Position numbers and translations under genes: made by a program. A stretch of DNA of 64,000 nucleotides from Desulfamplus magnetovallimortis. Lineage in GTDB: Bacteria > Desulfobacterota > Desulfobacteria > Desulfobacterales > Desulfobacteraceae. Shown here piece by piece: positions 1 to 64,000 of this stretch; positions within the stretch are counted from its first letter, which is position 1; each line of letters starts with the position of its first letter. The notes under the pieces were generated by a model. It saw only the letters and a list, made by a program, of their open reading frames with translations, was not told the DNA's origin and searched no databases. Location of the stretch: assembly GCF_900170035.1 (NCBI RefSeq), contig NZ_LT828540.1, positions 245,170-309,169 on the forward strand, given 5' to 3'.

Positions 1-55
1 TCCTGATTCAGACAGTGTTGACAAGGCTTACAAGATCATAGGTGTCGACTTTGAG
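1..55. repeat. Family C repeat, right end only
   Basis: The first 55 bases match the right end of a 175-190 bp element seen complete at 35144-35318 and 61486-61673. It ends in TGTCGACTTTGAG, the inverted form of the family's left end. The rest lies outside the window. Confidence 0.75.
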
Positions 56-61
56 TTTTAT

Positions 62-140
62 ATGAAAGTCTCGGTAACAGGCTGTTTTTAAAACAACTTT
101 CATCTCTTCGATTGTGGCGGTCATCAGCCATGTACGTTAT
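62..140. repeat. Family B palindromic repeat
   Basis: A GAAAGTC...GACTTTC-type palindrome followed by a GTGGC...GCCATGTACGTTAT tail. The same unit recurs at 14767-15008, 17890-18045, 37232-37321, 39806-39967, 49499-49605 and 60601-60681. Its right edge abuts a truncated reading frame at 141, so it may have removed the 5' end of that gene. Confidence 0.75.
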
Positions 141-202
141 ATGGAGCCGGTTGAAGATGAAATTTTAATAATCCCAAGCGCGGAAAGAATGGAACTTGCT
201 CT

Positions 203-493
203 ATGAGCAAAGTCTCCAGCCTAAATTATGACAAAGTGATAAAAGCGTTACAAAGAGATGGATAGGTAATCGTTCGTCAACGCGGATCGCATATACGGAT
301 ACAAAAGCATATTGATGAAGAGATTCTAAAGATAACTATTCCAGCGCACAAACCAATAAGACGTCATATCAAGATTAAATCCGATGCAAATCCCTACGAT
401 CCATCATGGGCTGATTACTTTGCCAAACTTTCCAAATCTAAAACTGCCGGGTTCTTAGATGAACTTTATCAATGCTTGAGCCCTGTGCGGTGA
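203..493 (+). pseudogene. HicA-type toxin remnant fused to an intron ORF tail
   Basis: The frame from ATG 203 reads like a HicA mRNA interferase: a helix ending in KALQRDG, then VIVRQRGSHIRI with the catalytic His in a GSH motif, then IPAHKPI. A TAG at 263-265 replaces the expected Trp codon. After IPAHKPIRR the frame changes character to HIKIKSDANPYDPSW, which resembles the C-terminus of group II intron reverse transcriptases, and ends at 493. The start overlaps the stop of a 21-codon remnant (141-206) in ATGA fashion, possibly the tail of a partner antitoxin. It appears to be a recombination product of a toxin gene and an intron end. The HicA call rests on motif recognition only. Confidence 0.6.
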
Positions 494-553
494 AAGTCGC
501 ACGCAGGGTTCTTAAGGAGGCTTGGGAGTGGTAAGACTCCCCGGCTATCCGAC
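365..553 (+). mobile_element. 3' end of a group II intron
   Basis: The C-terminal ORF tail (365-493) is followed at 478-511 by a domain V-like hairpin: GAGCC...GTGCGGTGAAAGTCGCAC...GGTTC, with the typical GAAA-type loop. A domain VI-like hairpin follows to about 553, ending CTATCCGAC. Everything upstream of the ORF tail is missing. The sequence after 553 leads straight into an attC site, consistent with an intron inserted in an integron array. Confidence 0.65.
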
Positions 554-580
554 ATTTTTGGGGCTTCACTTTGTTACGCC

Positions 581-674
581 CCATAAACCGCTGAATTCGT
601 CGTTAAGCTGACCGCCGGCGGTTCCGCTCGCAAGCTCGCTCCACCTCCGTCGGCAGCTTAACTCATCGTTATGT
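581..674 (+). other. attC site 1 (integron recombination site)
   Basis: The site ends in GCTTAAC, a five-base spacer and GTTATGT (668-674, core R'). The left arm carries CATAAAC as a degenerate R'' and GTTAAGC as L''. The two arms pair: GTTAAGCTGACCG against the region ending CGGCAGCTTAAC, giving the imperfect palindrome expected of attC. It lies immediately upstream of the first cassette gene. Confidence 0.65.
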
Positions 675-735
675 ATAAAAAATATTGCTAAAATATATGA
701 CTTTGAGCTACTATTAGTTCAAGGAGGACAAAAAA

Positions 736-933
736 ATGGCAACAATAACGGTTGAAATCGATGATTCAAAAGCAGACATTTTAAAAGAGAAAGCCCAAAA
801 ACTTGGTCTACTACCAGACCAGTTCGTTGCTGCATCTATCGAAGATTTAATTTCAATACCTGAACCAGAGTTTAACAAGGCATTAGAAAAAGTTTTACGG
901 AAAAATAAAGAACTTTATAAGCGTTTAGCATGA
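736..933 (+). CDS. Antitoxin-like small protein (partner of Doc)
   Basis: A 65-residue protein with an N-terminal ITVEIDDSKADILKEKA segment (a beta strand then a helix, as in Phd/RHH-type antitoxins) and a charged C-terminal helix. AAGGAGGA sits eight bases before the ATG. The stop codon overlaps the start of the Doc-like toxin gene (ATGA), the usual antitoxin-first layout, so it is inferred to bind and neutralise that toxin and to autorepress. No specific antitoxin family is recognised with certainty. It lies between attC sites 1 and 2, so it forms a two-gene integron cassette with its partner. Confidence 0.7.
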   Translation: MATITVEIDDSKADILKEKAQKLGLLPDQFVAASIEDLISIPEPEFNKALEKVLRKNKELYKRLA

Positions 934-1319
934 TGAGGTATCTTTCTCTAAAAGAAATTTTTACAATTCATAATTCAATAATTTCATCTTCTGGTGGTGC
1001 ATCAGGAATACGTAATTTAGCATCCCTGAAAGCATCACTTGGTCAACCTCACCAAACATTCGATGGCAACGACTTTTATCTTGATCTTATTTCAAAAGCA
1101 AGTATCCTCTGCTACTCAATTGTTATGAACCATCCCTTTGTTGATGGAAATAAAAGAGTTGGCCATGCCGTCATGGAAATTTTTCTAATGCTCAATGATT
1201 TTGAAATTGAAGCATCGGTTGATGAACAAGAGAAAATTATGCTTCGTTTAGCCGAAGGTAGTATACACCGTGAAGAGTTTGAAGTTTGGTTAAGAGCAAA
1301 TATAAAAAAAATCACATAA
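930..1319 (+). CDS. Doc/Fic-family toxin
   Basis: A 129-residue Fic-fold protein of Doc size. The motif HPFVDGNKRVG near residues 69-79 matches the Fic consensus HPFx(D/E)GNxRxG; the Lys in GNKR is the Doc-type form, and Doc proteins phosphorylate EF-Tu. The N-terminal L-x-E-I-x-x-I-H segment is also typical of Doc. The start overlaps the antitoxin stop by four bases, implying translational coupling. The stop lies within the left core of attC site 2, which is normal packing for a cassette gene. Toxin-antitoxin cassettes are known to stabilise large integron arrays. Confidence 0.88.
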   Translation: MMRYLSLKEIFTIHNSIISSSGGASGIRNLASLKASLGQPHQTFDGNDFYLDLISKASILCYSIVMNHPFVDGNKRVGHAVMEIFLMLNDFEIEASVDEQEKIMLRLAEGSIHREEFEVWLRANIKKIT

Positions 1320-1385
1320 CCAGCCAGTTCACCGGATTGCCATTACGCTGCGCTTCATGGTAACCGGTGACCGACAGCGTTATGT
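1314..1385 (+). other. attC site 2
   Basis: A 72-bp site with perfectly matched outer cores: ACATAAC at 1314-1320 and GTTATGT at 1379-1385. The inner arms GTTCACCGG and CCGGTGAC pair as well. This is the clearest attC in the window; it closes the Phd/Doc-like cassette and opens the helicase cassette. Confidence 0.85.
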
Positions 1386-1418
1386 TTCAAAAGACAAAGC
1401 CCATCGAAGGAATAAAAT

Positions 1419-4400
1419 GTGAGTGAAGTTAAAGAAAAAATGGATTCAACAACCAGTAATCGCTTAGATGAACTTCTTGCTTATGTGCATCATGTAGGGC
1501 AGATCAATCAAAAACCTATTTTCAGAATAGAAGAATATAAACAACTGACTATATGGGAGCATGAGTTAAAAGGGAAAATCGGAATCCAGCATAATATAAT
1601 TGATAACGATGGTATTTCCGTATGGCTAAGAATCGAACGATTAAAGAGGTTTGCACCACCTTCGATTCCTGAACATATACAAGATTGGATTGCCGTTGAA
1701 AATGACCCTGAAAGCAAGCCGCAGATTAAAGATAAAATAATCAAAACACTGACAGAACAAGAAGCCAATAAACTTGTTGCCGAAGGAGTTGTAATTGAGT
1801 GCGATGTTACTGATCCGTTAAAAGAAGAAATGTCTGGAACAAAGCTAAAGGATGTAATATTTCGCTTAGAAAATAATCAGCAAATAAAGACAGACATAGA
1901 CAGTTATCTTAATGAGCAGTGGTTTCCTTGGTCTGAGGAAGAAAAGCCACGTAGGGTTACGATTAAAATATATGACTCATTATTTAGTCTACAGCAAACC
2001 ATTGAAGCACAAGGTGACGAGCAGCCGATAGAATTAATTTGGGGTATTGGTATAAGTCGGTGGTTATGCGAAGGACACAAAATTAATCATCCATTACTGG
2101 AAAAGCCGATTGAAATTGAAGTTGATAGAAAAGATGGCACAATACTGATACATCCTCGAAATAATGAGCCGACTATTGCAGTTGGTGCATATTTCGCATT
2201 AAAAAACCCTGGTGTGGATGCCTTGTTGCGTTTTGGGAAAAAACATTTTTCTGAAATGTCAGATAACATCGAATTTTCACCATATATTCACGAAAGTTTT
2301 GAGCCAATATTAAGGCAGGCTTCAACTCATCTAAGTGAAAGCGGCACATACTGGCCTGATATAAACCATGACAAAGAAAACCGCGAACCAAACAAGATAA
2401 GTGACTCTCTTGAGCTAACAGATAGTTGGGTTTTATTTGCAAGGCCAAGAAGTGCCACTGGATTTATCCAAGATATAGAGAGGTTCCAAAAAGAATTAGA
2501 AGAGTCAAAATCCACAGATACTGACATTCCCAATCCGACAAAAAAGCTTGTCACGGAATTATCTGATAAAAAACCGATACAGACGGGTGGTGGGTTTCTA
2601 TCAGATAGCGGTTCGTCTTCTTCATCTTCAGGTGCATCACAAGCGAAAAAACAAAAAACAGAACTGTTTTTCCCAAAAGCCTTTAATGATTCGCAGGTTC
2701 AAATAATAGATAGGCTTGAAGAGAATGACGGTGTAGTGGTTCAGGGGCCGCCCGGTACAGGCAAAACCCACACGATTGCCAATATTATTTGTCATTATCT
2801 GGCAACAGGAAGGAGTGTCCTTGTTACTTCAAAAGGGGAGTCTGCCCTATCGGTACTGCAAGACCAAATACCTGATGAATTAAGAGCCTTAACAATTAGC
2901 CTTCTGGCAAACGAAAGGCAAGGTATGAAACAGTTAGAAGCAGCAGTTGAGCTTTTGGCTGGATTAGTTAGCCAAACCAGTTTGGGGAAGTTGAATCAAG
3001 AAGCAGAGTCCAATGCTTTAAGAGTTAAGCAGCTAAAAAGGGAAATAAATGAAATTGATGAAAAGATTAAAGACTGGGGGTTAAAACAACTAAATCCGGT
3101 AGGACAAAAGCTGACCGGTGAAAAAAACGAAATTACTGCGATGGAGTTAGCACGTCTTGTCATAGATGATTCCGGTGCCCATGAATGGTTCACTGATGAA
3201 CTTGGTTCCTCTGATCGTTTCAGCCCTAAGTTTACTGATTCAGATATAGCGATAATAAGAGCTGCCCGCCGAAAAGTTGGTAAGGATATTTGTTATGTTG
3301 GTAAATCCATTCCACAATTACAGGATTTACCGGATAGTGCAAATATAGCAGCTATACATGATGATTTATCCGCATCTGCTAAAATTGCCATGGAATCAAA
3401 GAGCGGTCATATACCTCCCCTTGCTGTTTCTGTGGAGAAATCCGTTGACCGAGCCAAGCAACTAATTAAGCCATTAAGGGAGCTTGGCAACCTTCTTGAT
3501 ATATTTCAAGAAAATTCCTGGTTGCAACAACTATTTTATTCATGGATTGAAGGTGCATCGACATCAAATGATGAAAATACATTATTCAACGAGTTACTAA
3601 TATATTTGGATGAATTAATAGAGCGAAGGCAGATATTTGTTAAGACCCTTGTTGAAATACCCGATCCTTACCATTGCTTTGAAGGTACACAAGCTGCTTT
3701 AAGTAACTTGGCAAACAATAAAAGAGCTTTTGGTATATTTTCCTTCGGGAGTAAAGAAGCCAAAACTATTATCGAACGGGCAAAAGTTGAGGGAGAAACT
3801 CCGAAGGATGCAGAAACCTGGCAGTTAGTTCTTGATTATGTGACTTATCAAGATGATATTAGAAAATTTATCATTAAATGGAATCATGCCGGACAGGAGC
3901 TTGATTTACCAGAATTTGTATATCAGTACGGCAGCTTGTATAAGGATATTCAGGCCGTTCAAAAGACTATTTCTAATGCAAAACACCTTGCAGGCGAGTG
4001 GCACTCCATTAGTCATGAAATTGGTGAGCTATTCCCACATGGAATAGATCTATCCAAAATTATAGTAAGTAAATTGGAAATAGATAAGGCAATTAAGGCT
4101 ATTGAGTTTAATACCTCTCGCATTAGCCTCGGTGCTCAACGTATCAAGCTACAAGATTTAATGGAAAAACTAAAAAAATCTGATGGAGATATTGCGAATA
4201 GTATAAGTGATTTTGTAAATACCGCTATCGGTAATCCTGAATATTCATCGGACAAAATTATTCAACATTGGCAAGAGTTGGGTTCAGAATTAAACAGAAT
4301 AAATGAATTAATAGTACATTTGAATGACATTGAAAGAATTGCAGAGTCAATATCTGAGTCAGGGGCACCTATTTGGGGAAGTAAACTTAAATCAGAACCG

Positions 4401-6083
4401 TTATTAGAAGAAGACGATGCACTTACACCGGCAGATTGGTATGAAACATGGAGATGGAACCAGCGTAAGCAATATTTACATGAAATTGACGGGCGTGAAC
4501 ATCACAAGAAACTTTCTCAAAAAAGGGCGAGATTAGACAATGATTTGAAACGGACGTTTTCCAAGCTTGTACGGATAAAAACAAACATTGGTTTACATAT
4601 GAGCATGACCGAGCGCGTCCAAGGTGCTTTGATGCGTTTTGTATCTTCTGTCGCTAAGATTGGTAAAGGTACTGGAAAGAGAGCACCGAGGCATCGAAGA
4701 GATGCCTATAGGGCAATGCAGGATTGCTACAGTGGTGTTCCATGTTGGATTATGCCCACCTGGAGAGTGAGTGAAAGTTTGCCGTCTGACTTTGGTTCGT
4801 TTGACTTGGTGATAATTGACGAGGCATCTCAATCCGACATTACAGCATTGCCTGCTATTTTAAGGGCAAAAAAACTATTGATTGTGGGTGATGATAAACA
4901 GGTTAGCCCAACAGCTGCTTTTCTTGCCGAGGAAAAGATATTACAACTAAAACATAATTTTCTTCGAGAGCAGCCATTTGCAGAACTGCTACTGCCTGGA
5001 ATTTCTGTATATGATCTTGCCAATGCTGTTTTTCCTGGTCAGCGGATCATGTTAACTGAGCATTTTCGATGTGTTGAACCAATTATTCGGTTCAGTATGC
5101 AATTCTATAATGAGCCTCTAATACCACTAAGGATACCAAAATCATCTGAGAAACTAACGCCGCCCCTGGTTGATGTATATGTCAAAGGCGGTCAGCGTGA
5201 TGATAGAAGTAAGATTAACGAAGTAGAAGCAGAGGGAATCATATCTGAGATAAAAGCAGTTGTGGCAAACCCTAAGTATAAAGGACGCAGCATCGGCGTT
5301 ATTTCTCTAATAGGAGCACAACAAGCAAAGTACATACAGGACCAGTTACTTATTGAGTTAGGAGAAGACATTTTTCAAGAATATAAAATAGCCTGTGGCG
5401 ATGCTGCCACTTTCCAAGGTAAGGAGCGTGATATTGTATTTTTATCTATGGTTGTCGGCTCCCGTCAAGGTGCAGTAATGAGTAAAAGAGATGCTGAACA
5501 AAGAATGAATGTGGCCTTGTCCAGAGCAAGAGATCGAATGTATCTTTATAGAAGCATTCAGGAATCTGACCTTAGTAATGAATCAGATTTACGCTTAAAA
5601 ATTCTTAGGCACTTTTCTTCCCCTATGCCACAACTCAAGCAAGTAGATAATCCCATTGACTTATGTGATTCAGATTTTGAAAGAGATGTTTATAAACGCC
5701 TTACTGCAAAAGGGTATAACGTTGTACCGCAAGTAAAGGTAGGAGCATTTTCAATTGACTTGGTTGTTGAGGGAGAAAATGATCAAAGGTTAGCAATTGA
5801 ATTAGATGGCGACAAATACCATCCTCCTGAGCAGTGGATGAATGATTGGAAACGGCAACGTACTATGGAAAGAGTTGGCTGGCAATTTTGGAGATGTTGG
5901 GGTTCAAGCTACACAATAGACCCTGAAGGATGTATAGATGATTTAATCAATGTGCTTAACAATATGCAAATAGTTCCATGTGAAATAAGCAGCGGAGCAA
6001 ATATTTATACTGAACAACGAATATATGAAAAACAACTTGAAATTGAAAATGATGATCTTGATTTTGAGTTGGTACCAAATTGA
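1419..6083 (+). CDS. Giant SF1 helicase with C-terminal nuclease domain
   Basis: A 1554-residue protein starting at a GTG behind GAAGGAA. Walker A GPPGTGKT lies at residues 443-450. A long helical insertion (about 500-1080) precedes motif II (IIDEAS, about 1130), motif III (GDDKQVSP) and motif VI (MNVALSRARDR), a COG1112-type SF1 helicase layout. The last 130 residues carry IDLVVEG...LAIELDGDKYH, a Vsr/DUF559-like PD-(D/E)XK nuclease pattern. The N-terminal 400 residues have no recognised domain. Similar helicase-nuclease fusions act in anti-phage defence, so a defence role is inferred. It is the sole gene between attC sites 2 and 3, making a cassette of about 4.8 kb, far larger than usual. 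Confidence 0.85.
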   Translation: MSEVKEKMDSTTSNRLDELLAYVHHVGQINQKPIFRIEEYKQLTIWEHELKGKIGIQHNIIDNDGISVWLRIERLKRFAPPSIPEHIQDWIAVENDPESKPQIKDKIIKTLTEQEANKLVAEGVVIECDVTDPLKEEMSGTKLKDVIFRLENNQQIKTDIDSYLNEQWFPWSEEEKPRRVTIKIYDSLFSLQQTIEAQGDEQPIELIWGIGISRWLCEGHKINHPLLEKPIEIEVDRKDGTILIHPRNNEPTIAVGAYFALKNPGVDALLRFGKKHFSEMSDNIEFSPYIHESFEPILRQASTHLSESGTYWPDINHDKENREPNKISDSLELTDSWVLFARPRSATGFIQDIERFQKELEESKSTDTDIPNPTKKLVTELSDKKPIQTGGGFLSDSGSSSSSSGASQAKKQKTELFFPKAFNDSQVQIIDRLEENDGVVVQGPPGTGKTHTIANIICHYLATGRSVLVTSKGESALSVLQDQIPDELRALTISLLANERQGMKQLEAAVELLAGLVSQTSLGKLNQEAESNALRVKQLKREINEIDEKIKDWGLKQLNPVGQKLTGEKNEITAMELARLVIDDSGAHEWFTDELGSSDRFSPKFTDSDIAIIRAARRKVGKDICYVGKSIPQLQDLPDSANIAAIHDDLSASAKIAMESKSGHIPPLAVSVEKSVDRAKQLIKPLRELGNLLDIFQENSWLQQLFYSWIEGASTSNDENTLFNELLIYLDELIERRQIFVKTLVEIPDPYHCFEGTQAALSNLANNKRAFGIFSFGSKEAKTIIERAKVEGETPKDAETWQLVLDYVTYQDDIRKFIIKWNHAGQELDLPEFVYQYGSLYKDIQAVQKTISNAKHLAGEWHSISHEIGELFPHGIDLSKIIVSKLEIDKAIKAIEFNTSRISLGAQRIKLQDLMEKLKKSDGDIANSISDFVNTAIGNPEYSSDKIIQHWQELGSELNRINELIVHLNDIERIAESISESGAPIWGSKLKSEPLLEEDDALTPADWYETWRWNQRKQYLHEIDGREHHKKLSQKRARLDNDLKRTFSKLVRIKTNIGLHMSMTERVQGALMRFVSSVAKIGKGTGKRAPRHRRDAYRAMQDCYSGVPCWIMPTWRVSESLPSDFGSFDLVIIDEASQSDITALPAILRAKKLLIVGDDKQVSPTAAFLAEEKILQLKHNFLREQPFAELLLPGISVYDLANAVFPGQRIMLTEHFRCVEPIIRFSMQFYNEPLIPLRIPKSSEKLTPPLVDVYVKGGQRDDRSKINEVEAEGIISEIKAVVANPKYKGRSIGVISLIGAQQAKYIQDQLLIELGEDIFQEYKIACGDAATFQGKERDIVFLSMVVGSRQGAVMSKRDAEQRMNVALSRARDRMYLYRSIQESDLSNESDLRLKILRHFSSPMPQLKQVDNPIDLCDSDFERDVYKRLTAKGYNVVPQVKVGAFSIDLVVEGENDQRLAIELDGDKYHPPEQWMNDWKRQRTMERVGWQFWRCWGSSYTIDPEGCIDDLINVLNNMQIVPCEISSGANIYTEQRIYEKQLEIENDDLDFELVPN

Positions 6084-6089
6084 ACGAAA

Positions 6090-6188
6090 ACATAACAATA
6101 GCATACACGCAGGCTTCCAAAAGCGGCGCGGCTTTCGCTGCGCTACAGCCACACCACTTTTGGAAGCCGGTGATGCTAGGCGTTATGT
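6090..6188 (+). other. attC site 3
   Basis: A 99-bp site with cores ACATAAC (6090-6096) and GTTATGT (6182-6188). The arms GGCTTCCAAAAG and CTTTTGGAAGCC are perfect complements, with a GC-rich central hairpin. It begins seven bases after the helicase stop. Confidence 0.85.
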
Positions 6189-6213
6189 TTCTGATAAGAA
6201 AAAGGGGTGGACT

Positions 6214-6407
6214 ATGAGTTGGAGAACCGGAACAGAAATGTTTTATGAAATACTTCCGATTATAAGGAATCATATACAGGACGATGAAACAAGAAATGAC
6301 TTCTTAACAGATTAAATAATTTTTTTTTATAATATGACATAGACCCATGTGACATTCGAGAAATAGATGATGAGATTACAGCTATAGCCGAAGAAATCGA
6401 TCCATAA
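6214..6407 (+). pseudogene. Degenerate small cassette ORF
   Basis: An ORF from ATG 6214 begins MSWRTGTEMFYEILP and stops at 6315. The sequence from 6333 to 6407 in another frame reads YDIDPCDIREIDDEIT and so on, which looks like the natural continuation of one acidic protein of about 60 residues. The break falls around a nine-T run (6320-6328); more than one indel is needed to restore the frame. Function is unknown. It is the first gene after attC site 3. Confidence 0.5.
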
Positions 6408-6489
6408 ATATTAAAAAAAAAATCAATGCAAATTTGTTAAAGAAAATCGGCTAATTACAACTAAAACCAATTAAAGGAAGTCATTTAGA

Positions 6490-6930
6490 ATGAAAATATA
6501 CTTTGATGTTTGTTGCCTCAATCGTCCATATGATGATCAAACACAAGATAGGATTCATTTGGAAACTGAGGCTATAATGACTATACTAAAGCATATAGAA
6601 TTAAAAGAATGGTATTGGATTTCCAGCGGTGTTGTCAACTATGAAATCAGTAAAATATCTGATGAAGAGAAAAAATGCCGTTTGCAGTCTTTAGTTCGCT
6701 GGGCAACTGAGTTTGTCTCCGTTGAACAAGACACTTATAATAAGGCGAAAGAAATACAACAACTTGAAATCAAAGCATATGATGCATTACATATTGCTTG
6801 TGCTGAGCAAGGAGATGCTGATATATTTTTATCAACAGATGACAAACTAATAAAAGCATCAAAAAGAAACAAAGAGGCCATAAACATAGAAGTAGAAAAC
6901 CCTCTAACGTGGTTACAGAAAGTGATATGA
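6490..6930 (+). CDS. PIN-domain toxin
   Basis: A 146-residue PIN-fold protein, inferred to be a ribonuclease of the VapC class. It opens with MKIYFDVCCLNRPYDD, where Asp6 is the first metal-binding acid; NYEIS supplies the conserved Glu, and AYDALHIA and LSTDDKL supply the C-terminal Asp cluster. AAAGGAAG precedes the ATG. Its stop overlaps the start of a small downstream gene, so the antitoxin would be second, the reverse of the common order. It lies in the cassette after attC site 3. Confidence 0.8.
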   Translation: MKIYFDVCCLNRPYDDQTQDRIHLETEAIMTILKHIELKEWYWISSGVVNYEISKISDEEKKCRLQSLVRWATEFVSVEQDTYNKAKEIQQLEIKAYDALHIACAEQGDADIFLSTDDKLIKASKRNKEAINIEVENPLTWLQKVI

Positions 6931-7148
6931 TTATGAATATACAAATTATGACACAACAACAGATAAGAATAGCAGGAATTGAAATATTAAGTCAGCATAT
7001 GGGTATTACCGGGATGATTCGTTTTCTTCAACAGACGGAAATAGGATACGGAGATTATACAAAAGAAAGAGAAAGGTTGCTTGGAGATCCAACATTGGAA
7101 GAGTTGGTGGCTGATATTCAAGCAAGTGAATACAATAAAAAAACATAA
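6927..7148 (+). CDS. Putative antitoxin partner of the PIN protein
   Basis: A 73-residue protein whose ATG (6927) overlaps the PIN stop in ATGA fashion; a longer GTG start at 6909 is possible but lies inside the toxin gene. It reads MIMNIQIMTQQQIRIAGIE and ends with an acidic helix containing GDPTLEELVADIQA. No family is recognised. Coupling to a PIN toxin is the only evidence for an antitoxin role. The stop lies in the left core of the next attC-like site. Confidence 0.6.
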   Translation: MIMNIQIMTQQQIRIAGIEILSQHMGITGMIRFLQQTEIGYGDYTKERERLLGDPTLEELVADIQASEYNKKT

Positions 7149-7267
7149 CAAGACGTTCCACCAGGTGCGACCTTAAGTCACTGATATTATTGTTAATTAA
7201 TGCAAATTAACCTGCCGTATCACCGGCAGTTTCTTACCTTGGCATGCATTACTGGTAACGGTTTTGT
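7143..7267 (+). other. attC-like site 4, probably interrupted
   Basis: ACATAAC (7143-7149) is a perfect left core right at the end of the PIN cassette. A fair right core, GTTTTGT, lies at 7261-7267, preceded by CTGGTAACG, which can pair with CGTTCCACCAG at 7154-7164. Between them, GGTGCGACCTTAA at 7164-7176 is identical to the start of the group II intron fragment at 7808. The site may therefore contain a short intron-end insertion. Confidence 0.45.
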
Positions 7268-7312
7268 GTGAAGCCCAGGGGACAATGGAGTCCTTAGCCG
7301 ATCGAAGCCCAG

Positions 7313-7549
7313 TTGGGAGATAATCCTCTGGTTAGAGATGAAGAACTTTGTCTTCACAAAACAGGTAGAGAATGTCTCAGATGTATGAAAGTCTGCCCAG
7401 TTCGTGCTGTAACCTTGAAAGGAATAGAACGCCATCGTTGTGATATGCGTATTCAGGTCAACCGTAAAAGATTCGCATCCAGACCTAATATGGCAGATGA
7501 TATTGAGGTCTGCGCGAAGTGTATTGCCGGTATGCCGTGCAGTCTTTAG
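7313..7549 (+). pseudogene. C-terminal fragment of an Fe-S protein
   Basis: The 78-codon frame contains CLHKTGRECLRCMKVCPVRA and, later, CAKCIAGMPCSL, a ferredoxin-like cysteine pattern resembling the end of the QueG-like (epoxyqueuosine reductase-related) double-cluster family. A stop codon lies 15 bases upstream of the TTG and no N-terminal catalytic domain precedes it, so this is an orphan tail. It lies in the disordered part of the integron region. Confidence 0.5.
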
Positions 7550-7649
7550 TCACCTTTGTCAAATGAAACTAAAAAATGATTCGATATGTATTATAAGTCA
7601 TATGATAAAAAATTCAGTGGACGCAAAAAGCCACGCCGATGATTTTAGC

Positions 7650-7792
7650 GTTCGCCCTCAATAACATTACAATTTTTTTACATTCTGGAATGATGAAATG
7701 ATTACTTGCTTTTTTGATAACTATGATCCAACAAAAGACTATACACATGCACAAATTGTCAATGGCCAAATAAAAATGACAGAAGGGCGAAC
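7650..7792 (+). other. Mini-cassette bounded by attC half-sites
   Basis: GTTCGCC (7650-7656) and GGCGAAC (7786-7792) are exact complements and look like the right core of one attC and the left core of the next, 130 bases apart. The segment between has no convincing gene. The left attC lacks a matching left core, and the right one is cut at 7808 by an intron start. Confidence 0.4.
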
Positions 7793-7808
7793 AAGGCGCT
7801 GGAGAGGG

Positions 7809-8035
7809 GTGCGACCTTAAATCAGTGGAACAGGGTAAGCCCAATTGTCTCCATTTAAGTATGGAAAGCAAGCCGTAAGGTGACCCGATAGATGAGTGGA
7901 TAAAGGAGGTCGGAGAAAGCAAATGCCATTCTGTCATGGAGTGGATAGAGGGATATCCCTTATCAGGAAAGTGAGCAGACTTCCGGCAAGTGTTGAATAT
8001 CGGGAAAGAGTTGGAATGATCTTAATCATGAGGAA
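7809..8035 (+). mobile_element. 5' part of a group II intron
   Basis: The segment begins GTGCGACC, matching the GUGYG start of group II introns. It continues with domain I-like elements such as AAATCAGTGGAACAGGG and AAAGCAAGCCGTAAGG. No reverse transcriptase follows; the next gene (8054) is unrelated. The fragment interrupts an attC left half (GGCGAAC, 7786-7792). The right limit is approximate. Confidence 0.65.
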
Positions 8036-8053
8036 GGGAGTATATATAGTATT

Positions 8054-8878
8054 ATGAAACTTACTGAACAGGAAGCTAGGAAATTCTTTAATTTGATGTG
8101 GGCATTACAGTACTTTGTAAATAAGAAGCTCGCGATTATTCCTGATATAAAAAGTGTTGATGAGTATGCCGAATGCAATACTGAAGAAAAAATAGAGGTA
8201 CGTAAAGCTCTTTATAAAGATAAAAAATACTTTGATATGTTTGTTAAGGAGAATCCTCAAAACTTTTCTGAAGAAGATCTGTCTGTTATACGCGAATGGA
8301 AGAATTTTATTGACGGGGATTTTCATATCGAACGGTTTTTGAAGAAATATACTGTTTTTATCAGAGGAGATCAGGTTTACGGAGTTATGGGACTTTATCA
8401 AGGGGTGGATGAGTTGATTCATTCTTCCCATCTGCCCCTTTATGTAAAAACTGTTCTTTTGCCATATAAAGGCAAGATTGTATATGACGGACTTTTTCAA
8501 AGCTATAATATCTATTTTGGCGGAGGGATAAAGAGGGAGTTAAAGGAATCTTATATGATTGCCAAACAGAATAACAGGATAATTGAAACCCTTGAATACT
8601 CCCCAAAAACAACTAAGAAAAAGGAAGCTGCCAAACCCGTCAAAAACTGGAAACCAGAACTGGACAGACTCGCCAAAATTGCAAAAAACCTGAGAGGCAG
8701 CTCTGACTCTCCTGCTATTTACAGTCCGGCATTCGGTTTGATAAAGGCAAGTATAGAATTTGCCCGACTTGCGGAATCTGATTTAGATGATCAAGATAGT
8801 CTTTATAAGTCTTTGAAAAAAGTAGAGAGTGCATTAAAGAAGTCATATAAAGTACTTGATCGTCAGGAGTCCTGGTAA
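8054..8878 (+). CDS. Conserved protein of unknown function
   Basis: A 274-residue soluble protein with no signal peptide or membrane span. GAGGAAGGGAG lies about 12 bases before the ATG. Residues 1-190 look like a single globular domain, with motifs such as EQEARKFFNLMWALQYFVN, LPLYVKTVLLPYKGKIVYDG and FGGGIKRELKESY; then comes a Lys/Pro linker (about 190-205) and a helical C-terminus. It is not a group II intron protein despite the intron fragment upstream: there is no YADD or maturase motif. It may be the last cassette of the array. No function is proposed. Confidence 0.75.
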   Translation: MKLTEQEARKFFNLMWALQYFVNKKLAIIPDIKSVDEYAECNTEEKIEVRKALYKDKKYFDMFVKENPQNFSEEDLSVIREWKNFIDGDFHIERFLKKYTVFIRGDQVYGVMGLYQGVDELIHSSHLPLYVKTVLLPYKGKIVYDGLFQSYNIYFGGGIKRELKESYMIAKQNNRIIETLEYSPKTTKKKEAAKPVKNWKPELDRLAKIAKNLRGSSDSPAIYSPAFGLIKASIEFARLAESDLDDQDSLYKSLKKVESALKKSYKVLDRQESW

Positions 8879-8898
8879 TTTGTTAAAGACAAAAGGCG

Positions 8899-8937
8899 GT
8901 GGATTCAATGGTTGTTTGAATCCACACTACGTTATGG
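8899..8937 (+). other. Hairpin with attC-like right end
   Basis: A perfect 10-bp inverted repeat (GTGGATTCAA at 8899-8908, TTGAATCCAC at 8916-8925) is followed after five bases by GTTATGG, resembling an attC right core. No clear left core is present. It could instead be a transcription terminator without a T-run. Confidence 0.35.
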
Positions 8938-9010
8938 GTTGACCATCCATCACCATGGTGCTTTAAAAATCCGGCCGGTGAATGGTCATTTCCATATTTT
9001 GCCTGAGGTT

Positions 9011-10735
9011 TTAATTTTTTGCTTTTACAAGCACCTGTGCATTTTCAGGTGACATCAGATTTACATTTCCATTTTCAAATATTAAAACATGGTGGCAGTA
9101 TTGAAAAATTTCAGGGCGGTGAGAGATAATAATCACTATGAGATTGTTTTTCATTTTCAGAATATCCGATAGAATTGCACGCTCGGTTTTCATATCCAAC
9201 TCACTTGTGGCCTCATCTAAAATGAGCACAGCAAGGGGCCTTATAAGAGCCCTGGCTATGGCAACGCGTTTTTTTTCACCACCTGATAAAAAACATCCGC
9301 TTTCTCCTACCACTGTCTGATTTCCAGACGGAAATCGTTTTATCATCTCTTCACACCCGGAACAGCGTATGGCATGTTCAATCTCTTCAGGTGTTGCATT
9401 TGCGTTGCCATGCAAAATATTATTTAGAATTGTATCATCAAATAGTTGTGCATCCTGGGAGACGATTCCGATTTTTGAAAACCATTCTTCCATATTGAGT
9501 TCATTAAGGTCAATCCCCTGAATTAGGATTTTTCCTGCTGAACAGGGATAGAAACCTGTCAGAAGGTTTAAAAGTGTGGTCTTTCCGGAGCCGCTTTTTC
9601 CGGCAATGCCAACAATTTCTCCAGTTTTAAATGCAATATTTAAATCTTTAAAAATATTGTGTCTGCCATCAAAGGTAAAATTTACCCCTTCAAATTTAAT
9701 AGTTTCAATTTTTTCAGGAAGTTCAACAGGGTTTTTATTTACATCAATGCAGAAAGAGTGAAGCCGCAAAATTCGCTTTATTGCAGCAAATGACTGCTGC
9801 ATCATTATCATGGAATTTGACATTGATTTTAGAGGCTTCATAAGACCAACACCTGCCGCAAGGCAGCCTGCAATATCTTCAGGGGTTGTACTGCCGTTTT
9901 GTAACTGATTATACGCAAGTATCACCATCACACAGATGGAAGTTGTGGACAAAAGATCTGATATGGGGGCAGCAATTGCGTTAAGCAAGGTAGCCCGCAT
10001 TCGGGCATCAATCATTGATTTGCCCTTTTTGTTAAGCTCGTTAACCTGATTTCTTAACATTGTCAGGTATTTAATCTGACGGATATTTATAAGAGCCTCA
10101 ACAATGAACCCCTGAAGCCTTGCCTGGCTCTCCATGTAGTGAAATTCAGCTTTTCTTGATAATCTGCTGATTCTGGATACAAAAATACTTAAAAATGGAA
10201 AAAGAATGCATACTGTGGAGGCAATTAATGGGTTGAAGTAAAACATGGTTACTGTCAAGAATAACAATGTGGCTGGTATTTGCCACAGAGCTAAAAAAAG
10301 TTCTATTACTCCTGCGCTGGCAAACTTTACATCATTGAGTAAACTGTTGGAAAGGTGGCCGGTTTTACTGGCATTATGAAAGGAGATGGGACTTTGTATA
10401 ACCTTTTCAAAAAGATTGACTCGCATGTCATGGGCAATAGAGATATGAATTCTGGTCATGATATATCGGTTTACAACAGTTAAAATTCCTTTGATCAGCA
10501 TGAGCAATAATGCGATAAACGCCCAGAATAATACGGTTTCTAAGGTCATTGAGATTGACAGATCCTTTACAAGTTTATTGAGCATCCATGCCAGTACTCC
10601 TCCCATAGCAGCCAGGATAAGAGAGGTTATAAAAGCTAATATCAAATTAATCCTGTAGGCTCTTGCATATGACCATAAAAATTTCAGTGAATCACGGTCA
10701 AAAAACAGTTTTGTTCTCTTCTGATAAGCTCCCAT
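9011..10735 (-). CDS. ABC exporter of the RiPP operon (permease-ATPase)
   Basis: A 574-residue half-transporter with N-terminal membrane spans (about 20-310) and a C-terminal ATPase: Walker A GKSGSGKTT near 378-386, signature LSGGEKKRVAIARAL, and Walker B LAVLILDEATSELD. There is no N-terminal C39 peptidase domain, which fits a system where a separate B2 protein removes the leader. It is the last gene of the minus-strand RiPP operon, separated from the preceding gene by a family A repeat. The likely cargo is the mature Tyr-rich peptide, which may also give self-immunity, as lasso D proteins do. Confidence 0.9.
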   Translation of the reverse strand: MGAYQKRTKLFFDRDSLKFLWSYARAYRINLILAFITSLILAAMGGVLAWMLNKLVKDLSISMTLETVLFWAFIALLLMLIKGILTVVNRYIMTRIHISIAHDMRVNLFEKVIQSPISFHNASKTGHLSNSLLNDVKFASAGVIELFLALWQIPATLLFLTVTMFYFNPLIASTVCILFPFLSIFVSRISRLSRKAEFHYMESQARLQGFIVEALINIRQIKYLTMLRNQVNELNKKGKSMIDARMRATLLNAIAAPISDLLSTTSICVMVILAYNQLQNGSTTPEDIAGCLAAGVGLMKPLKSMSNSMIMMQQSFAAIKRILRLHSFCIDVNKNPVELPEKIETIKFEGVNFTFDGRHNIFKDLNIAFKTGEIVGIAGKSGSGKTTLLNLLTGFYPCSAGKILIQGIDLNELNMEEWFSKIGIVSQDAQLFDDTILNNILHGNANATPEEIEHAIRCSGCEEMIKRFPSGNQTVVGESGCFLSGGEKKRVAIARALIRPLAVLILDEATSELDMKTERAILSDILKMKNNLIVIIISHRPEIFQYCHHVLIFENGNVNLMSPENAQVLVKAKN

Positions 10736-10761
10736 TAAAATATCTTTCTTTTTTTATTTCT

Positions 10762-10885
10762 TTACCGTGGAAATGGATACAAATTTCTATATTTGGGGGT
10801 GACTGCATCGCAGTCATGCCCGTTTACCGTGAAAATGAATATCATTTTTATATTTGGGGGTGATTGATACATAATCAATCATGGC
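10762..10885. repeat. Family A repeats, two units
   Basis: Two head-to-tail units of ACCGTGRAAATG...TTTGGGGGTG plus hairpin. Hairpin 1 is GACTGC-atc-GCAGTC (10801-10815); hairpin 2 is TGATTGA-N7-TCAATCA (10861-10881). The second unit enters the 3' end of the neighbouring minus-strand gene and supplies its stop codon. Confidence 0.8.
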
Positions 10886-11489
10886 TATTTAGCATGATAA
10901 TAAAAGTATCTATCTGGGTAAATGATTTCAGAATAATTACAGTTTGATCTTCATCACAAATAACATCAATTGCACTTTTTAATTGGGGAAGCCAGTAATA
11001 GTGGAGATGCCAGGGCATTATCAGCATTTTTTTTATCCTTGAAAGCTCTCTTTTTATCTCCGGCAGCTCTTTTTTAGAAGTTGAACGACTTGAATGGTTG
11101 CCATGCAGTTTTTTGTTTTGACTGAAAAGTTTTCTTTGATTGATTAAAAGTTTTCTTTGCTTGAAAAGATCAGATAGATATCGTTTTATTACAATGTAAT
11201 AATGGAAAAAAAGAGGGTGCGAGATAATAATAATTGTATCGGCAAATTTAAGACGCAAAATAATAGTTGACCATGCCCCTACACCTTCAATTATCCACGA
11301 AGGTTTTAAGAGAATTTCATCCTGAATTGCCAACTGTTCTTTTTCAGAAAAGCCTTTATTTCCATCTGAAGACTTAAAAAGATCGTCCAGGTGGTACGCT
11401 TTAATATTTAGGAGATGAGATAATTTTTTTGATAAGGTAGATTTACCTCCGCCAGCATTGCCGAGCACTGCAATTTTTTTCATACTCAT
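10875..11489 (-). CDS. P-loop nucleoside/adenylate kinase-like protein
   Basis: A small P-loop protein beginning MSMKKIAVLGNAGGGKST, the FlaR/adenylate-kinase-like Walker A form G-x4-GK(S/T). The start chosen (11489) has an AAGG ribosome site; a longer frame back to 11576 lacks one. A DDLF motif after the P-loop and DTIIIIS in mid-protein fit a phosphotransferase fold. It sits between the HPr-kinase-like gene and the exporter, so it may act on the RiPP or supply phosphate, but this is inference. The last codons and stop come from a family A repeat, so the original C-terminus may have been replaced. Confidence 0.75.
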   Translation of the reverse strand: MSMKKIAVLGNAGGGKSTLSKKLSHLLNIKAYHLDDLFKSSDGNKGFSEKEQLAIQDEILLKPSWIIEGVGAWSTIILRLKFADTIIIISHPLFFHYYIVIKRYLSDLFKQRKLLINQRKLFSQNKKLHGNHSSRSTSKKELPEIKRELSRIKKMLIMPWHLHYYWLPQLKSAIDVICDEDQTVIILKSFTQIDTFIIMLNSHD

Positions 11490-11628
11490 TTTAAATATTA
11501 ACCTTTTGCTTCTTGGCTTTAACGCCCTTTGGGTGGACTTTTCCCTAATCTCTTGATTTTGCAGGCGATAAAACAAAAATTCCTATACTATCAACTTATT
11601 TAATAGTGCCATAAACATAGTTTTTCAG

Positions 11629-12642
11629 TCAGGCATTGATTGTTTTCAGTATCTGGCTTTTTTTGATCATCCATGAGCCAAGGCTTGCAGGATCATCTCC
11701 TGTGAATAATTTATAAGAGTTTGTAATGTCGGCAATTGAGATCAAGCGGTACATTGCATCTGCATCGGTTTTCTGATCACAGCAGAATCCGTGGGATTTA
11801 ATAAGTTTCTCAAGAATTTTATTGCTCTTTAACGGTTTCAGCAAAGGGCCTTTTTTTGAAATCTCCGGAAAAAAGATGTAATTAATTTCGGTTTTATTCT
11901 GCCAGCAGGATTCGCCATAAACAGCTTCTGGATCAACTGTCTTTTTCAACTGATTTTTTCTGCTTAAAGCTTCCAGGGGCATCTCTTTTAATTCATCAAA
12001 AAAAGCATACGTATCCTCTGTTATATTGAGCCTTTCAGGTACCCCATGTGCAATTACGCTGTTCTCTTTTAACTCAATAAGAGTTAAATCATCTCCTAAA
12101 AGCCTTGCTCCATGACGAACCAATGATAATGCTGTTGTTGTTTTACCATGACCGCTCTCTCCAATAATTAGGGCACCTGTCCCATCCGGATAACACACAG
12201 CAGCACTGTGAAGCAATGTATATCCGTAACTGTTAAGAATTTCTCTGAAAAGGATAGTTATAAGTGGTGTGTATATGCCGCCATGGGGCTCCCGGGAAGA
12301 GATGGTGATGAAATCAATAGAGTTGTCGTTACGATTTAATAGTGCGCAAAAAAGAGTCTGATTCTCTTTTACTACGGCTGCCAACTGATGAGTTTTGTAA
12401 AATAATCTTGGCTGAATGGAAAAATCGCAAGAAATTATCTCCGTCTGAAGCCACTCAGGAAGTATTGATATTTCTTGTGAAAACAGGCATTTAATCTTCA
12501 CAAAAATGTTTTCGGAATTCTCCTCTAAGGAATTTGTTTTTGTAAGATTAAGTGCTCTTTGAATAATGGAAAAAGATAACAGATTTTCTTCAGAAGAGAG
12601 TGCAATCTGCATTTTTGGAAAATAGCAATGGCATGAGTTCAT
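11629..12642 (-). CDS. HPr kinase-like protein of the RiPP operon
   Basis: A 337-residue protein whose C-terminal half matches HPr kinase/phosphorylase: LLHSAAVCY, then Walker A GESGHGKTTT, then LLGDDLTLI with the catalytic Asp pair. The N-terminal 130 residues are unassigned. HprK-like proteins occur in many lasso-peptide clusters, and in paeninodin-type systems a member phosphorylates the peptide, so a peptide-kinase role is the leading inference. It follows the precursor gene after two family D palindromes (12658-12976). It is not the PTS kinase: no HPr gene is nearby. Confidence 0.82.
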   Translation of the reverse strand: MNSCHCYFPKMQIALSSEENLLSFSIIQRALNLTKTNSLEENSENIFVKIKCLFSQEISILPEWLQTEIISCDFSIQPRLFYKTHQLAAVVKENQTLFCALLNRNDNSIDFITISSREPHGGIYTPLITILFREILNSYGYTLLHSAAVCYPDGTGALIIGESGHGKTTTALSLVRHGARLLGDDLTLIELKENSVIAHGVPERLNITEDTYAFFDELKEMPLEALSRKNQLKKTVDPEAVYGESCWQNKTEINYIFFPEISKKGPLLKPLKSNKILEKLIKSHGFCCDQKTDADAMYRLISIADITNSYKLFTGDDPASLGSWMIKKSQILKTINA

Positions 12643-12657
12643 TATTTGGCATCCTTC

Positions 12658-12753
12658 ATATCATGCAAAAAGTACTTTACACTTTCCGGAACAGTCTCCA
12701 AGAAAAATGGGCATTGTGTTCAGGAAAGTGTAAATAATCAAATGAAAGATGCC
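12658..12753. repeat. Family D palindrome, copy 1
   Basis: The ends GGCATCCTTCAT and AAATGAAAGATGCC are inverted. Inner arms are AAAGTACTTTACACTTTCC and GGAAAGTGTAAA. Other copies: 12871-12976, 15887-15971, 20016-20122, 50902-51008. Confidence 0.75.
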
Positions 12754-12796
12754 CATTATTTTTTTGATTTTTGATTGAGCTCAGTTGATACATTCT

Positions 12797-13006
12797 GCCT
12801 TTGCCGGCCCTTTGTAAAAGTTACGTTTTGGGTTCCTGTGATTTTGTACCGGAAAACAGCTTTAAAGAAAGGCATGTTTCATATCTCTTCCAAAGTAGTT
12901 TACACTTTGCTGAGTAAGGCCCTCGAAAACAGGGTTTGTTGCTCTTGAAAATGTAAAGCGGAAAATGAAGCATGCCTAAAGAAAAATGAGAAATGGCCGG
13001 CAAAGG
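12797..13006. repeat. Nested palindrome around family D copy 2
   Basis: CCTTTGCCGGCC near 12797-12810 and GGCCGGCAAAGG near 12993-13006 are inverted repeats enclosing a family D element at 12871-12976 (ends GGCATGTTTCAT and AATGAAGCATGCC). On the minus strand this large structure lies 30 bases downstream of the precursor stop, where RiPP operons often carry a processing or attenuation structure. Confidence 0.6.
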
Positions 13007-13035
13007 TATTGGCGGGCAATAAGATGATGAATTTT

Positions 13036-13197
13036 TTACCAAATGTATGTGTAGGTATAATAGTAGTAATAATAGGTTGTACTGACATGATTCAAAGGAG
13101 ATTTGCTTTCACATTTTGGTGGCTCATACATCTTTTTTTCTTTTAAAACATTCTCTTTTTTAACATTTTTTTCATCTAATAACTCTTTTTGCTTCAT
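13036..13197 (-). CDS. Candidate RiPP precursor peptide, Tyr-rich
   Basis: A 53-codon gene, read directly from the minus strand, with a strong GGAGGAG three bases before the ATG (13201-13207). The first 28 residues are highly charged (Lys/Glu) and end with MYEPPK, matching the Y-x-x-P part of lasso leaders recognised by B1 proteins. Keeping lasso spacing (YxxPxLxxxGxxxxxT), Leu is Cys29, Gly is Ser33 and Thr is Ser39/Thr40. The predicted core is then about TYYYYYYTYTYIW. It has no Gly1 and no Asp/Glu at ring positions 7-9, so a lasso ring cannot form. It lies 33 bases downstream of B1. Confidence 0.75.
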   Translation of the reverse strand: MKQKELLDEKNVKKENVLKEKKMYEPPKCESKSPLNHVSTTYYYYYYTYTYIW

Positions 13198-13229
13198 AGT
13201 CTCCTCCAGTGGATTAAAAGGATTAAATG

Positions 13230-13502
13230 TTACTTCAAAAGCCCCCTTTGGGCAATATCATGAACAAAATTTTGAACATCTTTTAAAGCGTGATCAAAAT
13301 CAACCTCAAAGGATTCGGTGATAGAAGTTGCAATATCACTTGTATTCTGGTTATCCACAAGTGCCAGCCAGATAAGCCGTCCTACCTCATTAAACATATG
13401 GTAGTCGCCGTTCTTAGAATTGAGGACAACCAGTTCACCGTTGAGATCTCTCCATGTAAGGTCATTATTTATGCAAAGTTTTTTTCCCAACTTTTCCCTC
13501 AT
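13230..13502 (-). CDS. PqqD/lasso B1-type RiPP recognition element
   Basis: A 90-residue stand-alone RRE. It has the PqqD pattern: three short strands (LTWRDLNGELVVLNSKNG), then YHMFNEVGRLIWLAL, then helices ending QNFVHDIAQRGLL. In lasso systems this protein binds the YxxP leader and presents it to the B2 protease. Its ATG overlaps the B2 stop by four bases, so the two are translationally coupled. The candidate precursor, which carries YEPP, begins 33 bases after its stop. Confidence 0.88.
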   Translation of the reverse strand: MREKLGKKLCINNDLTWRDLNGELVVLNSKNGDYHMFNEVGRLIWLALVDNQNTSDIATSITESFEVDFDHALKDVQNFVHDIAQRGLLK

Positions 13503-13960
13503 TTTTCAATTTTTGGATTTATTCCGTCAGTCCAATACCGGATACCGTTGTAACCAGCCCCCAAATCCACAGGAAACATGATAAATGGATCTCTTTTCTC
13601 TTTAAAAGGTTCATCATTTAAAGTAAGCCAGCAATGACCTCTTCTTTTACGGGTTTGCTGGTGCGTAAAAAGACCGATATTCATTACTGCGGGAATGCCC
13701 TCTTTTCGGAGCAGATTACCCATGATATAAGATCTGAAAAAACATTTTCTGCCTGTATGTAAAGTGAAGAATTTTGTGAAAAAATCAGCACATTTGAGAA
13801 TGCTTCCAATTTCTTTGTCGGTTAATATCTTATGCGATTTGATTTCAGGAAAAAGTACAGAGCTCATCTGGTTTGAAATTTTGATAAACCACGCCTGGAC
13901 AAGATATAAAAAACCAAATGCAAAAATTTTAATTCGCCAGCATATTGATCTTACATTCAT
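13499..13960 (-). CDS. Lasso B2-type leader peptidase (transglutaminase-like)
   Basis: A 153-residue transglutaminase-fold cysteine protease. The active Cys is Cys73 in KCFFRSYIMGNLLRKEG, followed by a VMNIGL strand and GHCWLTLND with His109, as in McjB/B2 proteins. In lasso biosynthesis it cleaves the leader two residues after the conserved Thr region. An N-terminal hydrophobic stretch (residues 6-28) may be a membrane-associated helix. The lipoprotein gene 10 bases upstream may share its promoter. Confidence 0.88.
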   Translation of the reverse strand: MNVRSICWRIKIFAFGFLYLVQAWFIKISNQMSSVLFPEIKSHKILTDKEIGSILKCADFFTKFFTLHTGRKCFFRSYIMGNLLRKEGIPAVMNIGLFTHQQTRKRRGHCWLTLNDEPFKEKRDPFIMFPVDLGAGYNGIRYWTDGINPKIEK

Positions 13961-13970
13961 AAATTGTCAA

Positions 13971-14639
13971 TTAATTTGATAACCGTTTTTTAACTTCAGA
14001 AACAAAGGACTCAAGTCCTTTATCCATAGTGTTCATCCATGCCTTAGTGCCGGCAGCCTGGGTGTGAAGTTTAACATATCCCCTGACTGTATCTCCGTTT
14101 TCAAAAGAGGGGATGTCACCTTTAATTTTCACTTTTGCTTCAAACTCAAGAGATATTGTCCAGAAACCAGGTGTTACCCATGCCCAGAACTGTTCAATAT
14201 CAGCTTTGACTGGTACGGCGTTTTTTTGTTTATCTGTTTCAGATTTATCATCAATAACATAATAGCCTGATTCCCTGAAAGATTTTACCAGGGCATCCTT
14301 TACTAATTGTTCGACTGTGTTGCCTTCAGGCAGAAGTATATCACCAAGTGCCTTACCGTATCCGTTTCTTTTTCGGGCTATTGCACGTAAAGTAATTTCC
14401 TTGTTATCAATTTCGCCACCTTTCAGAGATGGAATAGAAGCTTGTCTGGGAGCTTTTTCAAACACACGTATATCATTAACCTCGGATATTGTTATTATTT
14501 TTGTTGATGCAGGGTTTGGTGCTTCATTGATCTGTACATCCAAAATACCTCGGTTTGTTGCACATCCACTTACAAGAATCATTATGAATAGTAGAGCTGA
14601 TGCAAAAACAAAATGGCGAATGTTGCAATTGAATTTCAT
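13971..14639 (-). CDS. Lipoprotein, YajG-like
   Basis: A 222-residue protein with a lipoprotein signal: basic start, hydrophobic core and lipobox LVSGC (Cys about 26). The mature part has a pattern typical of YajG-type outer-membrane lipoproteins (alternating strands with a terminal helix VKKRLSN). Function is unknown. It is the first gene of the minus-strand run leading into the RiPP genes, 10 bases from B2. It may be coincidental to the RiPP pathway or provide an outer-membrane step. Confidence 0.72.
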   Translation of the reverse strand: MKFNCNIRHFVFASALLFIMILVSGCATNRGILDVQINEAPNPASTKIITISEVNDIRVFEKAPRQASIPSLKGGEIDNKEITLRAIARKRNGYGKALGDILLPEGNTVEQLVKDALVKSFRESGYYVIDDKSETDKQKNAVPVKADIEQFWAWVTPGFWTISLEFEAKVKIKGDIPSFENGDTVRGYVKLHTQAAGTKAWMNTMDKGLESFVSEVKKRLSN

Positions 14640-14766
14640 TTAAAAAAACTCCTTTACCTTCAAAATTGTTTTTATTTATGGGGGTGGGCAATAGACAATC
14701 ATCTCCATCTATCTGATACGATATTAATTGTCAATTATTATTTGTTTGAATCGTATTTATATTTTA

Positions 14767-15008
14767 TATAACGTATGTGGCTAATGTCCGCCACAATCGA
14801 AGAGTTGAAAGTCGTTTTAAAAACAGCCACTTACTGAGACTTTCATAAAAATGTATGTGGCTAATGTCCGCCACAATCGAAGAGTTGAAAGTCTTTATAA
14901 AAACAGCCATTTGCGGGGACTTTCTTATAACCCCCCAAGTTTGCTGACGCATCACAACGAAACATGAAAGTGTTTGTATATCAGCATGTTATGGAGACTT
15001 TCTAATAA
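14767..15008. repeat. Family B repeats, three units
   Basis: Three related palindromes fill the gap between the lipoprotein and the response regulator. Two share GTATGTGGCTAATGTCCGCC; the third contains CAAGTTTGCTGACGCATC and ends GAGACTTTC. The rest of the gap (14640-14766) holds nothing recognised. Confidence 0.75.
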
Positions 15009-15014
15009 AAGTAT

Positions 15015-15650
15015 TCAATTATATTCAGGATAATGAAGTTTAAGGCACTCAGGGCATAAACCATGACTTATGTCAGCTTCACTGTTCAAATAAATATATT
15101 CATCAACACCAATCCATTCACCATTGGGATTTCTTATTTTTTTACAAAATGAACACAAAGGTAGTATGCCCCGCAGTGTTTTCACCTCTTCAAGGCTTTT
15201 TTTGAGCTTTTCATTGATTGTTTTCAGCTCCTCTGCCTGGATTTCAAGCATTTTTTTCTGGTTCTGGAGATCTAAATGTATTTTGACACGTGCCAGGACA
15301 AGTTCAGGCAATATGGGTTTACGAATAAAGTCAACAGCACCCATTGCAAGTCCTTTTTTCTCAACATCCTGTTCTGTGAGAGCTGTCAGAAAAATTACCG
15401 GAACGTGTGATATTTCAGGCGTATTTTTTATTTGCGAGATAACTTCGTAGCCATCCATTTCAGGCATCATTATGTCCAGAAGAACAAGAGCCGGTGGTTC
15501 CTTAAAAATCTGTTTTAGTCCTTCAATACCACTTATTGCAACACGGACATCATAAGAATTCTCAAGGATACAGCCGATCATTGTAAGATTTGAGGGTGTA
15601 TCATCAATTATCAGTATTGTTTGTTGCTTGTCGATCATAATATTTTTCAT
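15015..15650 (-). CDS. Response regulator with zinc-ribbon-like tail
   Basis: A 211-residue protein: a receiver domain (residues 10-125, phospho-acceptor Asp59 in LLDIMMPEMDG, Lys in RKPI), a coiled coil (about 130-165) and a C-terminal CSFCKKIRN...GLCPEC pair of C-x2-C motifs, suggesting a zinc ribbon. The tail type recurs in signalling proteins of environmental bacteria; its target is unknown and there is no DNA-binding or GGDEF domain. No cognate kinase adjoins it. It is flanked by repeats on both sides, so it is probably monocistronic. Confidence 0.85.
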   Translation of the reverse strand: MKNIMIDKQQTILIIDDTPSNLTMIGCILENSYDVRVAISGIEGLKQIFKEPPALVLLDIMMPEMDGYEVISQIKNTPEISHVPVIFLTALTEQDVEKKGLAMGAVDFIRKPILPELVLARVKIHLDLQNQKKMLEIQAEELKTINEKLKKSLEEVKTLRGILPLCSFCKKIRNPNGEWIGVDEYIYLNSEADISHGLCPECLKLHYPEYN

Positions 15651-15657
15651 TGATTTT

Positions 15658-15841
15658 TTTACCGTGAAAATGGATACAAATTTTCATATTCGGAGGTGGC
15701 TGAGTCACAGCCATGTCCGTTTACCGTGAAAATGGATACAAATTTTATTTTCGGGGGTGGCTGAGTCACAACCATGTCCGTTTACCGTGAAAATGACTAT
15801 TATTTTTATACTTGGGGGTAATTAATACACAAGCATGAGTG
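15658..15841. repeat. Family A repeats, three units
   Basis: Three head-to-tail units of about 62 bp, each starting TTACCGTGAAAATG and ending in a hairpin. The first has TGGCTG/CAGCCA, the second TGGCTG/CAACCA, and the third is degenerate. Confidence 0.8.
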
Positions 15842-15886
15842 TTTACTCAAGATTTGTAAGTTAAAACCAGCCACGACATATTGTGT

Positions 15887-15971
15887 TAAGTACTTTACAC
15901 TTTTTTGGGGGGAATACCATAAAAAACGTAATTTGATTTCAAAAAAATCTAAAGTGGTCATGAAGCATGCC
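15887..15971. repeat. Family D palindrome, degenerate copy
   Basis: Contains AAGTACTTTACACTTTT and ends CATGAAGCATGCC. The left terminal GGCATGC is missing. Confidence 0.55.
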
Positions 15972-15977
15972 GAACAA

Positions 15978-17861
15978 TTACTTATTTTCGGCAGGTTCTG
16001 AGAAAAGGCAGCTAAGAAGTAGCATTCCGTCTTCAAAGCTTTTTGAGACCTTGAAGGGGAGTTTATTAAAAAGTTGAATCATACCCTTGTTTGTCGGTGA
16101 GGTATAAGCAACAAGCCCTTTTATTCCATTTTCATAAGCTGCCTCAGCAAGTTTATCTTGCAGGATTTTTGCAATTCCTGCCCCCTGCCACTCCCTTGAG
16201 ACAGAAAAGGCTATTTCAGCCATATTAACCGCAGGATTTCTAAGATACTCTCCCACAGCGATGATCTTTTCAAAGCCCATTTCTCCAACAGCCGCTAAAA
16301 TGGTAAGGTCATTGACATAATCAATTTCAAAGGTTGCATCTATCTGATCATGGACAAAACTTGTTTTTTCATGGAAAAACCTTGAAATTACATCTTTTTT
16401 ATCCATGTTGTAGTAATGTTCCTGTATTGATCTTTCATCAACAGGCCGTGCAGGTCTGAAAGTCACAGGAACGCCCTTGATATTTATGATCTCTTCAAGT
16501 TTCAGTGGATAAACCCCGTGGATGGACTCCTTAAGTTTTCTGCCGATGTCAATGAAATCAAGCTCTTTTGCCTTTTGAAACAGCTCATCCCTGAAATCAG
16601 GGTGTGCAATGCTGATAAGAGCCAAAGCTCTCTCCTGAATGCTTTTTCCGAAAAGATTGACAGCTCCGTACTCTGTCACCACAAACTGAACATCACCCCT
16701 TGGCACCACAACAGCCGTGTTCTCAAGAAAGGGAACAATTCTGCTGAGTCTTCCATTGTCCCTTGTTGATGTCAGCATGAGTATTGATTTGCCGCCCTTT
16801 GACATGGTGGCTCCCCTTATAAAATCAAGCATTCCGTTGACCCCGGAGAAGTTGTTGTAGGGCAGGGCATCGGCAGCAACCTGTCCTGTCAGATCAATCT
16901 CCATAGCAGTATTTATGGAGGTCATGGAGTTGTGTTGAGATATGATTCTGGGGTCATTTACATAGTCAGAAGGGTGAAATTCAATGGCAGGGTTGTCATC
17001 CATGAACTCATAAAGAAGGGAGGAGCCAACAGCACTGCTGGCAACAAGTTTACCATCATTCAATCCCTTTTTCATGTTGTTAACAACACCCATGGAGACA
17101 AGCCTCATGATTCCATCAGAAAGGTACTGGGTATGGATGCCAAGATCGTTTTTTTCAGAAAGGCAAAGCAGAGTGGCTCTCGTGGTTGCGCCAAGTGTTG
17201 TCTGAAGGGTTGCTCCGTCATTGATAAGCCTTGACATATGCTTTGCAATGGTGTTTGCAGTCTCAATATCCGGCATCTCCTTTTTTATCAGAAGCGGTTC
17301 TTCATGCTCCACAATATAATCAACATCATTGACATGAACAAAACTTCTTCCAAGTACCCTTGGCATACACTGGTTTACCTGGGCAATGACAACATCGGCA
17401 GACTCGGCAGCAGCTTTTGTAATATCAACTGAAACCCCAAGGCTCATCCAGCCAAAATCATCCGGAGGGGATACCTGAATCAGGGCAACATTGATGGGAA
17501 GCATACGTGTCTTGAAAAGCCTCGGAACCTGTGACAGGTTTATGGGGGTTATAAAACGGGCATTTTTACTAAGGCTTCTGTTCTTTGCAGAGCCAAGGTA
17601 AAATGATCTGATATTGAACTGCTGGGAGTGTGTTCTGTTGGCAATCAATGTCAGAGGAGCGCTGTCGAGACACAGAAGTCTTACAATTTCAAGATCTGTA
17701 AAGCGGGAGGATATTTCAGAAAGGGATTTGACAAGATGTTGGGGTTCTCCACAGGAAGAGCTTATATATACCCTTTGCCCTGGCTTTACATCCTTTAATG
17801 CTTCTTTTGCGGCTCTAAGCTTTTCAATGTAGCTGTCTGCCCAGTAGAGTGATTTGGTCAT
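15978..17861 (-). CDS. CoA-transferase/acetyl-CoA hydrolase fused to GNAT
   Basis: The start at 17861 (MTKSLYWADSY) is preceded by AAGAGAG; an upstream frame to 17957 runs into a repeat and is rejected. Residues 1-440 match the acetyl-CoA hydrolase/4-hydroxybutyrate CoA-transferase family, including GVNGMLDFIRGA and VVTEYGAVNLFGKS. Residues 460-627 are a GNAT domain (AFSVSREWQGAGIAKILQDKL, the acetyl-CoA-binding loop). Such fusions may link acyl-CoA level with protein acylation; the substrate is not determinable here. It is probably a monocistron between two repeat clusters. Confidence 0.85.
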   Translation of the reverse strand: MTKSLYWADSYIEKLRAAKEALKDVKPGQRVYISSSCGEPQHLVKSLSEISSRFTDLEIVRLLCLDSAPLTLIANRTHSQQFNIRSFYLGSAKNRSLSKNARFITPINLSQVPRLFKTRMLPINVALIQVSPPDDFGWMSLGVSVDITKAAAESADVVIAQVNQCMPRVLGRSFVHVNDVDYIVEHEEPLLIKKEMPDIETANTIAKHMSRLINDGATLQTTLGATTRATLLCLSEKNDLGIHTQYLSDGIMRLVSMGVVNNMKKGLNDGKLVASSAVGSSLLYEFMDDNPAIEFHPSDYVNDPRIISQHNSMTSINTAMEIDLTGQVAADALPYNNFSGVNGMLDFIRGATMSKGGKSILMLTSTRDNGRLSRIVPFLENTAVVVPRGDVQFVVTEYGAVNLFGKSIQERALALISIAHPDFRDELFQKAKELDFIDIGRKLKESIHGVYPLKLEEIINIKGVPVTFRPARPVDERSIQEHYYNMDKKDVISRFFHEKTSFVHDQIDATFEIDYVNDLTILAAVGEMGFEKIIAVGEYLRNPAVNMAEIAFSVSREWQGAGIAKILQDKLAEAAYENGIKGLVAYTSPTNKGMIQLFNKLPFKVSKSFEDGMLLLSCLFSEPAENK

Positions 17862-17889
17862 GATTTTGCTCTCTTGATTAAAGTAAATT

Positions 17890-18045
17890 TTATTAGAAAA
17901 TCTCCATAACATACTGATATGTAAAGATTTTAAAGAGTCGTTGTAATGCCCTCGCAATCATGAGGGTTTTATTAGAATGTCTCCATAACATGCTGATATA
18001 AAACGACTTTCATGTTTTGTTGAGATGCCTCAGCAAACATGTGGG
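17890..18045. repeat. Family B repeats, two units
   Basis: Two units with TCTCCATAACATRCTGATAT cores and variable hairpin tips (GCCCTCGCAATCATGAGGG; GCCTCAGCAAACATGTGGG). They lie directly downstream of the tpsB stop. Confidence 0.7.
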
Positions 18046-18046
18046 T

Positions 18047-19855
18047 TTATTTAAAATTACAGGTTACTTTAAAATGAATTCCGTCATCCTGAAGATTATA
18101 ATCTGCCTCTTCATCAGCATCTTCAATTGCATAGCCATAGTAAATTTCTGCATTAAACATTGTGCCTGTCCAGACAAGGCCAAGGCCGGTAGAGAGAAGG
18201 GTATTATCCTCGGAATTTTTTGTTCTTCCAAAGTGCTCCCTGTCCCATGCACTTCCATAATCCACAAAAGGCACCATTTGGAGAAGATAGTTTCCTTTAC
18301 CGCTGTTTTTGTTTTCAATATCAGTGCTTTCCCATACAGGAATGCGCCACTCTAAGGAGAGGCGGTAGCCGTTGTCTCCTATGTGCTCATTTTCTCTATA
18401 GCCTCTCACACTTGAAGCACCTCCCACGGAGAATTGCTCCATTGATGGCAGGCGGTCATCTGCAATCTGAAGATCTCCGCTTAATATAATCTGGCCTGCC
18501 TTTTCCCCAAGGCGTCTTCCATATTGAATCTGCCCAAGCCATGAAAGAAATAGACCATCCGGCAATGATTCTGAATGGACAGTAGGATCAAACATATCAA
18601 CCCCTATATTAAAAGTTGAACGCAATGCAAAAATCTGCTCGGAGCTTCTCTCCTGAAATGATTGAATTAAACGGATAACAGTGGCACGATTCTTTCCGTT
18701 GTAATCTCCTTCTGAAAAAGCAAATGGGTCGTCTCCGTGCATTGACATGAAGGTCTGGCTCTCCTCTTTTTTCAGGGACAACCCCACCTTGAAATTGCGG
18801 CTTAAGCTCCTGTAAAGGGGATGCATTAAAGATATCTCCATGCTATCCAGTTCACTTCTGATGCCAAGTTCTTTCATGGAATTGGTAATAAGATCGTTTT
18901 CGCTTGATGTATAGCTCAAGGTCAACATAGTATCCTGTGGGGTCAAAGGGAGCGAAAAAGCTGCATCAATCTCCTGTGTACCCTCTGTAAAACCGACATT
19001 AAGAGCAAGAGTGTCGCCGAATCCTGTTATATTTCTGATTGTATTGTTAACTGAAACAGTATCAGAGCCAAGATTGGGAGATGAGTGATTATCAATACTC
19101 ATGTTTATTTCATATGGTAACGCCCTTGTTAGATCAATCTCAAGCAGAGCATCGCCAGCTTTTGGCCCGGGAAGAATTTTTCCATCCATGCGTTCAACAA
19201 GGGGATCCTGGAGGAGCATCTGAAAATACTCCTGCAATTTCAAAGTATTAAATGGGGTTTGTGCATCAGGCCAGATTCTTTTTTTAATATATTCAGGCCA
19301 TAGCCTTTTATTGCCTTTAATGGTAATCTCATCAAGCCTGGCTTCAATTACAAGATATTCTACAACTCCGTTAGTCACCTTTTGCCTCTGCTTTATCAAA
19401 GCTCCCGAATTGACATAACCGTGGTCAACATAGAATCGGGTCAAGCGATATCGGATCTCTTCAAGGTCAGCTATTGTGACGCTGGTATTAAAAAAGGATT
19501 GCACCTCTTTTTTTAGTTCCTCAGTTGAGAATACTGTGTTGCCTTCAATTGTGATATCGGACAATAAAAAAGATACTCCGCCTGCTGGAATTTTTTCTTT
19601 GGGTGGGGCAACAGGAGGTAGTGTAAAATTTTTTTCCTGTTTTTCAGGAAGATAGTCAGGAATATCAGAAAGTACCTTGGATGACGGTTTGTTTAAATCG
19701 TGGATTATCCTGGATGAAGAATCCGTTGAATCAAGGGATGGTCTTTCCTGTGAAATTGTTTCTGTGGAAAAACATAAACAACAGAAAAACAGAGTACAGT
19801 ATAAAAACGGGACAGCATACCTGAATAGTCGTTGAATAAAGTATCTTTTAATCAT
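18047..19855 (-). CDS. TpsB two-partner secretion transporter
   Basis: A 602-residue ShlB/FhaC-family outer-membrane protein with a signal peptide (cleavage near FSTETIS). A POTRA domain (about 90-170, ISDITIEGNTVFSTEEL) and a second POTRA precede a C-terminal 16-strand barrel; the hallmark SVGGASSVRGYRE (VRGY/F) is present. The protein ends in Phe-Lys. It exports the TpsA protein encoded 290 bases upstream on the same strand; a family D palindrome lies between them. Confidence 0.92.
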   Translation of the reverse strand: MIKRYFIQRLFRYAVPFLYCTLFFCCLCFSTETISQERPSLDSTDSSSRIIHDLNKPSSKVLSDIPDYLPEKQEKNFTLPPVAPPKEKIPAGGVSFLLSDITIEGNTVFSTEELKKEVQSFFNTSVTIADLEEIRYRLTRFYVDHGYVNSGALIKQRQKVTNGVVEYLVIEARLDEITIKGNKRLWPEYIKKRIWPDAQTPFNTLKLQEYFQMLLQDPLVERMDGKILPGPKAGDALLEIDLTRALPYEINMSIDNHSSPNLGSDTVSVNNTIRNITGFGDTLALNVGFTEGTQEIDAAFSLPLTPQDTMLTLSYTSSENDLITNSMKELGIRSELDSMEISLMHPLYRSLSRNFKVGLSLKKEESQTFMSMHGDDPFAFSEGDYNGKNRATVIRLIQSFQERSSEQIFALRSTFNIGVDMFDPTVHSESLPDGLFLSWLGQIQYGRRLGEKAGQIILSGDLQIADDRLPSMEQFSVGGASSVRGYRENEHIGDNGYRLSLEWRIPVWESTDIENKNSGKGNYLLQMVPFVDYGSAWDREHFGRTKNSEDNTLLSTGLGLVWTGTMFNAEIYYGYAIEDADEEADYNLQDDGIHFKVTCNFK

Positions 19856-20015
19856 GAATATTTAAAATCCTCCTGATAAGCTTTGTTTTTAAAAAACGTT
19901 AAATATTGATAAATTTTGTTCACGAATATGGGGTTTGATTCTAACGTCTGCCTCCTACAAAAATGGCTGAAAAAAGAATCGAGCCCTGAATATGGAAAAT
20001 TTTTTATGATAAATC

Positions 20016-20122
20016 GGCATGCTTCATTTCCCAGTTTACACTTTCCTAATAGAAAACTCTGAATGGCGGGAACCTCTCACAAAAAAGTGTAAAGTACTTT
20101 TAGAGTCAAATGAAGGGTGCCG
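20016..20122. repeat. Family D palindrome, copy 4
   Basis: GGCATGCTTCATTTC at the left and AAATGAAGGGTGCC at the right are inverted. It lies between tpsA and tpsB. Confidence 0.7.
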
Positions 20123-20142
20123 ATAAATCTTTGTAATAGTTA

Positions 20143-23100
20143 TTATTCATTTATAATTACAAAAGGTTCAAGGCGTCTTCTGTCAAGAAATATACTTGAT
20201 GGTTCTTCCGGCCACTGGGGGTGCAACCCTTTGTTTTCATATATAAGTGAACTGGCATCCTGGCTTCCAAGCATAAGGCACAGGTCAGTTGCAAGATTAA
20301 CATTTTCAGCAAGTTCTGTGGATATATTGGCAACAGCACCGCTCATATCAAGCTTAGGGGCATCGTTTATATTGATATCTCCTTTTCTGCCTCCGGGTGC
20401 TGCGGCCTGTATGGCATTTAGAAGGGGATCGTTCTCATAATCTTCCCGTTCAGGATTGTCGAGGCTCAGGGGTTTGTAGTTTTTATCAATTATAATACCT
20501 TTTATATCAAGATTTATATCCCCGCCACTTGCATTCGAAGCCGCTGTATTTGCCTGTATGACCCCATGCTTCATGACAAGATAATGTGCAGAATCACCAT
20601 CTTGAATGCCTTTGAGTGTAATATCACCCCCGTTTCCGTTGCCTTCACTGTCATTTACAGAGGTTGTTATAAGGCCATCGTGCAGAAGTATGTTGTTGGC
20701 TCTTATTGTAATGTCTCCACCGTGGGCAGAGTATGCAGAAGTGTTAACGCTGCTGTTGTTTTTTAGCACAATATTTTTTGCATTAATGTCGATGGGGGAA
20801 GCAGGGGCATTGACTTTGCTTTCTGAAGTCACCATTGAATTTTCGTCAAGGGAAAGGATGTCTGTTTCAATGGTAAGTTTCGACTTGTTTGACAGATCAT
20901 CATCAAAATATTTGTCGGCGAGGTTCTGGTAACTGCCAATGCTGATTTCTGATTCGTTTGAAAGTTCAATCTGTTTTGAAGTGATATCTATACTGCCGGC
21001 AGGGCCTTCTGATCTGTAATCTGCAACACTCTGAATATCACTTAAAGAATCTATGGTAATTTTTTCAGCCTTTATTGTTATATTACCGGCTTTTCCGATG
21101 GAGAAAGTATCGCTTCCAATATAAGCATGGTCAGTCATTGCAATGAGCCCTGACACATTTATGTTAATTGTTCCTGCATCTCCTTGTGATCCCAGATATG
21201 CCTGGTTGAAAATACCTGAAGTGCTTCCTTTACCGTCAATACTTAAGTTTTTAGCCGAAATTGCTATGCTGCCTGAATTACCTTCGGAGTTATTTTCGCA
21301 AGAGCTCGCAATTCCAGTCCAAGAATAACTTCCCTGATCATCAATTAATATGTCCCCTGCATTGATAATAACATCACCAGCGTGGCCTTTTGAATAGGTA
21401 TAGGTTGAAATTTCTGCACCATTAATAATTTCGAGTATATCATATACTGATATTTCAACAGTACCTGCATTGCCTTCAGAACTTGTTGTGCTACGGCTTG
21501 TTACACCTGTTAGGGCTTCGTTGCCCTGCTTATCAATAAACATATTACCTGCATTAACGAAAACATCCCCAGCGTTGCCTTTTGAATATGTAGAACTTGT
21601 AATTTCCCCGCCATTAATAACATTAAGCATATCATTTACATATATTTGAACATTTCCGCCATTGCCTTCGGCGTTTGGCTCACATGCGCTTGCAATACCC
21701 GTCCATGAAGAGCTTTCCTGGTCATCAATTATCATGTTACCTGCATTGACAAAAACATTGCCAGCGTCACCCTTTGAATATGTAGAACTTGTAATTTGCC
21801 CGCCATTAACGACATTAAGCATATCATTTACATATATTTGAACATTTCCGCCATTGCCTTCGGCATTTGGTTCACATGCGCTTGCAATACCTGTCCATGA
21901 ATCACTTTCCTGTTTATCAATTATCATGTTACCTGCATCAACAACAACATCTCCAGCGTTGCCTTTTGAATATGTAGAACTTATAATTAATGCACCATTT
22001 AGAACTTGAATCATACCATTGGCTGATATTGCAACATTTCCAGCATCACCCAATGACCATGTATTGCTTGAAATTTCTCCGGAATCACTAATTTCAAGAT
22101 CTCCTGAAAGAATAATACTTACACTTCCTCCGCTGGCCTGACTGTTTTCAGTGGCTGCATCGCTTGAAATTCCAGTATAATATCCCTTTCCGTCAATTTT
22201 CAGGTTTTCAGCATTAATGGATATACTGCCAGCATCATCATCAGAGTAGGAATCAGTGGAAATGCGTCCTTTTGATTTTATCTCAATAATATCTTTGGCG
22301 GTTATCTGTACAGTTCCTGCGCTACCTTTACTTCTCTCCTCATTTGCTTGGCTGTAGATGCCTGTACTTTGTCCCAGGCCATCTATTAATATGCTGCCTG
22401 AAGATATGGAAATTTTGCCTGCATCTCCCTCTGACCAGGAGTTTGTTGAAATCTTAGCGCCATTTATAAGATTGAGAGAATCGTTCAAGGTTATATCAAT
22501 ACTTCCTGCGTTACCGCTTAATATTGAGTTTGCATCACATGCTATTCCAGTGAAAGAGTCGTTGTTTTTATCATTTATTGTTATGTTTTTAGCATTAATG
22601 ATAACTTTCCCTGCACCACCTTCACCTGATGTGTCACAAACTATCTGCCCGCCATCCATTACGTCAATTCCGTGTGAGGCAGTAATTGTAATTGTACCGG
22701 CATTTCCGCTTGAACCATCGTTGGTTGTACTGTAAATCCCTGCATAATCCCCCTGACCGTCAATATTTATACTGTCGGCTGATATGGCTATGTCACCGGA
22801 GTTTTGATCTGCAAGTGTGGTGCATGAAATATTTGAACCGTTTAAAACATCAAGCGAGCCTTTAAGAGATATTTCAATGCCTCCTGTGGAGTTCAAATCC
22901 CCTTTGTTATCAGACTCCATTGTGCTGTTGATGATTTCCGCATTTCCCGCAGCAATTGAAACAGTTCCTCCACCGTTGCCGCTGACATTTATTTCAGCAC
23001 TATTCATATGAAGATCGCCTGAATAGTTGTTTGTTACTTCGCTATTTGCAGAAGCAACTGTTGCTCCTGAATCAAAGTCCATGGTGCCGGCTTTTGTGCC

Positions 23101-23823
23101 AATGGCTTTGATTTTTAAAACGCCATTTTCGGATGTTATTGAAGGAGTGCTCTCTTCTGACGGCTGAATGGCAATATCCCCGGCAGATATGGAGATTGTA
23201 GATTCCGGTTTGAATTCAAGAACAGTACCGTTGATTTCAATGGATGCTGACTGTTGTCCCAGAAAACCAAATGACTCAGGGGCTGCCTGGGTCAATGTGC
23301 TTGTTTCTCCAGGTGATGCACTGAAAACAGAACCATCATCAAAAACAAGGGAATCAGCGGTACTCACATGAAATGCCGCAGGGACATCAACCGTTGCATG
23401 GGGGCCAAAAACAATGCCTGATGGATTTATAAAGAAGAAATCTGCCTGCCCGATTTGCGATCTAAGCAGACCATCAATGGTGGAAACTTCGCCGCCTGTT
23501 ACCCGTGATATTACATTTGATATGTTATTGTCTCCTGTAAATGTGGCACTCTGATTTTCTGATATGGAAAAGGTTTTAAAACTGTGGAAGAGGTTGCTGC
23601 CGGAGAGAGTTCCAAGGGATTGGGGAATTTCAAAATCAGGGCCGGAAAGGGCAGTTGAGGGGCCGGTTGTGCCGTCTGTTGCAATCTCAGCATTAACAAA
23701 ATCAACAAAGGGTGTTAGGCTCAGGAGAAAAAGGGATAAAAAGAGAAATATTTTTATTGTAAAACCAGGTAAAAAAGAGAGAGCTTCTCTTTTCCAAAAC
23801 ATGTAAAACGCTAATTTTTGCAT
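20143..23823 (-). CDS. TpsA exoprotein with haemagglutinin N-domain
   Basis: A 1226-residue secreted beta-helix protein. A long signal peptide ends about VDFVNA; a TPS domain (about 48-160) has NLFHSFKTFSI, NISNVISRVTGG and NPSGIVFGPHA, the region read by TpsB. The rest is a right-handed beta-helix of glycine-rich repeats, including 64-residue near-identical copies. The C-terminus (CLMLGSQDASSL...PQWPEEPSS) resembles the short conserved end of cyanobacterial and desulfobacterial TpsA proteins. Its ATG lies three bases after the mltF stop, so the two are translationally linked. The role is probably adhesion; no toxin or RGD motif was seen. Confidence 0.92.
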   Translation of the reverse strand: MQKLAFYMFWKREALSFLPGFTIKIFLFLSLFLLSLTPFVDFVNAEIATDGTTGPSTALSGPDFEIPQSLGTLSGSNLFHSFKTFSISENQSATFTGDNNISNVISRVTGGEVSTIDGLLRSQIGQADFFFINPSGIVFGPHATVDVPAAFHVSTADSLVFDDGSVFSASPGETSTLTQAAPESFGFLGQQSASIEINGTVLEFKPESTISISAGDIAIQPSEESTPSITSENGVLKIKAIGTKAGTMDFDSGATVASANSEVTNNYSGDLHMNSAEINVSGNGGGTVSIAAGNAEIINSTMESDNKGDLNSTGGIEISLKGSLDVLNGSNISCTTLADQNSGDIAISADSINIDGQGDYAGIYSTTNDGSSGNAGTITITASHGIDVMDGGQIVCDTSGEGGAGKVIINAKNITINDKNNDSFTGIACDANSILSGNAGSIDITLNDSLNLINGAKISTNSWSEGDAGKISISSGSILIDGLGQSTGIYSQANEERSKGSAGTVQITAKDIIEIKSKGRISTDSYSDDDAGSISINAENLKIDGKGYYTGISSDAATENSQASGGSVSIILSGDLEISDSGEISSNTWSLGDAGNVAISANGMIQVLNGALIISSTYSKGNAGDVVVDAGNMIIDKQESDSWTGIASACEPNAEGNGGNVQIYVNDMLNVVNGGQITSSTYSKGDAGNVFVNAGNMIIDDQESSSWTGIASACEPNAEGNGGNVQIYVNDMLNVINGGEITSSTYSKGNAGDVFVNAGNMFIDKQGNEALTGVTSRSTTSSEGNAGTVEISVYDILEIINGAEISTYTYSKGHAGDVIINAGDILIDDQGSYSWTGIASSCENNSEGNSGSIAISAKNLSIDGKGSTSGIFNQAYLGSQGDAGTININVSGLIAMTDHAYIGSDTFSIGKAGNITIKAEKITIDSLSDIQSVADYRSEGPAGSIDITSKQIELSNESEISIGSYQNLADKYFDDDLSNKSKLTIETDILSLDENSMVTSESKVNAPASPIDINAKNIVLKNNSSVNTSAYSAHGGDITIRANNILLHDGLITTSVNDSEGNGNGGDITLKGIQDGDSAHYLVMKHGVIQANTAASNASGGDINLDIKGIIIDKNYKPLSLDNPEREDYENDPLLNAIQAAAPGGRKGDININDAPKLDMSGAVANISTELAENVNLATDLCLMLGSQDASSLIYENKGLHPQWPEEPSSIFLDRRRLEPFVIINE
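21581..21964 (-). repeat. 192-bp tandem repeat within tpsA
   Basis: Two near-identical 192-bp units (21581-21772, 21773-21964) encode 64-residue beta-helix modules containing WTGIASACEPNAEGNGG. Divergent copies of the module extend on either side. This indicates recent expansion by recombination. Confidence 0.8.
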
Positions 23824-23826
23824 TTT

Positions 23827-25251
23827 TTATCCTCCGGAATGGGCTTTTTGTTTCAGAATATCGTAGTACATAAAAATTCTTTCAATGTATTTAACCGGCT
23901 CTCCACCCCTTGCATAGCCATATTTAACTTTTGTATAATACTTTTTTTTGGCAAGCAGGGGAAGGGTTTTTTTGATTGATGACCACTTGTTGGCATCGAG
24001 CCCTTGCCTTCTTGCAAGTCTTTGAGCATCAAGTACATGTGCATAACCAATGTTATAGCTGGCCATTGCAAACTTGATTCTGTCAAGGGTATCATTCACG
24101 CCATTAAATTTGTGGTATAGCTGTTTTAAATAGGCAATTCCAGCCTTCATGCTCTGAACCGGATCCCGACGATTTGATATGCCCATATCACTTGCTGTCT
24201 CTTCTGTAATTTGCATCAAGCCCCTGACTCCTGTTTTGCTTCTCGCTTTGGGGTCAAAATGGGACTCTTGATAGATCATGGCAGCAATCATGCGCCAGTC
24301 AAAACCATACTTTTCACACTCTTTCATTATTACTTTTTTATACCTTGGCAGACGGGTTTCAAGGCGTTCATGAAACTTAAGAAGATCAAAGTAATCAAAT
24401 TCATCAACATTGCCGTAATATTTTTTATATATTTTGTCATAAACCCCATTACTTTTTATTATATCAAAAAAAACAACCATTTTATCGGAAAGTTCTATAT
24501 CATCAGGTTTGACAGCCCATCCAATGTACTCTTTTTCATGTATGGGAATCCCTATTCGGATATCTGGATAATATCTTCGGTTCAAAAGTGCAATGTTGGA
24601 ATCTGCTATGGTGTAGCTGATCTCTTTATCCGATGAAGAGCTTTTTGATGAAGGGGCAACTTCCTTTTCCGATATCATGCGCAAAAGATCTTCTGGGTCA
24701 AGATCGTCATGAACCACCATATCAATATCAATTCCGCTCTCCTTAATTTCAAGAAGCCTTTCATGGTAGGATGTGGAATCGGAAATATGGATAGTTCTTC
24801 CAGGCAGTTCTTCTATGCTCTCTATGGGCAATTTACTTTTATGGTAAATAAACATCTGCTGGACAGTCATGTATGGCTGACAGAAGAGCATCTTTTGTGC
24901 ACGCTTATCAGTAATTGTTACTCCTGCCGCAATAAAATCACCCTGTTTTGTATCAAGAGTGTAGAAGATATCACTCCAGGAAGGAGTAATTATTTCAAGG
25001 TTAACCTCAAGAAACGCTGCAAATTCTCTGGCAAGCTCATACTCAAAACCCATTGGCTCACCTCTGTAGATATAGTAACAGTTCGCATTGTTTTGGGTAA
25101 TGACCCTGATTTTACCGGATTTCAAGATACGTGAAAGGCTGTCAAGAGGTGTACTTTCTTGTCTCCTGGTATAGATAATAAAGGCTGTAAGGGCTATGAT
25201 TAAGGAGATTGTAATAAATAAAAGAAAATATTTTTCAAATAGTTGCTTCAT
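23827..25251 (-). CDS. mltF: Membrane-bound lytic transglycosylase F
   Basis: A 474-residue protein: one N-terminal membrane anchor (residues 8-28), a periplasmic SBP_bac_3 domain (about 40-285) and a C-terminal SLT domain. The catalytic Glu lies in AAMIYQESHFDPKA, followed by GLMQIT and MASYNIGYAHV, which match MltF. It cleaves peptidoglycan at MurNAc-GlcNAc bonds. It lies eight bases after parC and three before tpsA, so it may open the wall for surface assembly of the TPS system; that link is inferred. Confidence 0.9.
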   Translation of the reverse strand: MKQLFEKYFLLFITISLIIALTAFIIYTRRQESTPLDSLSRILKSGKIRVITQNNANCYYIYRGEPMGFEYELAREFAAFLEVNLEIITPSWSDIFYTLDTKQGDFIAAGVTITDKRAQKMLFCQPYMTVQQMFIYHKSKLPIESIEELPGRTIHISDSTSYHERLLEIKESGIDIDMVVHDDLDPEDLLRMISEKEVAPSSKSSSSDKEISYTIADSNIALLNRRYYPDIRIGIPIHEKEYIGWAVKPDDIELSDKMVVFFDIIKSNGVYDKIYKKYYGNVDEFDYFDLLKFHERLETRLPRYKKVIMKECEKYGFDWRMIAAMIYQESHFDPKARSKTGVRGLMQITEETASDMGISNRRDPVQSMKAGIAYLKQLYHKFNGVNDTLDRIKFAMASYNIGYAHVLDAQRLARRQGLDANKWSSIKKTLPLLAKKKYYTKVKYGYARGGEPVKYIERIFMYYDILKQKAHSGG

Positions 25252-25259
25252 GCATCACC

Positions 25260-27554
25260 TTATTGAAAATCCTGTTTTTCGGGTAGTCCCGTCTTCTCTT
25301 CCTTTTCTGTTTCAAGGGCATGAATCGACTGATACCCCCTTGGAAGTTTTCTGCCCCTTTGGCCTCGTTTTCCCCTGTAGTTTTCCTGGTTGGCGGGTTT
25401 GAGCTTTAAAAGTCGTTTTCCGGAATGTACAATGATGGTGCTATCTTCTTCTATTATCTTTAACAGTTTTATTCTTTCACCACCTTTAACTTTAAGCTGA
25501 TCCCTTGGAATACCTATTATTTTGTTACCTTTTCCCTTTTCCAGAATGGGCATTTCATTTACAGGGAATATAAGAAGCCTTCCGGCAGTTGTTATTGTGG
25601 CAATAAGATCTTTTTCAGGGGAGTAAACATACTCCGGCTGCATAAGATCTGCGTTATCTGGAAGATTGATCATGGCTTTGCCATTTTTGTTTTTGCAGTA
25701 AAGGTTAGGCATTTCAGTGACAAAGCCAAATCCTGTATCAGAGTAAAGAAATATCAAGGTATCATCATCTCCATTAATCATAAAGGGAATAGTTGCATCA
25801 GGCTTTATGACAAGGCGCCCTGTAAGTGGTTCTCCCATGCTGCGTGCAGATGGAAATGTATGGGATGGCAGAGAGTAGGTTCTGCCGGTTGAATCAAGAA
25901 ATACAGTCTGTTTGTTGCTCAGGGTTCTTCCGTGGGCAAGGTATTCATCCCCAGATTTAAATTTAACTTTTTCAGGCTCAAAGTCATGTCCTTTGGCTGA
26001 TCTTATCCAGCCATTTTTGGAAAGAATAATGGTTACAGGCTCCACTAAAATCACATCTTCCTCTGAAAAAGCCTCTGCCTCTTTTCTTTCAAGAATTGGG
26101 GATCTCCTTTTATCACCATGTTTTTTTATATCCTGGCGAATCTCTTTTTTAATGAGATTTTTGAGTAAAAGTTCTGATCCAAGGGTTTTTTCAAGGTTTT
26201 GACGCTCTTTTTCCAGTTCATCACGCTCCCCTGTGATCTTTATCTCTTCAAGGCGTGCAAGATGTCGCAGTTTTATATCAAGTATTGCATCTGCCTGGCG
26301 TTCACTCAAGTTGAATCTTTTGATCAACTCTGATTTTGGATCATCAAAATTTCTTATTATCTCTATAACTTCATCAATATTGAGAAATGCAACAAGAAGG
26401 CCTTCAAGGATATGAAGTCGATCAAGCACCTGATTCAGGCGATGCTGAAGACGCCTTGTAACAGTATCTGTCCTGAATGTAAGCCATTCTGTCAATATTG
26501 TGAGAAGGTTTTTTACCTCGGGCTTGCCATTAAGGCCGATCATATTCATGTTTACCCGATAAGAGCGCTCAAGATCAGTTGTTGCAAAAAGGTGATCCAT
26601 TAGTGCATCCATATCTATCCTTGAGGAGCGGGGAACAATTACAACGCGGGTGGGGTCTTCATGGTCAGATTCATCTCTGAGATCAACAACCATGGGAAGG
26701 CGCTTTGCTTCCATCTGTGCTGCTATCTGCTCAATGATCTTTTCTCCGGAGGCATGGTGGGGAAGGGCAGTGATAACAATTTCGCCATCTTCTACATGAT
26801 ATTTTGCCCTCATTTTTATTCTACCGTTTCCGGTTATGTAGGTTTCTTTTATCTCACTGCGGGGAGTTATTATCTCAGCTTCTGTGGGGTAATCAGGGCC
26901 CTTTATAAAGGAGAGAATTGCATCAATACCGGCATCAGGATGATCCAAAAGATGAATGCATGCTTCTGCAACCTCTGTCAGGTTGTGAGGGGGAATATCT
27001 GTTGCCATGCCCACAGCAATGCCGGTTGTACCGTTGAGCAGAAGATTTGGAAGACGCGCCGGTAGCAGAGAAGGCTCTTTGAGGGTGCCGTCAAAATTGG
27101 GAATCCAGGTTGTTGTACCAAGGTTTATCTCCATGAGAAGCACCTCAGCATAATGTGAGAGGCGGGATTCCGTGTAGCGCATGGCAGCAAAGGATTTTGG
27201 ATCATCAGGGGCACCCCAGTTGCCCTGACCATCCAGAAGTGGATATCGGCATGAGAATGGTTGTGCAAGAAGCACCATTGCTTCATAACATGCAGTGTCT
27301 CCGTGTGGATGAAATTTACCAAGAACATCACCCACGGTTCTTGCTGATTTTTTGTGTTTTGCAGAAGCGGTGAGGCCAAGCTGGCTCATGGCATACACAA
27401 TTCTGCGCTGGACAGGCTTAAGGCCATCTCCTATGTGTGGCAAGGCGCGGTCAAGGATTACGTACATTGAGTAGTTGAGATATGCCTTTTCAGCAAACTC
27501 CTCAAAGGGAATTTTTTCAAAATCTTCAAGCACAAGAGGGGAGGCATTGGACAT
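25260..27554 (-). CDS. parC: DNA topoisomerase IV subunit A
   Basis: A 764-residue type IIA topoisomerase A subunit. The [13 protein letters not shown] and FHPHGD motifs and the catalytic Tyr in [10 protein letters not shown] are present. Its length is short of GyrA and the GyrA-box (QRRGGKG) is absent from the C-terminal part, favouring ParC, which decatenates sister chromosomes. The C-terminus has degenerate beta-pinwheel repeats. parE is not in the window. It is the first gene of the parC-mltF-tpsA run. Confidence 0.9.
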
Positions 27555-27750
27555 CTTATTTTTTTATCTCCGTATTATCATTGTCAGAGGGGCAGCATTT
27601 TCACATCATTGCTTTTGATTACTTACAGAATGACGAATTATTATTACTGAAATTCACATTGAAGGCAAGAAACATTTGGACTTGGGGCGAGAGGGTTTCA
27701 TCGAGTTTATGTCAAGAACCTTGTTGTGAAAAGAGTCAGTTCTTAATTCA

Positions 27751-27778
27751 TTGACATTTGAGTGAAATCCTATATATC
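27751..27778 (+). promoter_or_regulatory. Putative sigma70 promoter
   Basis: TTGACA (27751-27756), a 16-base spacer and TATATC (27773-27778) lie about 85 bases upstream of the small membrane protein gene. A family A repeat lies between. The remainder of the gap (27555-27750) shows no gene. Confidence 0.4.
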
Positions 27779-27843
27779 TTTCATGGGAATGGATACAAAT
27801 TTCCATCTTTGGTGGTTGCTTAATAGCAGCCATGTGCATTATT
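27777..27843. repeat. Family A repeat, single unit
   Basis: Starts with ATGGGAATGGATACAAAT. The hairpin is TGGTTGCT-taat-AGCAGCCA, with a G-T wobble. Confidence 0.7.
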
Positions 27844-27860
27844 CAAAAAAGGAGGATTTC

Positions 27861-28079
27861 ATGACAACCCAGGCAATTGAAATGGTTAAGGAAGTTGAGA
27901 CTCCAAAGGCAGACACTGTTGCAAAAGCTGGTATGGCAGGCACTCTTGGAATTACATTATATACAGGGTTTTCAAGAGGACATCTTGCTCAATTAATACA
28001 TCCATGGGCAGGTATTGCACTTGTGGGATTTGCAGCCTGGCACACTTATCTTAATATGAAGGATAAGGATCCTGCATAA
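27861..28079 (+). CDS. Small membrane protein with paired histidines
   Basis: A 72-residue protein with AAAGGAGGA ahead of the ATG. A hydrophilic N-terminus (residues 1-20) is followed by two short hydrophobic segments (about 22-35 and 45-62). His residues in RGHLAQLIHPW and in AAWHTYLN are spaced as in haem-b-binding DUF4405-like helices, so a haem or quinone-linked role is possible but unproven. The last 29 bases overlap the convergent DUF4143 ATPase gene. Confidence 0.6.
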   Translation: MTTQAIEMVKEVETPKADTVAKAGMAGTLGITLYTGFSRGHLAQLIHPWAGIALVGFAAWHTYLNMKDKDPA

Positions 28080-29406
28080 TAGGAAAATTTGATGCCAGGT
28101 AAAGTGGATAGAAATGAACTTTGTGTTCATGATCAATATGTAAATTGCGTCCACTGAAAATGACCCTATACTCCGGCTGATATTTCCCGGCAAATACGTT
28201 AAGGCTTTTAGCCTGGGTCACCCAGCCGGATTTAATCTCAATTGGAATGATTAGACCATTTATTTCCATCACAAATTCCACCTCACTTCTACCTTCTCTC
28301 CAGCAATAAAGGGGAGAATGACCCTGGCATAAAAACTCCTGGGCTGCGAAATTTTCGGCAAAATAGCCTTTGTAAGTCCCATAATCGGAGTCCAGTACAG
28401 ACTTGACCGGCAAGTCAGCCAGTGCTCCCAGAAGCCCTACATCAAAGAGGATCAATTTAAAAAAGTTTTCCTTTGAAAAGGCTGAAAAGGGAAGCTCACC
28501 ACGATTAATAATATGAATTTTATGAATCAATCCTGACGCTACAAGCCAGTCTATGGCTCCGGCAAGTCTTGAATATCCCCGTATCCCGGGAATCACCCCC
28601 TTGAATTTAAATTTGGGGATGGAGCCATCTTGCTCCCTGGCTATCTGGGCAGGTATATTACGCAACAATCTATCCACATGCATGGAATTGACTTTTCCGG
28701 AATGCTTTGCAATATCCGCAAGGTATTGATTTAACAGATCCTTTTGCTTTTCCCTGACCTGTTTCATGCAGGTAAAAAGATCATTTTTGCCATCCACATA
28801 TGTTTGCACTATGTCCGGAAGTCCGCCAACAACAAAGTAATGGGTCATCTGTTCCCATAATCGCTGATGAACAATATCAGGAACTGGTTGAGAAATATCA
28901 AGGTCGGAAAGAAAATTAAGGAGCATTGTTTCACCGGCACCCATCAGAAATTCCATAAAATTCATGGGAAACATCTCCAGAAACTTAACCTTACCAACAG
29001 GAAATGATGCTTCACCAAGGTGTATCCCAAGAAGAGAGCCGGCGGAACAGACTGCTAATTCCGGCATCTTTTCACTGAAATATTTCAATGAAGTCAATGC
29101 CCGTGGGCAAGCCTGAATTTCATCCATAATGAGAAGGTCATCATTTGTATCAATGGCTTGATTCAGGTAAAATGAGATTTCCTGGATAATGCGATCAACC
29201 TTTAAATCTTTTTCAAAGACCCTGTGTAACGCCTCGTCTTCTTCAAAATTAATATAGTGACAGTGGTTAAAATGCTCTGCACCGAACTTTTTGAGGATAT
29301 AAGTTTTTCCAACCTGTCGTGCTCCCTTAATAATAAGGGGCTTTCGGTCGTTTTTTTCTTTCCACTCCAAAAGAGATCTGTAGATGATTCTTTTCAAAAT
29401 GATCAC
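28051..29406 (-). CDS. ATPase with DUF4143 (AAA_14)
   Basis: A 451-residue protein. Walker A GARQVGKT lies at about 28-35, Walker B LLIMDEIQACP follows, and the C-terminal DUF4143 part contains VEFVMEI...PIEIKSG, a PD-(D/E)XK-like core. Family members are common, often horizontally moved, and of unclear function. It has an isolated position and a 29-base tail overlap with the opposing small membrane protein gene. Confidence 0.88.
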   Translation of the reverse strand: MIILKRIIYRSLLEWKEKNDRKPLIIKGARQVGKTYILKKFGAEHFNHCHYINFEEDEALHRVFEKDLKVDRIIQEISFYLNQAIDTNDDLLIMDEIQACPRALTSLKYFSEKMPELAVCSAGSLLGIHLGEASFPVGKVKFLEMFPMNFMEFLMGAGETMLLNFLSDLDISQPVPDIVHQRLWEQMTHYFVVGGLPDIVQTYVDGKNDLFTCMKQVREKQKDLLNQYLADIAKHSGKVNSMHVDRLLRNIPAQIAREQDGSIPKFKFKGVIPGIRGYSRLAGAIDWLVASGLIHKIHIINRGELPFSAFSKENFFKLILFDVGLLGALADLPVKSVLDSDYGTYKGYFAENFAAQEFLCQGHSPLYCWREGRSEVEFVMEINGLIIPIEIKSGWVTQAKSLNVFAGKYQPEYRVIFSGRNLHIDHEHKVHFYPLYLASNFPIMQDPYPSY

Positions 29407-29493
29407 CTGAGCCTTTACATCAAGAATACGTTAGAAATTAGGGCATGATTCATGAGAATTTGCGAAGATTGGATTTTTAATATACGCACCTCA

Positions 29494-29546
29494 TAAAAAA
29501 AGTGCTATCAAAAAATATCGAAATTGATATTTTTTGTATAGCACTT
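29494..29546 (-). terminator. Rho-independent terminator of the Gld-like operon
   Basis: A long stem (AAGTGCTAT...ATAGCACTT, with CAAAAAATATC/GATATTTTTTG inside), followed on the minus strand by seven T. It lies 15 bases after the DUF4340 stop. Confidence 0.75.
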
Positions 29547-29560
29547 AATTTTAAAAATTT

Positions 29561-30766
29561 CTATTCTGTAATATTATTGCTGAAATCCATCACATTTTCC
29601 TGCTCCGATGTATTATTGTTCTGATCTGGTATAATGTTTTCCTGTTTTGACGTATTGTTGTTCTGGTTTGATATAATGTTTTCCTGTTCTAATGGAGTAT
29701 TTTTTTCTTCTTTTGCCATCAATTCATCAATCTTTTTCAGAAGATTATCTCCTTGATAGCTGTCCAGCATAAAGGGATAAGCATTTTCAGAACTTAAGGC
29801 CGGGTATTTTTCATTATCTTTTACAAATAGTTCAATGGAATATGTTTTTTCACCCTTCATAGTAATGGTAGCAGCCGTGCTCATACCTTTGAATGCATCT
29901 TCCTTTGAATCATTTTCTGTAAATTGAGAACATTTAAGGTTGGAAAGGGTGGATAGAATACCATCAAGGGTATCTTTATTCTCCAATTCAGTTGCTCCTG
30001 GTGAAGAGGACATATTTTCAACGTCCCCTTCTGGTTTCTGTTTCACTTTCCACACTTTAACAGATGCTTCATTTACAGATGCTTCATTTACAGATGCTTC
30101 ATTTACAGTGGCTTCATTTTCCGAGTCAGTTTTACTTTCTTCAGAAGATTTATCTTCAGAGGCTTCTGCACTCTTATCGCTGGATAAAACAAGCTCCATA
30201 ACAGTGTCATCTTTTGACAGAACAACCTCTGTGATTTTATCTTTGTTAAAGGAGAGTACCGTTTTATCCCTTATATCATCAACGGTTTTTTCAAAATCAC
30301 GTCTAAAACTTTTGGAAGCATGATAGACACTATTGTTGCCGTCAAGGCGTATAAAAGTATGGCGGAAAGATGGTGCTGCTTTTCCAATATCAAATTTTCT
30401 GAGGGTCTCAACAGATGATTTTACTGTAACAGAAATCCGGTGTTCCTGATCAAGCTCATATCTGTTGAGATTCTCTCCCTGTTCTGAAATCAGTGCAGAG
30501 ACCTTGATCTCCTTTATTATATCAAGCATTTTTGAAACAACTTTTTCATCAGCAGGATAGTCCTTTTCAGTTACTTTCCATGACTCATCCTTCTTGGCAA
30601 TGGGAATTGTTTGGCCATCTTTTTCAAGTATGATCTCCTTTATATCAGAAACATTTATTTCAGGAATGGAAGGAAGAGTGTAGTTGTTTCCATCCCGATT
30701 ATGCATTACAAGATAGGCTGACAGCAATACAATCAGCACACCTGGTATGATATACTCCTTTTTCAT
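29561..30766 (-). CDS. DUF4340 protein of the Gld-type ABC operon
   Basis: A 401-residue protein with one N-terminal membrane helix (residues 5-22) and repeated beta-rich DUF4340 modules. A low-complexity linker contains four copies of NEASV, made by a 15-bp tandem repeat (30060-30118), and the C-terminus has repeats of Q-E-N-I-I-x-x-Q-N-N-N-T-S. Family members accompany GldG-like auxiliary ABC components. The gene is last in the operon. Confidence 0.82.
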   Translation of the reverse strand: MKKEYIIPGVLIVLLSAYLVMHNRDGNNYTLPSIPEINVSDIKEIILEKDGQTIPIAKKDESWKVTEKDYPADEKVVSKMLDIIKEIKVSALISEQGENLNRYELDQEHRISVTVKSSVETLRKFDIGKAAPSFRHTFIRLDGNNSVYHASKSFRRDFEKTVDDIRDKTVLSFNKDKITEVVLSKDDTVMELVLSSDKSAEASEDKSSEESKTDSENEATVNEASVNEASVNEASVKVWKVKQKPEGDVENMSSSPGATELENKDTLDGILSTLSNLKCSQFTENDSKEDAFKGMSTAATITMKGEKTYSIELFVKDNEKYPALSSENAYPFMLDSYQGDNLLKKIDELMAKEEKNTPLEQENIISNQNNNTSKQENIIPDQNNNTSEQENVMDFSNNITE

Positions 30767-30885
30767 TTTTATCTCTTGTGCCTCCTTCTGGTGCTGTGAA
30801 TAATCACGCTATGATATAGCTTTCCAGAAAACAAATATAGCTTTCCAGAAAAGAAATCTGGTGCTTGACTGATATGAGAAGATGA

Positions 30886-33288
30886 TCACTCATCCCTGCC
30901 ATTGTGAAACATGATCTTTATTGTTTTTCTGCGGGAATTTCTCCGCAGCCATACACCAAACCCGAACAAAATCATCAGAGCAGGAAGCCCTGCAATATTG
31001 AAGGTCTTTATAAAGCCCCTTGCAAATGGAGTTGTTTCAGAGAGAGGGTTGAGGGTCTGATTCTTGCTTCTCATCTCTGCAATATCATCCTGATCATTTA
31101 AGTGATCAATTACATTGAGTATAAATGTGGCATTGGTGGTTCTGCCCTCGGGGTCAAGCATGTTGTCCTGAAGCATTGAAGAGCAGGCCATGACAAAAAT
31201 TTTTCCTGGTTTACCTTTAGTAATAATTGTGTTGTCAACTTCTATCTCTGAAAGAGCTATTGCCGCTTCATCCTTGCTTGTTTCATCGATTTTTGGGCTT
31301 TCGCTTTCATTGGCAGAACCAGTATTGGCGGAATCAATGTCTGTATCCGGGGAAGCTTCTTTTTTGGTATCATCAGAGTCTTTTTTTGCCACATCTTTCT
31401 GGGGAATTGATTTTCCTGCAAAGTAGCTTGTGAATTCACCACTTAGCATATAAGCAAGTGCATGTGACTGCATTTCTGATGTTTCAGCAGGGGGCCTTAT
31501 GAACATGGGATTGAGGTTGATTCGGTCTTTCATAAGCCACGACTCATCCGATGATGAAAAGAGCCTTGTTGCAGTGACGCCGCTCTGCTCAAGTTTCTGC
31601 TCATCAAGGGTAATGGGTGAGATCTTCATGGCAATTATTCCCTTGATGTTTTTCATGAAATCAGGTGAATTGTTGATATTGGCATCTTTTATAATTGGAG
31701 CAAAATAAATCTCCTGCTCTCCGCCACCCTGTCTTGCTGGTTTCATCTGTTTGTAGCAGTTTTTATCAAGGATGTAGGATTTGTCGATCTTGACACCATA
31801 GTGATTCAGAAGTTTATCAAGACCTGTGTCAATGGGTATATACTGTGGGCCACCGCCAAATCCCATCTGCTGCTGGGACATAATTTCATTGAATGTATCT
31901 GTGAAAAAGGCGATATTGGTTCCCTTCATCAATGCCTGGTCAATAAGAAAGAGTTCATAGTCGGAAAAAGGTTCTGTTGGTCTTGCAATGATAAGGGTTT
32001 TAAGACCTTCGGGAATGCCGCCGTCACCCTTTATATTGCTTATTCCTTTTGAGCTTTTATCTCCTGATTCCGATTCATCACCATCTTCGCTATCTTTTAG
32101 ATTAATATCCTGAATTGTATATCGTTTGGATATAAGATCATTAAAGACATTCATGGTACCACCCTGCTGACCCGGCATCATGCCCATACCTCCACCCATA
32201 AGGGAAAGCGTTCCATGGTCGGCAAGATAGCCGATATTTTCGTTGATGCCGATCATTGTCTCCATGGTTTCGGTGAAAAGCTCATCTAAGGCATCAGGGT
32301 CAACCATCTGATAAGTTGTTCCTATTATGGGCAGATTGATGCTTGAAATAATGGGGGTGCTTTTTATCTTCTCCTTGTACTGCATTACAATACCTGCCCC
32401 GCCATTTCCTGCTTCAATTCCCTTTTGGGGAATGGCTGGCCATTTCATGGCCATTACATTGTATTTTTCAGCAATCTCGTCAAGGTTATTCTCTTTTGTT
32501 GGATCAACATATTTATAGTCGATTTTGCCAAGGCTTTTGGTGTTAAGCTTTTCAACAACCTCTTCAATGCGCTCCGGCAGAGATGACAACTGGTCAAGAC
32601 CCATGAGAGGCGCTACCTTTTCAAGGGATGATGAAAGATAGAGGGTTATCTTTACCTTTTCATCAAGGGCCATAAGAGCGCTAACCTTGTTGTTCAGCTT
32701 CTGGATGGCTGTGGTAAGTGTATATTCAAGGCCGTTGGTTGAGGTGATTGCAGGAATTTTCTCCATCATGTCACCGTGGATGATGACAAGCCCCATGTAA
32801 GCCTGCTGGAACTTGACCTCATCGTTTTCAATTATACGGATCTGTACAGGAGAAATGCCGTAGTCCTCGGCCATCTGACGGTTGACATTGGTCTGTTCCG
32901 TCATGCCTGCCTCTCCTGCTGTAACATCATAAAAACGATAGTTGAAAAGTTTTCCACCCCTTGCTGCATACTCCTCCATGAGATCATGGAGATAGCGTTC
33001 AGTGTTGTTGTGGGGTGCAGGTAGATTTTTTGTGAAAAAGACCTTTATACTTAGGGGTTCAGATAGGCTTTCAACAACTTCATGGCTTGCATCCGATAGG
33101 GAATAAAGTCCATTGGATGTAAGATCCGCCCTGAAAAACAGGGTAACTCCAGCAACATTTACAAGCACCACCACTGCAAAGTAGAGCAAAAATTTGATCC
33201 ATGCTCCTTTGTTGCCACCGCCTCTGGGGGCTTTTTTCCCTGAATCAATCAAGGCGGTGTTATTTTTATCAGCAATTCCTTTCTTCAT
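30886..33288 (-). CDS. GldG-type ABC auxiliary protein
   Basis: An 800-residue protein with an N-terminal membrane helix (about 30-50), a periplasmic ABC_transp_aux region (LSEPLSIKVFFTKNLPAPHN and YRFYDVT), an acidic linker and a C-terminal membrane helix (about 765-785). In gliding bacteria GldG works with GldA/GldF; in Deltaproteobacteria the equivalent transporter has no assigned substrate. It lies 37 bases downstream of the permease gene. Confidence 0.87.
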   Translation of the reverse strand: MKKGIADKNNTALIDSGKKAPRGGGNKGAWIKFLLYFAVVVLVNVAGVTLFFRADLTSNGLYSLSDASHEVVESLSEPLSIKVFFTKNLPAPHNNTERYLHDLMEEYAARGGKLFNYRFYDVTAGEAGMTEQTNVNRQMAEDYGISPVQIRIIENDEVKFQQAYMGLVIIHGDMMEKIPAITSTNGLEYTLTTAIQKLNNKVSALMALDEKVKITLYLSSSLEKVAPLMGLDQLSSLPERIEEVVEKLNTKSLGKIDYKYVDPTKENNLDEIAEKYNVMAMKWPAIPQKGIEAGNGGAGIVMQYKEKIKSTPIISSINLPIIGTTYQMVDPDALDELFTETMETMIGINENIGYLADHGTLSLMGGGMGMMPGQQGGTMNVFNDLISKRYTIQDINLKDSEDGDESESGDKSSKGISNIKGDGGIPEGLKTLIIARPTEPFSDYELFLIDQALMKGTNIAFFTDTFNEIMSQQQMGFGGGPQYIPIDTGLDKLLNHYGVKIDKSYILDKNCYKQMKPARQGGGEQEIYFAPIIKDANINNSPDFMKNIKGIIAMKISPITLDEQKLEQSGVTATRLFSSSDESWLMKDRINLNPMFIRPPAETSEMQSHALAYMLSGEFTSYFAGKSIPQKDVAKKDSDDTKKEASPDTDIDSANTGSANESESPKIDETSKDEAAIALSEIEVDNTIITKGKPGKIFVMACSSMLQDNMLDPEGRTTNATFILNVIDHLNDQDDIAEMRSKNQTLNPLSETTPFARGFIKTFNIAGLPALMILFGFGVWLRRNSRRKTIKIMFHNGRDE

Positions 33289-33325
33289 AGCAAAACAGCT
33301 CCTTAAATTCTTTTCCCTTAGATAC

Positions 33326-34029
33326 TTAATTCTTTTCCTGCATTACAAGATATGTTCCTGACAGCCCGATAAATATAACACTCAGAAAATAGAGAATATC
33401 CCTTGAGTCAATGATCCCTTTGGATATGCTCTGAAAATGCACATCTGCTCCAATAAAAGATACAATTTCTGTTATGGATGCAGGAACAAAAAAGAGGATT
33501 TTGTCAAGGATGGTCAATGTAAAGCAAAGGGATGCCCCAATGATGAATGCAACAATCTGGTTGCGGGTAAGAGATGATGCAAAAATACCCATTGCAGAAT
33601 AGGCACCGCAAAGAAGGAGAGCACCTGTATAGCCACCGATAACAGGTCCTGGATCCACGTCTCCAATAAATGATATAAAGATAGGATAGGAGAGGGTTGG
33701 AAACAGCATGCATCCGCAAAAAAGTGTGGCGGCAAGGAACTTGCCCACGGCAATATCCGTAAATGAAACAGGCATTGTAAGCAGGGTCTCATAGGAGCCA
33801 ACGTTCATCTCTTCGGAAAATAGCCGCATGGTAACAGCCGGAATAATAAAGGAAAATATCATGGGCAGCATGGAGAAAAAGTTCCTCATGTCTGCTGTAT
33901 CAAAAAGAAAAAAGTGGAAAAGAAAAACCACCCTGTGACCACAAGGAAAAGCGATATTACAATGTAGGCAATGGGTGATATGAAATAGTCCTTGAACTCT
34001 TTTAGTGTAATTTGGATCATCTGATTCAT
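33326..34029 (-). pseudogene. GldF-type ABC permease, frameshifted
   Basis: From ATG 34029 the frame reads MNQMIQITLKEFKDYFISP and an N-terminal membrane helix, then stops near 33885. The rest of the permease (FDTADMRNFFSMLP, SEEMNVGSYETLL and later spans) continues in another frame to 33326. Removing one base from the six-A run at 33908-33913 joins the two parts into one protein of about 235 residues. Either a sequencing error or a true frameshift would explain it. Transport would need this subunit. Confidence 0.82.
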
Positions 34030-34035
34030 GGCACT

Positions 34036-34998
34036 CTATCTTTCTCCTCCTCTGTAGGATTCCTCTCCCTTAGTCAACTCCTGGAAAATACGCTCAAGTG
34101 TCTGGGAATCCCTTGTCAACTGGGCAATACTCCAGTTTGTTTCCTTGATTTTTTTGTATAGATCCCGCCTGATATCCCTGGAGCTGCTGCTGTGAATTTC
34201 AAAAGATACCACATCACTCTCTTCAGGCTCCTTTTCAATTACACGAATATCCGGAGATATGGCTGCAATAAGTTTTTTTGCCTCTTCAGGATCTGCGTCA
34301 TACAGGGAAAGATCAATGCATGAGCTTCCGGCAGCCCTTGATTTCAGGTTTTGAGTTGTATCATCAGCAACCACCTTGCCTCTGTTTATAATAACAATAC
34401 GGTCACAGGTAGCTTCTGCCTCGCTCAGGATATGGGTGGAGAAGATAATTGTTTTCTCCTTTCCAATACGTCTGATGATTGCTCTGATTTCTGCAATCTG
34501 GTTTGGGTCAAGCCCTGATGTGGGTTCGTCAAGAATTAGAATTTCAGGATCTGTCATCATGGCATGGGCAAGCCCGACACGCTGTTTCAATCCCTTGGAA
34601 AGTTCATCCACGGTTTTATGCATTATGCCGGAAAGACCGCATAAACTGGAAAGCTCTTTGAGTCGCAGATGGATTTTGTCCCTGGGGATTCCCCGAACCT
34701 TTGCAACATAACAAAGGTAATCAAACACAAGCATGTTGTGGTAAAGGGGAGCTGATTCCGGCAGGTATCCCATAAGGCTTTTTATTTTAAGGGCATCCTC
34801 GGAAATCAATAGATCCTTTACAATAATGTCTCCGGCAGATGGTTTAAGAAAACCTGTCAGCATCCTGAGTGTTGTAGTCTTGCCTGCACCATTGGGACCG
34901 AGAAGCCCCAGGACTTCACCTTTCTTGATCTCAAGGCTGATACCGTCAACAGCACAGAAGCTGTTGTAGTATCTGGTCAGATTTTTGACCTGTATCAC
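34036..34998 (-). CDS. GldA-type ABC transporter ATPase
   Basis: A 320-residue ATPase: Walker A LLGPNGAGKTTTLRML, signature LSKGLKQRVGLAHAM, and Walker B EILILDEPTSGLDPNQ. The C-terminal 90 residues carry the DUF4162-like extension seen in GldA/NatA-type ATPases. It is the first gene of the four-gene operon; its stop is six bases from the permease start. TACCTCC (minus strand GGAGGTA) precedes the ATG. Confidence 0.9.
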   Translation of the reverse strand: MIQVKNLTRYYNSFCAVDGISLEIKKGEVLGLLGPNGAGKTTTLRMLTGFLKPSAGDIIVKDLLISEDALKIKSLMGYLPESAPLYHNMLVFDYLCYVAKVRGIPRDKIHLRLKELSSLCGLSGIMHKTVDELSKGLKQRVGLAHAMMTDPEILILDEPTSGLDPNQIAEIRAIIRRIGKEKTIIFSTHILSEAEATCDRIVIINRGKVVADDTTQNLKSRAAGSSCIDLSLYDADPEEAKKLIAAISPDIRVIEKEPEESDVVSFEIHSSSSRDIRRDLYKKIKETNWSIAQLTRDSQTLERIFQELTKGEESYRGGER

Positions 34999-35143
34999 AG
35001 TACCTCCTTTTTACATCTTAAGTTGTTTTGTTAATAGGGAGTCAGTGGTTTCTAAATTACCATTTATCATTGTTATTACTTTCTATTTTGAAACTTCTTG
35101 ATCGACTTTGGTGGTAAAATAGATTCTTCAGACTCTCTAAGTT

Positions 35144-35318
35144 ACTCAAAATCGACATCTTATTGCTTTTTCAGAAGTTATTGCAGTTGTCTGAACCAGG
35201 ATAACCAGGATGGATAGGATGCTCAGGATAAATAATCCTGCCTTATCTTGTTAATCTTGGGAATCCTGATTCAGACAGTGTTGACAAGGCTTACAAGATC
35301 ATAGGTGTCGACTTTGAG
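35144..35318. repeat. Family C element, complete copy
   Basis: Ends ACTCAAAATCGACATC and GGTGTCGACTTTGAG are inverted. The interior includes AACCAGGATAACCAGGATGG and no ORF. The remainder of the 34999-35415 gap is AT-rich with no gene seen. Confidence 0.8.
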
Positions 35319-35415
35319 AAGTTATAAGCTCATTAAATAGACATCTTTTATATACTATTATTAATTAAACTATTATTGATTAAATAGACATTGTACATAT
35401 ACTATTTTGAGTATT

Positions 35416-35991
35416 TCAGTATGTTTCAATGATACTGCTTTTCTCAATAAATGTCTTAAGTTCGTTTTTCGTTTTTGACATGGCATTCATGGTTTTTTCA
35501 AGGCTGCGGCAGAAAGGATCCTCTTCTCCTAACTCCTTTCTTGATTTTTCAAAAAGCGTTATGGCATTCTTCCACTGACTGTCAAGCTCCTTTAGTAGCG
35601 TTTTTCGTTTTTTATGCTTCTCTTTTTCAGCAAGAATGACATCCTCAAGTCTTTTCAGTGCATACTCAACAAGTGCATCCCTTGGGGTATTATTATCCTT
35701 TGCGATCATCTCCAGGAGATCAAGGGTTTTTCTGCTGAGTACATAGGTTTTCTGAACCCTTTCAATCTGGTTGAACTGTCTGATTCTTATTTTTTCAGCA
35801 ATATTGCTCAATGCCTCTGCATCATCAACAAGATGATCAAAAAGTGATTTTTGCTTTATACCAAGGTGCACAGCAACAAGACTCAATGATTCAATGGCCT
35901 TTTCAGAGAGTTTGAATGTGGCCCTGACAGATTGCCTGCCCCTCAGATCCATGGTAACCGACCCTGTTACTGTGTTATCCTCGTTTGTCAT
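35416..35991 (-). CDS. Protein with two ribbon-helix-helix-like segments
   Basis: A 191-residue protein. Residues 18-60 (RATFKLSEKAIESLSLVAV...) and 78-118 (KTYVLSRKTLDLLEMIAK...NTPRDALVEYALKRLE) each look like a strand-helix-helix unit of the CopG type. A charged helical tail follows, with no enzyme motif. It is inferred to be a DNA-binding regulator; the target is unknown. A 7-bp inverted repeat 50 bases upstream may be its own operator. It stands alone between a repeat and AT-rich sequence. Confidence 0.55.
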   Translation of the reverse strand: MTNEDNTVTGSVTMDLRGRQSVRATFKLSEKAIESLSLVAVHLGIKQKSLFDHLVDDAEALSNIAEKIRIRQFNQIERVQKTYVLSRKTLDLLEMIAKDNNTPRDALVEYALKRLEDVILAEKEKHKKRKTLLKELDSQWKNAITLFEKSRKELGEEDPFCRSLEKTMNAMSKTKNELKTFIEKSSIIETY

Positions 35992-36039
35992 GTCAACCTC
36001 CTGACGCCATATATCATTAACACAAAAAAATGATTAGTA

Positions 36040-36061
36040 AATGATATTGAACATTATCATT
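36040..36061. promoter_or_regulatory. Possible operator
   Basis: AATGATA and TATCATT, separated by eight bases, lie upstream of the RHH-like gene. From 36062 to 36242 the sequence is AT-rich and I see no gene. Confidence 0.3.
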
Positions 36062-36252
36062 TGGTAATGTTTTTGTCAGATTTTTGTTTGTCAGAATTTT
36101 TGTTAAATAAGGTTAAATCAGAAACAATTTATTGAGGTAATTAGTCACATGATTATATTTAATGGATTAAAAATAATCATGAAAAATATTTTTGAAAGGT
36201 TCAATTACCATGAAAAAGGAGGGATGATCAAGTAACTTATGATTTTTGGCAA

Positions 36253-36361
36253 TCAACTGCCCATTTTGATGAATTTAAAGACCTGCATTCCTGCAATACC
36301 TGCAAGCATATAGACAAAAACAGTTGCGGAAAGAGAGCCTGATTTGAGTTTCAGGGCAGAG
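36253..36361 (-). pseudogene. Duplicated 3' end of the YdjM-like gene
   Basis: Positions 36243-36361 repeat 37723-37841 with one mismatch, offset by 1480 bases in direct orientation. The copy encodes only the C-terminal 35 residues of the YdjM-like protein. The HigBA-like pair lies between the two copies. Bases 36362-36608 show no gene. Confidence 0.8.
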
Positions 36362-36608
36362 TAATATTCTTGATTATTTCAACTTTTTTGTGTTATCAAT
36401 TAAATCTATGGATTAGAGATAAACAGAATTGTGAACTATATTGAGAGTTTGCCTTCCTTAATTTGGGGATTGGGGCATTCAATAAGCGGAAAAAAATCAG
36501 TCAAAAAGTTGGTTTGTTAGTTTCGCATTATTAGGATAAGAATGTATATTCCCCAAGATTATTGAGTGCTTGATATCCATGTTGATACAGTTTTAATATG
36601 GAAAGACA

Positions 36609-36935
36609 TTGAAAAAAATAGTGCATTACATTACCAGTGATGGCAAAAGTATTTTTCAAGGATGGTTTCGCACCTTGAGAGATAGACGTGCCAAAATAAA
36701 CATCACCAAACGTCTTACTCAAGCAAAGAAAGGGAGCTTTGGAGATACAAAGTCAATTGGTGATGGTGTTCATGAGATGCGTATTAACTATGGCCCGGGG
36801 TATCGGGTCTATTATGCCAATGATTTAGAAACCATCATTGTTCTGCTCTGTGGTGGGGACAAAAGCACCCAGGATGAAGATATCAAGACAGCAAAGAAAT
36901 ATTGGGCAGAATATAAACAAGAAAAAAAGAGGTGA
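36609..36935 (+). CDS. RelE/HigB-like toxin
   Basis: A 108-residue protein of the HigB/Gp49-like addiction killer family. FQGWFRTLRDRRAKINITKRL and GVHEMRINYGPGYRVYY are characteristic, and LLCGGDKSTQDEDI follows, as in this subfamily (ribosome-dependent mRNA cleavage). It is toxin-first and followed four bases later by the antitoxin gene. The pair lies between direct repeats of a neighbouring gene end, suggesting insertion together with a duplication. Confidence 0.85.
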   Translation: MKKIVHYITSDGKSIFQGWFRTLRDRRAKINITKRLTQAKKGSFGDTKSIGDGVHEMRINYGPGYRVYYANDLETIIVLLCGGDKSTQDEDIKTAKKYWAEYKQEKKR

Positions 36936-36939
36936 TAAT

Positions 36940-37140
36940 ATGCAGGTAGCCGGTCATGATGAATTTATAGTTGAAGAGCTAAAAAGAGACCCTGAATTCC
37001 TTGAGTTGTATATTGAAGATGTCATGAAAGAAAAAGATCCGTTTCTTTTTAAAGAGGGACTCCAATACATCATTAAAGCAAAAGGTTTTAATTTTGATTT
37101 GGAGATTCGGATTAAAGATAATGATAAAGAGGCTGCTTGA
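36940..37140 (+). CDS. HigA-like antitoxin
   Basis: A 66-residue protein with GAGGTGAT ahead of the ATG. The ELKRDPEFLELYIEDVMKE region is typical of the short antitoxin partners of this toxin family; a full HTH is not obvious. It is inferred to neutralise the preceding toxin. Confidence 0.75.
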   Translation: MQVAGHDEFIVEELKRDPEFLELYIEDVMKEKDPFLFKEGLQYIIKAKGFNFDLEIRIKDNDKEAA

Positions 37141-37231
37141 TAATAGTCATTATATCGATTCTATCTAAGTGTCTGATTTTATTGAACTATTAAAAATGAG
37201 AGCTGTAATAAAATCAGTGGGTTATGGAAAA

Positions 37232-37321
37232 TCGATATAACGGCCATGGCAAACCCATCTTGCCACAACGAAGCATGAAAGCCCTGAAAAAAACCTTGAA
37301 ATACGGGGACTTTCTTATAAA
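37232..37321. repeat. Family B repeat, variant
   Basis: A GGCCATGGCAAACCCATCTTGCC hairpin, then GAAAGCC...GGGGACTTTC. It lies between the toxin pair and the possible small membrane protein gene. Confidence 0.55.
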
Positions 37322-37325
37322 TGTT

Positions 37326-37514
37326 TCATGTAGTAAACCTTCCGTTTTTTTCAGCTTCAATTTTTTTAGCATGGACTTGATTGTTCTTTTTTTCAAAATC
37401 TTTGGTAACCGTATTATCAAGTTCAATCTGTTCTTCATATTCCCTTCTGGTACGTGTGATTTTGCAACAGCATATTGCCACAACACCAACTGCCGCTCCT
37501 ACAAAGTGCATCAT
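37326..37514 (-). CDS. Possible small membrane protein
   Basis: A 62-codon frame with a hydrophobic segment (HFVGAAVGVVAICCC) and a charged tail. The predicted membrane helix and Lys/Glu tail look protein-like, but the ribosome site is poor and the upstream frame is open to about 37550. It may be a remnant. No family is recognised. The rest of the gap to 37732 shows nothing else. Confidence 0.3.
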   Translation of the reverse strand: MMHFVGAAVGVVAICCCKITRTRREYEEQIELDNTVTKDFEKKNNQVHAKKIEAEKNGRFTT

Positions 37515-37732
37515 CAAAGATGCTTTGTACTGTTCGTAAATCCTGCTTCTGTTCCTTAGTTATCTCCTTTTTTTCAAAAAGCCTTTCTTTTCAAGTTTTT
37601 CATGGGGCTGGGTAAGTTGTTGTGCCTGGAGTTTTTCGGGCATATTTTTTTTGTAATGTTTCTCAAAGTTGACAGGCTGTTACTGAATTAAAAAATTGTT
37701 TACATTATGCCATATTGTATTTTTTTTGGCAA

Positions 37733-38383
37733 TCAACTGCCCATTTTGATGAATTTAAAGACCTGCATTCCTGCAATACCTGCAAGCATATAGACAAAAA
37801 CAGTTGCAGAAAGAGAGCCTGATTTGAGTTTCAGGGCAGAGCCGATGGAAGATTTTATCACTGGTATAAAGCGGAATTTCCATACAATGGAATTGAGTTC
37901 ATCAAGCACAAGGTGGGTTATGCATCCTGAAAATACAGCAATGCCGGCAGCAATTGCCATATTTGTACCGGATGGAATGAACATGAGAAATGCAGCTTCC
38001 CCGCACAAAAGTGCAAAGGGAATGCTGTGCATTATGCCTCTGTGGACTGTTATGCGTTTAATTACCTCGCATACTGCATGATTTATGAAAAAATAGGAGA
38101 GCACAAAATAGGAGACAAGAAATTCAGGCGTGGCAGTAAAATGTTTTGATACATCATCAAGAAATGCAACAGGAATTATAACTGACAGAAGACCAAAAAC
38201 AATGGCAAGCGGCTTGCCTGTATCGCTGTCCAGATCCGGCAGAAGCCCTCCAATAGTACCTATGACAAATACCGCTGTTAACTGTGTGGGGTTGAGTAAA
38301 CCCGGCTTTAACAATATGTATCCAGTTGATACAGCAGCCCCGGCAGCCATGCCGCCCATGAGGTGGGTTTTAAATCCTGACAT
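37733..38383 (-). CDS. YdjM-like membrane-bound metal-dependent hydrolase
   Basis: A 216-residue integral membrane protein with about five spans and the YdjM-family marks: LPDLDSDTGKP near residues 48-58 and HRGIMHS near 113. The metal ligands are the Asp pair and the two His. The family is widespread and SOS-regulated in E. coli; the substrate is unknown. A 119-bp copy of its 3' end lies at 36243-36361. Confidence 0.85.
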   Translation of the reverse strand: MSGFKTHLMGGMAAGAAVSTGYILLKPGLLNPTQLTAVFVIGTIGGLLPDLDSDTGKPLAIVFGLLSVIIPVAFLDDVSKHFTATPEFLVSYFVLSYFFINHAVCEVIKRITVHRGIMHSIPFALLCGEAAFLMFIPSGTNMAIAAGIAVFSGCITHLVLDELNSIVWKFRFIPVIKSSIGSALKLKSGSLSATVFVYMLAGIAGMQVFKFIKMGS

Positions 38384-38402
38384 TTTTTCAGTGACCTTTA
38401 TT

Positions 38403-38495
38403 GGGTAGTGTCATAAAAGTGTTGATATCTTTTTGTGAAAGCCCTGCTGAATCAAGTTTTGTGAAGAGCTCACCAACATATTTGGGACACCACCC
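38403..38495. repeat. Family E element, copy 1
   Basis: Ends GGGTAGTGTC and ATTTGGGACACCACCC are inverted. The right end is identical over 16 bases to the left end of 46082-46208. A reading frame inside is not conserved between the copies. Confidence 0.55.
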
Positions 38496-38525
38496 TTTAT
38501 TGATATTGTAGAGTAATTTTTGTTT

Positions 38526-38585
38526 TATCGTGGAAATAGATACAAATTTCGGGGGTGGCTAAATCACAGCCATGTCCGTTTACTC
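38526..38585. repeat. Family A repeat, single unit
   Basis: ATCGTGGAAATAGATACAAAT, then a TGGCT/AGCCA hairpin and CATGTCCGTTTA. Confidence 0.7.
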
Positions 38586-38732
38586 AAAGACGACACTATG
38601 GAAAAGCCTGTCCGAAAGGTGTTAAGTTATCTGCTTTTTATTTGCAGAATCAATGATTTCTGCTACATTAAAGCAGTTGGATATCATATTAGTTGGAAAA
38701 CAGGCAATTTGTTTTTTAAAGGGGAGTTTGAT

Positions 38733-38888
38733 ATGAAAATCATATATCAAAAAAGGGGTCAATGGTTTACAGGGCATATCCTTGAAGATCCTGAGTATGA
38801 ATCCCAGTGCGAAACTCTTGAAGAGTTGCGCAATAATCTTACTGAAATATATAGTGATATTGTATCCGGTTTGGTTCCTAAGGCATAA
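38733..38888 (+). CDS. HicB-like small protein
   Basis: A 51-residue protein beginning MKIIYQKRGQWFTGHILEDP, with the HicB-type pattern: a strand, then LEDPEYESQCETLEELRNNL. AAAGGGGAG precedes the ATG. It is inferred to be a HicB-fold antitoxin; no HicA partner was found next to it. A possible distant link is the HicA remnant at the left end of the window. Confidence 0.6.
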   Translation: MKIIYQKRGQWFTGHILEDPEYESQCETLEELRNNLTEIYSDIVSGLVPKA

Positions 38889-38920
38889 CCTTTCATAAAG
38901 AGATTGTCTGTCGGGTTGAA

Positions 38921-39762
38921 ATGATGAAAAAAAACTATTATGACTTTGATGAAAATAACTCTGATATCAGAGAATCACTGATTGTGATTGATGATCTGAA
39001 AGGTCAGATTGACATAAAAAAAAACTTACAAAAAGAACATTGGTCAGCAATTCAGGAGAAACTGCGTATTGACTGGACATATGACTCCAATGCTATTGAA
39101 GGCAGTTCTCTTACAAGGGGCGAAACACTTTTTTTTTAAGAGAAGGGCTTACGGTTGAAGGAAAGCCTTTTAAAGATTTTCTTGATGCCAGAAATCATGC
39201 AGAAGCAATCGACTGGCTTTACGATGTGATAAAAGAGAATCGCTCAATCTCTCAGGGACTTATTAAAGAGATGAATGCTCTGCTTTTATCAGGTGTAAAA
39301 TATACTCCTGCAATAAGTCAAAGCGGTCAGAAAATAAAAAAACCGGCCAATCCTGGAAAGTACAAGGTTCACCCAAATCATGTTTTACAGACAGATGGAA
39401 CTATCCATTTTTACACTGCCCCTGTTCATGTGGCAGATGAAATGGAAAATTTGTGCAGATGGATTGATGAAAATATTTACAGCAGACATCCCCTTGTTAT
39501 TGCTTCTATAACTCATTATAACATGGTAAGAATTCATCCTTTTGATGATGGTAACGGTCGTGGTGCAAGGATTCTTATGAATCTTGTGCTGATAAAAAAA
39601 GGCTATCCGGTTGCAATAATAAAAAATGAGAACCGTCGAAAATATCTGACAACACTGAATCAGGCGGACAATGGTGATATTATGCCCTTTATAAAATTTA
39701 TTGCAGACGCTCTGATAGATACTGAAAAGTCTATTGTGGATGAATTGAAACGATTGGCTTAA
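38921..39762 (+). pseudogene. Fic-family protein, frameshifted
   Basis: A two-part gene. The first part ends at 39139 after GSSLTRGETLFF. The second continues in another frame with REGLTVEGKPF..., has the Fic motif HPFDDGNGRGAR and runs to 39762. Adding one T to the nine-T run at 39129-39137 joins them into a Fic protein of about 280 residues with the autoinhibitory-type S-x-A-I-E-G motif. It is inferred to AMPylate a protein target. Confidence 0.85.
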
Positions 39763-39805
39763 GTAGTGTTTAATTGTTCAAAATTAACAATGCCGATATT
39801 TTTTA

Positions 39806-39967
39806 TTAGAAAGTCTCCATAACGTGCTGTTTTTATAAAGGCTTTAAACTTTTAGATTGTGGCGGTGATCCGCCATGTATGTTTATATGAAAGTCTCCGT
39901 AACAGCCTGTTTTAAAAACGACTTTCATCCCTTCGTTTGTGGCGGTGATCCGCCATGTACGTTATAA
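39806..39967. repeat. Family B repeats, two units
   Basis: Two units with a GTGGCGGTGATCCGCCATGT hairpin in each. They lie directly upstream of the split purH pair. Confidence 0.75.
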
Positions 39968-39988
39968 TTCAAATCAAGGATTGTATAA

Positions 39989-40669
39989 ATGACAAAAAAC
40001 ATAGTGCAAAAAATTGATGATCTTGTAAAAATTAACACTATTCTTGTCAGTGTATCTGACAAGTCAGGACTTGAAAACTTTATTCCTGAAATTGTGAAGA
40101 TTAATCCGGAGATCAAGATCCTTTCCACAGGCGGAACATTCTCAAAAATAAAAGATATCCTTGGGAGCAGGGCAGAAAGGTCTCTTCAGCAGGTCTCTGA
40201 CTATACAGGGCAGCCGGAAACCCAGGGTGGGCTTGTGAAAACACTTGATTTCAGAATTTATCTTGGCCTTTTGACCGAAACATACAATGAATCCCACCAG
40301 AATGATCTTCAGCGCACAGAATCGCTTCCCATTGATATGGTTGTGGTAAACCTCTATCCATTCAGGGAGACCATTGCAAAACCCGATGTTACCTGTGAAA
40401 ATGCCAGGGGAAACATCGACATCGGCGGCCCAACAATGATAAGGGCATCTGCAAAAAACTTTATACGGGTTGCTTCGGTTGTAGATCCCGGAGACTATAG
40501 CGATATTTTAAAAGAGATGGCCAAAGGAGAGGGCGCACTTTCCCTTGATCGTCGTTTTCAACTGGCACGAAAGGCATTTGATCATACAGCCCAGTATGAC
40601 AGGACAATTGCTGATTATCTTTCTCAGCAGCCGTTTGACAAGGTAAAAGAGTGCTATACCTGCTCATAA
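39989..40669 (+). CDS. IMP cyclohydrolase (PurH N-terminal half)
   Basis: A 226-residue protein with the MGS-like fold of PurH: SVSDKSGLENF, LSTGGT, VSDYTGQPETQGG and DIGGPTMIRASAKN, the IMP cyclohydrolase active-site region. It lacks the AICAR transformylase half, encoded separately 43 bases downstream. It catalyses the final step of purine synthesis, FAICAR to IMP. Splitting of PurH is known from some archaea and anaerobes. Confidence 0.88.
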   Translation: MTKNIVQKIDDLVKINTILVSVSDKSGLENFIPEIVKINPEIKILSTGGTFSKIKDILGSRAERSLQQVSDYTGQPETQGGLVKTLDFRIYLGLLTETYNESHQNDLQRTESLPIDMVVVNLYPFRETIAKPDVTCENARGNIDIGGPTMIRASAKNFIRVASVVDPGDYSDILKEMAKGEGALSLDRRFQLARKAFDHTAQYDRTIADYLSQQPFDKVKECYTCS

Positions 40670-40712
40670 TTGTCTCCCCACCCATAATAAATCATTTTTA
40701 GGAGAATTATTA

Positions 40713-41963
40713 ATGGCTGAAGATTTAAAACAGATGTACAAAACCGTAATGGATGACCATTTTACCCCTGCCATGGAGATCACATTTGTGGATGGCAATA
40801 ACCGCCAGACCCTTTTTTATGAAAAGGTTGCCTGGACAATTGACGGGGTGCAGAAAGGACTCAGATATGGCGAAAATCCAGGGCAGGAGGCAGCTCTCTA
40901 CCGCCTGGTCAACGGTAATCTTGTGCTTGGGAATACTTCCACAATAAAGCCTGGCAAGTATATGGTTTCAGATATTGAGCTTTTGCAGTCCGGTAAGCAC
41001 CCAGGTAAAACCAATCTTACAGATGCCGATAATGCTTTAAATATCCTGCGTTATTTTTCCGAAACCCCTGGTGCCGTAATCGTAAAGCATAACAACCCCT
41101 GTGGTGCTGCAATTGCAGACTCTTTAGAAGAAGCCTATGCCAAAGCCTATATGGCAGACCGTGTTGCAGCCTTTGGAGGATGCATTGCTCTTAACCGTTC
41201 GGTTGATCGTGCCACTGCCGAGGCCATAGCTGACCAGTATGCAGAAGTTGTTGTTGCTCCTGAGTTTGACGAGGGGGTTGTGGATATTCTTGGCCGCCGT
41301 AAAAATCTTCGTGTTATCCGCATCAACAATATTTCAAGACTGGTGTCTTTTATAGGCGAGAGGGTTGTGGATTTCAAAAGCCTTATGGATGGAGGAATTG
41401 TTACCCAGTGGTCCTTTGCCCCTGTTACACTCTCAAAGGATGATCTTAAAGTTGCAGAAACTGAATATAAAGGTAAAACATTCAGGGTAAAGCGTGAACC
41501 AACAGAGCAGGAGTATAAGGACATGCTCTTTGGCTGGCTTGTGGAGTCAGGCATAACATCCAATTCCGTTATATATGTCAAGGATAATGTCACAGTGGGC
41601 ATAGGCACAGGAGAGCAGGACAGGGTGGGAGTTGCGGAAATCGCTGTTGACAAGGCCTACCGTAAGCTCATGGACAGATACTCCTTTGAACGCTACAACA
41701 CCCCGTTCAATCTGCTTGATGATGCTGACAAAATAGCTGAAATAAAGGAAGATGTGGAAAAAGAGAAGGGCGGTTTGACAGGATCTACAATGGTAAGTGA
41801 TGCATTTTTCCCTTTCAGGGATGGCATTGATGTTGGATTGCGTCAGGGAGTTAAATCCGTTATTCAGCCAGGAGGCTCCATGAACGATTTTGAGGTGATT
41901 GAAGCATGTAATGAGGCTGATGCCACAATGGTTTATACAGGGCAGAGAAGCTTTAAACATTAA
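40713..41963 (+). CDS. AICAR transformylase (PurH C-terminal half)
   Basis: A 416-residue AICARFT. KHNNPCGAA carries the conserved Lys-His-Asn of the active site; LRYGENPGQEAALYR and QPGGSMNDFEVIEACNE follow the family. It transfers formyl from 10-formyl-tetrahydrofolate to AICAR. It follows the cyclohydrolase gene in the same transcript (AGGAGAATTATT ahead of the ATG), giving a split purH. Confidence 0.9.
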   Translation: MAEDLKQMYKTVMDDHFTPAMEITFVDGNNRQTLFYEKVAWTIDGVQKGLRYGENPGQEAALYRLVNGNLVLGNTSTIKPGKYMVSDIELLQSGKHPGKTNLTDADNALNILRYFSETPGAVIVKHNNPCGAAIADSLEEAYAKAYMADRVAAFGGCIALNRSVDRATAEAIADQYAEVVVAPEFDEGVVDILGRRKNLRVIRINNISRLVSFIGERVVDFKSLMDGGIVTQWSFAPVTLSKDDLKVAETEYKGKTFRVKREPTEQEYKDMLFGWLVESGITSNSVIYVKDNVTVGIGTGEQDRVGVAEIAVDKAYRKLMDRYSFERYNTPFNLLDDADKIAEIKEDVEKEKGGLTGSTMVSDAFFPFRDGIDVGLRQGVKSVIQPGGSMNDFEVIEACNEADATMVYTGQRSFKH

Positions 41964-42067
41964 CATTATCAACAGTTCTGTGGGGTGGCAACACCCCCTC
42001 TTATTACCCTATTATCGTACTTTAAGAATATTCTGGAAATTTATATTATTTCATTCAGGGAAAACCT

Positions 42068-42322
42068 ATGCAGCAGTTAATGAGTAAAAGCGAAATTGTT
42101 TACGGAATAAGACAACTCAACGTGTCTGATCGTCTTAGTGTCATAACATACATATGGGATGAAATTAAAGAATCTCACGAACTGGAAACTGTCTCAGAAG
42201 ATGAGAGGAGACTTCTCCTGAACAGGCTGGGCGATTACAGAGCAAATCCTGATTCTGCAACAGACTGGACGGAACTGAGACAGGAGATTTATAAAAAGAA
42301 AACCTATAGAATGGTAAGTTAA
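42068..42322 (+). CDS. Addiction module component (antitoxin-like)
   Basis: An 84-residue protein of the addiction-module-component family (TIGR02574-like): LNVSDRLSVITYIWDEI near the start and LLLNRLGDYRANPDSATDWTEL at the end, with a Y-R-x-N-P motif. AGGGAAAACCT precedes the ATG. No RelE partner follows; the next gene is a carrier. It is probably an orphan. Confidence 0.7.
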   Translation: MQQLMSKSEIVYGIRQLNVSDRLSVITYIWDEIKESHELETVSEDERRLLLNRLGDYRANPDSATDWTELRQEIYKKKTYRMVS

Positions 42323-42363
42323 AATTTGGAACAACAAAACTGTATGAAGGCCTTATTTTCAGG

Positions 42364-43085
42364 ATGTTTTTGACAACTTTCATGACAATATTCGGAACAA
42401 TTTCCCAGTTGTTTTTCATCTCTGCTGCTGCTGGCATTCTGGTGAGAACAAAAATTGTTTCCCCTTCCCAGATTCAGGCTTTGTCTGCCGTTACTGTCAA
42501 TGTTTTTCTCCCATGTCTGATTATATCCAAAATAATATTAACATTTGATCCAGAAAGTTTTCCGCTATGGTGGGCACTGCCTTTGTCTGGCCTTTTGCTT
42601 GTATTTACAGGACTTATCTTTGCTGCTGTTCTTTTTCGTATGAAAAAGGAAAAGTGGCCTTTTCTGCCCTTGGCAAGCATGCAGAATGCAATTTATATTG
42701 TGTTGCCAATTGTCAAGATTATTTATCCAGATCAGTTTGATCTTGCTGCAATGTACTGTTTTCTTTTGACAATTGGGTTGACACCTCTCATGTGGAGTAT
42801 AGGAAAGGTTCTTCTAACAGGAACAGGAGAGGCTAAGATTCAGAGGAGAGATTTTATTACGCCCCCTTTTGTGGCAACAATTATTTCTATTGTGGTTGTA
42901 TTTTCAGGCTTTTCAGCAGTTTGATGGTTATTCAGGCATCGTCCCCTCCAGCCACAAATCTTATCCTTATTGTCAAAAACTACAGCGGGGATAATAACTC
43001 AATCAGCAGCATGATGTTTTTACAATACCTTATCTGCATACTGGCAATGCCATTGTGGCTTGCTCTGTGGCAAATTCTAAAATAA
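42364..43085 (+). pseudogene. AEC-family carrier, internally deleted
   Basis: The N-terminal 186 residues match an auxin-efflux-carrier-type permease (LSAVTVNVFLPCLI; five spans) and stop at 42924. The final 53 codons continue from 42924 in another frame (QASSPPATNLILIV, then NSISSMMFLQYL), ending 43085. About 60-80 residues expected between the halves are missing, so a deletion plus frame change is needed. Unlike the other broken genes here, a single homopolymer error cannot repair it. Confidence 0.8.
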
Positions 43086-43110
43086 AAGGGCAGAACCTGC
43101 CTGCCCTTTT
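43084..43110. terminator. Bidirectional terminator
   Basis: AAAAGGGCAG and CTGCCCTTTT pair perfectly over a seven-base loop, with T or A runs on both sides. It separates the plus-strand carrier from the minus-strand haem protein gene. Confidence 0.8.
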
Positions 43111-43184
43111 CAAAGTCAAGATGCCAAAATATTTTTCTGGAAATCTATAGATGTTTTATTCATCTATTACGAGATTATCACCTC

Positions 43185-44666
43185 TTACGGAATTATACTC
43201 CACATGGTAAAATCGTCACTTGTTGATTTCATTGTGATTGCAAATTGATTACCTGCAAAATCAATGCATGGTACAGTAATTGACAGATCATCATTGAAAA
43301 CAATTGCCGATGCAGCATCATCATGCTGTGACAGGGTTGTCATGTCAGCTTCAAAGTCAAGCATTGTTCCGGAGTACTTGAAATGAATCCCGAATTTCAT
43401 ACCATTTAGATCAAGATGGGGCAGGGTAAATCCAAAATCACCGGCTAATGTTATGCACTCTTTGTCTGAGCTACCTGCATCCGGGTTTATGGCGCCATAG
43501 ATAATAAGCTGCTGGTTGTCAATATAACTCCACCCTGCCTCAAGAATATCAATATCTGTTGTACCTTCCGGAAGGGGTTCAACCCTTATTATGGTAACTG
43601 ATCTTGTTGCAGCGCCGGCATTGTGATCCCAGTCATAGTTGTATGGCCACTCCACATCCTGGTCGTCGGATTTGCTGGACTGATCAGGTGGGCTTGGAAC
43701 TTTCTGGGGAACCACAACTCTGTAAGGGCCTGATCCGTCAAGTTTGTTCTCATCCGTAAGTACCCCTGTATCAAGAGGAGCGCCATCCCGTGTCATTGCA
43801 AGTATTGCCTTAAGACCGTTTTCAACATAAATGGGATCGCCGTGGCTTCTTCCTGCAACAGAAGGAGCAGAGTAGTCACACCATCCTGTATCAGGATTGA
43901 GGGCATAGTCAGCATCGGTTACATGGTTATAAACTGCTGGAGGGTACTGGTATGATTCCCCTGGCATATTACCATAAACATGGTAGAGTTCTGCTCCTTC
44001 CTCATAATTAAGGGGATGATACTGTGACCATCCATCAGGTGCAAAAACAGTTATACCTGTTGCTTGCTCTGTTAAAATTCCGGCATCATCCAGAAGATCC
44101 TTTAAGGGAACACCTGTGTACTGGGCATAGAAATCCCCGGATCTGCTTGTGTTCATTAAAAGAAACTGTGTGTGCTGTTGAAGGGCTTCAAGATCGCTTC
44201 TGGTGTATATTTTTGATGGAGCCATTGTTAAAAAAGGGTTATCAGAAGCATTTCCAGGAAAACTTCCGGCAGTGATCTCTTCCTGGTTGGTTGAGCCGTC
44301 ATCATCTGAATCAAGTTCGTCAATTCTTGATATGGCGCTTTCGTTACGTCCATTATCTTTGTAGGCGTTTCCATAAGCATTGATTGTTTGTTCAATGTTG
44401 CTGTTTTCTCTTCCGTATTCGGTTTTGTAGTGACACCACTGGCAGCTTCCAAGGGATACTGTGCTGCCTGTACTTTTTTCATAACTTCCGCCGCTGTGAC
44501 AAAGGGCGCAATGATCAAGTTTTGTGCCGGCTTTATCCGGGTATGCAGCAAGAAAATTTTCTGAATCCCGCTCACCTTCGTGGTGATAGGCAGCATATCC
44601 ACTTGAAACAGATAGAAACAGTACCATGGAAAAGACAATGGCCATAATGGTCGTCCGTTTACTCAT
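43185..44666 (-). CDS. Periplasmic haem-c protein with GEGP-like domain
   Basis: A 493-residue secreted protein (signal peptide to about residue 25, SSGYAA). Two haem-c motifs, CALCH and CQWCH, lie near residues 53-80, then DELDSDDDGSTNQEE, an EF-hand-like Ca site. The middle (about 180-330) has a sulfite-oxidase-type SUOX-like pattern (VPLKDLLDDAGI and FAPDGWSQYHPL), and the last 120 residues are unassigned. The redox role is unknown. The neighbouring gene is a porin. Alternative name: cytochrome c-type domain protein. Confidence 0.72.
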   Translation of the reverse strand: MSKRTTIMAIVFSMVLFLSVSSGYAAYHHEGERDSENFLAAYPDKAGTKLDHCALCHSGGSYEKSTGSTVSLGSCQWCHYKTEYGRENSNIEQTINAYGNAYKDNGRNESAISRIDELDSDDDGSTNQEEITAGSFPGNASDNPFLTMAPSKIYTRSDLEALQQHTQFLLMNTSRSGDFYAQYTGVPLKDLLDDAGILTEQATGITVFAPDGWSQYHPLNYEEGAELYHVYGNMPGESYQYPPAVYNHVTDADYALNPDTGWCDYSAPSVAGRSHGDPIYVENGLKAILAMTRDGAPLDTGVLTDENKLDGSGPYRVVVPQKVPSPPDQSSKSDDQDVEWPYNYDWDHNAGAATRSVTIIRVEPLPEGTTDIDILEAGWSYIDNQQLIIYGAINPDAGSSDKECITLAGDFGFTLPHLDLNGMKFGIHFKYSGTMLDFEADMTTLSQHDDAASAIVFNDDLSITVPCIDFAGNQFAITMKSTSDDFTMWSIIP

Positions 44667-44736
44667 TTTTTTGTTTTCTCCTTGTTAAAAAAATTGAACT
44701 TAAGTGCTGTCTAATCAAATTGCCTGAAACATGATC

Positions 44737-46049
44737 TTAAAAATCCATTGCAAGTCTAAGAGTAAGACAGTTTTCCTTATCAATATAATCAGTACTCCCA
44801 TCCGGAAGCACTCTTACCTTTATTTTGTCTGAAAAGTCGGTAAAGGAATAGTCAGCAACAATGCGGCACATGGGAAACATAATCCAGTTCATGGCTATGC
44901 TGAAAGCATCAGCCTCTTTTACTGAAACATGGGATGCAGGGTTTATCCAATCTTCATCTCCTGAAAAATGATCCATACGCAGAGCAAGTACAAATGCTCC
45001 CCATGTGTTTTCAGATGGGTTGAAAAAGCTGTTGGGATAAATGGATTTTAGAAGACCGTTGGAAAAATAGTGAGTCTCTCCTGTCAGTGCTAACGCTGCA
45101 CTTAGGTACCAGTTTGAAAATTCGGCATCTGACTTAGGAGTGCTTCCGGCAGGATCAAGCCCACTGTATGTGAACCAGCGTTTTTCGGCCTGAAGAGCAA
45201 AAGGCCCTGATGCCCATGCAGCTTCAATACCAGTTCGTATTCTGTCATCAACATTTTCGATTACGCCGAATTTTGTGTTGTGGGTCAGTTCATAGATATT
45301 TCTTGAGGTTCCTGCCATTCCAGAGCTTTTTACACGAAGATCAATGTTTAGGTTATCTGCTTTTACAAAGGTTCCCGAGCATCCGAGATGCAGTGATTCA
45401 AGCCATCGGTTATTCACCATTTTAAATGGAACAACCACAACTCTTGCCGCAACTTCTGGTTCATCATGTTCGTTCCCCCTTGCGGAACCGTCATCTCCAT
45501 CGCCATTGAAAAGCCCTGCTGAAAAGTAAAGGCGTTCCTTGAAAAGGGAAGTATAGCCCATTATCCCAACATCCCTTCCAGGAGAGAGATAATAACCCAT
45601 GGAACGTTCGGCAAATAGTATTGCCTTGTTTTTTCAAGAATTTCCAGGCTGAAAGGTTCTTTAAACTGTCCGAACCTTATGCCGCTTGTGCCGTAAACAA
45701 ATTCACCAAAAGCATCAACAAGGTTGCTTGTTTCATTGCCCTGAAACTCATACTCCATCCCGAACCTGAACCAACGTGTAAGCTGACCGTTAAAAATAAG
45801 TCTTGCCCTTCTTATATCAAAGCGGTTGTCTGAACGCTCCTCTTCATTATAATAGTGGTAATCTGACTGAAATGAGCCTCCAAGCCTCATTTCAATCCCG
45901 CCTTCTTCTTCAGATTTTATGTAAAAACCCCCTTTATATCCTGCAAAAAAAATTCGTTCTGCAAAAGCTGTTGCAGATATTGATAAAACCATAAGTATTA
46001 CAATGAATTGAGTTGTTCTGCGTAAAACTTTCCTGAAAAAAATTGTCAA
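44737..46049 (-). pseudogene. OprP/OprO-type porin, frameshifted
   Basis: The N-terminal part (46049-45561) has a signal peptide (ATAFA) and RRARLIFNGQL, as in phosphate-selective porins. The C-terminal part (to 44737) continues in another frame with AERSMGYYLSPGRDVG and ends LRLAMDF, the typical terminal Phe. Adding one base to the six-T run at 45629-45634 restores one protein of about 435 residues. It is probably an anion-selective outer-membrane channel. Confidence 0.85.
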
Positions 46050-46081
46050 TTGAAAATAACCTCCGCATACTTAATTTATCG

Positions 46082-46208
46082 GGTGGTGTCCCAAATCCGT
46101 TGATCTGATAAGAAAACGACTCTATTGATAAGTATTGACTCTATTGATAAGTATTGACTCTATTGATAAGTATTTCCAAAGAGTCGTCCACAGGTTTGGA
46201 ACACTACC
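46082..46208. repeat. Family E element with 19-bp tandem repeat
   Basis: Ends GGTGGTGTCCCAAAT and TTTGGAACACTACC are inverted. Inner ends ACGACTCT and AGAGTCGT also pair. Three copies of GACTCTATTGATAAGTATT (46118-46174) lie between. Confidence 0.6.
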
Positions 46209-46269
46209 ATTTATCGCAAATATCTACGTATTCACACAATTTGAATATATAATGGGAAGAATGAGAATA

Positions 46270-46326
46270 GGTCAATATTAAAAAGTTGTTTTTATTATAA
46301 AAATCTAAAAACAACCAATATTGACC
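46270..46326. terminator. Long hairpin below the hybrid kinase gene
   Basis: GGTCAATATT and AATATTGACC pair, with AGTTGTTTTT and AAAAACAAC inside. A short plus-strand frame starting at 46351 (MRVIVMDICG), behind GGAGGG, may be the stub of a lost gene. Confidence 0.4.
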
Positions 46327-46391
46327 AGAAATAACATATGGAGGGTGCTAATGAGGGTTATTGTAATGGATATCTGTGGTATCTTACATTT

Positions 46392-49300
46392 TTATCTAAA
46401 GGTATTGTGCAAATCTTTTTCAAGTTGATGTAATATTTCCGAAGCTTTGTTAAAATCAAATTTTCCAATGATATCTTTAAGTTCTGTACTTTTTGGTTCA
46501 AATATGGAACCTTTCAGTTTTGTTGCCAGCATTTCTATATGCCTTGATGCTATAAAACTCTTTTTATCCAGCAAATTGGCAATTGCCATAAGGTCAGATT
46601 TAATCTCATCAGAATCATGAGCTAGTTTAGAATCATGAGGTAGTTTAGAATCATGATGCAGTTCAGAACCATGATGCAGCTCAGAATCATGATGCAGCTT
46701 AAAATCATGATGCAGTTCAGAATCATGAGGCAGTAAGGAATTAGTAATTCCCTGAACAGCGATACTATCCACTGGCTCACCGTTCATTGCATTGTTTTCA
46801 AAAATTTCGCCGTTGATGGATTTTTCAATAATTTTATCAATTGCAAAAAGTGTATTTACAAGAACATTGTTAAAATCGCCATAAAGTGAGAGTAAAACTT
46901 CTTGTGATGCACTATTTTTAAAACCATTCTCAAAGGCTTCCGAGGCAAAAGAAAGAGCTTTAGCACCAAGATTTCCGGCCTCTCCCTTTATTGTATGTAG
47001 AGTAAGTGCAAGGGCTTTTTGATCATCTGAGTGAATAAGATCAAGAATTCTCCGGCTTGTATTATTGTTTTGAGTGCGAAACTCTTTTAACAGCTTTTCA
47101 TATAGCTTTTGATTTCCTGATAATCTTTCCAATCCTTCATCAATATTTACTAAATGCGGTTCTGTAATATTCCTGATTTTTCTGTATAAGTTATCAGAGT
47201 TACCTGAGCTTACAGGCAAGTCATCAAGGTTACCTGAATTTACAGGCAAGTCATCACAATCCACTGCATTATCTGTTAGGCATTTATACAGAACATTATA
47301 GAGATTTTCAGGTACGATTGGTTTGCTGACAAAACCGTTCATTCCGGCTTTAAGGCAGGCTTCTTTTTGTTCTGTCATTGCATGGGCGGTCATGGCAACT
47401 ACCGGAAGATCCTTTAGAGTTTGTTTGGCTCTTATTCTTTTTGTTGTTTCAATGCCATCTATAACAGGCATCTGTATATCCATCAGAACAACATCAAATG
47501 ATCTTTTATTCAGAAGTTCCAGAGCTTCCAGACCATTGCCTGCAATGGTAATATCCATTTCTGCAATCTGTAGAATCTCTGAGGCCACCTGTTGATTGAT
47601 GCTATTGTCCTCCACCAGCAGAATTTTTGCCCCTTTTCTGGATTTGAGAAGTTCAAGTGCCTTATCCTTATGAGATTCCCTTTTCCCTGGCATGGAAAAG
47701 TCTTTGAAAAAAGCCGAGATAATTGCTTCGACAATATTTGAAGAGGTCAGCGGCTTGATCAGAAATCCGTCAAGATCAATTTTGTCAGCAGCTTTCATGA
47801 CCTCTTCCCTGCCATATGCTGTGATAAGAATAATTTTGGGTTGAAAAAAATTTTCATCCATTCTGCGAATTTTTATTGCAGTCTCAATGCCGTTCATCCC
47901 TCCTGGCATGAAATAGTCAACAATAACAAGCTTAAATGGATAAGTTTTAGCGGCATTTTCAAGTTCAGCAATACCTTCTTCTCCAGATGCAGCAAGAGAT
48001 ACCTTGAAAAGGCAGGATTCAAGCATTCTCTGGATTACTTTTCTGGATATTTTATTGTCATCAATTACAAGAACAGGCATGTTCTGAAGAGCTTCATCAA
48101 CTAAACAGGATGATGATTTTTTCATTACACTTTGCTGAAAAGTGGCACTGAAATAAAAGGTGCTGCCCTTGCCGAAATCGCTATGAACGCCAATTTCACC
48201 GCCCATCAGAGATACAATTTTTTTACTGATGGAGAGACCAAGGCCGCTGCCACCATATTTCCTTGTGATTGAAGTATCAGCCTGGGAAAATGATTTGAAC
48301 AATTTTTTCTGCTGTTCCTTTGTAAGACCAATACCTGTATCGGATACAGAGAAATGCATGGTAATATTGTTATCATTGTCCTGAACTTTTTTGATGGACA
48401 CTAATACATGTCCTTTTTCTGTAAATTTAATACTGTTGTTTATAAGATTGATAAGCACCTGGCCAAGCCTCATTGGGTCTCCAACCAGGGGAATTGAAAT
48501 GTTTGAAAGTGGAGACATCAGAAGCTCCAGTTTTTTCTCTTCAGCTCGTAATCCAACAACATTGAAGACATTGTTAAGAACATCTTCCAGAAAAAAGTCA
48601 GTTCTCTCAAGTTCAAGCCTTCCAGCTTCAATTTTTGAAAAATCAAGGACGTCATTAATCAACCCCAAAAGCGAGATTGCCGCAGAGTTTATTTTTGTCA
48701 GATAATCACGCTGTCTGTATGTGAGATCGGTGCGGAGCAAAAGGTGAGTCATACCCATTACAGCATTCATGGGGGTTCTGATCTCGTGGCTCATATTGGC
48801 CAGAAATTCACTTTTGGCCCTGGTGGCAGAATCAGCTTTTTCAGCCATAAGTTTTATATTTTTATTTGCTTCTACAAGTTCCTGCTGGGTTTCAGTAAGT
48901 TCACTGTTAAGTTTTTTGAGCTTGATATTCTGGCTTACAAGCGTTCTTTGCATGTTGACAAATTCATTGTTCAGCCTGCTGATCTCATTAAATGCCTCTT
49001 CGGAAAGACCATTAAGTGATTCATAAGAGAGAATGGCGTTTTTTTGACCATTTCCCTTTTCAGTCAAATTATTTTCTGAGGCGCTATCTTTATGTGAAGA
49101 GTCAAGTGAGGCGGAATCTGATTGCCAACCTTCATCAGATGTTTCAAGTGAAAAATCATCATCTGTTTCATTAATCTCAGGTATGGTTGCAGACATAAAA
49201 ACCTTATCACCCTGAAGAGATAAACTGAGTAAAAAAGTGGCAGGCATTCCAAAGTAGTTAAGGCTGAATGGCTTATCAATAACAGGCTCTTTGCGACGAA

Positions 49301-49475
49301 GTCTGTCAACAAGCTCTTTCCAATCCTGCCATGAAGTATCTGCAAGCACCTCAAGTACATGTGTTGGCGTTCCGTCAATGGGGCCTGCGCCAAGGCTGTC
49401 GTGTATAACTTTTATAAGCTTGCCGCTTTTGGTAAAGAGATACTCTGCCTTTTTTTCATCATATATATTATCCAT
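46392..49475 (-). CDS. Hybrid histidine kinase with two receivers and Hpt
   Basis: A 1027-residue signalling protein. An N-terminal PAS-like segment (about 1-100) and a coiled coil are followed by HisKA (H-box [14 protein letters not shown], about 225), HATPase ([19 protein letters not shown]), two receivers ([11 protein letters not shown] and [13 protein letters not shown]) and an Hpt domain ([12 protein letters not shown]). No membrane span is present, so it is cytosolic. Near the end is a run of L-H-H-D-S-E-type repeats. It is the last gene of a three-gene unit after the cobalamin sensor (49608-50312). Confidence 0.9.
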
Positions 49476-49498
49476 ATTGCCTTACCGTTTATACTTCA

Positions 49499-49605
49499 TT
49501 GTAAAATTTCCATAACATGCTGACATATAACGACTTTAATGGATTGTTGTGATGCCATCGGAATCATGAGAGGTCATTAAAAAGTCTCCATAACACAATG
49601 ATTTA
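49499..49605. repeat. Family B repeats, two units
   Basis: TTTCCATAACATGCTGACAT..., then GATGCCATCGGAATCATG, then AAAGTCTCCATAACA. They lie between the kinase gene and the cobalamin sensor gene. Confidence 0.65.
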
Positions 49606-49607
49606 TT

Positions 49608-50312
49608 TCAGGCCTGTTCCTTGGATTCTAAAATGGATTTTGCCACAGAAATTGCATCCTCTGCATTGGAGGCAAACCCTTGTGCTCCTAAAAGCTTCCA
49701 AAGTTCCGGACGGCTGTTTAAAGCAATCCCTCCCACCATGATTCCGGTCTCTTCTCTATTTTTTTTCACCTCTTTTATAAGCTCCTGGGTATTTTTGAGA
49801 TGAAACATCATGGTTGTTGAGATGGCAAGTATGTGAGCTTTTTCTGAAGCAACTGCTTCAGCCACTGTTTTTGACGGGGTATTTGCACCAAGGAAAAGTG
49901 TATTCCATCCTTCAGACTCAAACATGTCTGCCACCATTCTTATGCCCATTTCATGAAGTTCATTGCCAACACATGTTGCAATCAGGATATTATCGTTTTT
50001 ATTACCTGACATTATGTAGGGATAGAGTTGTGCCATTATAGATTGTGTCATTGCAGTAAAAAGATGCTCCTGGGCAACCGAGATGATTTTGAGCTGCCAC
50101 AAACGGCCTGTCAAATACATATCCGGCTGAAATACCTGAAGATAAATATCCTTGACAGGTGTACCTGATTCAACTTTTTCAATGATGAGATTAGATGCAG
50201 ATTTTCGATCACCTGCAAGAACGTATTCTGCATATTGTTCAGCAAGTTTTCTGTAAGGGGCATCTCTGCTTATGATTTCATCAAGCTCCCTGATTACTGC
50301 TTCTGAAAGCAT
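49608..50312 (-). CDS. Free-standing cobalamin-binding sensor (CarH-like)
   Basis: The start at 50312 has AGAGGAG five bases upstream; it gives 234 residues. A helical B12-binding_2 domain (1-95) carries W72-x9-E82-H83, the motif of AdoCbl photoreceptors of the CarH type. A Rossmann-like domain follows with ELHEMG (His120, the lower cobalt ligand) and LFLGANTP. The MerR DNA-binding domain of CarH is absent, so it cannot act as a repressor directly; output through the adjacent hybrid kinase is inferred. It could sense light or cobalamin. Confidence 0.85.
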   Translation of the reverse strand: MLSEAVIRELDEIISRDAPYRKLAEQYAEYVLAGDRKSASNLIIEKVESGTPVKDIYLQVFQPDMYLTGRLWQLKIISVAQEHLFTAMTQSIMAQLYPYIMSGNKNDNILIATCVGNELHEMGIRMVADMFESEGWNTLFLGANTPSKTVAEAVASEKAHILAISTTMMFHLKNTQELIKEVKKNREETGIMVGGIALNSRPELWKLLGAQGFASNAEDAISVAKSILESKEQA

Positions 50313-50393
50313 TGTTTCTCCTCTTTGCATTGTAGTGCTTCTCATTTTCTCACAATAGACATCTTTGGCTTTTTGAGTAGTGCTTCTTCAAGT

Positions 50394-50864
50394 TTAAACT
50401 ATCGGGAGACTTTTATTTGATCTTTGTACACTTTCGTTTGTAAGATTTACAAATGCAGCCTGATTTACAATAAACCAGTGATAAAGCGGATAGATTTCAT
50501 CAAAGGTTTTCTGTGAAAGATGATTTTTCATTACCTCCACCCAGTTGTTAAGCTGAGCCGGCCAGTATGATGCATTGAAACCATGGGAACGATAGGTTGT
50601 ATAGACCCACAAAACTGTTTCAACAAGATTTTCAGCATCCGGAAAGGCAAGTATTGTCTCGACATAACGGGCGTGATTGCTGTGATTGTCCAGCATCATT
50701 GCAATATTCTCCTTTCCTGTCATTTGAAGAATATCTTCACGGGCCTGCATACGCATGTTCAGTTCACTTACAAGAAGTTCCCGTTTGTTTTGCCACTCTT
50801 GCAATGCTTCCTGAGTTGCAGGCTGGATTTTCTGTGCTGTTTTAACAAGTTGCTCTCTATCCAT
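50394..50864 (-). CDS. All-helical protein, first gene of cobalamin-sensor unit
   Basis: A 156-residue protein with GAGG before the ATG. Helical throughout: ARYVETILAFPDAENLVETV, then WVYTTYRSHGFNASYWPAQL, then VMKNHLSQKTFDEIYPLYHWFI, the pattern of a small sensory bundle. It has no transmembrane span. It precedes the cobalamin sensor by about 80 bases and may be its partner. No family assigned. Confidence 0.65.
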   Translation of the reverse strand: MDREQLVKTAQKIQPATQEALQEWQNKRELLVSELNMRMQAREDILQMTGKENIAMMLDNHSNHARYVETILAFPDAENLVETVLWVYTTYRSHGFNASYWPAQLNNWVEVMKNHLSQKTFDEIYPLYHWFIVNQAAFVNLTNESVQRSNKSLPIV

Positions 50865-50901
50865 AATAACCTCTTTTATGAGTTTTTTAGGTTTTTAACT
50901 T

Positions 50902-51008
50902 GGCATCCTTCATACAGCCATCAAAGTACTTTAAACTTTCCAGAGCAATATTCCTGAAAAACGGGAACACCTCTTAAGGAAAGTGTAAAGCGGGAAATGA
51001 ATGATGCC
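50902..51008. repeat. Family D palindrome, copy 5
   Basis: GGCATCCTTCATACAG at the left and AAATGAATGATGCC at the right are inverted. It lies between the two divergent signalling units. Confidence 0.7.
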
Positions 51009-51109
51009 CTGATTTTTTACATATTTATTATATCCATATTAGTCAGGATATGGTATCTTTTTTTTGATAAAATGAAACTGAAAGTATTGTACATTGAAGA
51101 GGATATTTT

Positions 51110-53218
51110 TTGCAGATGAAAGAAGACAAAAAAGGAAAAATACTCATAGTTGATGATACACCTGTTAATATAGAAGTTCTTGGTGAAGCCCTTTCTCCTC
51201 AATATGATATCAGGGTTGCCACCTGTGGCAGGGATGCCCTCTACCTTGTTGCCACAGAGCTTCCTGACCTTGTTCTTCTTGATATAATGATGCCTGAAAT
51301 GGATGGATATGAAGTTTGCAGAAGAATAAAAAATGATTCCGGAACATCAGGTATTCCTGTCATATTTATTACTGCAAAGGCCCATAAAGAAGATGAACAG
51401 AAAGGGCTTTCTGTTGGGGCAATTGATTATATTACAAAACCATTTAATCTTGATATTGTGAAGGCAAGAATTAAAAATCACCTTGAATTGAAATGGACAA
51501 AAGATGCACTTATTGAAGCCAGCAAAGCAAAAAGTGATTTTCTTGCAACAATGAGTCACGAGATACGTACCCCCATGAACGCCATTATCGGTATGACCGA
51601 ACTTGCCTTGAACACAAAGCTTGATATGGAACAGAGAAAATTTCTGACAATAATCAGGGACTCTTCAAATGCATTGCTGGCACTTATAAATGACATTCTG
51701 GATATTTCAAAAATTGAAGCAGGAAAAATTGAGCTTGAAGATGAGACCTTTAATATAAGGGAGACAGTGGAAGCAGTTATAAGCACATTGACAGTAAATG
51801 CACATAAAAAGAAACTTGAAATCTTATCACATATTCTTCCGAAAACACCTGTATGGGTTGTTGGCGACAGAATGCGCCTGCGACAGATACTTGTTAACCT
51901 TGCAGGCAATGCCATCAAATTTACAAAGAGCGGTTATGTACTCATAAAAGCCTATACTCAGGAACCTGATGGTGATTTTTTATGGTACCATTTTTTAATC
52001 AAAGATACCGGAGTCGGCATTCCTGAGGATCAGATAAAAAGGCTTTTTAAAGCATACAGTCAACTTGATAACAAAATGACCCAAAAATATGAAGGGACAG
52101 GTCTGGGACTTACCATTTCCAGGCACCTGACCACACTTATGGGAGGAAAGATATGGGTTGAAAGTGAACCCGGGTGCGGCAGTGAATTTCATTTTACAGT
52201 ACCCCTTAAAAAAGGGATATCTTTAATTGACCAGAAAGAGAGCGTAGATCAGCAAGCAAACAGAGTTCTGATTTTTGATACCCTTGAACCATCCGGAGCT
52301 ATGTTGAGCGATCTTCTTGCTGAAGCAAACTGTTCAGTAAAACTTGTGACAAATATCAGTGACGCACGTAAGGCACTTCATGAAGCTGCTGAACAAAGTA
52401 ATATCTACGATTTTTTTCTTATTGACCACGAGAGCACCGGCATTACTGCAAAAAGTATCCAATTTGTTTTTAAAGACCTGGTTGAAAGTTCAGCAGCAGT
52501 TGTTGCTTTTTTGCACTCATCAACCCTTTTACTTGATAAAGATGAAGAATCAGGCCATATCTCTCCACGCTTTATCCCCAAACCTCTGACATTAAAAGAG
52601 ATAAAGTGCTTTATTGAAACTGCCGGTAACAAAGAAGAATGCATCAAAAAGAGTAACGTTGATTGTGAGGTTGAAGGTCAAGTTGATTGTGAAGTTGAAG
52701 GTCAATTGGATGATGGAAAGGTAAAATCACGGCATGATATGCCTTCACTAAATGTGTTGCTGGTTGATGATACTGATTTCAATCTTTTTCTTGCAAATAA
52801 ATTGCTTGAGATGCGGGGACACAATGTTTTTGAAGCAAGGGACGGCAGTGAAGCACTTGAAGCCCTCTCAACAAGGGATTTTGATGTTGTTTTAATGGAC
52901 ATCTCCATGCCTGTCATGGATGGAATTACGGCAACCCGTTTGCTGAGGGCATGTGAAAATGGTGACTTATATGATATAGATGAAAAATCTGTTTCTTTAT
53001 CACTGCTTCAATCCATTGAAAAATTTCGCAAGGGGAAAAAACCTATCCCTGTAATTGCCATGACAGCACATGCCGAGCCTGAACAGGAAAGAGCCTGCCT
53101 TAATGCCGGAATGAATTTTGTGGTGACAAAACCGTTTAAGCCGCAAACGTTTTTTGATGTACTTTACACTGTTCTTTCCAACAGTTCGGGAACAGCTTTG
53201 AATTCAAGCAGTTCATGA
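51110..53218 (+). CDS. Hybrid histidine kinase with N- and C-terminal receivers
   Basis: A 702-residue cytosolic protein: an N-terminal receiver (Asp58 in LLDIMMPEMDG), HisKA ([14 protein letters not shown], about 145), HATPase (NAIKFTKSG, GTGLGLTIS) and a degenerate plus a full C-terminal receiver (VVLMDISMPVMDG). GAGG at 51099-51102 is spaced seven bases from TTG 51110 and 13 from ATG 51116, so TTG may be the start. A duplicated 24-bp linker (DCEVEGQV, DCEVEGQL) lies near residue 520. Confidence 0.9.
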   Translation: MQMKEDKKGKILIVDDTPVNIEVLGEALSPQYDIRVATCGRDALYLVATELPDLVLLDIMMPEMDGYEVCRRIKNDSGTSGIPVIFITAKAHKEDEQKGLSVGAIDYITKPFNLDIVKARIKNHLELKWTKDALIEASKAKSDFLATMSHEIRTPMNAIIGMTELALNTKLDMEQRKFLTIIRDSSNALLALINDILDISKIEAGKIELEDETFNIRETVEAVISTLTVNAHKKKLEILSHILPKTPVWVVGDRMRLRQILVNLAGNAIKFTKSGYVLIKAYTQEPDGDFLWYHFLIKDTGVGIPEDQIKRLFKAYSQLDNKMTQKYEGTGLGLTISRHLTTLMGGKIWVESEPGCGSEFHFTVPLKKGISLIDQKESVDQQANRVLIFDTLEPSGAMLSDLLAEANCSVKLVTNISDARKALHEAAEQSNIYDFFLIDHESTGITAKSIQFVFKDLVESSAAVVAFLHSSTLLLDKDEESGHISPRFIPKPLTLKEIKCFIETAGNKEECIKKSNVDCEVEGQVDCEVEGQLDDGKVKSRHDMPSLNVLLVDDTDFNLFLANKLLEMRGHNVFEARDGSEALEALSTRDFDVVLMDISMPVMDGITATRLLRACENGDLYDIDEKSVSLSLLQSIEKFRKGKKPIPVIAMTAHAEPEQERACLNAGMNFVVTKPFKPQTFFDVLYTVLSNSSGTALNSSSS

Positions 53219-53274
53219 ACATTTCTGTAATAACTTGCCCATTTATCTCCACCATATTCGGGGGACTCTGACCC

Positions 53275-54579
53275 TTAACCCATGGGATTCAATTTTAAAA
53301 ACTTTTTTAATTTTTCAGAGATCAAAAGATCTTGTTTGAGATTTTCCCAAAATTCATATGCCATTTCCTTTGTTTCCATCAAAACCTCACGATTGATGAT
53401 TAAAGGTTCAGGGTCATACTCTTTAAATGCGTATGGCCGAAGATGCCCGCCAGGTGTCGGGGCGAAACCCATTGAGCACATGTCATAAACCGGCAATAGT
53501 CGAAAACCATCTCCATCAATGGCAAGACTGATGTTACCGAGGTGCATATCCGAATTATTGATATAATGGCCGAAATGCCAAAGCACCTCTGCCTCATAAA
53601 CGTGATCCCACTTTACCAGCTCTCGCTCAGCCAGAGCTTTGAGTACTGCAGGCCAGTTTTCCCCTAATCCCACAAATTCACTATCAATTGACCGAAGAGA
53701 TATCATTGAACTGCGGCCAATGGCTCCATGTCTGTCAAATCTGTTTGACTCAAGAAAAAGCTGATTGTCAATCTCCGACAGCTCAACATCTGATGTTGAG
53801 AAACCATAACTCTGGAGAGTTTTTGTTGCGTGGTATTCTGAAATTAAAATATCTCTCCATCTTTCTGCGATCTCATTTTTTTCAGTCGGGGAAAATTTTA
53901 CGATAACATGTGATAAACACTCCTTGCAATATACTGCAAATTTGGGTTGCTCACCACCTGCCGAAGAGCCCGGTACCTCACCGGCAATGGCATTTTGGGC
54001 AAGCTGTTGATATTCATCTCTTGAATATTGCGTTGTTTTTTGGGGAATGCGTAATAGTAATGATTCTCCAAGTCTTATGTTGCCATGCATGTCATCCCCA
54101 TTGATCATGAGAAACTTACCAATATGCTCACTGTTCCATCTTTCAGGATTTTTCGGAAACCCATCAGACAATGAAGCCATGGTTTCCGCAATTTTTTTTC
54201 CAAGAAAACCTTGAGGCCGTAAGTCATATAGAAAATAGGGAAGATCGTCATAAAGCCCGTTTAGGCTATCGCCCAGCAATACAGATGGTGTATCTTTTAC
54301 TGATTCTACAAAAAATCCACCGTGCAAAAGAGGCCTGAGATAGGCAATAATGGAGCTGTTTCCAGACAGATCAACCGTTGAAATTGGTATTCTATTTCCA
54401 CCTCCAAAAGCCTCTCTGGACATGGCATATCTGGGAGCTCGCCCATCTTGAATCCGAACGATTTTATCCCCCATGGCTTTCAATTTAGTGGAAATCGAAC
54501 CTTGGGACAATCCGGTATATGCCTGAATCTCCTTTGATTTTGCTGGGCCTCTTTTGAGGTATTCTTTAATGGATTCCAT
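53275..54579 (-). CDS. YjjJ/HipA-family kinase
   Basis: A 434-residue protein: an N-terminal winged-helix-like segment (GPAKSKEIQAYTGLSQGSIS) and a HipA-type kinase, with SAGGEQPKFAVY (nucleotide loop), NSDMHLGNISL (catalytic) and LLPVYDMCSM (the D-F-G equivalent). YjjJ-type proteins are HipA kinases lacking the small HipB partner. The target is unknown; HipA itself phosphorylates glutamyl-tRNA synthetase. It lies next to the PLD-helicase and Rpn genes, an association typical of accessory defence loci. Confidence 0.87.
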   Translation of the reverse strand: MESIKEYLKRGPAKSKEIQAYTGLSQGSISTKLKAMGDKIVRIQDGRAPRYAMSREAFGGGNRIPISTVDLSGNSSIIAYLRPLLHGGFFVESVKDTPSVLLGDSLNGLYDDLPYFLYDLRPQGFLGKKIAETMASLSDGFPKNPERWNSEHIGKFLMINGDDMHGNIRLGESLLLRIPQKTTQYSRDEYQQLAQNAIAGEVPGSSAGGEQPKFAVYCKECLSHVIVKFSPTEKNEIAERWRDILISEYHATKTLQSYGFSTSDVELSEIDNQLFLESNRFDRHGAIGRSSMISLRSIDSEFVGLGENWPAVLKALAERELVKWDHVYEAEVLWHFGHYINNSDMHLGNISLAIDGDGFRLLPVYDMCSMGFAPTPGGHLRPYAFKEYDPEPLIINREVLMETKEMAYEFWENLKQDLLISEKLKKFLKLNPMG

Positions 54580-54766
54580 TTCTCATACAAACTTCTCTTA
54601 AAAATAACAAATCAATAGATTGGCCAATAGATAAATATCATTATTATTAAAATAAAATCAAAGTTTTATTGAATTATATTAATGCTTATTCCGATAAATA
54701 ATTGGTTTTGTCTAAAATATTATACATGTATCATTAATGATTCAGTGATCCGTATCTTCATTTCGC

Positions 54767-54805
54767 CGGACTTCAAAAATTGAAGATCAAAAAGATCCGG
54801 TTATC
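54767..54805 (-). other. Degenerate copy of helicase 5' coding segment
   Basis: About 40 bases here resemble 56964-57003, the segment encoding RIAGFFRSSIFEV at the start of the PLD-helicase gene; ACTTCAAAAATTGAAGATC is shared exactly. It lies just downstream of the helicase stop. The rest of 54580-54843 is AT-rich. Confidence 0.5.
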
Positions 54806-54843
54806 CTGTTATTACAGCCACTTGTTAACGTTAAGTATCTTAT

Positions 54844-57111
54844 TCACCAACTCACCTTAAAATACCTTCGTTTCTCACGATTATTTAACACCTTGCTGCA
54901 AGACGCCCAATCAATATTGGAAACATTTTGGTTATATCTTACTTCAAATGGATTTTTATCCGGTACACTATCAATGATTTTCCTTGCTTCCTCAATTTCA
55001 CCCTTTGCCACCTCAATCCAGACATCTTCTAAAACATCGGGTAATTGCCCAAAAATGCTGGTAATATTCTTCAGTCGTTCTGATAACAAATCATGAACCC
55101 TGTCTTCCACTGAATCCTTGTATCTCATATTGTAGATGTGGACTGTATCATTTATCTGTCCGATTCTTTGAACACGCCCTTTTCTCTGCTCCAGTCTCGT
55201 GGGATTCCATGGTAAGTCCAGGTTAATTAATGTGCCAAGTGTTTGTAAATTAAGACCCTCAGATGCGGAATCCGTACCAACTAAAATTTTATATTTATGG
55301 GATTTTACACCGGCTTTGATTGTGTCTTTATACTCTTTTTTAAAATAGCCGTTAAAGAAAACACCTGATTTATCTCCTCCGGCATAAAGGGCAATTGCAA
55401 CCGATGGAAATTCTGACGATAATTTATCTGCAACCCAAAAGGCAGTGTCATAATATTGAGAGAATATGATCACGCCTTTTTCTTTCCAGCCATCTTTTAA
55501 AAGCTCAACGGTTTTCAGGAACTTTGGATCAGTTGCCTGATTAGACTCCAAAGCAGCTACAAAAGCGTTTAACAACTCTTTTTCTTCCGCAGTAAGATTC
55601 TTTAATTCAATTTGTTTTGTATCTGTTGTTTCTTCTTCATTGTCCTGCTCATCAGAGAACTCGTCAAAACCGTCCCCCCATTCTCTCAGCATTTTTTGAC
55701 CTGTTCTTTTTCCTGCTTCCAAAGATGATCCAATACGTTTCAATAACAAAGTTCTGAAAAAACCGGCACTCTTGACTCTCTGGCCCAATAGCTTGCAAAA
55801 ATCTTCCGCCAGCTCATAAGCATCTTTCATATAACCGGTCAAAATTAATGCTTCCTCTTCACTCTCTCCGTGCAGTTCCACATTGATTCTCTGGAGGTAA
55901 GGTTCATTTGTTATGGGGTCAATTTTGTTTTCTAAATATGATCTTTCACGTCTTACAACGTGGCGGATAAACGGATTCCTGTGAGCTTCATCCACAATCA
56001 CACACTCATATTCACGCTTTAATAAATATTGTGCTGTTTCCGAACCCAAAGAGATCAGCCCCTGTGATATAATGCCGATCCTTCTTGGACATTTAACAAT
56101 GTCAATCCTGCCTCTATTGGGATATTTAAGACCGTTTTCATCTATCCACTGCCGACCGTCCCACCCTGCCGACGGCAGATCAAGAAGGGCATTCATCTCG
56201 TCCTGCCATTGCCAGATCAAGGTTTTTGGTACAATTATCAAAACAGGTTTGTCACCATACAACGCCATCAACTGGGCACCCATTGCCAACTGAATCGTTT
56301 TGCCCAGACCAACCTGATCCGCCAGAATATATCTTGCTCCAAAGCTTTTCTTATGGTCTCTTAACGCCAGATCCACAAAATATTTCTGATGCTCCCACAA
56401 ACCCAGATGTTCACGGTAAACAGGGGATTCCACAGCAACTGCTGCTGCTTGGCTCTTTTCCTCTTTCCATTTTACAACTTCATCTATTTCTACCCGCTCT
56501 GAAATCCTTTTAATGTCTTCAATGATAAAATCACTCAAATCCCTGGCACTGATATCATTCCACAAGCTATCAAACTCTTCCTGCACCCAATTCACAGCTT
56601 CTTCTGAATCATCTTCCCAGGCAAGTTCATAATTGATTTTCCACGCTGTTTTTGATTCGTTCACACTGCCGAGAAATGATCTTTTCTCTCCATTCTCCAA
56701 TGTAATCACACCGGCTTTTCCGTGAATTAATCCAAATTTGTCATTTGGTAAAACCCGTATCTGCATTTTGCCGGACTTCAAAAATTCATAAAGCCTTTTA
56801 AAACGATTTGCCGCATTTTCAAGCTCTTCCGGTTTCCCCTCGCACCACTCTTTTCTCATTGAAGCATTGGCAAGTTTAGCTGTACGCACATCTTCTGCCA
56901 ATAGTTCGGAATTGCAAACAATCCTGATTTTACCGGAAACTGATTCTAAAGCTTCTCCAGCTACTTCAAAAATTGAAGATCGAAAAAATCCGGCTATTCT
57001 GTCATAGGATTTTGCATTCGTTAAGCTACGATTTAAAAGTGAATCCGCTATGGATTCCCTTATTGATGAGAAACGATTTATCACGTTAAACCTGTTTGTT
57101 TTTCTTTTCAC
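54844..57111 (-). CDS. PLD-domain SNF2-type helicase
   Basis: A 755-residue protein. Residues 30-190 are a phospholipase-D-like domain (IHGKAGVI, an H-x-K pair, and FLGSVNES). A SNF2-type ATPase follows: ILADQVGLGKTIQLAMG (Walker A), CVIVDEAHR (Walker B), GTDSASEGLNLQ, and QRKGRVQRIGQ (motif VI). Proteins with this layout occur in anti-phage loci (annotated as PLD-domain anti-phage proteins). It overlaps the preceding Rpn-like gene by 26 bases, so the two are coexpressed. Confidence 0.87.
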   Translation of the reverse strand: MKRKTNRFNVINRFSSIRESIADSLLNRSLTNAKSYDRIAGFFRSSIFEVAGEALESVSGKIRIVCNSELLAEDVRTAKLANASMRKEWCEGKPEELENAANRFKRLYEFLKSGKMQIRVLPNDKFGLIHGKAGVITLENGEKRSFLGSVNESKTAWKINYELAWEDDSEEAVNWVQEEFDSLWNDISARDLSDFIIEDIKRISERVEIDEVVKWKEEKSQAAAVAVESPVYREHLGLWEHQKYFVDLALRDHKKSFGARYILADQVGLGKTIQLAMGAQLMALYGDKPVLIIVPKTLIWQWQDEMNALLDLPSAGWDGRQWIDENGLKYPNRGRIDIVKCPRRIGIISQGLISLGSETAQYLLKREYECVIVDEAHRNPFIRHVVRRERSYLENKIDPITNEPYLQRINVELHGESEEEALILTGYMKDAYELAEDFCKLLGQRVKSAGFFRTLLLKRIGSSLEAGKRTGQKMLREWGDGFDEFSDEQDNEEETTDTKQIELKNLTAEEKELLNAFVAALESNQATDPKFLKTVELLKDGWKEKGVIIFSQYYDTAFWVADKLSSEFPSVAIALYAGGDKSGVFFNGYFKKEYKDTIKAGVKSHKYKILVGTDSASEGLNLQTLGTLINLDLPWNPTRLEQRKGRVQRIGQINDTVHIYNMRYKDSVEDRVHDLLSERLKNITSIFGQLPDVLEDVWIEVAKGEIEEARKIIDSVPDKNPFEVRYNQNVSNIDWASCSKVLNNREKRRYFKVSW

Positions 57112-57988
57112 TCAAGCTATTTATTTCAATATTTCCTGCCTGCATTTTTATGGATTCCAGCATTTCCTTAAACTGTTCTTTTGTGAGCATACCCTTATGG
57201 AATAATGATTGAAGCAGTTCAACTTTCCCTTTAAGCATGCCTTCATTGATGTAATGTTCTGATATTGTAGTTGCAGTAAAGCTCATTTTGACCTCCTTTT
57301 TAATATTTTCCACTATTTCTTCCGGTAATTGTTTATAGGCACTGACCCATTGCTCAATCAAAAGTTTTTTATCATTATCAAGCAGAGCTTCCATTCTGGC
57401 GACGGCCTTATAAATCTCTCTTACAAGATATTCCCTGTCAATGCCTCTGTCATCAGCCTTTAAAGCAAGAAGTTTACACATGAGTGAATGCTTTTGCACA
57501 AGTTCTGAACTCTTTTGAGATTTTACCTTGATCACGTCAAAGTGGCAGTGCTGTTTCTCCATTTTATCGCTGAAACCATACCAGAAAGTATCAGGGATAT
57601 CTTTTCTCCATACAGCATCATCAGTATATACAACAATGCTCCACACAGGACGCTGTCTTAAAAGCCAGGCATAACAAAAATATTCAAATATCCGGGAGGA
57701 TACATCAACCCGTTTGCTCATATTTTCAATCTGAATCACAATATCATGGAAAACTTTATCTATCTCAACTTCCATTACAAGGAAAAGATCATCTTTAAGA
57801 CTCTCTTTCAAGGCTTCGTACTTGCTGATAAATTCCTTATCTATAAAGGTATATTCTCCAATTGATCGTTTTGGAAAATAGTGTGCAAAAAATTCTTCAG
57901 TAAATGATGCGATTAGCCATTTCATCAAGGCATCATGTTTTTTAGGGTTTTTCATGGGTTTGCTCTTCCTTTCTTCTGACTTATTCAT
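57086..57988 (-). CDS. Rpn-family PD-(D/E)XK nuclease-like protein
   Basis: A 300-residue protein of the RpnA/YhgA-like family: HDALMKWLIASFTEEFFAHYFP at the start, LFLVMEVEID in the PD-(D/E)XK position, and VIQIENM. The C-terminal third is a charged helical tail. Family members promote recombination and cut DNA; phage defence has been reported for some. It precedes and overlaps the PLD-helicase gene, so a joint helicase-nuclease function is inferred. Confidence 0.82.
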   Translation of the reverse strand: MNKSEERKSKPMKNPKKHDALMKWLIASFTEEFFAHYFPKRSIGEYTFIDKEFISKYEALKESLKDDLFLVMEVEIDKVFHDIVIQIENMSKRVDVSSRIFEYFCYAWLLRQRPVWSIVVYTDDAVWRKDIPDTFWYGFSDKMEKQHCHFDVIKVKSQKSSELVQKHSLMCKLLALKADDRGIDREYLVREIYKAVARMEALLDNDKKLLIEQWVSAYKQLPEEIVENIKKEVKMSFTATTISEHYINEGMLKGKVELLQSLFHKGMLTKEQFKEMLESIKMQAGNIEINSLSEKKNKQV

Positions 57989-58043
57989 ACCCGTTTGGTA
58001 ATCAGTATCAGTGAATTAAAGCATTTACAAATCTATTTTCGAA

Positions 58044-58203
58044 GTACCGCAAAACTCACTTTTTTACCCATATACAGCCAAAATCGACATATAGTTTGCG
58101 TCTCAAAAAACATTGAATTTTGAAAATGTTAAACTGAACACAACACAAGCCAAGTTTTGGATTAACTTTTCAAAACAGTGTTTATGAGTGACTTTTGCGG
58201 TAC
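58044..58203. repeat. Family F 160-bp palindromic element
   Basis: GTACCGCAAAACTCACT (58044-58060) and AGTGACTTTTGCGGTAC (58187-58203) are inverted. The interior has no ORF. One copy only in this window. Confidence 0.6.
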
Positions 58204-58282
58204 TGCCTATTTTTAATTTCCATGGAAGAAGAAAGTTACACACATACAAACGTCAAAAAGTTTATAAGTATAACATGCTATT

Positions 58283-58510
58283 TACTCAAAATCGACATCT
58301 TATTGCGTTTTTAGCAGAGAGTTTGCATTTGTCTGAATGAGGATAACCAGGACAATAATAGTATCCTAAACCTTAGTCTGAATGAGGATAACCAGGACAA
58401 TAATAGTATCCTAAACCTTAGTCTGAATGAGGATAACCAGGACAATAATAGTATCCTAAACCTTAGTCTGAATGAGGATAACCAGGACAATAATAGTATC
58501 CTAAACCTTA
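58283..58510. repeat. Family C left end with 45-bp tandem array
   Basis: ACTCAAAATCGACATCTTATTG (58284 on) is the family C left end. Inside, four identical 45-bp units (58331-58510) each contain TCTGAATGAGGATAACCAGG. No spacers separate them. The right end is missing. Confidence 0.8.
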
Positions 58511-58513
58511 TAA

Positions 58514-58566
58514 AACGAACGTTCGTTCATTTTTCTGTTGACATTTCTCTTTCTTCTTTATAGATA
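58514..58566 (+). promoter_or_regulatory. TetR-type palindrome and promoter
   Basis: AACGAACGTTCGTT (58514-58527), a perfect 14-bp palindrome, is of the sort bound by TetR/FadR-like regulators. TTGACA follows at 58538-58543, then TATAGA or TAGATA (58559-58566). The acyl-CoA dehydrogenase gene begins at 58657, so acyl-CoA-responsive repression is inferred. Confidence 0.65.
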
Positions 58567-58656
58567 TTCCAAAATAATCAAGTTTTCAGCCAAAAGAGAG
58601 GGAGGATAATACTCCCTACAGTTACACCTTGAAAGCACAATAGCCAGGAGAAACAT

Positions 58657-60504
58657 ATGTCAAAGTTTATGAGTGAAAGAAATATACGTTTTATGATGAA
58701 AGATGTCTTTAATCTGCCATCTCTTACAGAATATCCATACTACAGCAGCCACAATGAAAAAGTATTTCAAATGATCATTGATGCAGCACTGAAACTTGCC
58801 GACAAAATGTTGTATCCGGTTCTTGGAGAGATGGATAAAAATGAGCCTTGCCTTGAAAATGGAGAGGTCAGGGTGCATCCTGTTGTTAAGAAACTCATGA
58901 AAGCATATGGAGAGGGGGGATGGATATCAGCAGGTTTTCCCGAGTCCCATGGCGGGGATCAGCTTCCTGTATCCATAACCGGTATCACAAGATTTATCTT
59001 TGCTTCTGCAAATTACTCAGCAAGTGTCTATCCGGAACTTACCGCAGGTGCGGCAGAGCTTATCACAACCTTTGGTACCGAGGAATTGATTGAAGCATAT
59101 GTGCCGATGATGCTTGAAGGCAAGTGGCAGGGAACCATGGCCCTTACAGAACCACAGGCAGGAAGTTCGCTTTCTGATATTACAACCACCGCATACCCTT
59201 TAACAAATTCAGAGAAGGGCGGATCTGAAGAGTCTGATATAAGGAAGGTCTATAAAATCAAGGGTCAAAAGACCTTTATTTCAGCAGGAGATCATGATGG
59301 AGCAGAAAACATCATACATTTGATGCTGGCACGAATTGACGGTGCTCCCGCAGGAGCAAAGGGTATTTCTCTTTTTGTGGTGCCCAAAAAAAGGGTTGAT
59401 GAAAAAGGCAGACTCATTCCAAATGATGTCAAGGTTGCAGCCATCTATCACAAGCTTGGTTACAGAGGCGCTCCTATTACAGAGCTTTCCATGGGTGAAA
59501 AGGATGATTGTTTTGGCTGGCTTGTGGGTCAACCCAACAGAGGGCTTGCCCAGATGTTCCAGATGATGAATGAAGCAAGACTTGGCGTTGGAATGGGAGC
59601 CACAGCCATTGCAACTGCTGCCTATTATGCTGCACTTGACTACACTTTACAAAGACCCCAGGGCAGACCCATCACCCAGAAAGATCCTTCAAGCCCACAG
59701 ATTTCAATTATTGAACACACTGATGTTAAACGTATGCTTTTGTTTCAGAAATCTGTGGTTGAAGGTGCTTTGTCTCTAATCATTCAATGCTGCCTTTATG
59801 CTGATCTTGAAAAGGTCACCAAAGGAGAGGAAAAAGAGAAATACTCTCTTCTTCTGGATCTTCTTACACCAGTTGCCAAAACCTGGCCTTCAGAGCAGGG
59901 GATTCTTGCCACAAGCCAGGCCATTCAATGTTTTGGGGGTTATGGTTACTGTGATGATTTTCCGGTTGAGCAATATTTCAGGGATTCAAGAATTCATCCC
60001 ATTCATGAAGGTACAACCGGAATTCAGGGAATGGATCTTCTGGGAAGAAAGATCATAATGAAAGAGGGCGGGGCAGCATTCCTGTTTATTAATGAGGTCA
60101 AAAAAACCATTCAATCGGCATCTTCTGTTCCGGAGTTGGAATTTCATGCATCAAAACTTGAGGATGCAGTTAAATGCCTTGAGGAGGTCATGGTTTTTCT
60201 TTTACAGGTTATGCATAAAAAAGGTGTTGATCACTATCTTGCAGATGCCACACTTTTTCTTGAAATGTTCGGTATTCTCGCTATCTCATGGCAGTGGCTC
60301 ATTCAGGGAGTTGCAGCTCAAAAAGCACTTTCTGACTCTGCCGCCTGTTCCAGAAAGGATGCTTTTTTCTATAAAGGAAAAATTTATGCAATGAATTATT
60401 TCTTTCGTTATGAACTTCCCAAAATGCGCGCCATTGCGGTAAGGTTGACAGATGGGGATAATCTGACTGTTGAGATGGAAAAAGAGTGTTTTACTAATTT
60501 CTGA
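58657..60504 (+). CDS. Acyl-CoA dehydrogenase
   Basis: A 615-residue flavoprotein of the long acyl-CoA dehydrogenase class. MALTEPQAGSSLSDITTTA and KTFISAG are the FAD/substrate loops, GVGMGATAIA the mid-region, and IQCFGGYGYCDDFPVEQYFRDSRI the C-terminal FAD-binding segment. The extended C-terminus (about 480-615) is that of larger members. It catalyses the first step of beta-oxidation. CAGGAGAAAC precedes the ATG. An enoyl-CoA hydratase lies 200 bases downstream, a functional pair. Confidence 0.9.
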   Translation: MSKFMSERNIRFMMKDVFNLPSLTEYPYYSSHNEKVFQMIIDAALKLADKMLYPVLGEMDKNEPCLENGEVRVHPVVKKLMKAYGEGGWISAGFPESHGGDQLPVSITGITRFIFASANYSASVYPELTAGAAELITTFGTEELIEAYVPMMLEGKWQGTMALTEPQAGSSLSDITTTAYPLTNSEKGGSEESDIRKVYKIKGQKTFISAGDHDGAENIIHLMLARIDGAPAGAKGISLFVVPKKRVDEKGRLIPNDVKVAAIYHKLGYRGAPITELSMGEKDDCFGWLVGQPNRGLAQMFQMMNEARLGVGMGATAIATAAYYAALDYTLQRPQGRPITQKDPSSPQISIIEHTDVKRMLLFQKSVVEGALSLIIQCCLYADLEKVTKGEEKEKYSLLLDLLTPVAKTWPSEQGILATSQAIQCFGGYGYCDDFPVEQYFRDSRIHPIHEGTTGIQGMDLLGRKIIMKEGGAAFLFINEVKKTIQSASSVPELEFHASKLEDAVKCLEEVMVFLLQVMHKKGVDHYLADATLFLEMFGILAISWQWLIQGVAAQKALSDSAACSRKDAFFYKGKIYAMNYFFRYELPKMRAIAVRLTDGDNLTVEMEKECFTNF

Positions 60505-60533
60505 AAATCAATGAGATTTCGGGCATCATCATT

Positions 60534-60681
60534 TTACCGTGAAAATGACTATTATTTTTATATTTGGGGCTGATTAATACGTAATCAATCATGCCTGTTT
60601 ATAACGTACATGGCTGATGATAGCCACAATCGAAGAGATGAAAGTCGTTTTAAAAACAGCCACTTACTGAGACTTTCATAT
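60534..60681. repeat. Family A unit followed by a family B unit
   Basis: ACCGTGAAAATGACTATTATT with a TGATT/AATCA hairpin (60534-60604) is followed directly by a family B unit (60601-60681). The two families share the hairpin tail pattern. Confidence 0.7.
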
Positions 60682-60707
60682 AAAAACATTAAGGAGAGTA
60701 AAACTTC

Positions 60708-61460
60708 ATGAGTCGGCTTATATACAGAACAGAAGGAAGAACAGGATATCTGACACTTAACAGACCTGACAACTACAATGCTTTTGATGAAGATATGGTT
60801 GTTGAGTTTGAAAAATTCATTTCACAGAGGATGTATGATGAAAGTGTTTCTGTGATTATTCTGGATGGCGGAGATGCCAAAGGTTTTTGTGCAGGGCTTG
60901 ACATGAAATCATTCGGCCCTGAAATATTCAGGATGAAGCCTTGGGATGCCTATAATGCACAGGCAAGGATGTCACGTCTCATGCTTGGTTTAAGAAGAAT
61001 TCCTCAGCCTGTAATCTCCTGTATTCACGGTGCAGCAGCAGGTATTGGATTTTCCCTTGCAATGGCATCGGATATCAGGATTTTGGGGGTGGGGGCAAAG
61101 TTTTCAGCAGCATACATAAATATTGGTCTTGGTGGGGCTGATATGGCATCAAGCTATTTTCTGCCCCGTCTCATAGGCTCCGGAAGAGCAAACGAATATC
61201 TTCTGACCGGTAACTGGATGGATGACAAGGAGGCCATGAACCTTGGTTTTGCAAGCCGCCTTGTACCCAAAGAAAAAATGATTGAGACAGCCACTGAAAT
61301 TGCAAATGTCATGTGCAGCAAAAATCCTCTCGGTATCCGAATGACCAAGGAGGCCATCAATATCAATATTGACGCAGGCGGCCTTGAAGCAGTTCTTCAG
61401 ATGGAAGACAGAAATCAGATGATGATTGCCTTTGGAATGCATGTAAATCCTGAAAAGTGA
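60708..61460 (+). CDS. Enoyl-CoA hydratase/isomerase-family protein
   Basis: A 250-residue crotonase-fold protein. DAKGFCAGLDMK contains the first oxyanion-hole region and HGAAAGIGFSLAMASD the second; the catalytic Glu position is occupied by the N-I-G-L-G-G loop, so hydratase activity is not certain. AAGGAGAG precedes the ATG. It follows the acyl-CoA dehydrogenase, with a repeat in between, in the same direction. Confidence 0.85.
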   Translation: MSRLIYRTEGRTGYLTLNRPDNYNAFDEDMVVEFEKFISQRMYDESVSVIILDGGDAKGFCAGLDMKSFGPEIFRMKPWDAYNAQARMSRLMLGLRRIPQPVISCIHGAAAGIGFSLAMASDIRILGVGAKFSAAYINIGLGGADMASSYFLPRLIGSGRANEYLLTGNWMDDKEAMNLGFASRLVPKEKMIETATEIANVMCSKNPLGIRMTKEAININIDAGGLEAVLQMEDRNQMMIAFGMHVNPEK

Positions 61461-61485
61461 TTTAGATTCTGCAAACTCCCTTATA

Positions 61486-61673
61486 TACTCAAAATAGACA
61501 TTTTATTGCTTTTTCAGAAGTTATTGCAGTTGTCTGAACCAGGATAACCAGGATGGATAGGATGTTCAGGATGATAATCCTGCCTTATCCTGTTCTTATC
61601 CTGTTAATCTGGGGAATCCTGATTCAGAAAGTGTTGACAAAACTTAAAAGATCATAGGTGTCGATTTTGAGTA
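61486..61673. repeat. Family C element, copy 3
   Basis: TACTCAAAATAGACAT and ATAGGTGTCGATTTTGAGTA are inverted ends. The interior is colinear with 35144-35318. Confidence 0.8.
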
Positions 61674-61685
61674 TAAACTATCAAG

Positions 61686-62810
61686 TTACAACAGGAAATG
61701 AGAATAGATCTTCAGGATACGCTCTCCCATTGAATCAATGGTATGGTTTTTCAGGACTTTTTTAAATGCATTTTCCACCATTTTTTCTCTCTCGGTACTG
61801 TTTTTAATAATATGCATTATCGTGTCGGCAATCTCTTCTGGATTACCGGCCTGAAAAAAGTATTCCACTCTCTCCATGGCTGATGATATCCATGTTTCCG
61901 CCAACCCGTGATGCTGCCACTGGGCATAGGGAGAACATGGCTTCAAGAATTGACTGTGATATCCCTTCAACTTCTCTGCTTGCAAGAAGTTTGCAGTCAA
62001 AAGCACTGTAATATGGCCATGTGTTTTCCCTGAAGCCTGTAAAATGAATGATAGATGAGTGCTTACGTATGAGTGCCCTGCTACTACTGTCAAGATCGTC
62101 CAGAAAACCCTTTTCTCCATCTCCCACAATAACAAGATGATATCCTGGAATCTTTTCTGCAACAGAAATAAATCCATTGATGATATCCATGACTCCCTTG
62201 TCAATTGAAACACGCCCCACATATCCAATAAATTTGGCATCAGGAGCAACCTTTAATTCTTTGGTAAGGGCATTAATAGAAGAGTCCCTGTCAGGAAGAG
62301 GAACAGGTGGATTAATGCCGCTTGGGATTGTTATGACCTTGTTCCCGTCAAGCTCCAGGGCAATTTTCAGATGCAGGGTTGTATAATCTGCTGTTGTAAA
62401 TATGTGCGTACAGAGTTTCTGATACAATAGTTTGTTGTACCATGTAGGGGAAACATCAGCGCTTATGTGCCTTGAGAGGATACTGCATGGAATCGGGCTT
62501 TGATATGCTGCTGCAAGAGCAACCTTTGAATCACTATTGCCATGGGTATTTAGAATATCGGGTTTAATTTTTACATATAGTTTTTTAAGTGTAAGAAAAT
62601 CTTTCAGCATTGTTCGGGATGTAAATTGAACAGGAAAGTATTGCCACTTTCTGCTGATAGCTTTTCGGGAAAGGGGAGTATTCGGGGGGGCTGCAATAAC
62701 AATTGTGTGACCTTTTTCCTCCATCCAGCGGGATTCATTGAAAACCCTTTTTTCAAGCCCCCCCAGTTGGTATGGCAGGTGGTGTGCATTATGGTAAGCT
62801 GTTGCTTCAT
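61686..62810 (-). pseudogene. Glycosyltransferase (GT4-like), two frameshifts
   Basis: Read across frames the gene encodes a GT4-type transferase: MHTTCHTNWGG, then MEEKGHTIVIAAPP, LNTHGNSDSKVALAAA, GYVGRVSIDKGVMDI, SREVEGISQSILEAM and NPEEIADTIMHI. One G is missing in the seven-base C/G run at 62758-62764, and one extra T occurs near 61858. Both are single-base homopolymer changes. The intact protein would have about 370 residues and act in LPS or related glycan assembly, as the neighbours suggest. Confidence 0.85.
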
Positions 62811-62895
62811 ATGAATAAGGCCGAATTTAAAGTTAGTCCTAAAGGCGTTGATAACGATGCATTATGGTAAATGTTGCTTCATATGAGTAAGGCTT
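62787..62895. repeat. Short direct repeat between kdsB and the transferase
   Basis: TGCATTATGGTAA...TTGCTTCATATGARTAAGGC occurs twice, near 62787-62822 and 62860-62895. The second copy covers the kdsB stop, the first the transferase start. Confidence 0.55.
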
Positions 62896-63631
62896 CAATA
62901 CGTTGAATGTCTTCGATCAAATCCACCTCGGGCGAGTCATGTTCCGTTATGGCAACCTTGATGGCATAACCATATTCAAGTACTCGTAATTGTTCGAGTT
63001 TTTCAATTTTTTCCAATGTCCCGTCTGAAAGGGTAGTTATGGTATCAAGAAATTTTTTTGTATATGTATAAAAGCCAAGATGTTTATAGTAAGCGATATC
63101 TTCGGTGTTATCCTCTTTATCTCTTGGAAATGGAATCTGGGATCTTGAAAAATAGAGGGCATATCCATTGTTATCCATAACCACCTTGACATCTTTTGGG
63201 TCGGTAATCTCCCTTGGATTGACAATCCGGCAGGCAAGGGTTGTCATGTAGATCCCCTGGAGTTTAGCACCATTTTCAAAAAATGGGGCGAGCATCTCAT
63301 CAATGCATACCGGATTAAATATGGGCTGATCTCCCTGAATATTTACAACAATATCATCCGGTGCAACTTCAAGCATATTGGCTGCAAAGGCCACCCTGTC
63401 TGTACCGGAACGCAGAGAAGAGGGGGTCATGAGAGCCTGACCGCCAAAGTCACCTACTGCACTGAATATCCGATCATCGTCTGTGGCCACAATAACTCTG
63501 TCAATGGCTTTGGATTTGAGAGCCTGTTCATACACCCTCTGGATCATTGGTTTTCCTGCAACCGGTATAAGAGGTTTCCCTTCAAGTCGCTTTGATCCAT
63601 ATCTGGATGGAATAATTGCCGTAACTTTCAT
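62879..63631 (-). CDS. kdsB: CMP-Kdo synthetase
   Basis: A 250-residue cytidylyltransferase: IIPSRYGSKRLEGKPL (nucleotide loop), IVATDDDRIF, VNIQGDQPIF and the C-terminal VAITEHDSPEVDLIEDIQRIE. It activates Kdo with CTP for lipid A attachment. Because the upstream gene is KdnB-like, the natural substrate may be 8-amino-Kdo. It lies 30 bases downstream of that gene. Confidence 0.92.
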   Translation of the reverse strand: MKVTAIIPSRYGSKRLEGKPLIPVAGKPMIQRVYEQALKSKAIDRVIVATDDDRIFSAVGDFGGQALMTPSSLRSGTDRVAFAANMLEVAPDDIVVNIQGDQPIFNPVCIDEMLAPFFENGAKLQGIYMTTLACRIVNPREITDPKDVKVVMDNNGYALYFSRSQIPFPRDKEDNTEDIAYYKHLGFYTYTKKFLDTITTLSDGTLEKIEKLEQLRVLEYGYAIKVAITEHDSPEVDLIEDIQRIEALLI

Positions 63632-63661
63632 TAAAATATCCCGCTACATTTAAAAATCTTG

Positions 63662-64000
<339 letters not shown>

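Follow-up and report, generated by a model that had tools for sequence, protein, structure and literature searches.

A putative family of linear RiPP precursors with an oligo-tyrosine core, encoded beside lasso-like leader-processing genes

The locus described here lies in a stretch of 64,000 nt, referred to below as the window, and raises the question of whether a very small open reading frame with a run of tyrosine codons is a real gene and what kind of product could be made from it. A sequence-only reading had described the frame as a homopolymeric tyrosine core peptide with a strong ribosome site, and the tyrosine run and the ribosome site were both confirmed. Gene A, at 13036-13197 on the minus strand, translates as MKQKELLDEKNVKKENVLKEKKMYEPPKCESKSPLNHVSTTYYYYYYTYTYIW, in which six consecutive Tyr are followed by T-Y-T-Y-I-W, and the sequence 5' of the gene (...CACTGGAGGAGACT-ATG) is a strong Shine-Dalgarno site, with GGAGGA 4 nt from the ATG. 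The ORF is a real gene, and very probably it encodes a RiPP precursor with the following features.

13036-13197, minus strand: precursor gene A (53 aa), single copy in the window's genome
13039-13077, minus strand: predicted core TYYYYYYTYTYIW, residues 41-53, by position count from YxxP
13057-13074, minus strand: six Tyr codons, TAT TAT TAC TAC TAT TAT
13078-13197, minus strand: predicted leader, residues 1-40, with YxxP at 24-27, P34-L35 and Ser39 at the lasso penultimate position (alignment; cleavage site predicted)
13202-13207, minus strand: Shine-Dalgarno sequence GGAGGA, ahead of the ATG

The precursor gene and its homologues

Of the 609 window ORFs that are 30 aa or longer, gene A is the only one with four or more Tyr in a row; the long ORFs of the window have a Tyr frequency of 3.1% and a longest Tyr run of 2. 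Elsewhere in the 6.68 Mb genome, a run of six Tyr codons is found at just one further place, where it is a pure TAC repeat, and the mixed TAT and TAC codons of gene A indicate that its run is no simple slippage repeat. The gene A product matched no Pfam or NCBIfam model, and a promoter and terminator scan around the gene gave nothing above shuffled sequences. Repeats of other kinds were also noted in the window. A dispersed repeat starting TTTACCGTGAAAATG is found near gene ends (10746-10877, 15643-15774, 15704-15835 and 60533), with six copies in the window where none is expected by chance, and a tandem pair of 80-nt units that are 89% alike (AACGTATGTGGCTAATGTCCGCC...) occupies 14770-14849 and 14850-14929.

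When the window peptide alone was searched against 39 relatives, only noise was returned. Homologues were obtained by searching for the kinase, collecting short ORFs beside the kinases and then searching with a profile of the precursors so found. Short ORFs beside kinases gave the precursors of G135/L064 (ending ...KKPYETPTFHRHEPLESVSTTYYYYTYV) and G049 (MKKEYVAPMFFKHEPLESVSTTYYYYKYYY), and L038 carries a near-copy of the L064 precursor. The precursor of G303 ends ...KKPYLTPVFTKHDPLESVSTVTYYYYYY, that of G489 is MKKSYVAPQFFKHNPLESVSSTYYYYYYY and that of G538 ends ...VSATYYYYYYY. The profile search added G770 (...VSATYYYYTYYYY), G840 (...VSFTYYYYYYY) and G799, together with a second subgroup consisting of G073 (...EPLEESTAYVYYYYIW) and G351 (...EPLEESTAYVYYYYNW). 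A further profile match in G238 (E 0.004) was judged to be noise after inspection. Homologues with a similar tail, the lack of which was to refute the sequence-only reading, do exist: the poly-Tyr tail is present in 12 homologous loci, that of the window's own genome and 11 others, from two orders of the phylum, and each precursor is a small ORF of 29-53 aa adjoining PqqD(B1)/B2 genes. Four features define the family here, namely a YxxP......PL leader, four or more consecutive Tyr, a core length of 8-13 aa and adjacent B1/B2 genes, and all of them were found at the 12 loci.

Alignment of the homologues revealed both conservation and variation in the Tyr run, since the tail is retained throughout while the number of consecutive Tyr is 4, 6 or 7. 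The precursor genes of three close homologues, those of G489, G538 and G799, show 14 to 19 differences over 90 nt in pairwise comparison, and 14/15, 14/14 and 17/19 of these are synonymous, an excess with P about 1e-9 to 1e-10 under a neutral silent fraction of 0.20. Tyr codons have been swapped between TAT and TAC with all seven Tyr retained. Such near-wholly synonymous divergence indicates that the Tyr run is maintained at the protein level and, together with the homologues, upholds the earlier view of a core peptide with a genuine poly-Tyr tail.

Inspected poly-Tyr precursors were present in 6 of 374 genomes of the window's order and in 5 of 258 of the order of G489; in an even sample of the phylum (395 genomes) they were seen only in the window's genome, G489 and G538. 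A VSTTYYYY codon pattern run over contigs of 84,980 species matched 43 times; L038 and L064 were the only precursors among these matches, the others lying in different reading frames or in unrelated proteins. The pattern misses the VSST, VSAT, VSFT and VSTVT forms, so the family may also occur in other phyla. A kinase protein scan of the same multi-species contig collection found nothing.

The gene A leader follows the pattern YxxP...PL..[S/T] of lasso peptides and of linear polyphosphorylated peptides (LPP), and across the 12 precursors the leader conserves Y..P......PL. The position +15 from the YxxP Tyr is Ser in 10 of the 12 and Thr in two (G073 and G351), and position +16 is variable. Lasso leaders have the motif Tyr at -17 and a penultimate Thr at -2 (PMC10368454); the +15 Ser/Thr takes the place of this Thr, and the variable +16 resembles the variable lasso -1 residue. 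The sequence-only reading had singled out Cys29 as odd. It does occupy the usual Leu position of YxxPxL leaders, but it is peculiar to the window member, as the alignment has Phe, Met or Leu there in the relatives.

The predicted cores (TYYYYYYTYTYIW in the window, and TYYYYTYV, TYYYYKYYY, VTYYYYYY, TYYYYYYY, TYYYYTYYYY and YVYYYY(I/N)W) each hold 5-8 Tyr among 8-13 residues. Core position 3 by the lasso count is Tyr in 12/12, Thr adjoins the Tyr run in 10/12, and none of the 12 contains Ser, Asp or Glu. In G073 and G351, the predicted core has neither Ser nor Thr.

Precursors of the same leader type with other cores were seen beside related kinases in G111 (L030 6128-6319, ...SAYQDNSSDLEF) and G267 (L033 382-528, ...ACSLSAVSYNSDTNTYYH), suggesting that the leader machinery serves further products too. 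In G244 (L035 6401-6583), a small ORF near an HprK-like kinase ends ...EPKLTKQGDATKITGGFFGTFVP, without Asp or Glu, and is perhaps another cyclase-less product.

Adjacent enzymes and the wider locus

In the window, B2, B1, the precursor, an HprK-like kinase, a small P-loop NTPase and an MsbA-like exporter follow one another in this order on one strand.

13499-13960, minus strand: B2, transglutaminase-fold leader peptidase (PF13471, 1.5e-7)
13230-13502, minus strand: B1, PqqD-type RiPP recognition element, RRE (PF05402, 1.4e-14)
11629-12642, minus strand: K, HprK-like peptide kinase (PF07475, 2.1e-8)
10875-11576, minus strand: small P-loop NTPase lying between K and D, not found in the relatives
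9011-10735, minus strand: D, MsbA-like ABC exporter (domain searches and gene-content table)
1-9000, no strand assigned: part of the approximately 10 kb separating the exporter from N, M and R, with Fic, helicase-nuclease (1419-6083) and PIN (6490-6930) genes

The B1 and B2 genes overlap by 4 nt. B1 resembles lasso RREs of known structure, and its family profile matched TbiB1 (8.4e-15) as well as TfuB1, PDB 9x90 and 9x8z. B2 had no sequence match in the PDB, and its Cys73, His109 and Glu121 are invariant in the family. His145, Lys167, Asp184 and Asp185 of the kinase are invariant among 13 distinct family kinases, and His-Lys-Asp-Asp is the motif of lasso-tailoring kinases (PMC9266682). The kinase was seen in all poly-Tyr loci except that of G073, whose contig ends first. 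An AlphaFold model of the kinase (three sequences) had a mean pLDDT of 38.5 and was discarded. No macrolactam cyclase was found in the window cluster, so the earlier observation of a peptide-type HprK-like kinase beside the precursor with no lasso cyclase holds. Between the precursor and kinase genes of L086 (about 6960) and L087 (about 8280), we noted a G+C-rich hairpin with a run of T behind it, which by eye resembles a terminator and suggests stronger expression of the precursor than of the downstream genes.

The gene set common to the best-preserved relatives consists of B2, B1, A, K, D, N (NTP_transf_5), M (a B12-binding radical-SAM enzyme) and R (a SPASM-like radical-SAM enzyme). A radical-SAM-SPASM gene (S) and a Kdo/WaaP-type kinase occur in the loci of some relatives and not of all. 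Several of the contigs are incomplete, and a gene not seen on them may nonetheless be present in the genome. In the window's genome, N, M and R lie together on the same strand at C1:239464-244161, the NTP transferase gene about 1 kb left of the window, which starts at C1:245170. The M orthologue (C1:241614-242930) has 46% identity. No S orthologue was found in this genome, where the best S match is R. The radical-SAM CxxxCxxC motifs are intact; in M of the window's genome (L114 12709-14952) CxxxCxxC is kept and the second, CSxxCxGC-type motif of the relatives is missing.

The approximately 10 kb between N and D, which includes L114 16268-18489, carries a phage-integrase fragment, Fic, a helicase-nuclease of the MTES_1575 type and a PIN gene. 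A further gene there is HicB-like by eye. This DNA can be described as integrase/toxin-antitoxin/helicase, and the operon appears to have been split by its insertion; in the relatives, N, M and R are contiguous with the remaining genes. Of 10 genomes with a VS-type poly-Tyr precursor, 9 have M, and the one in which it was not seen is 81% complete. Where the L038 contig ends after the Kdo-type kinase, M is carried on another contig of the same genome (47%). G073, G351 and G111 gave only generic M matches (23-28%), and thus M goes with the VS-type poly-Tyr group. In G073 and G351 (L105 3761-4468 and L106 2077-2538), a formyltransferase-like gene after B1 replaces the radical-SAM genes; the L106 frame is short (153 aa versus 235).

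Proposed product and its alternatives

Our best reading is that the locus would make a linear, exported oligo-tyrosine RiPP that is radical-SAM-modified and phosphorylated, and gene A probably encodes the precursor for an undescribed RiPP family, linear and cyclase-less, with an oligo-tyrosine core, made by the following mechanism. B1, the RRE, would bind the YxxP leader and hand the peptide to the modifying enzymes. The B12-dependent radical-SAM enzyme and the SPASM-like enzyme, with a second SPASM-type enzyme in some relatives, would modify the core, with Tyr as their most likely target because the core holds little else. The HprK-like kinase would phosphorylate a core hydroxyl, that of the Thr before the run or that of Tyr, and the NTP_transf_5 protein may decorate the phosphorylated hydroxyl afterwards. 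B2 would cut the leader off behind Thr40, the residue next to Ser39, and the product would leave the cell through the MsbA-like ABC exporter. The cleavage site, the order of the steps, the substrates of K, N, M and R and the export are predictions from sequence. It is conceivable, and we put it forward only tentatively, that the B12-dependent and SPASM-type radical-SAM enzymes methylate or cross-link the oligo-Tyr, that the HprK-like kinase is Tyr-specific, and that the exported product is an aromatic, possibly redox-active compound of anaerobes, which would make the family a RiPP class whose core is almost homopolymeric.

That the gene A product is a kinase substrate, as the sequence-only reading had proposed, is plausible by analogy with the HprK-like kinases of such clusters, which phosphorylate their precursor. 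The redox, metal-binding or photo-active products that it also suggested are no more than candidates, with no evidence for or against them here. The kinase target in the Bsf lasso peptides (PMC10368454) and in LPP (PMC13381572) is core Ser3, and neither BsfK (PMC10368454) nor LppK (PMC13381572) phosphorylated the Ser3-to-Tyr mutant. Either the specificity has changed here, or the near-invariant Thr before the run would be the acceptor in place of Tyr. In G351, the predicted core offers Tyr hydroxyls only and the contig encodes an HprK-like fusion protein, which favours Tyr as the probable acceptor there.

In support of a radical-SAM-modified, phosphorylated peptide we count the joint occurrence of B1, B2, K, D, N, M and R in relatives (gene-content table) and the fact that N, M and R adjoin the window in its own genome; the absence of M from the G073/G351 subgroup and the lack of S in the window's genome count against it. 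With M and R approximately 10 kb away here and M absent in G073/G351, M and R may not act on the gene A peptide. The Tyr run could then be a scaffold or anchor, with Thr phosphorylation and NTP_transf_5 decoration as the essential steps, LPP-like, and the radical-SAM enzymes serving another product. LPP shares B1, HprK, the NTP transferase and the MsbA-like exporter without a cyclase (PMC13381572), known kinases prefer Ser/Thr, Thr stands next to the run in most of the precursors, and G073, G351 and G111 are without M. We nevertheless consider this alternative unlikely, since in G049, G303, G489, G770 and G840 the genes M and R form one unbroken group with K, D and N, nearly all VS-type genomes carry M, and the G073/G351 cores offer no Ser or Thr to phosphorylate.

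The remaining alternatives carry still less weight. The biosynthesis of PQQ and of mycofactocin starts from a precursor that contains Tyr and follows the logic of PqqD plus radical-SAM-SPASM. A peptide serving as the source of a small molecule or cofactor from excised tyrosines would fit with the PqqD and radical-SAM-SPASM genes, the C-terminal Tyr tail and the weak matches of R and S to PqqE- and mycofactocin-type models, but these matches are far below cut-off, no core-trimming peptidase was identified, and the exporter, the leader peptidase and the kinase are of the kinds that go with peptide products, all of which makes it quite improbable. A lasso peptide with its cyclase elsewhere in the genome is more improbable again: B1, B2, the kinase and the NTP transferase are lasso-type and the genome has asparagine-synthase homologues, but the three full or near-full ones reach 79-289 bits against a lasso-cyclase cut-off of 525 and score better on other amidotransferase models, and without Asp/Glu the cores have no macrolactam acceptor. 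Finally, gene A is short and has no domain match, as would a chance ORF or an untranslated repeat, a reading to which virtually no probability can be given in view of the 12 loci, the near-only silent divergence of close homologues, the strong ribosome site and the fixed B1/B2 neighbourhood.

In contrast to the usual variety of RiPP cores, a conserved core of almost pure tyrosine is very unusual. In this family, cyclase-less lasso-like machinery (B1, B2, HprK-like kinase and NTP transferase) would be combined with radical-SAM enzymes of the B12-dependent and SPASM types, and short substrates such as T-Y7 make both HprK-type action on tyrosine and radical-SAM action on the Tyr run directly testable. 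Precursors of this length without a Pfam or NCBIfam match are likely to be missed by automatic annotation.

Comparison with known systems

Among the open-access papers searched, none was found to describe a poly-tyrosine RiPP, and four precursors tested against Pfam and NCBIfam had no match. The SynChlorMet system (NCBIfam) likewise brings together HprK-like (ScmC), PqqD-like (ScmD) and two radical-SAM-SPASM (ScmE/F) proteins. Membership was rejected because every score lies far below the curated cut-off, with 31 of 100 bits for ScmD, 16.5 of 125 for ScmC, 39.8 of 400 for ScmF and 38.1 of 400 for ScmE.

With the phosphorylated lasso peptides (paeninodin, pseudomycoidin and Bsf; PMC9266682, PMC10368454) the locus shares B1/B2 leader handling, YxxP at -17/-14, the H-K-D-D kinase, the NTP transferase and the exporter. 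Their penultimate Thr corresponds to Ser here, but is Thr in G073/G351. The RRE (B1), B2, the YxxP leader and the penultimate residue of lasso systems were thus all found, with Ser replacing Thr in 10/12. In contrast to lasso systems, the oligo-Tyr system has neither a cyclase nor core Asp/Glu, and has an oligo-Tyr core and radical-SAM genes. A lasso peptide was rejected, there being no cyclase in the cluster and no Asp/Glu acceptor at approximately core position 7-9; for the same reasons, no lasso-type macrolactam would be formed.

Among known systems, LPP (Popov et al. 2026, PMC13381572) comes closest, although it is described as restricted to Bacillota. The LPP gene set of a discrete RRE, HprK-like kinase, NTP transferase and MsbA-like exporter with no cyclase was found here as well. 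The LPP leader YxxPxVLxHQxIxFETxxS resembles the oligo-Tyr leader YxxPxFxxHxPLESVS and, counting from the motif Tyr, LPP S3 aligns with the first Tyr. The LPP leader, however, is cut by an SpI-type signal peptidase; a scan of the genes surrounding the window precursor found none of this type, B2 (PF13471) occurring there instead, and LPP membership was rejected. LPP cores are also variable, with 45 aa in the studied case, and the named conserved core genes of LPP include no radical-SAM enzymes. The oligo-Tyr family is of the phosphorylated lasso/LPP kind of RiPP, yet a member of neither.
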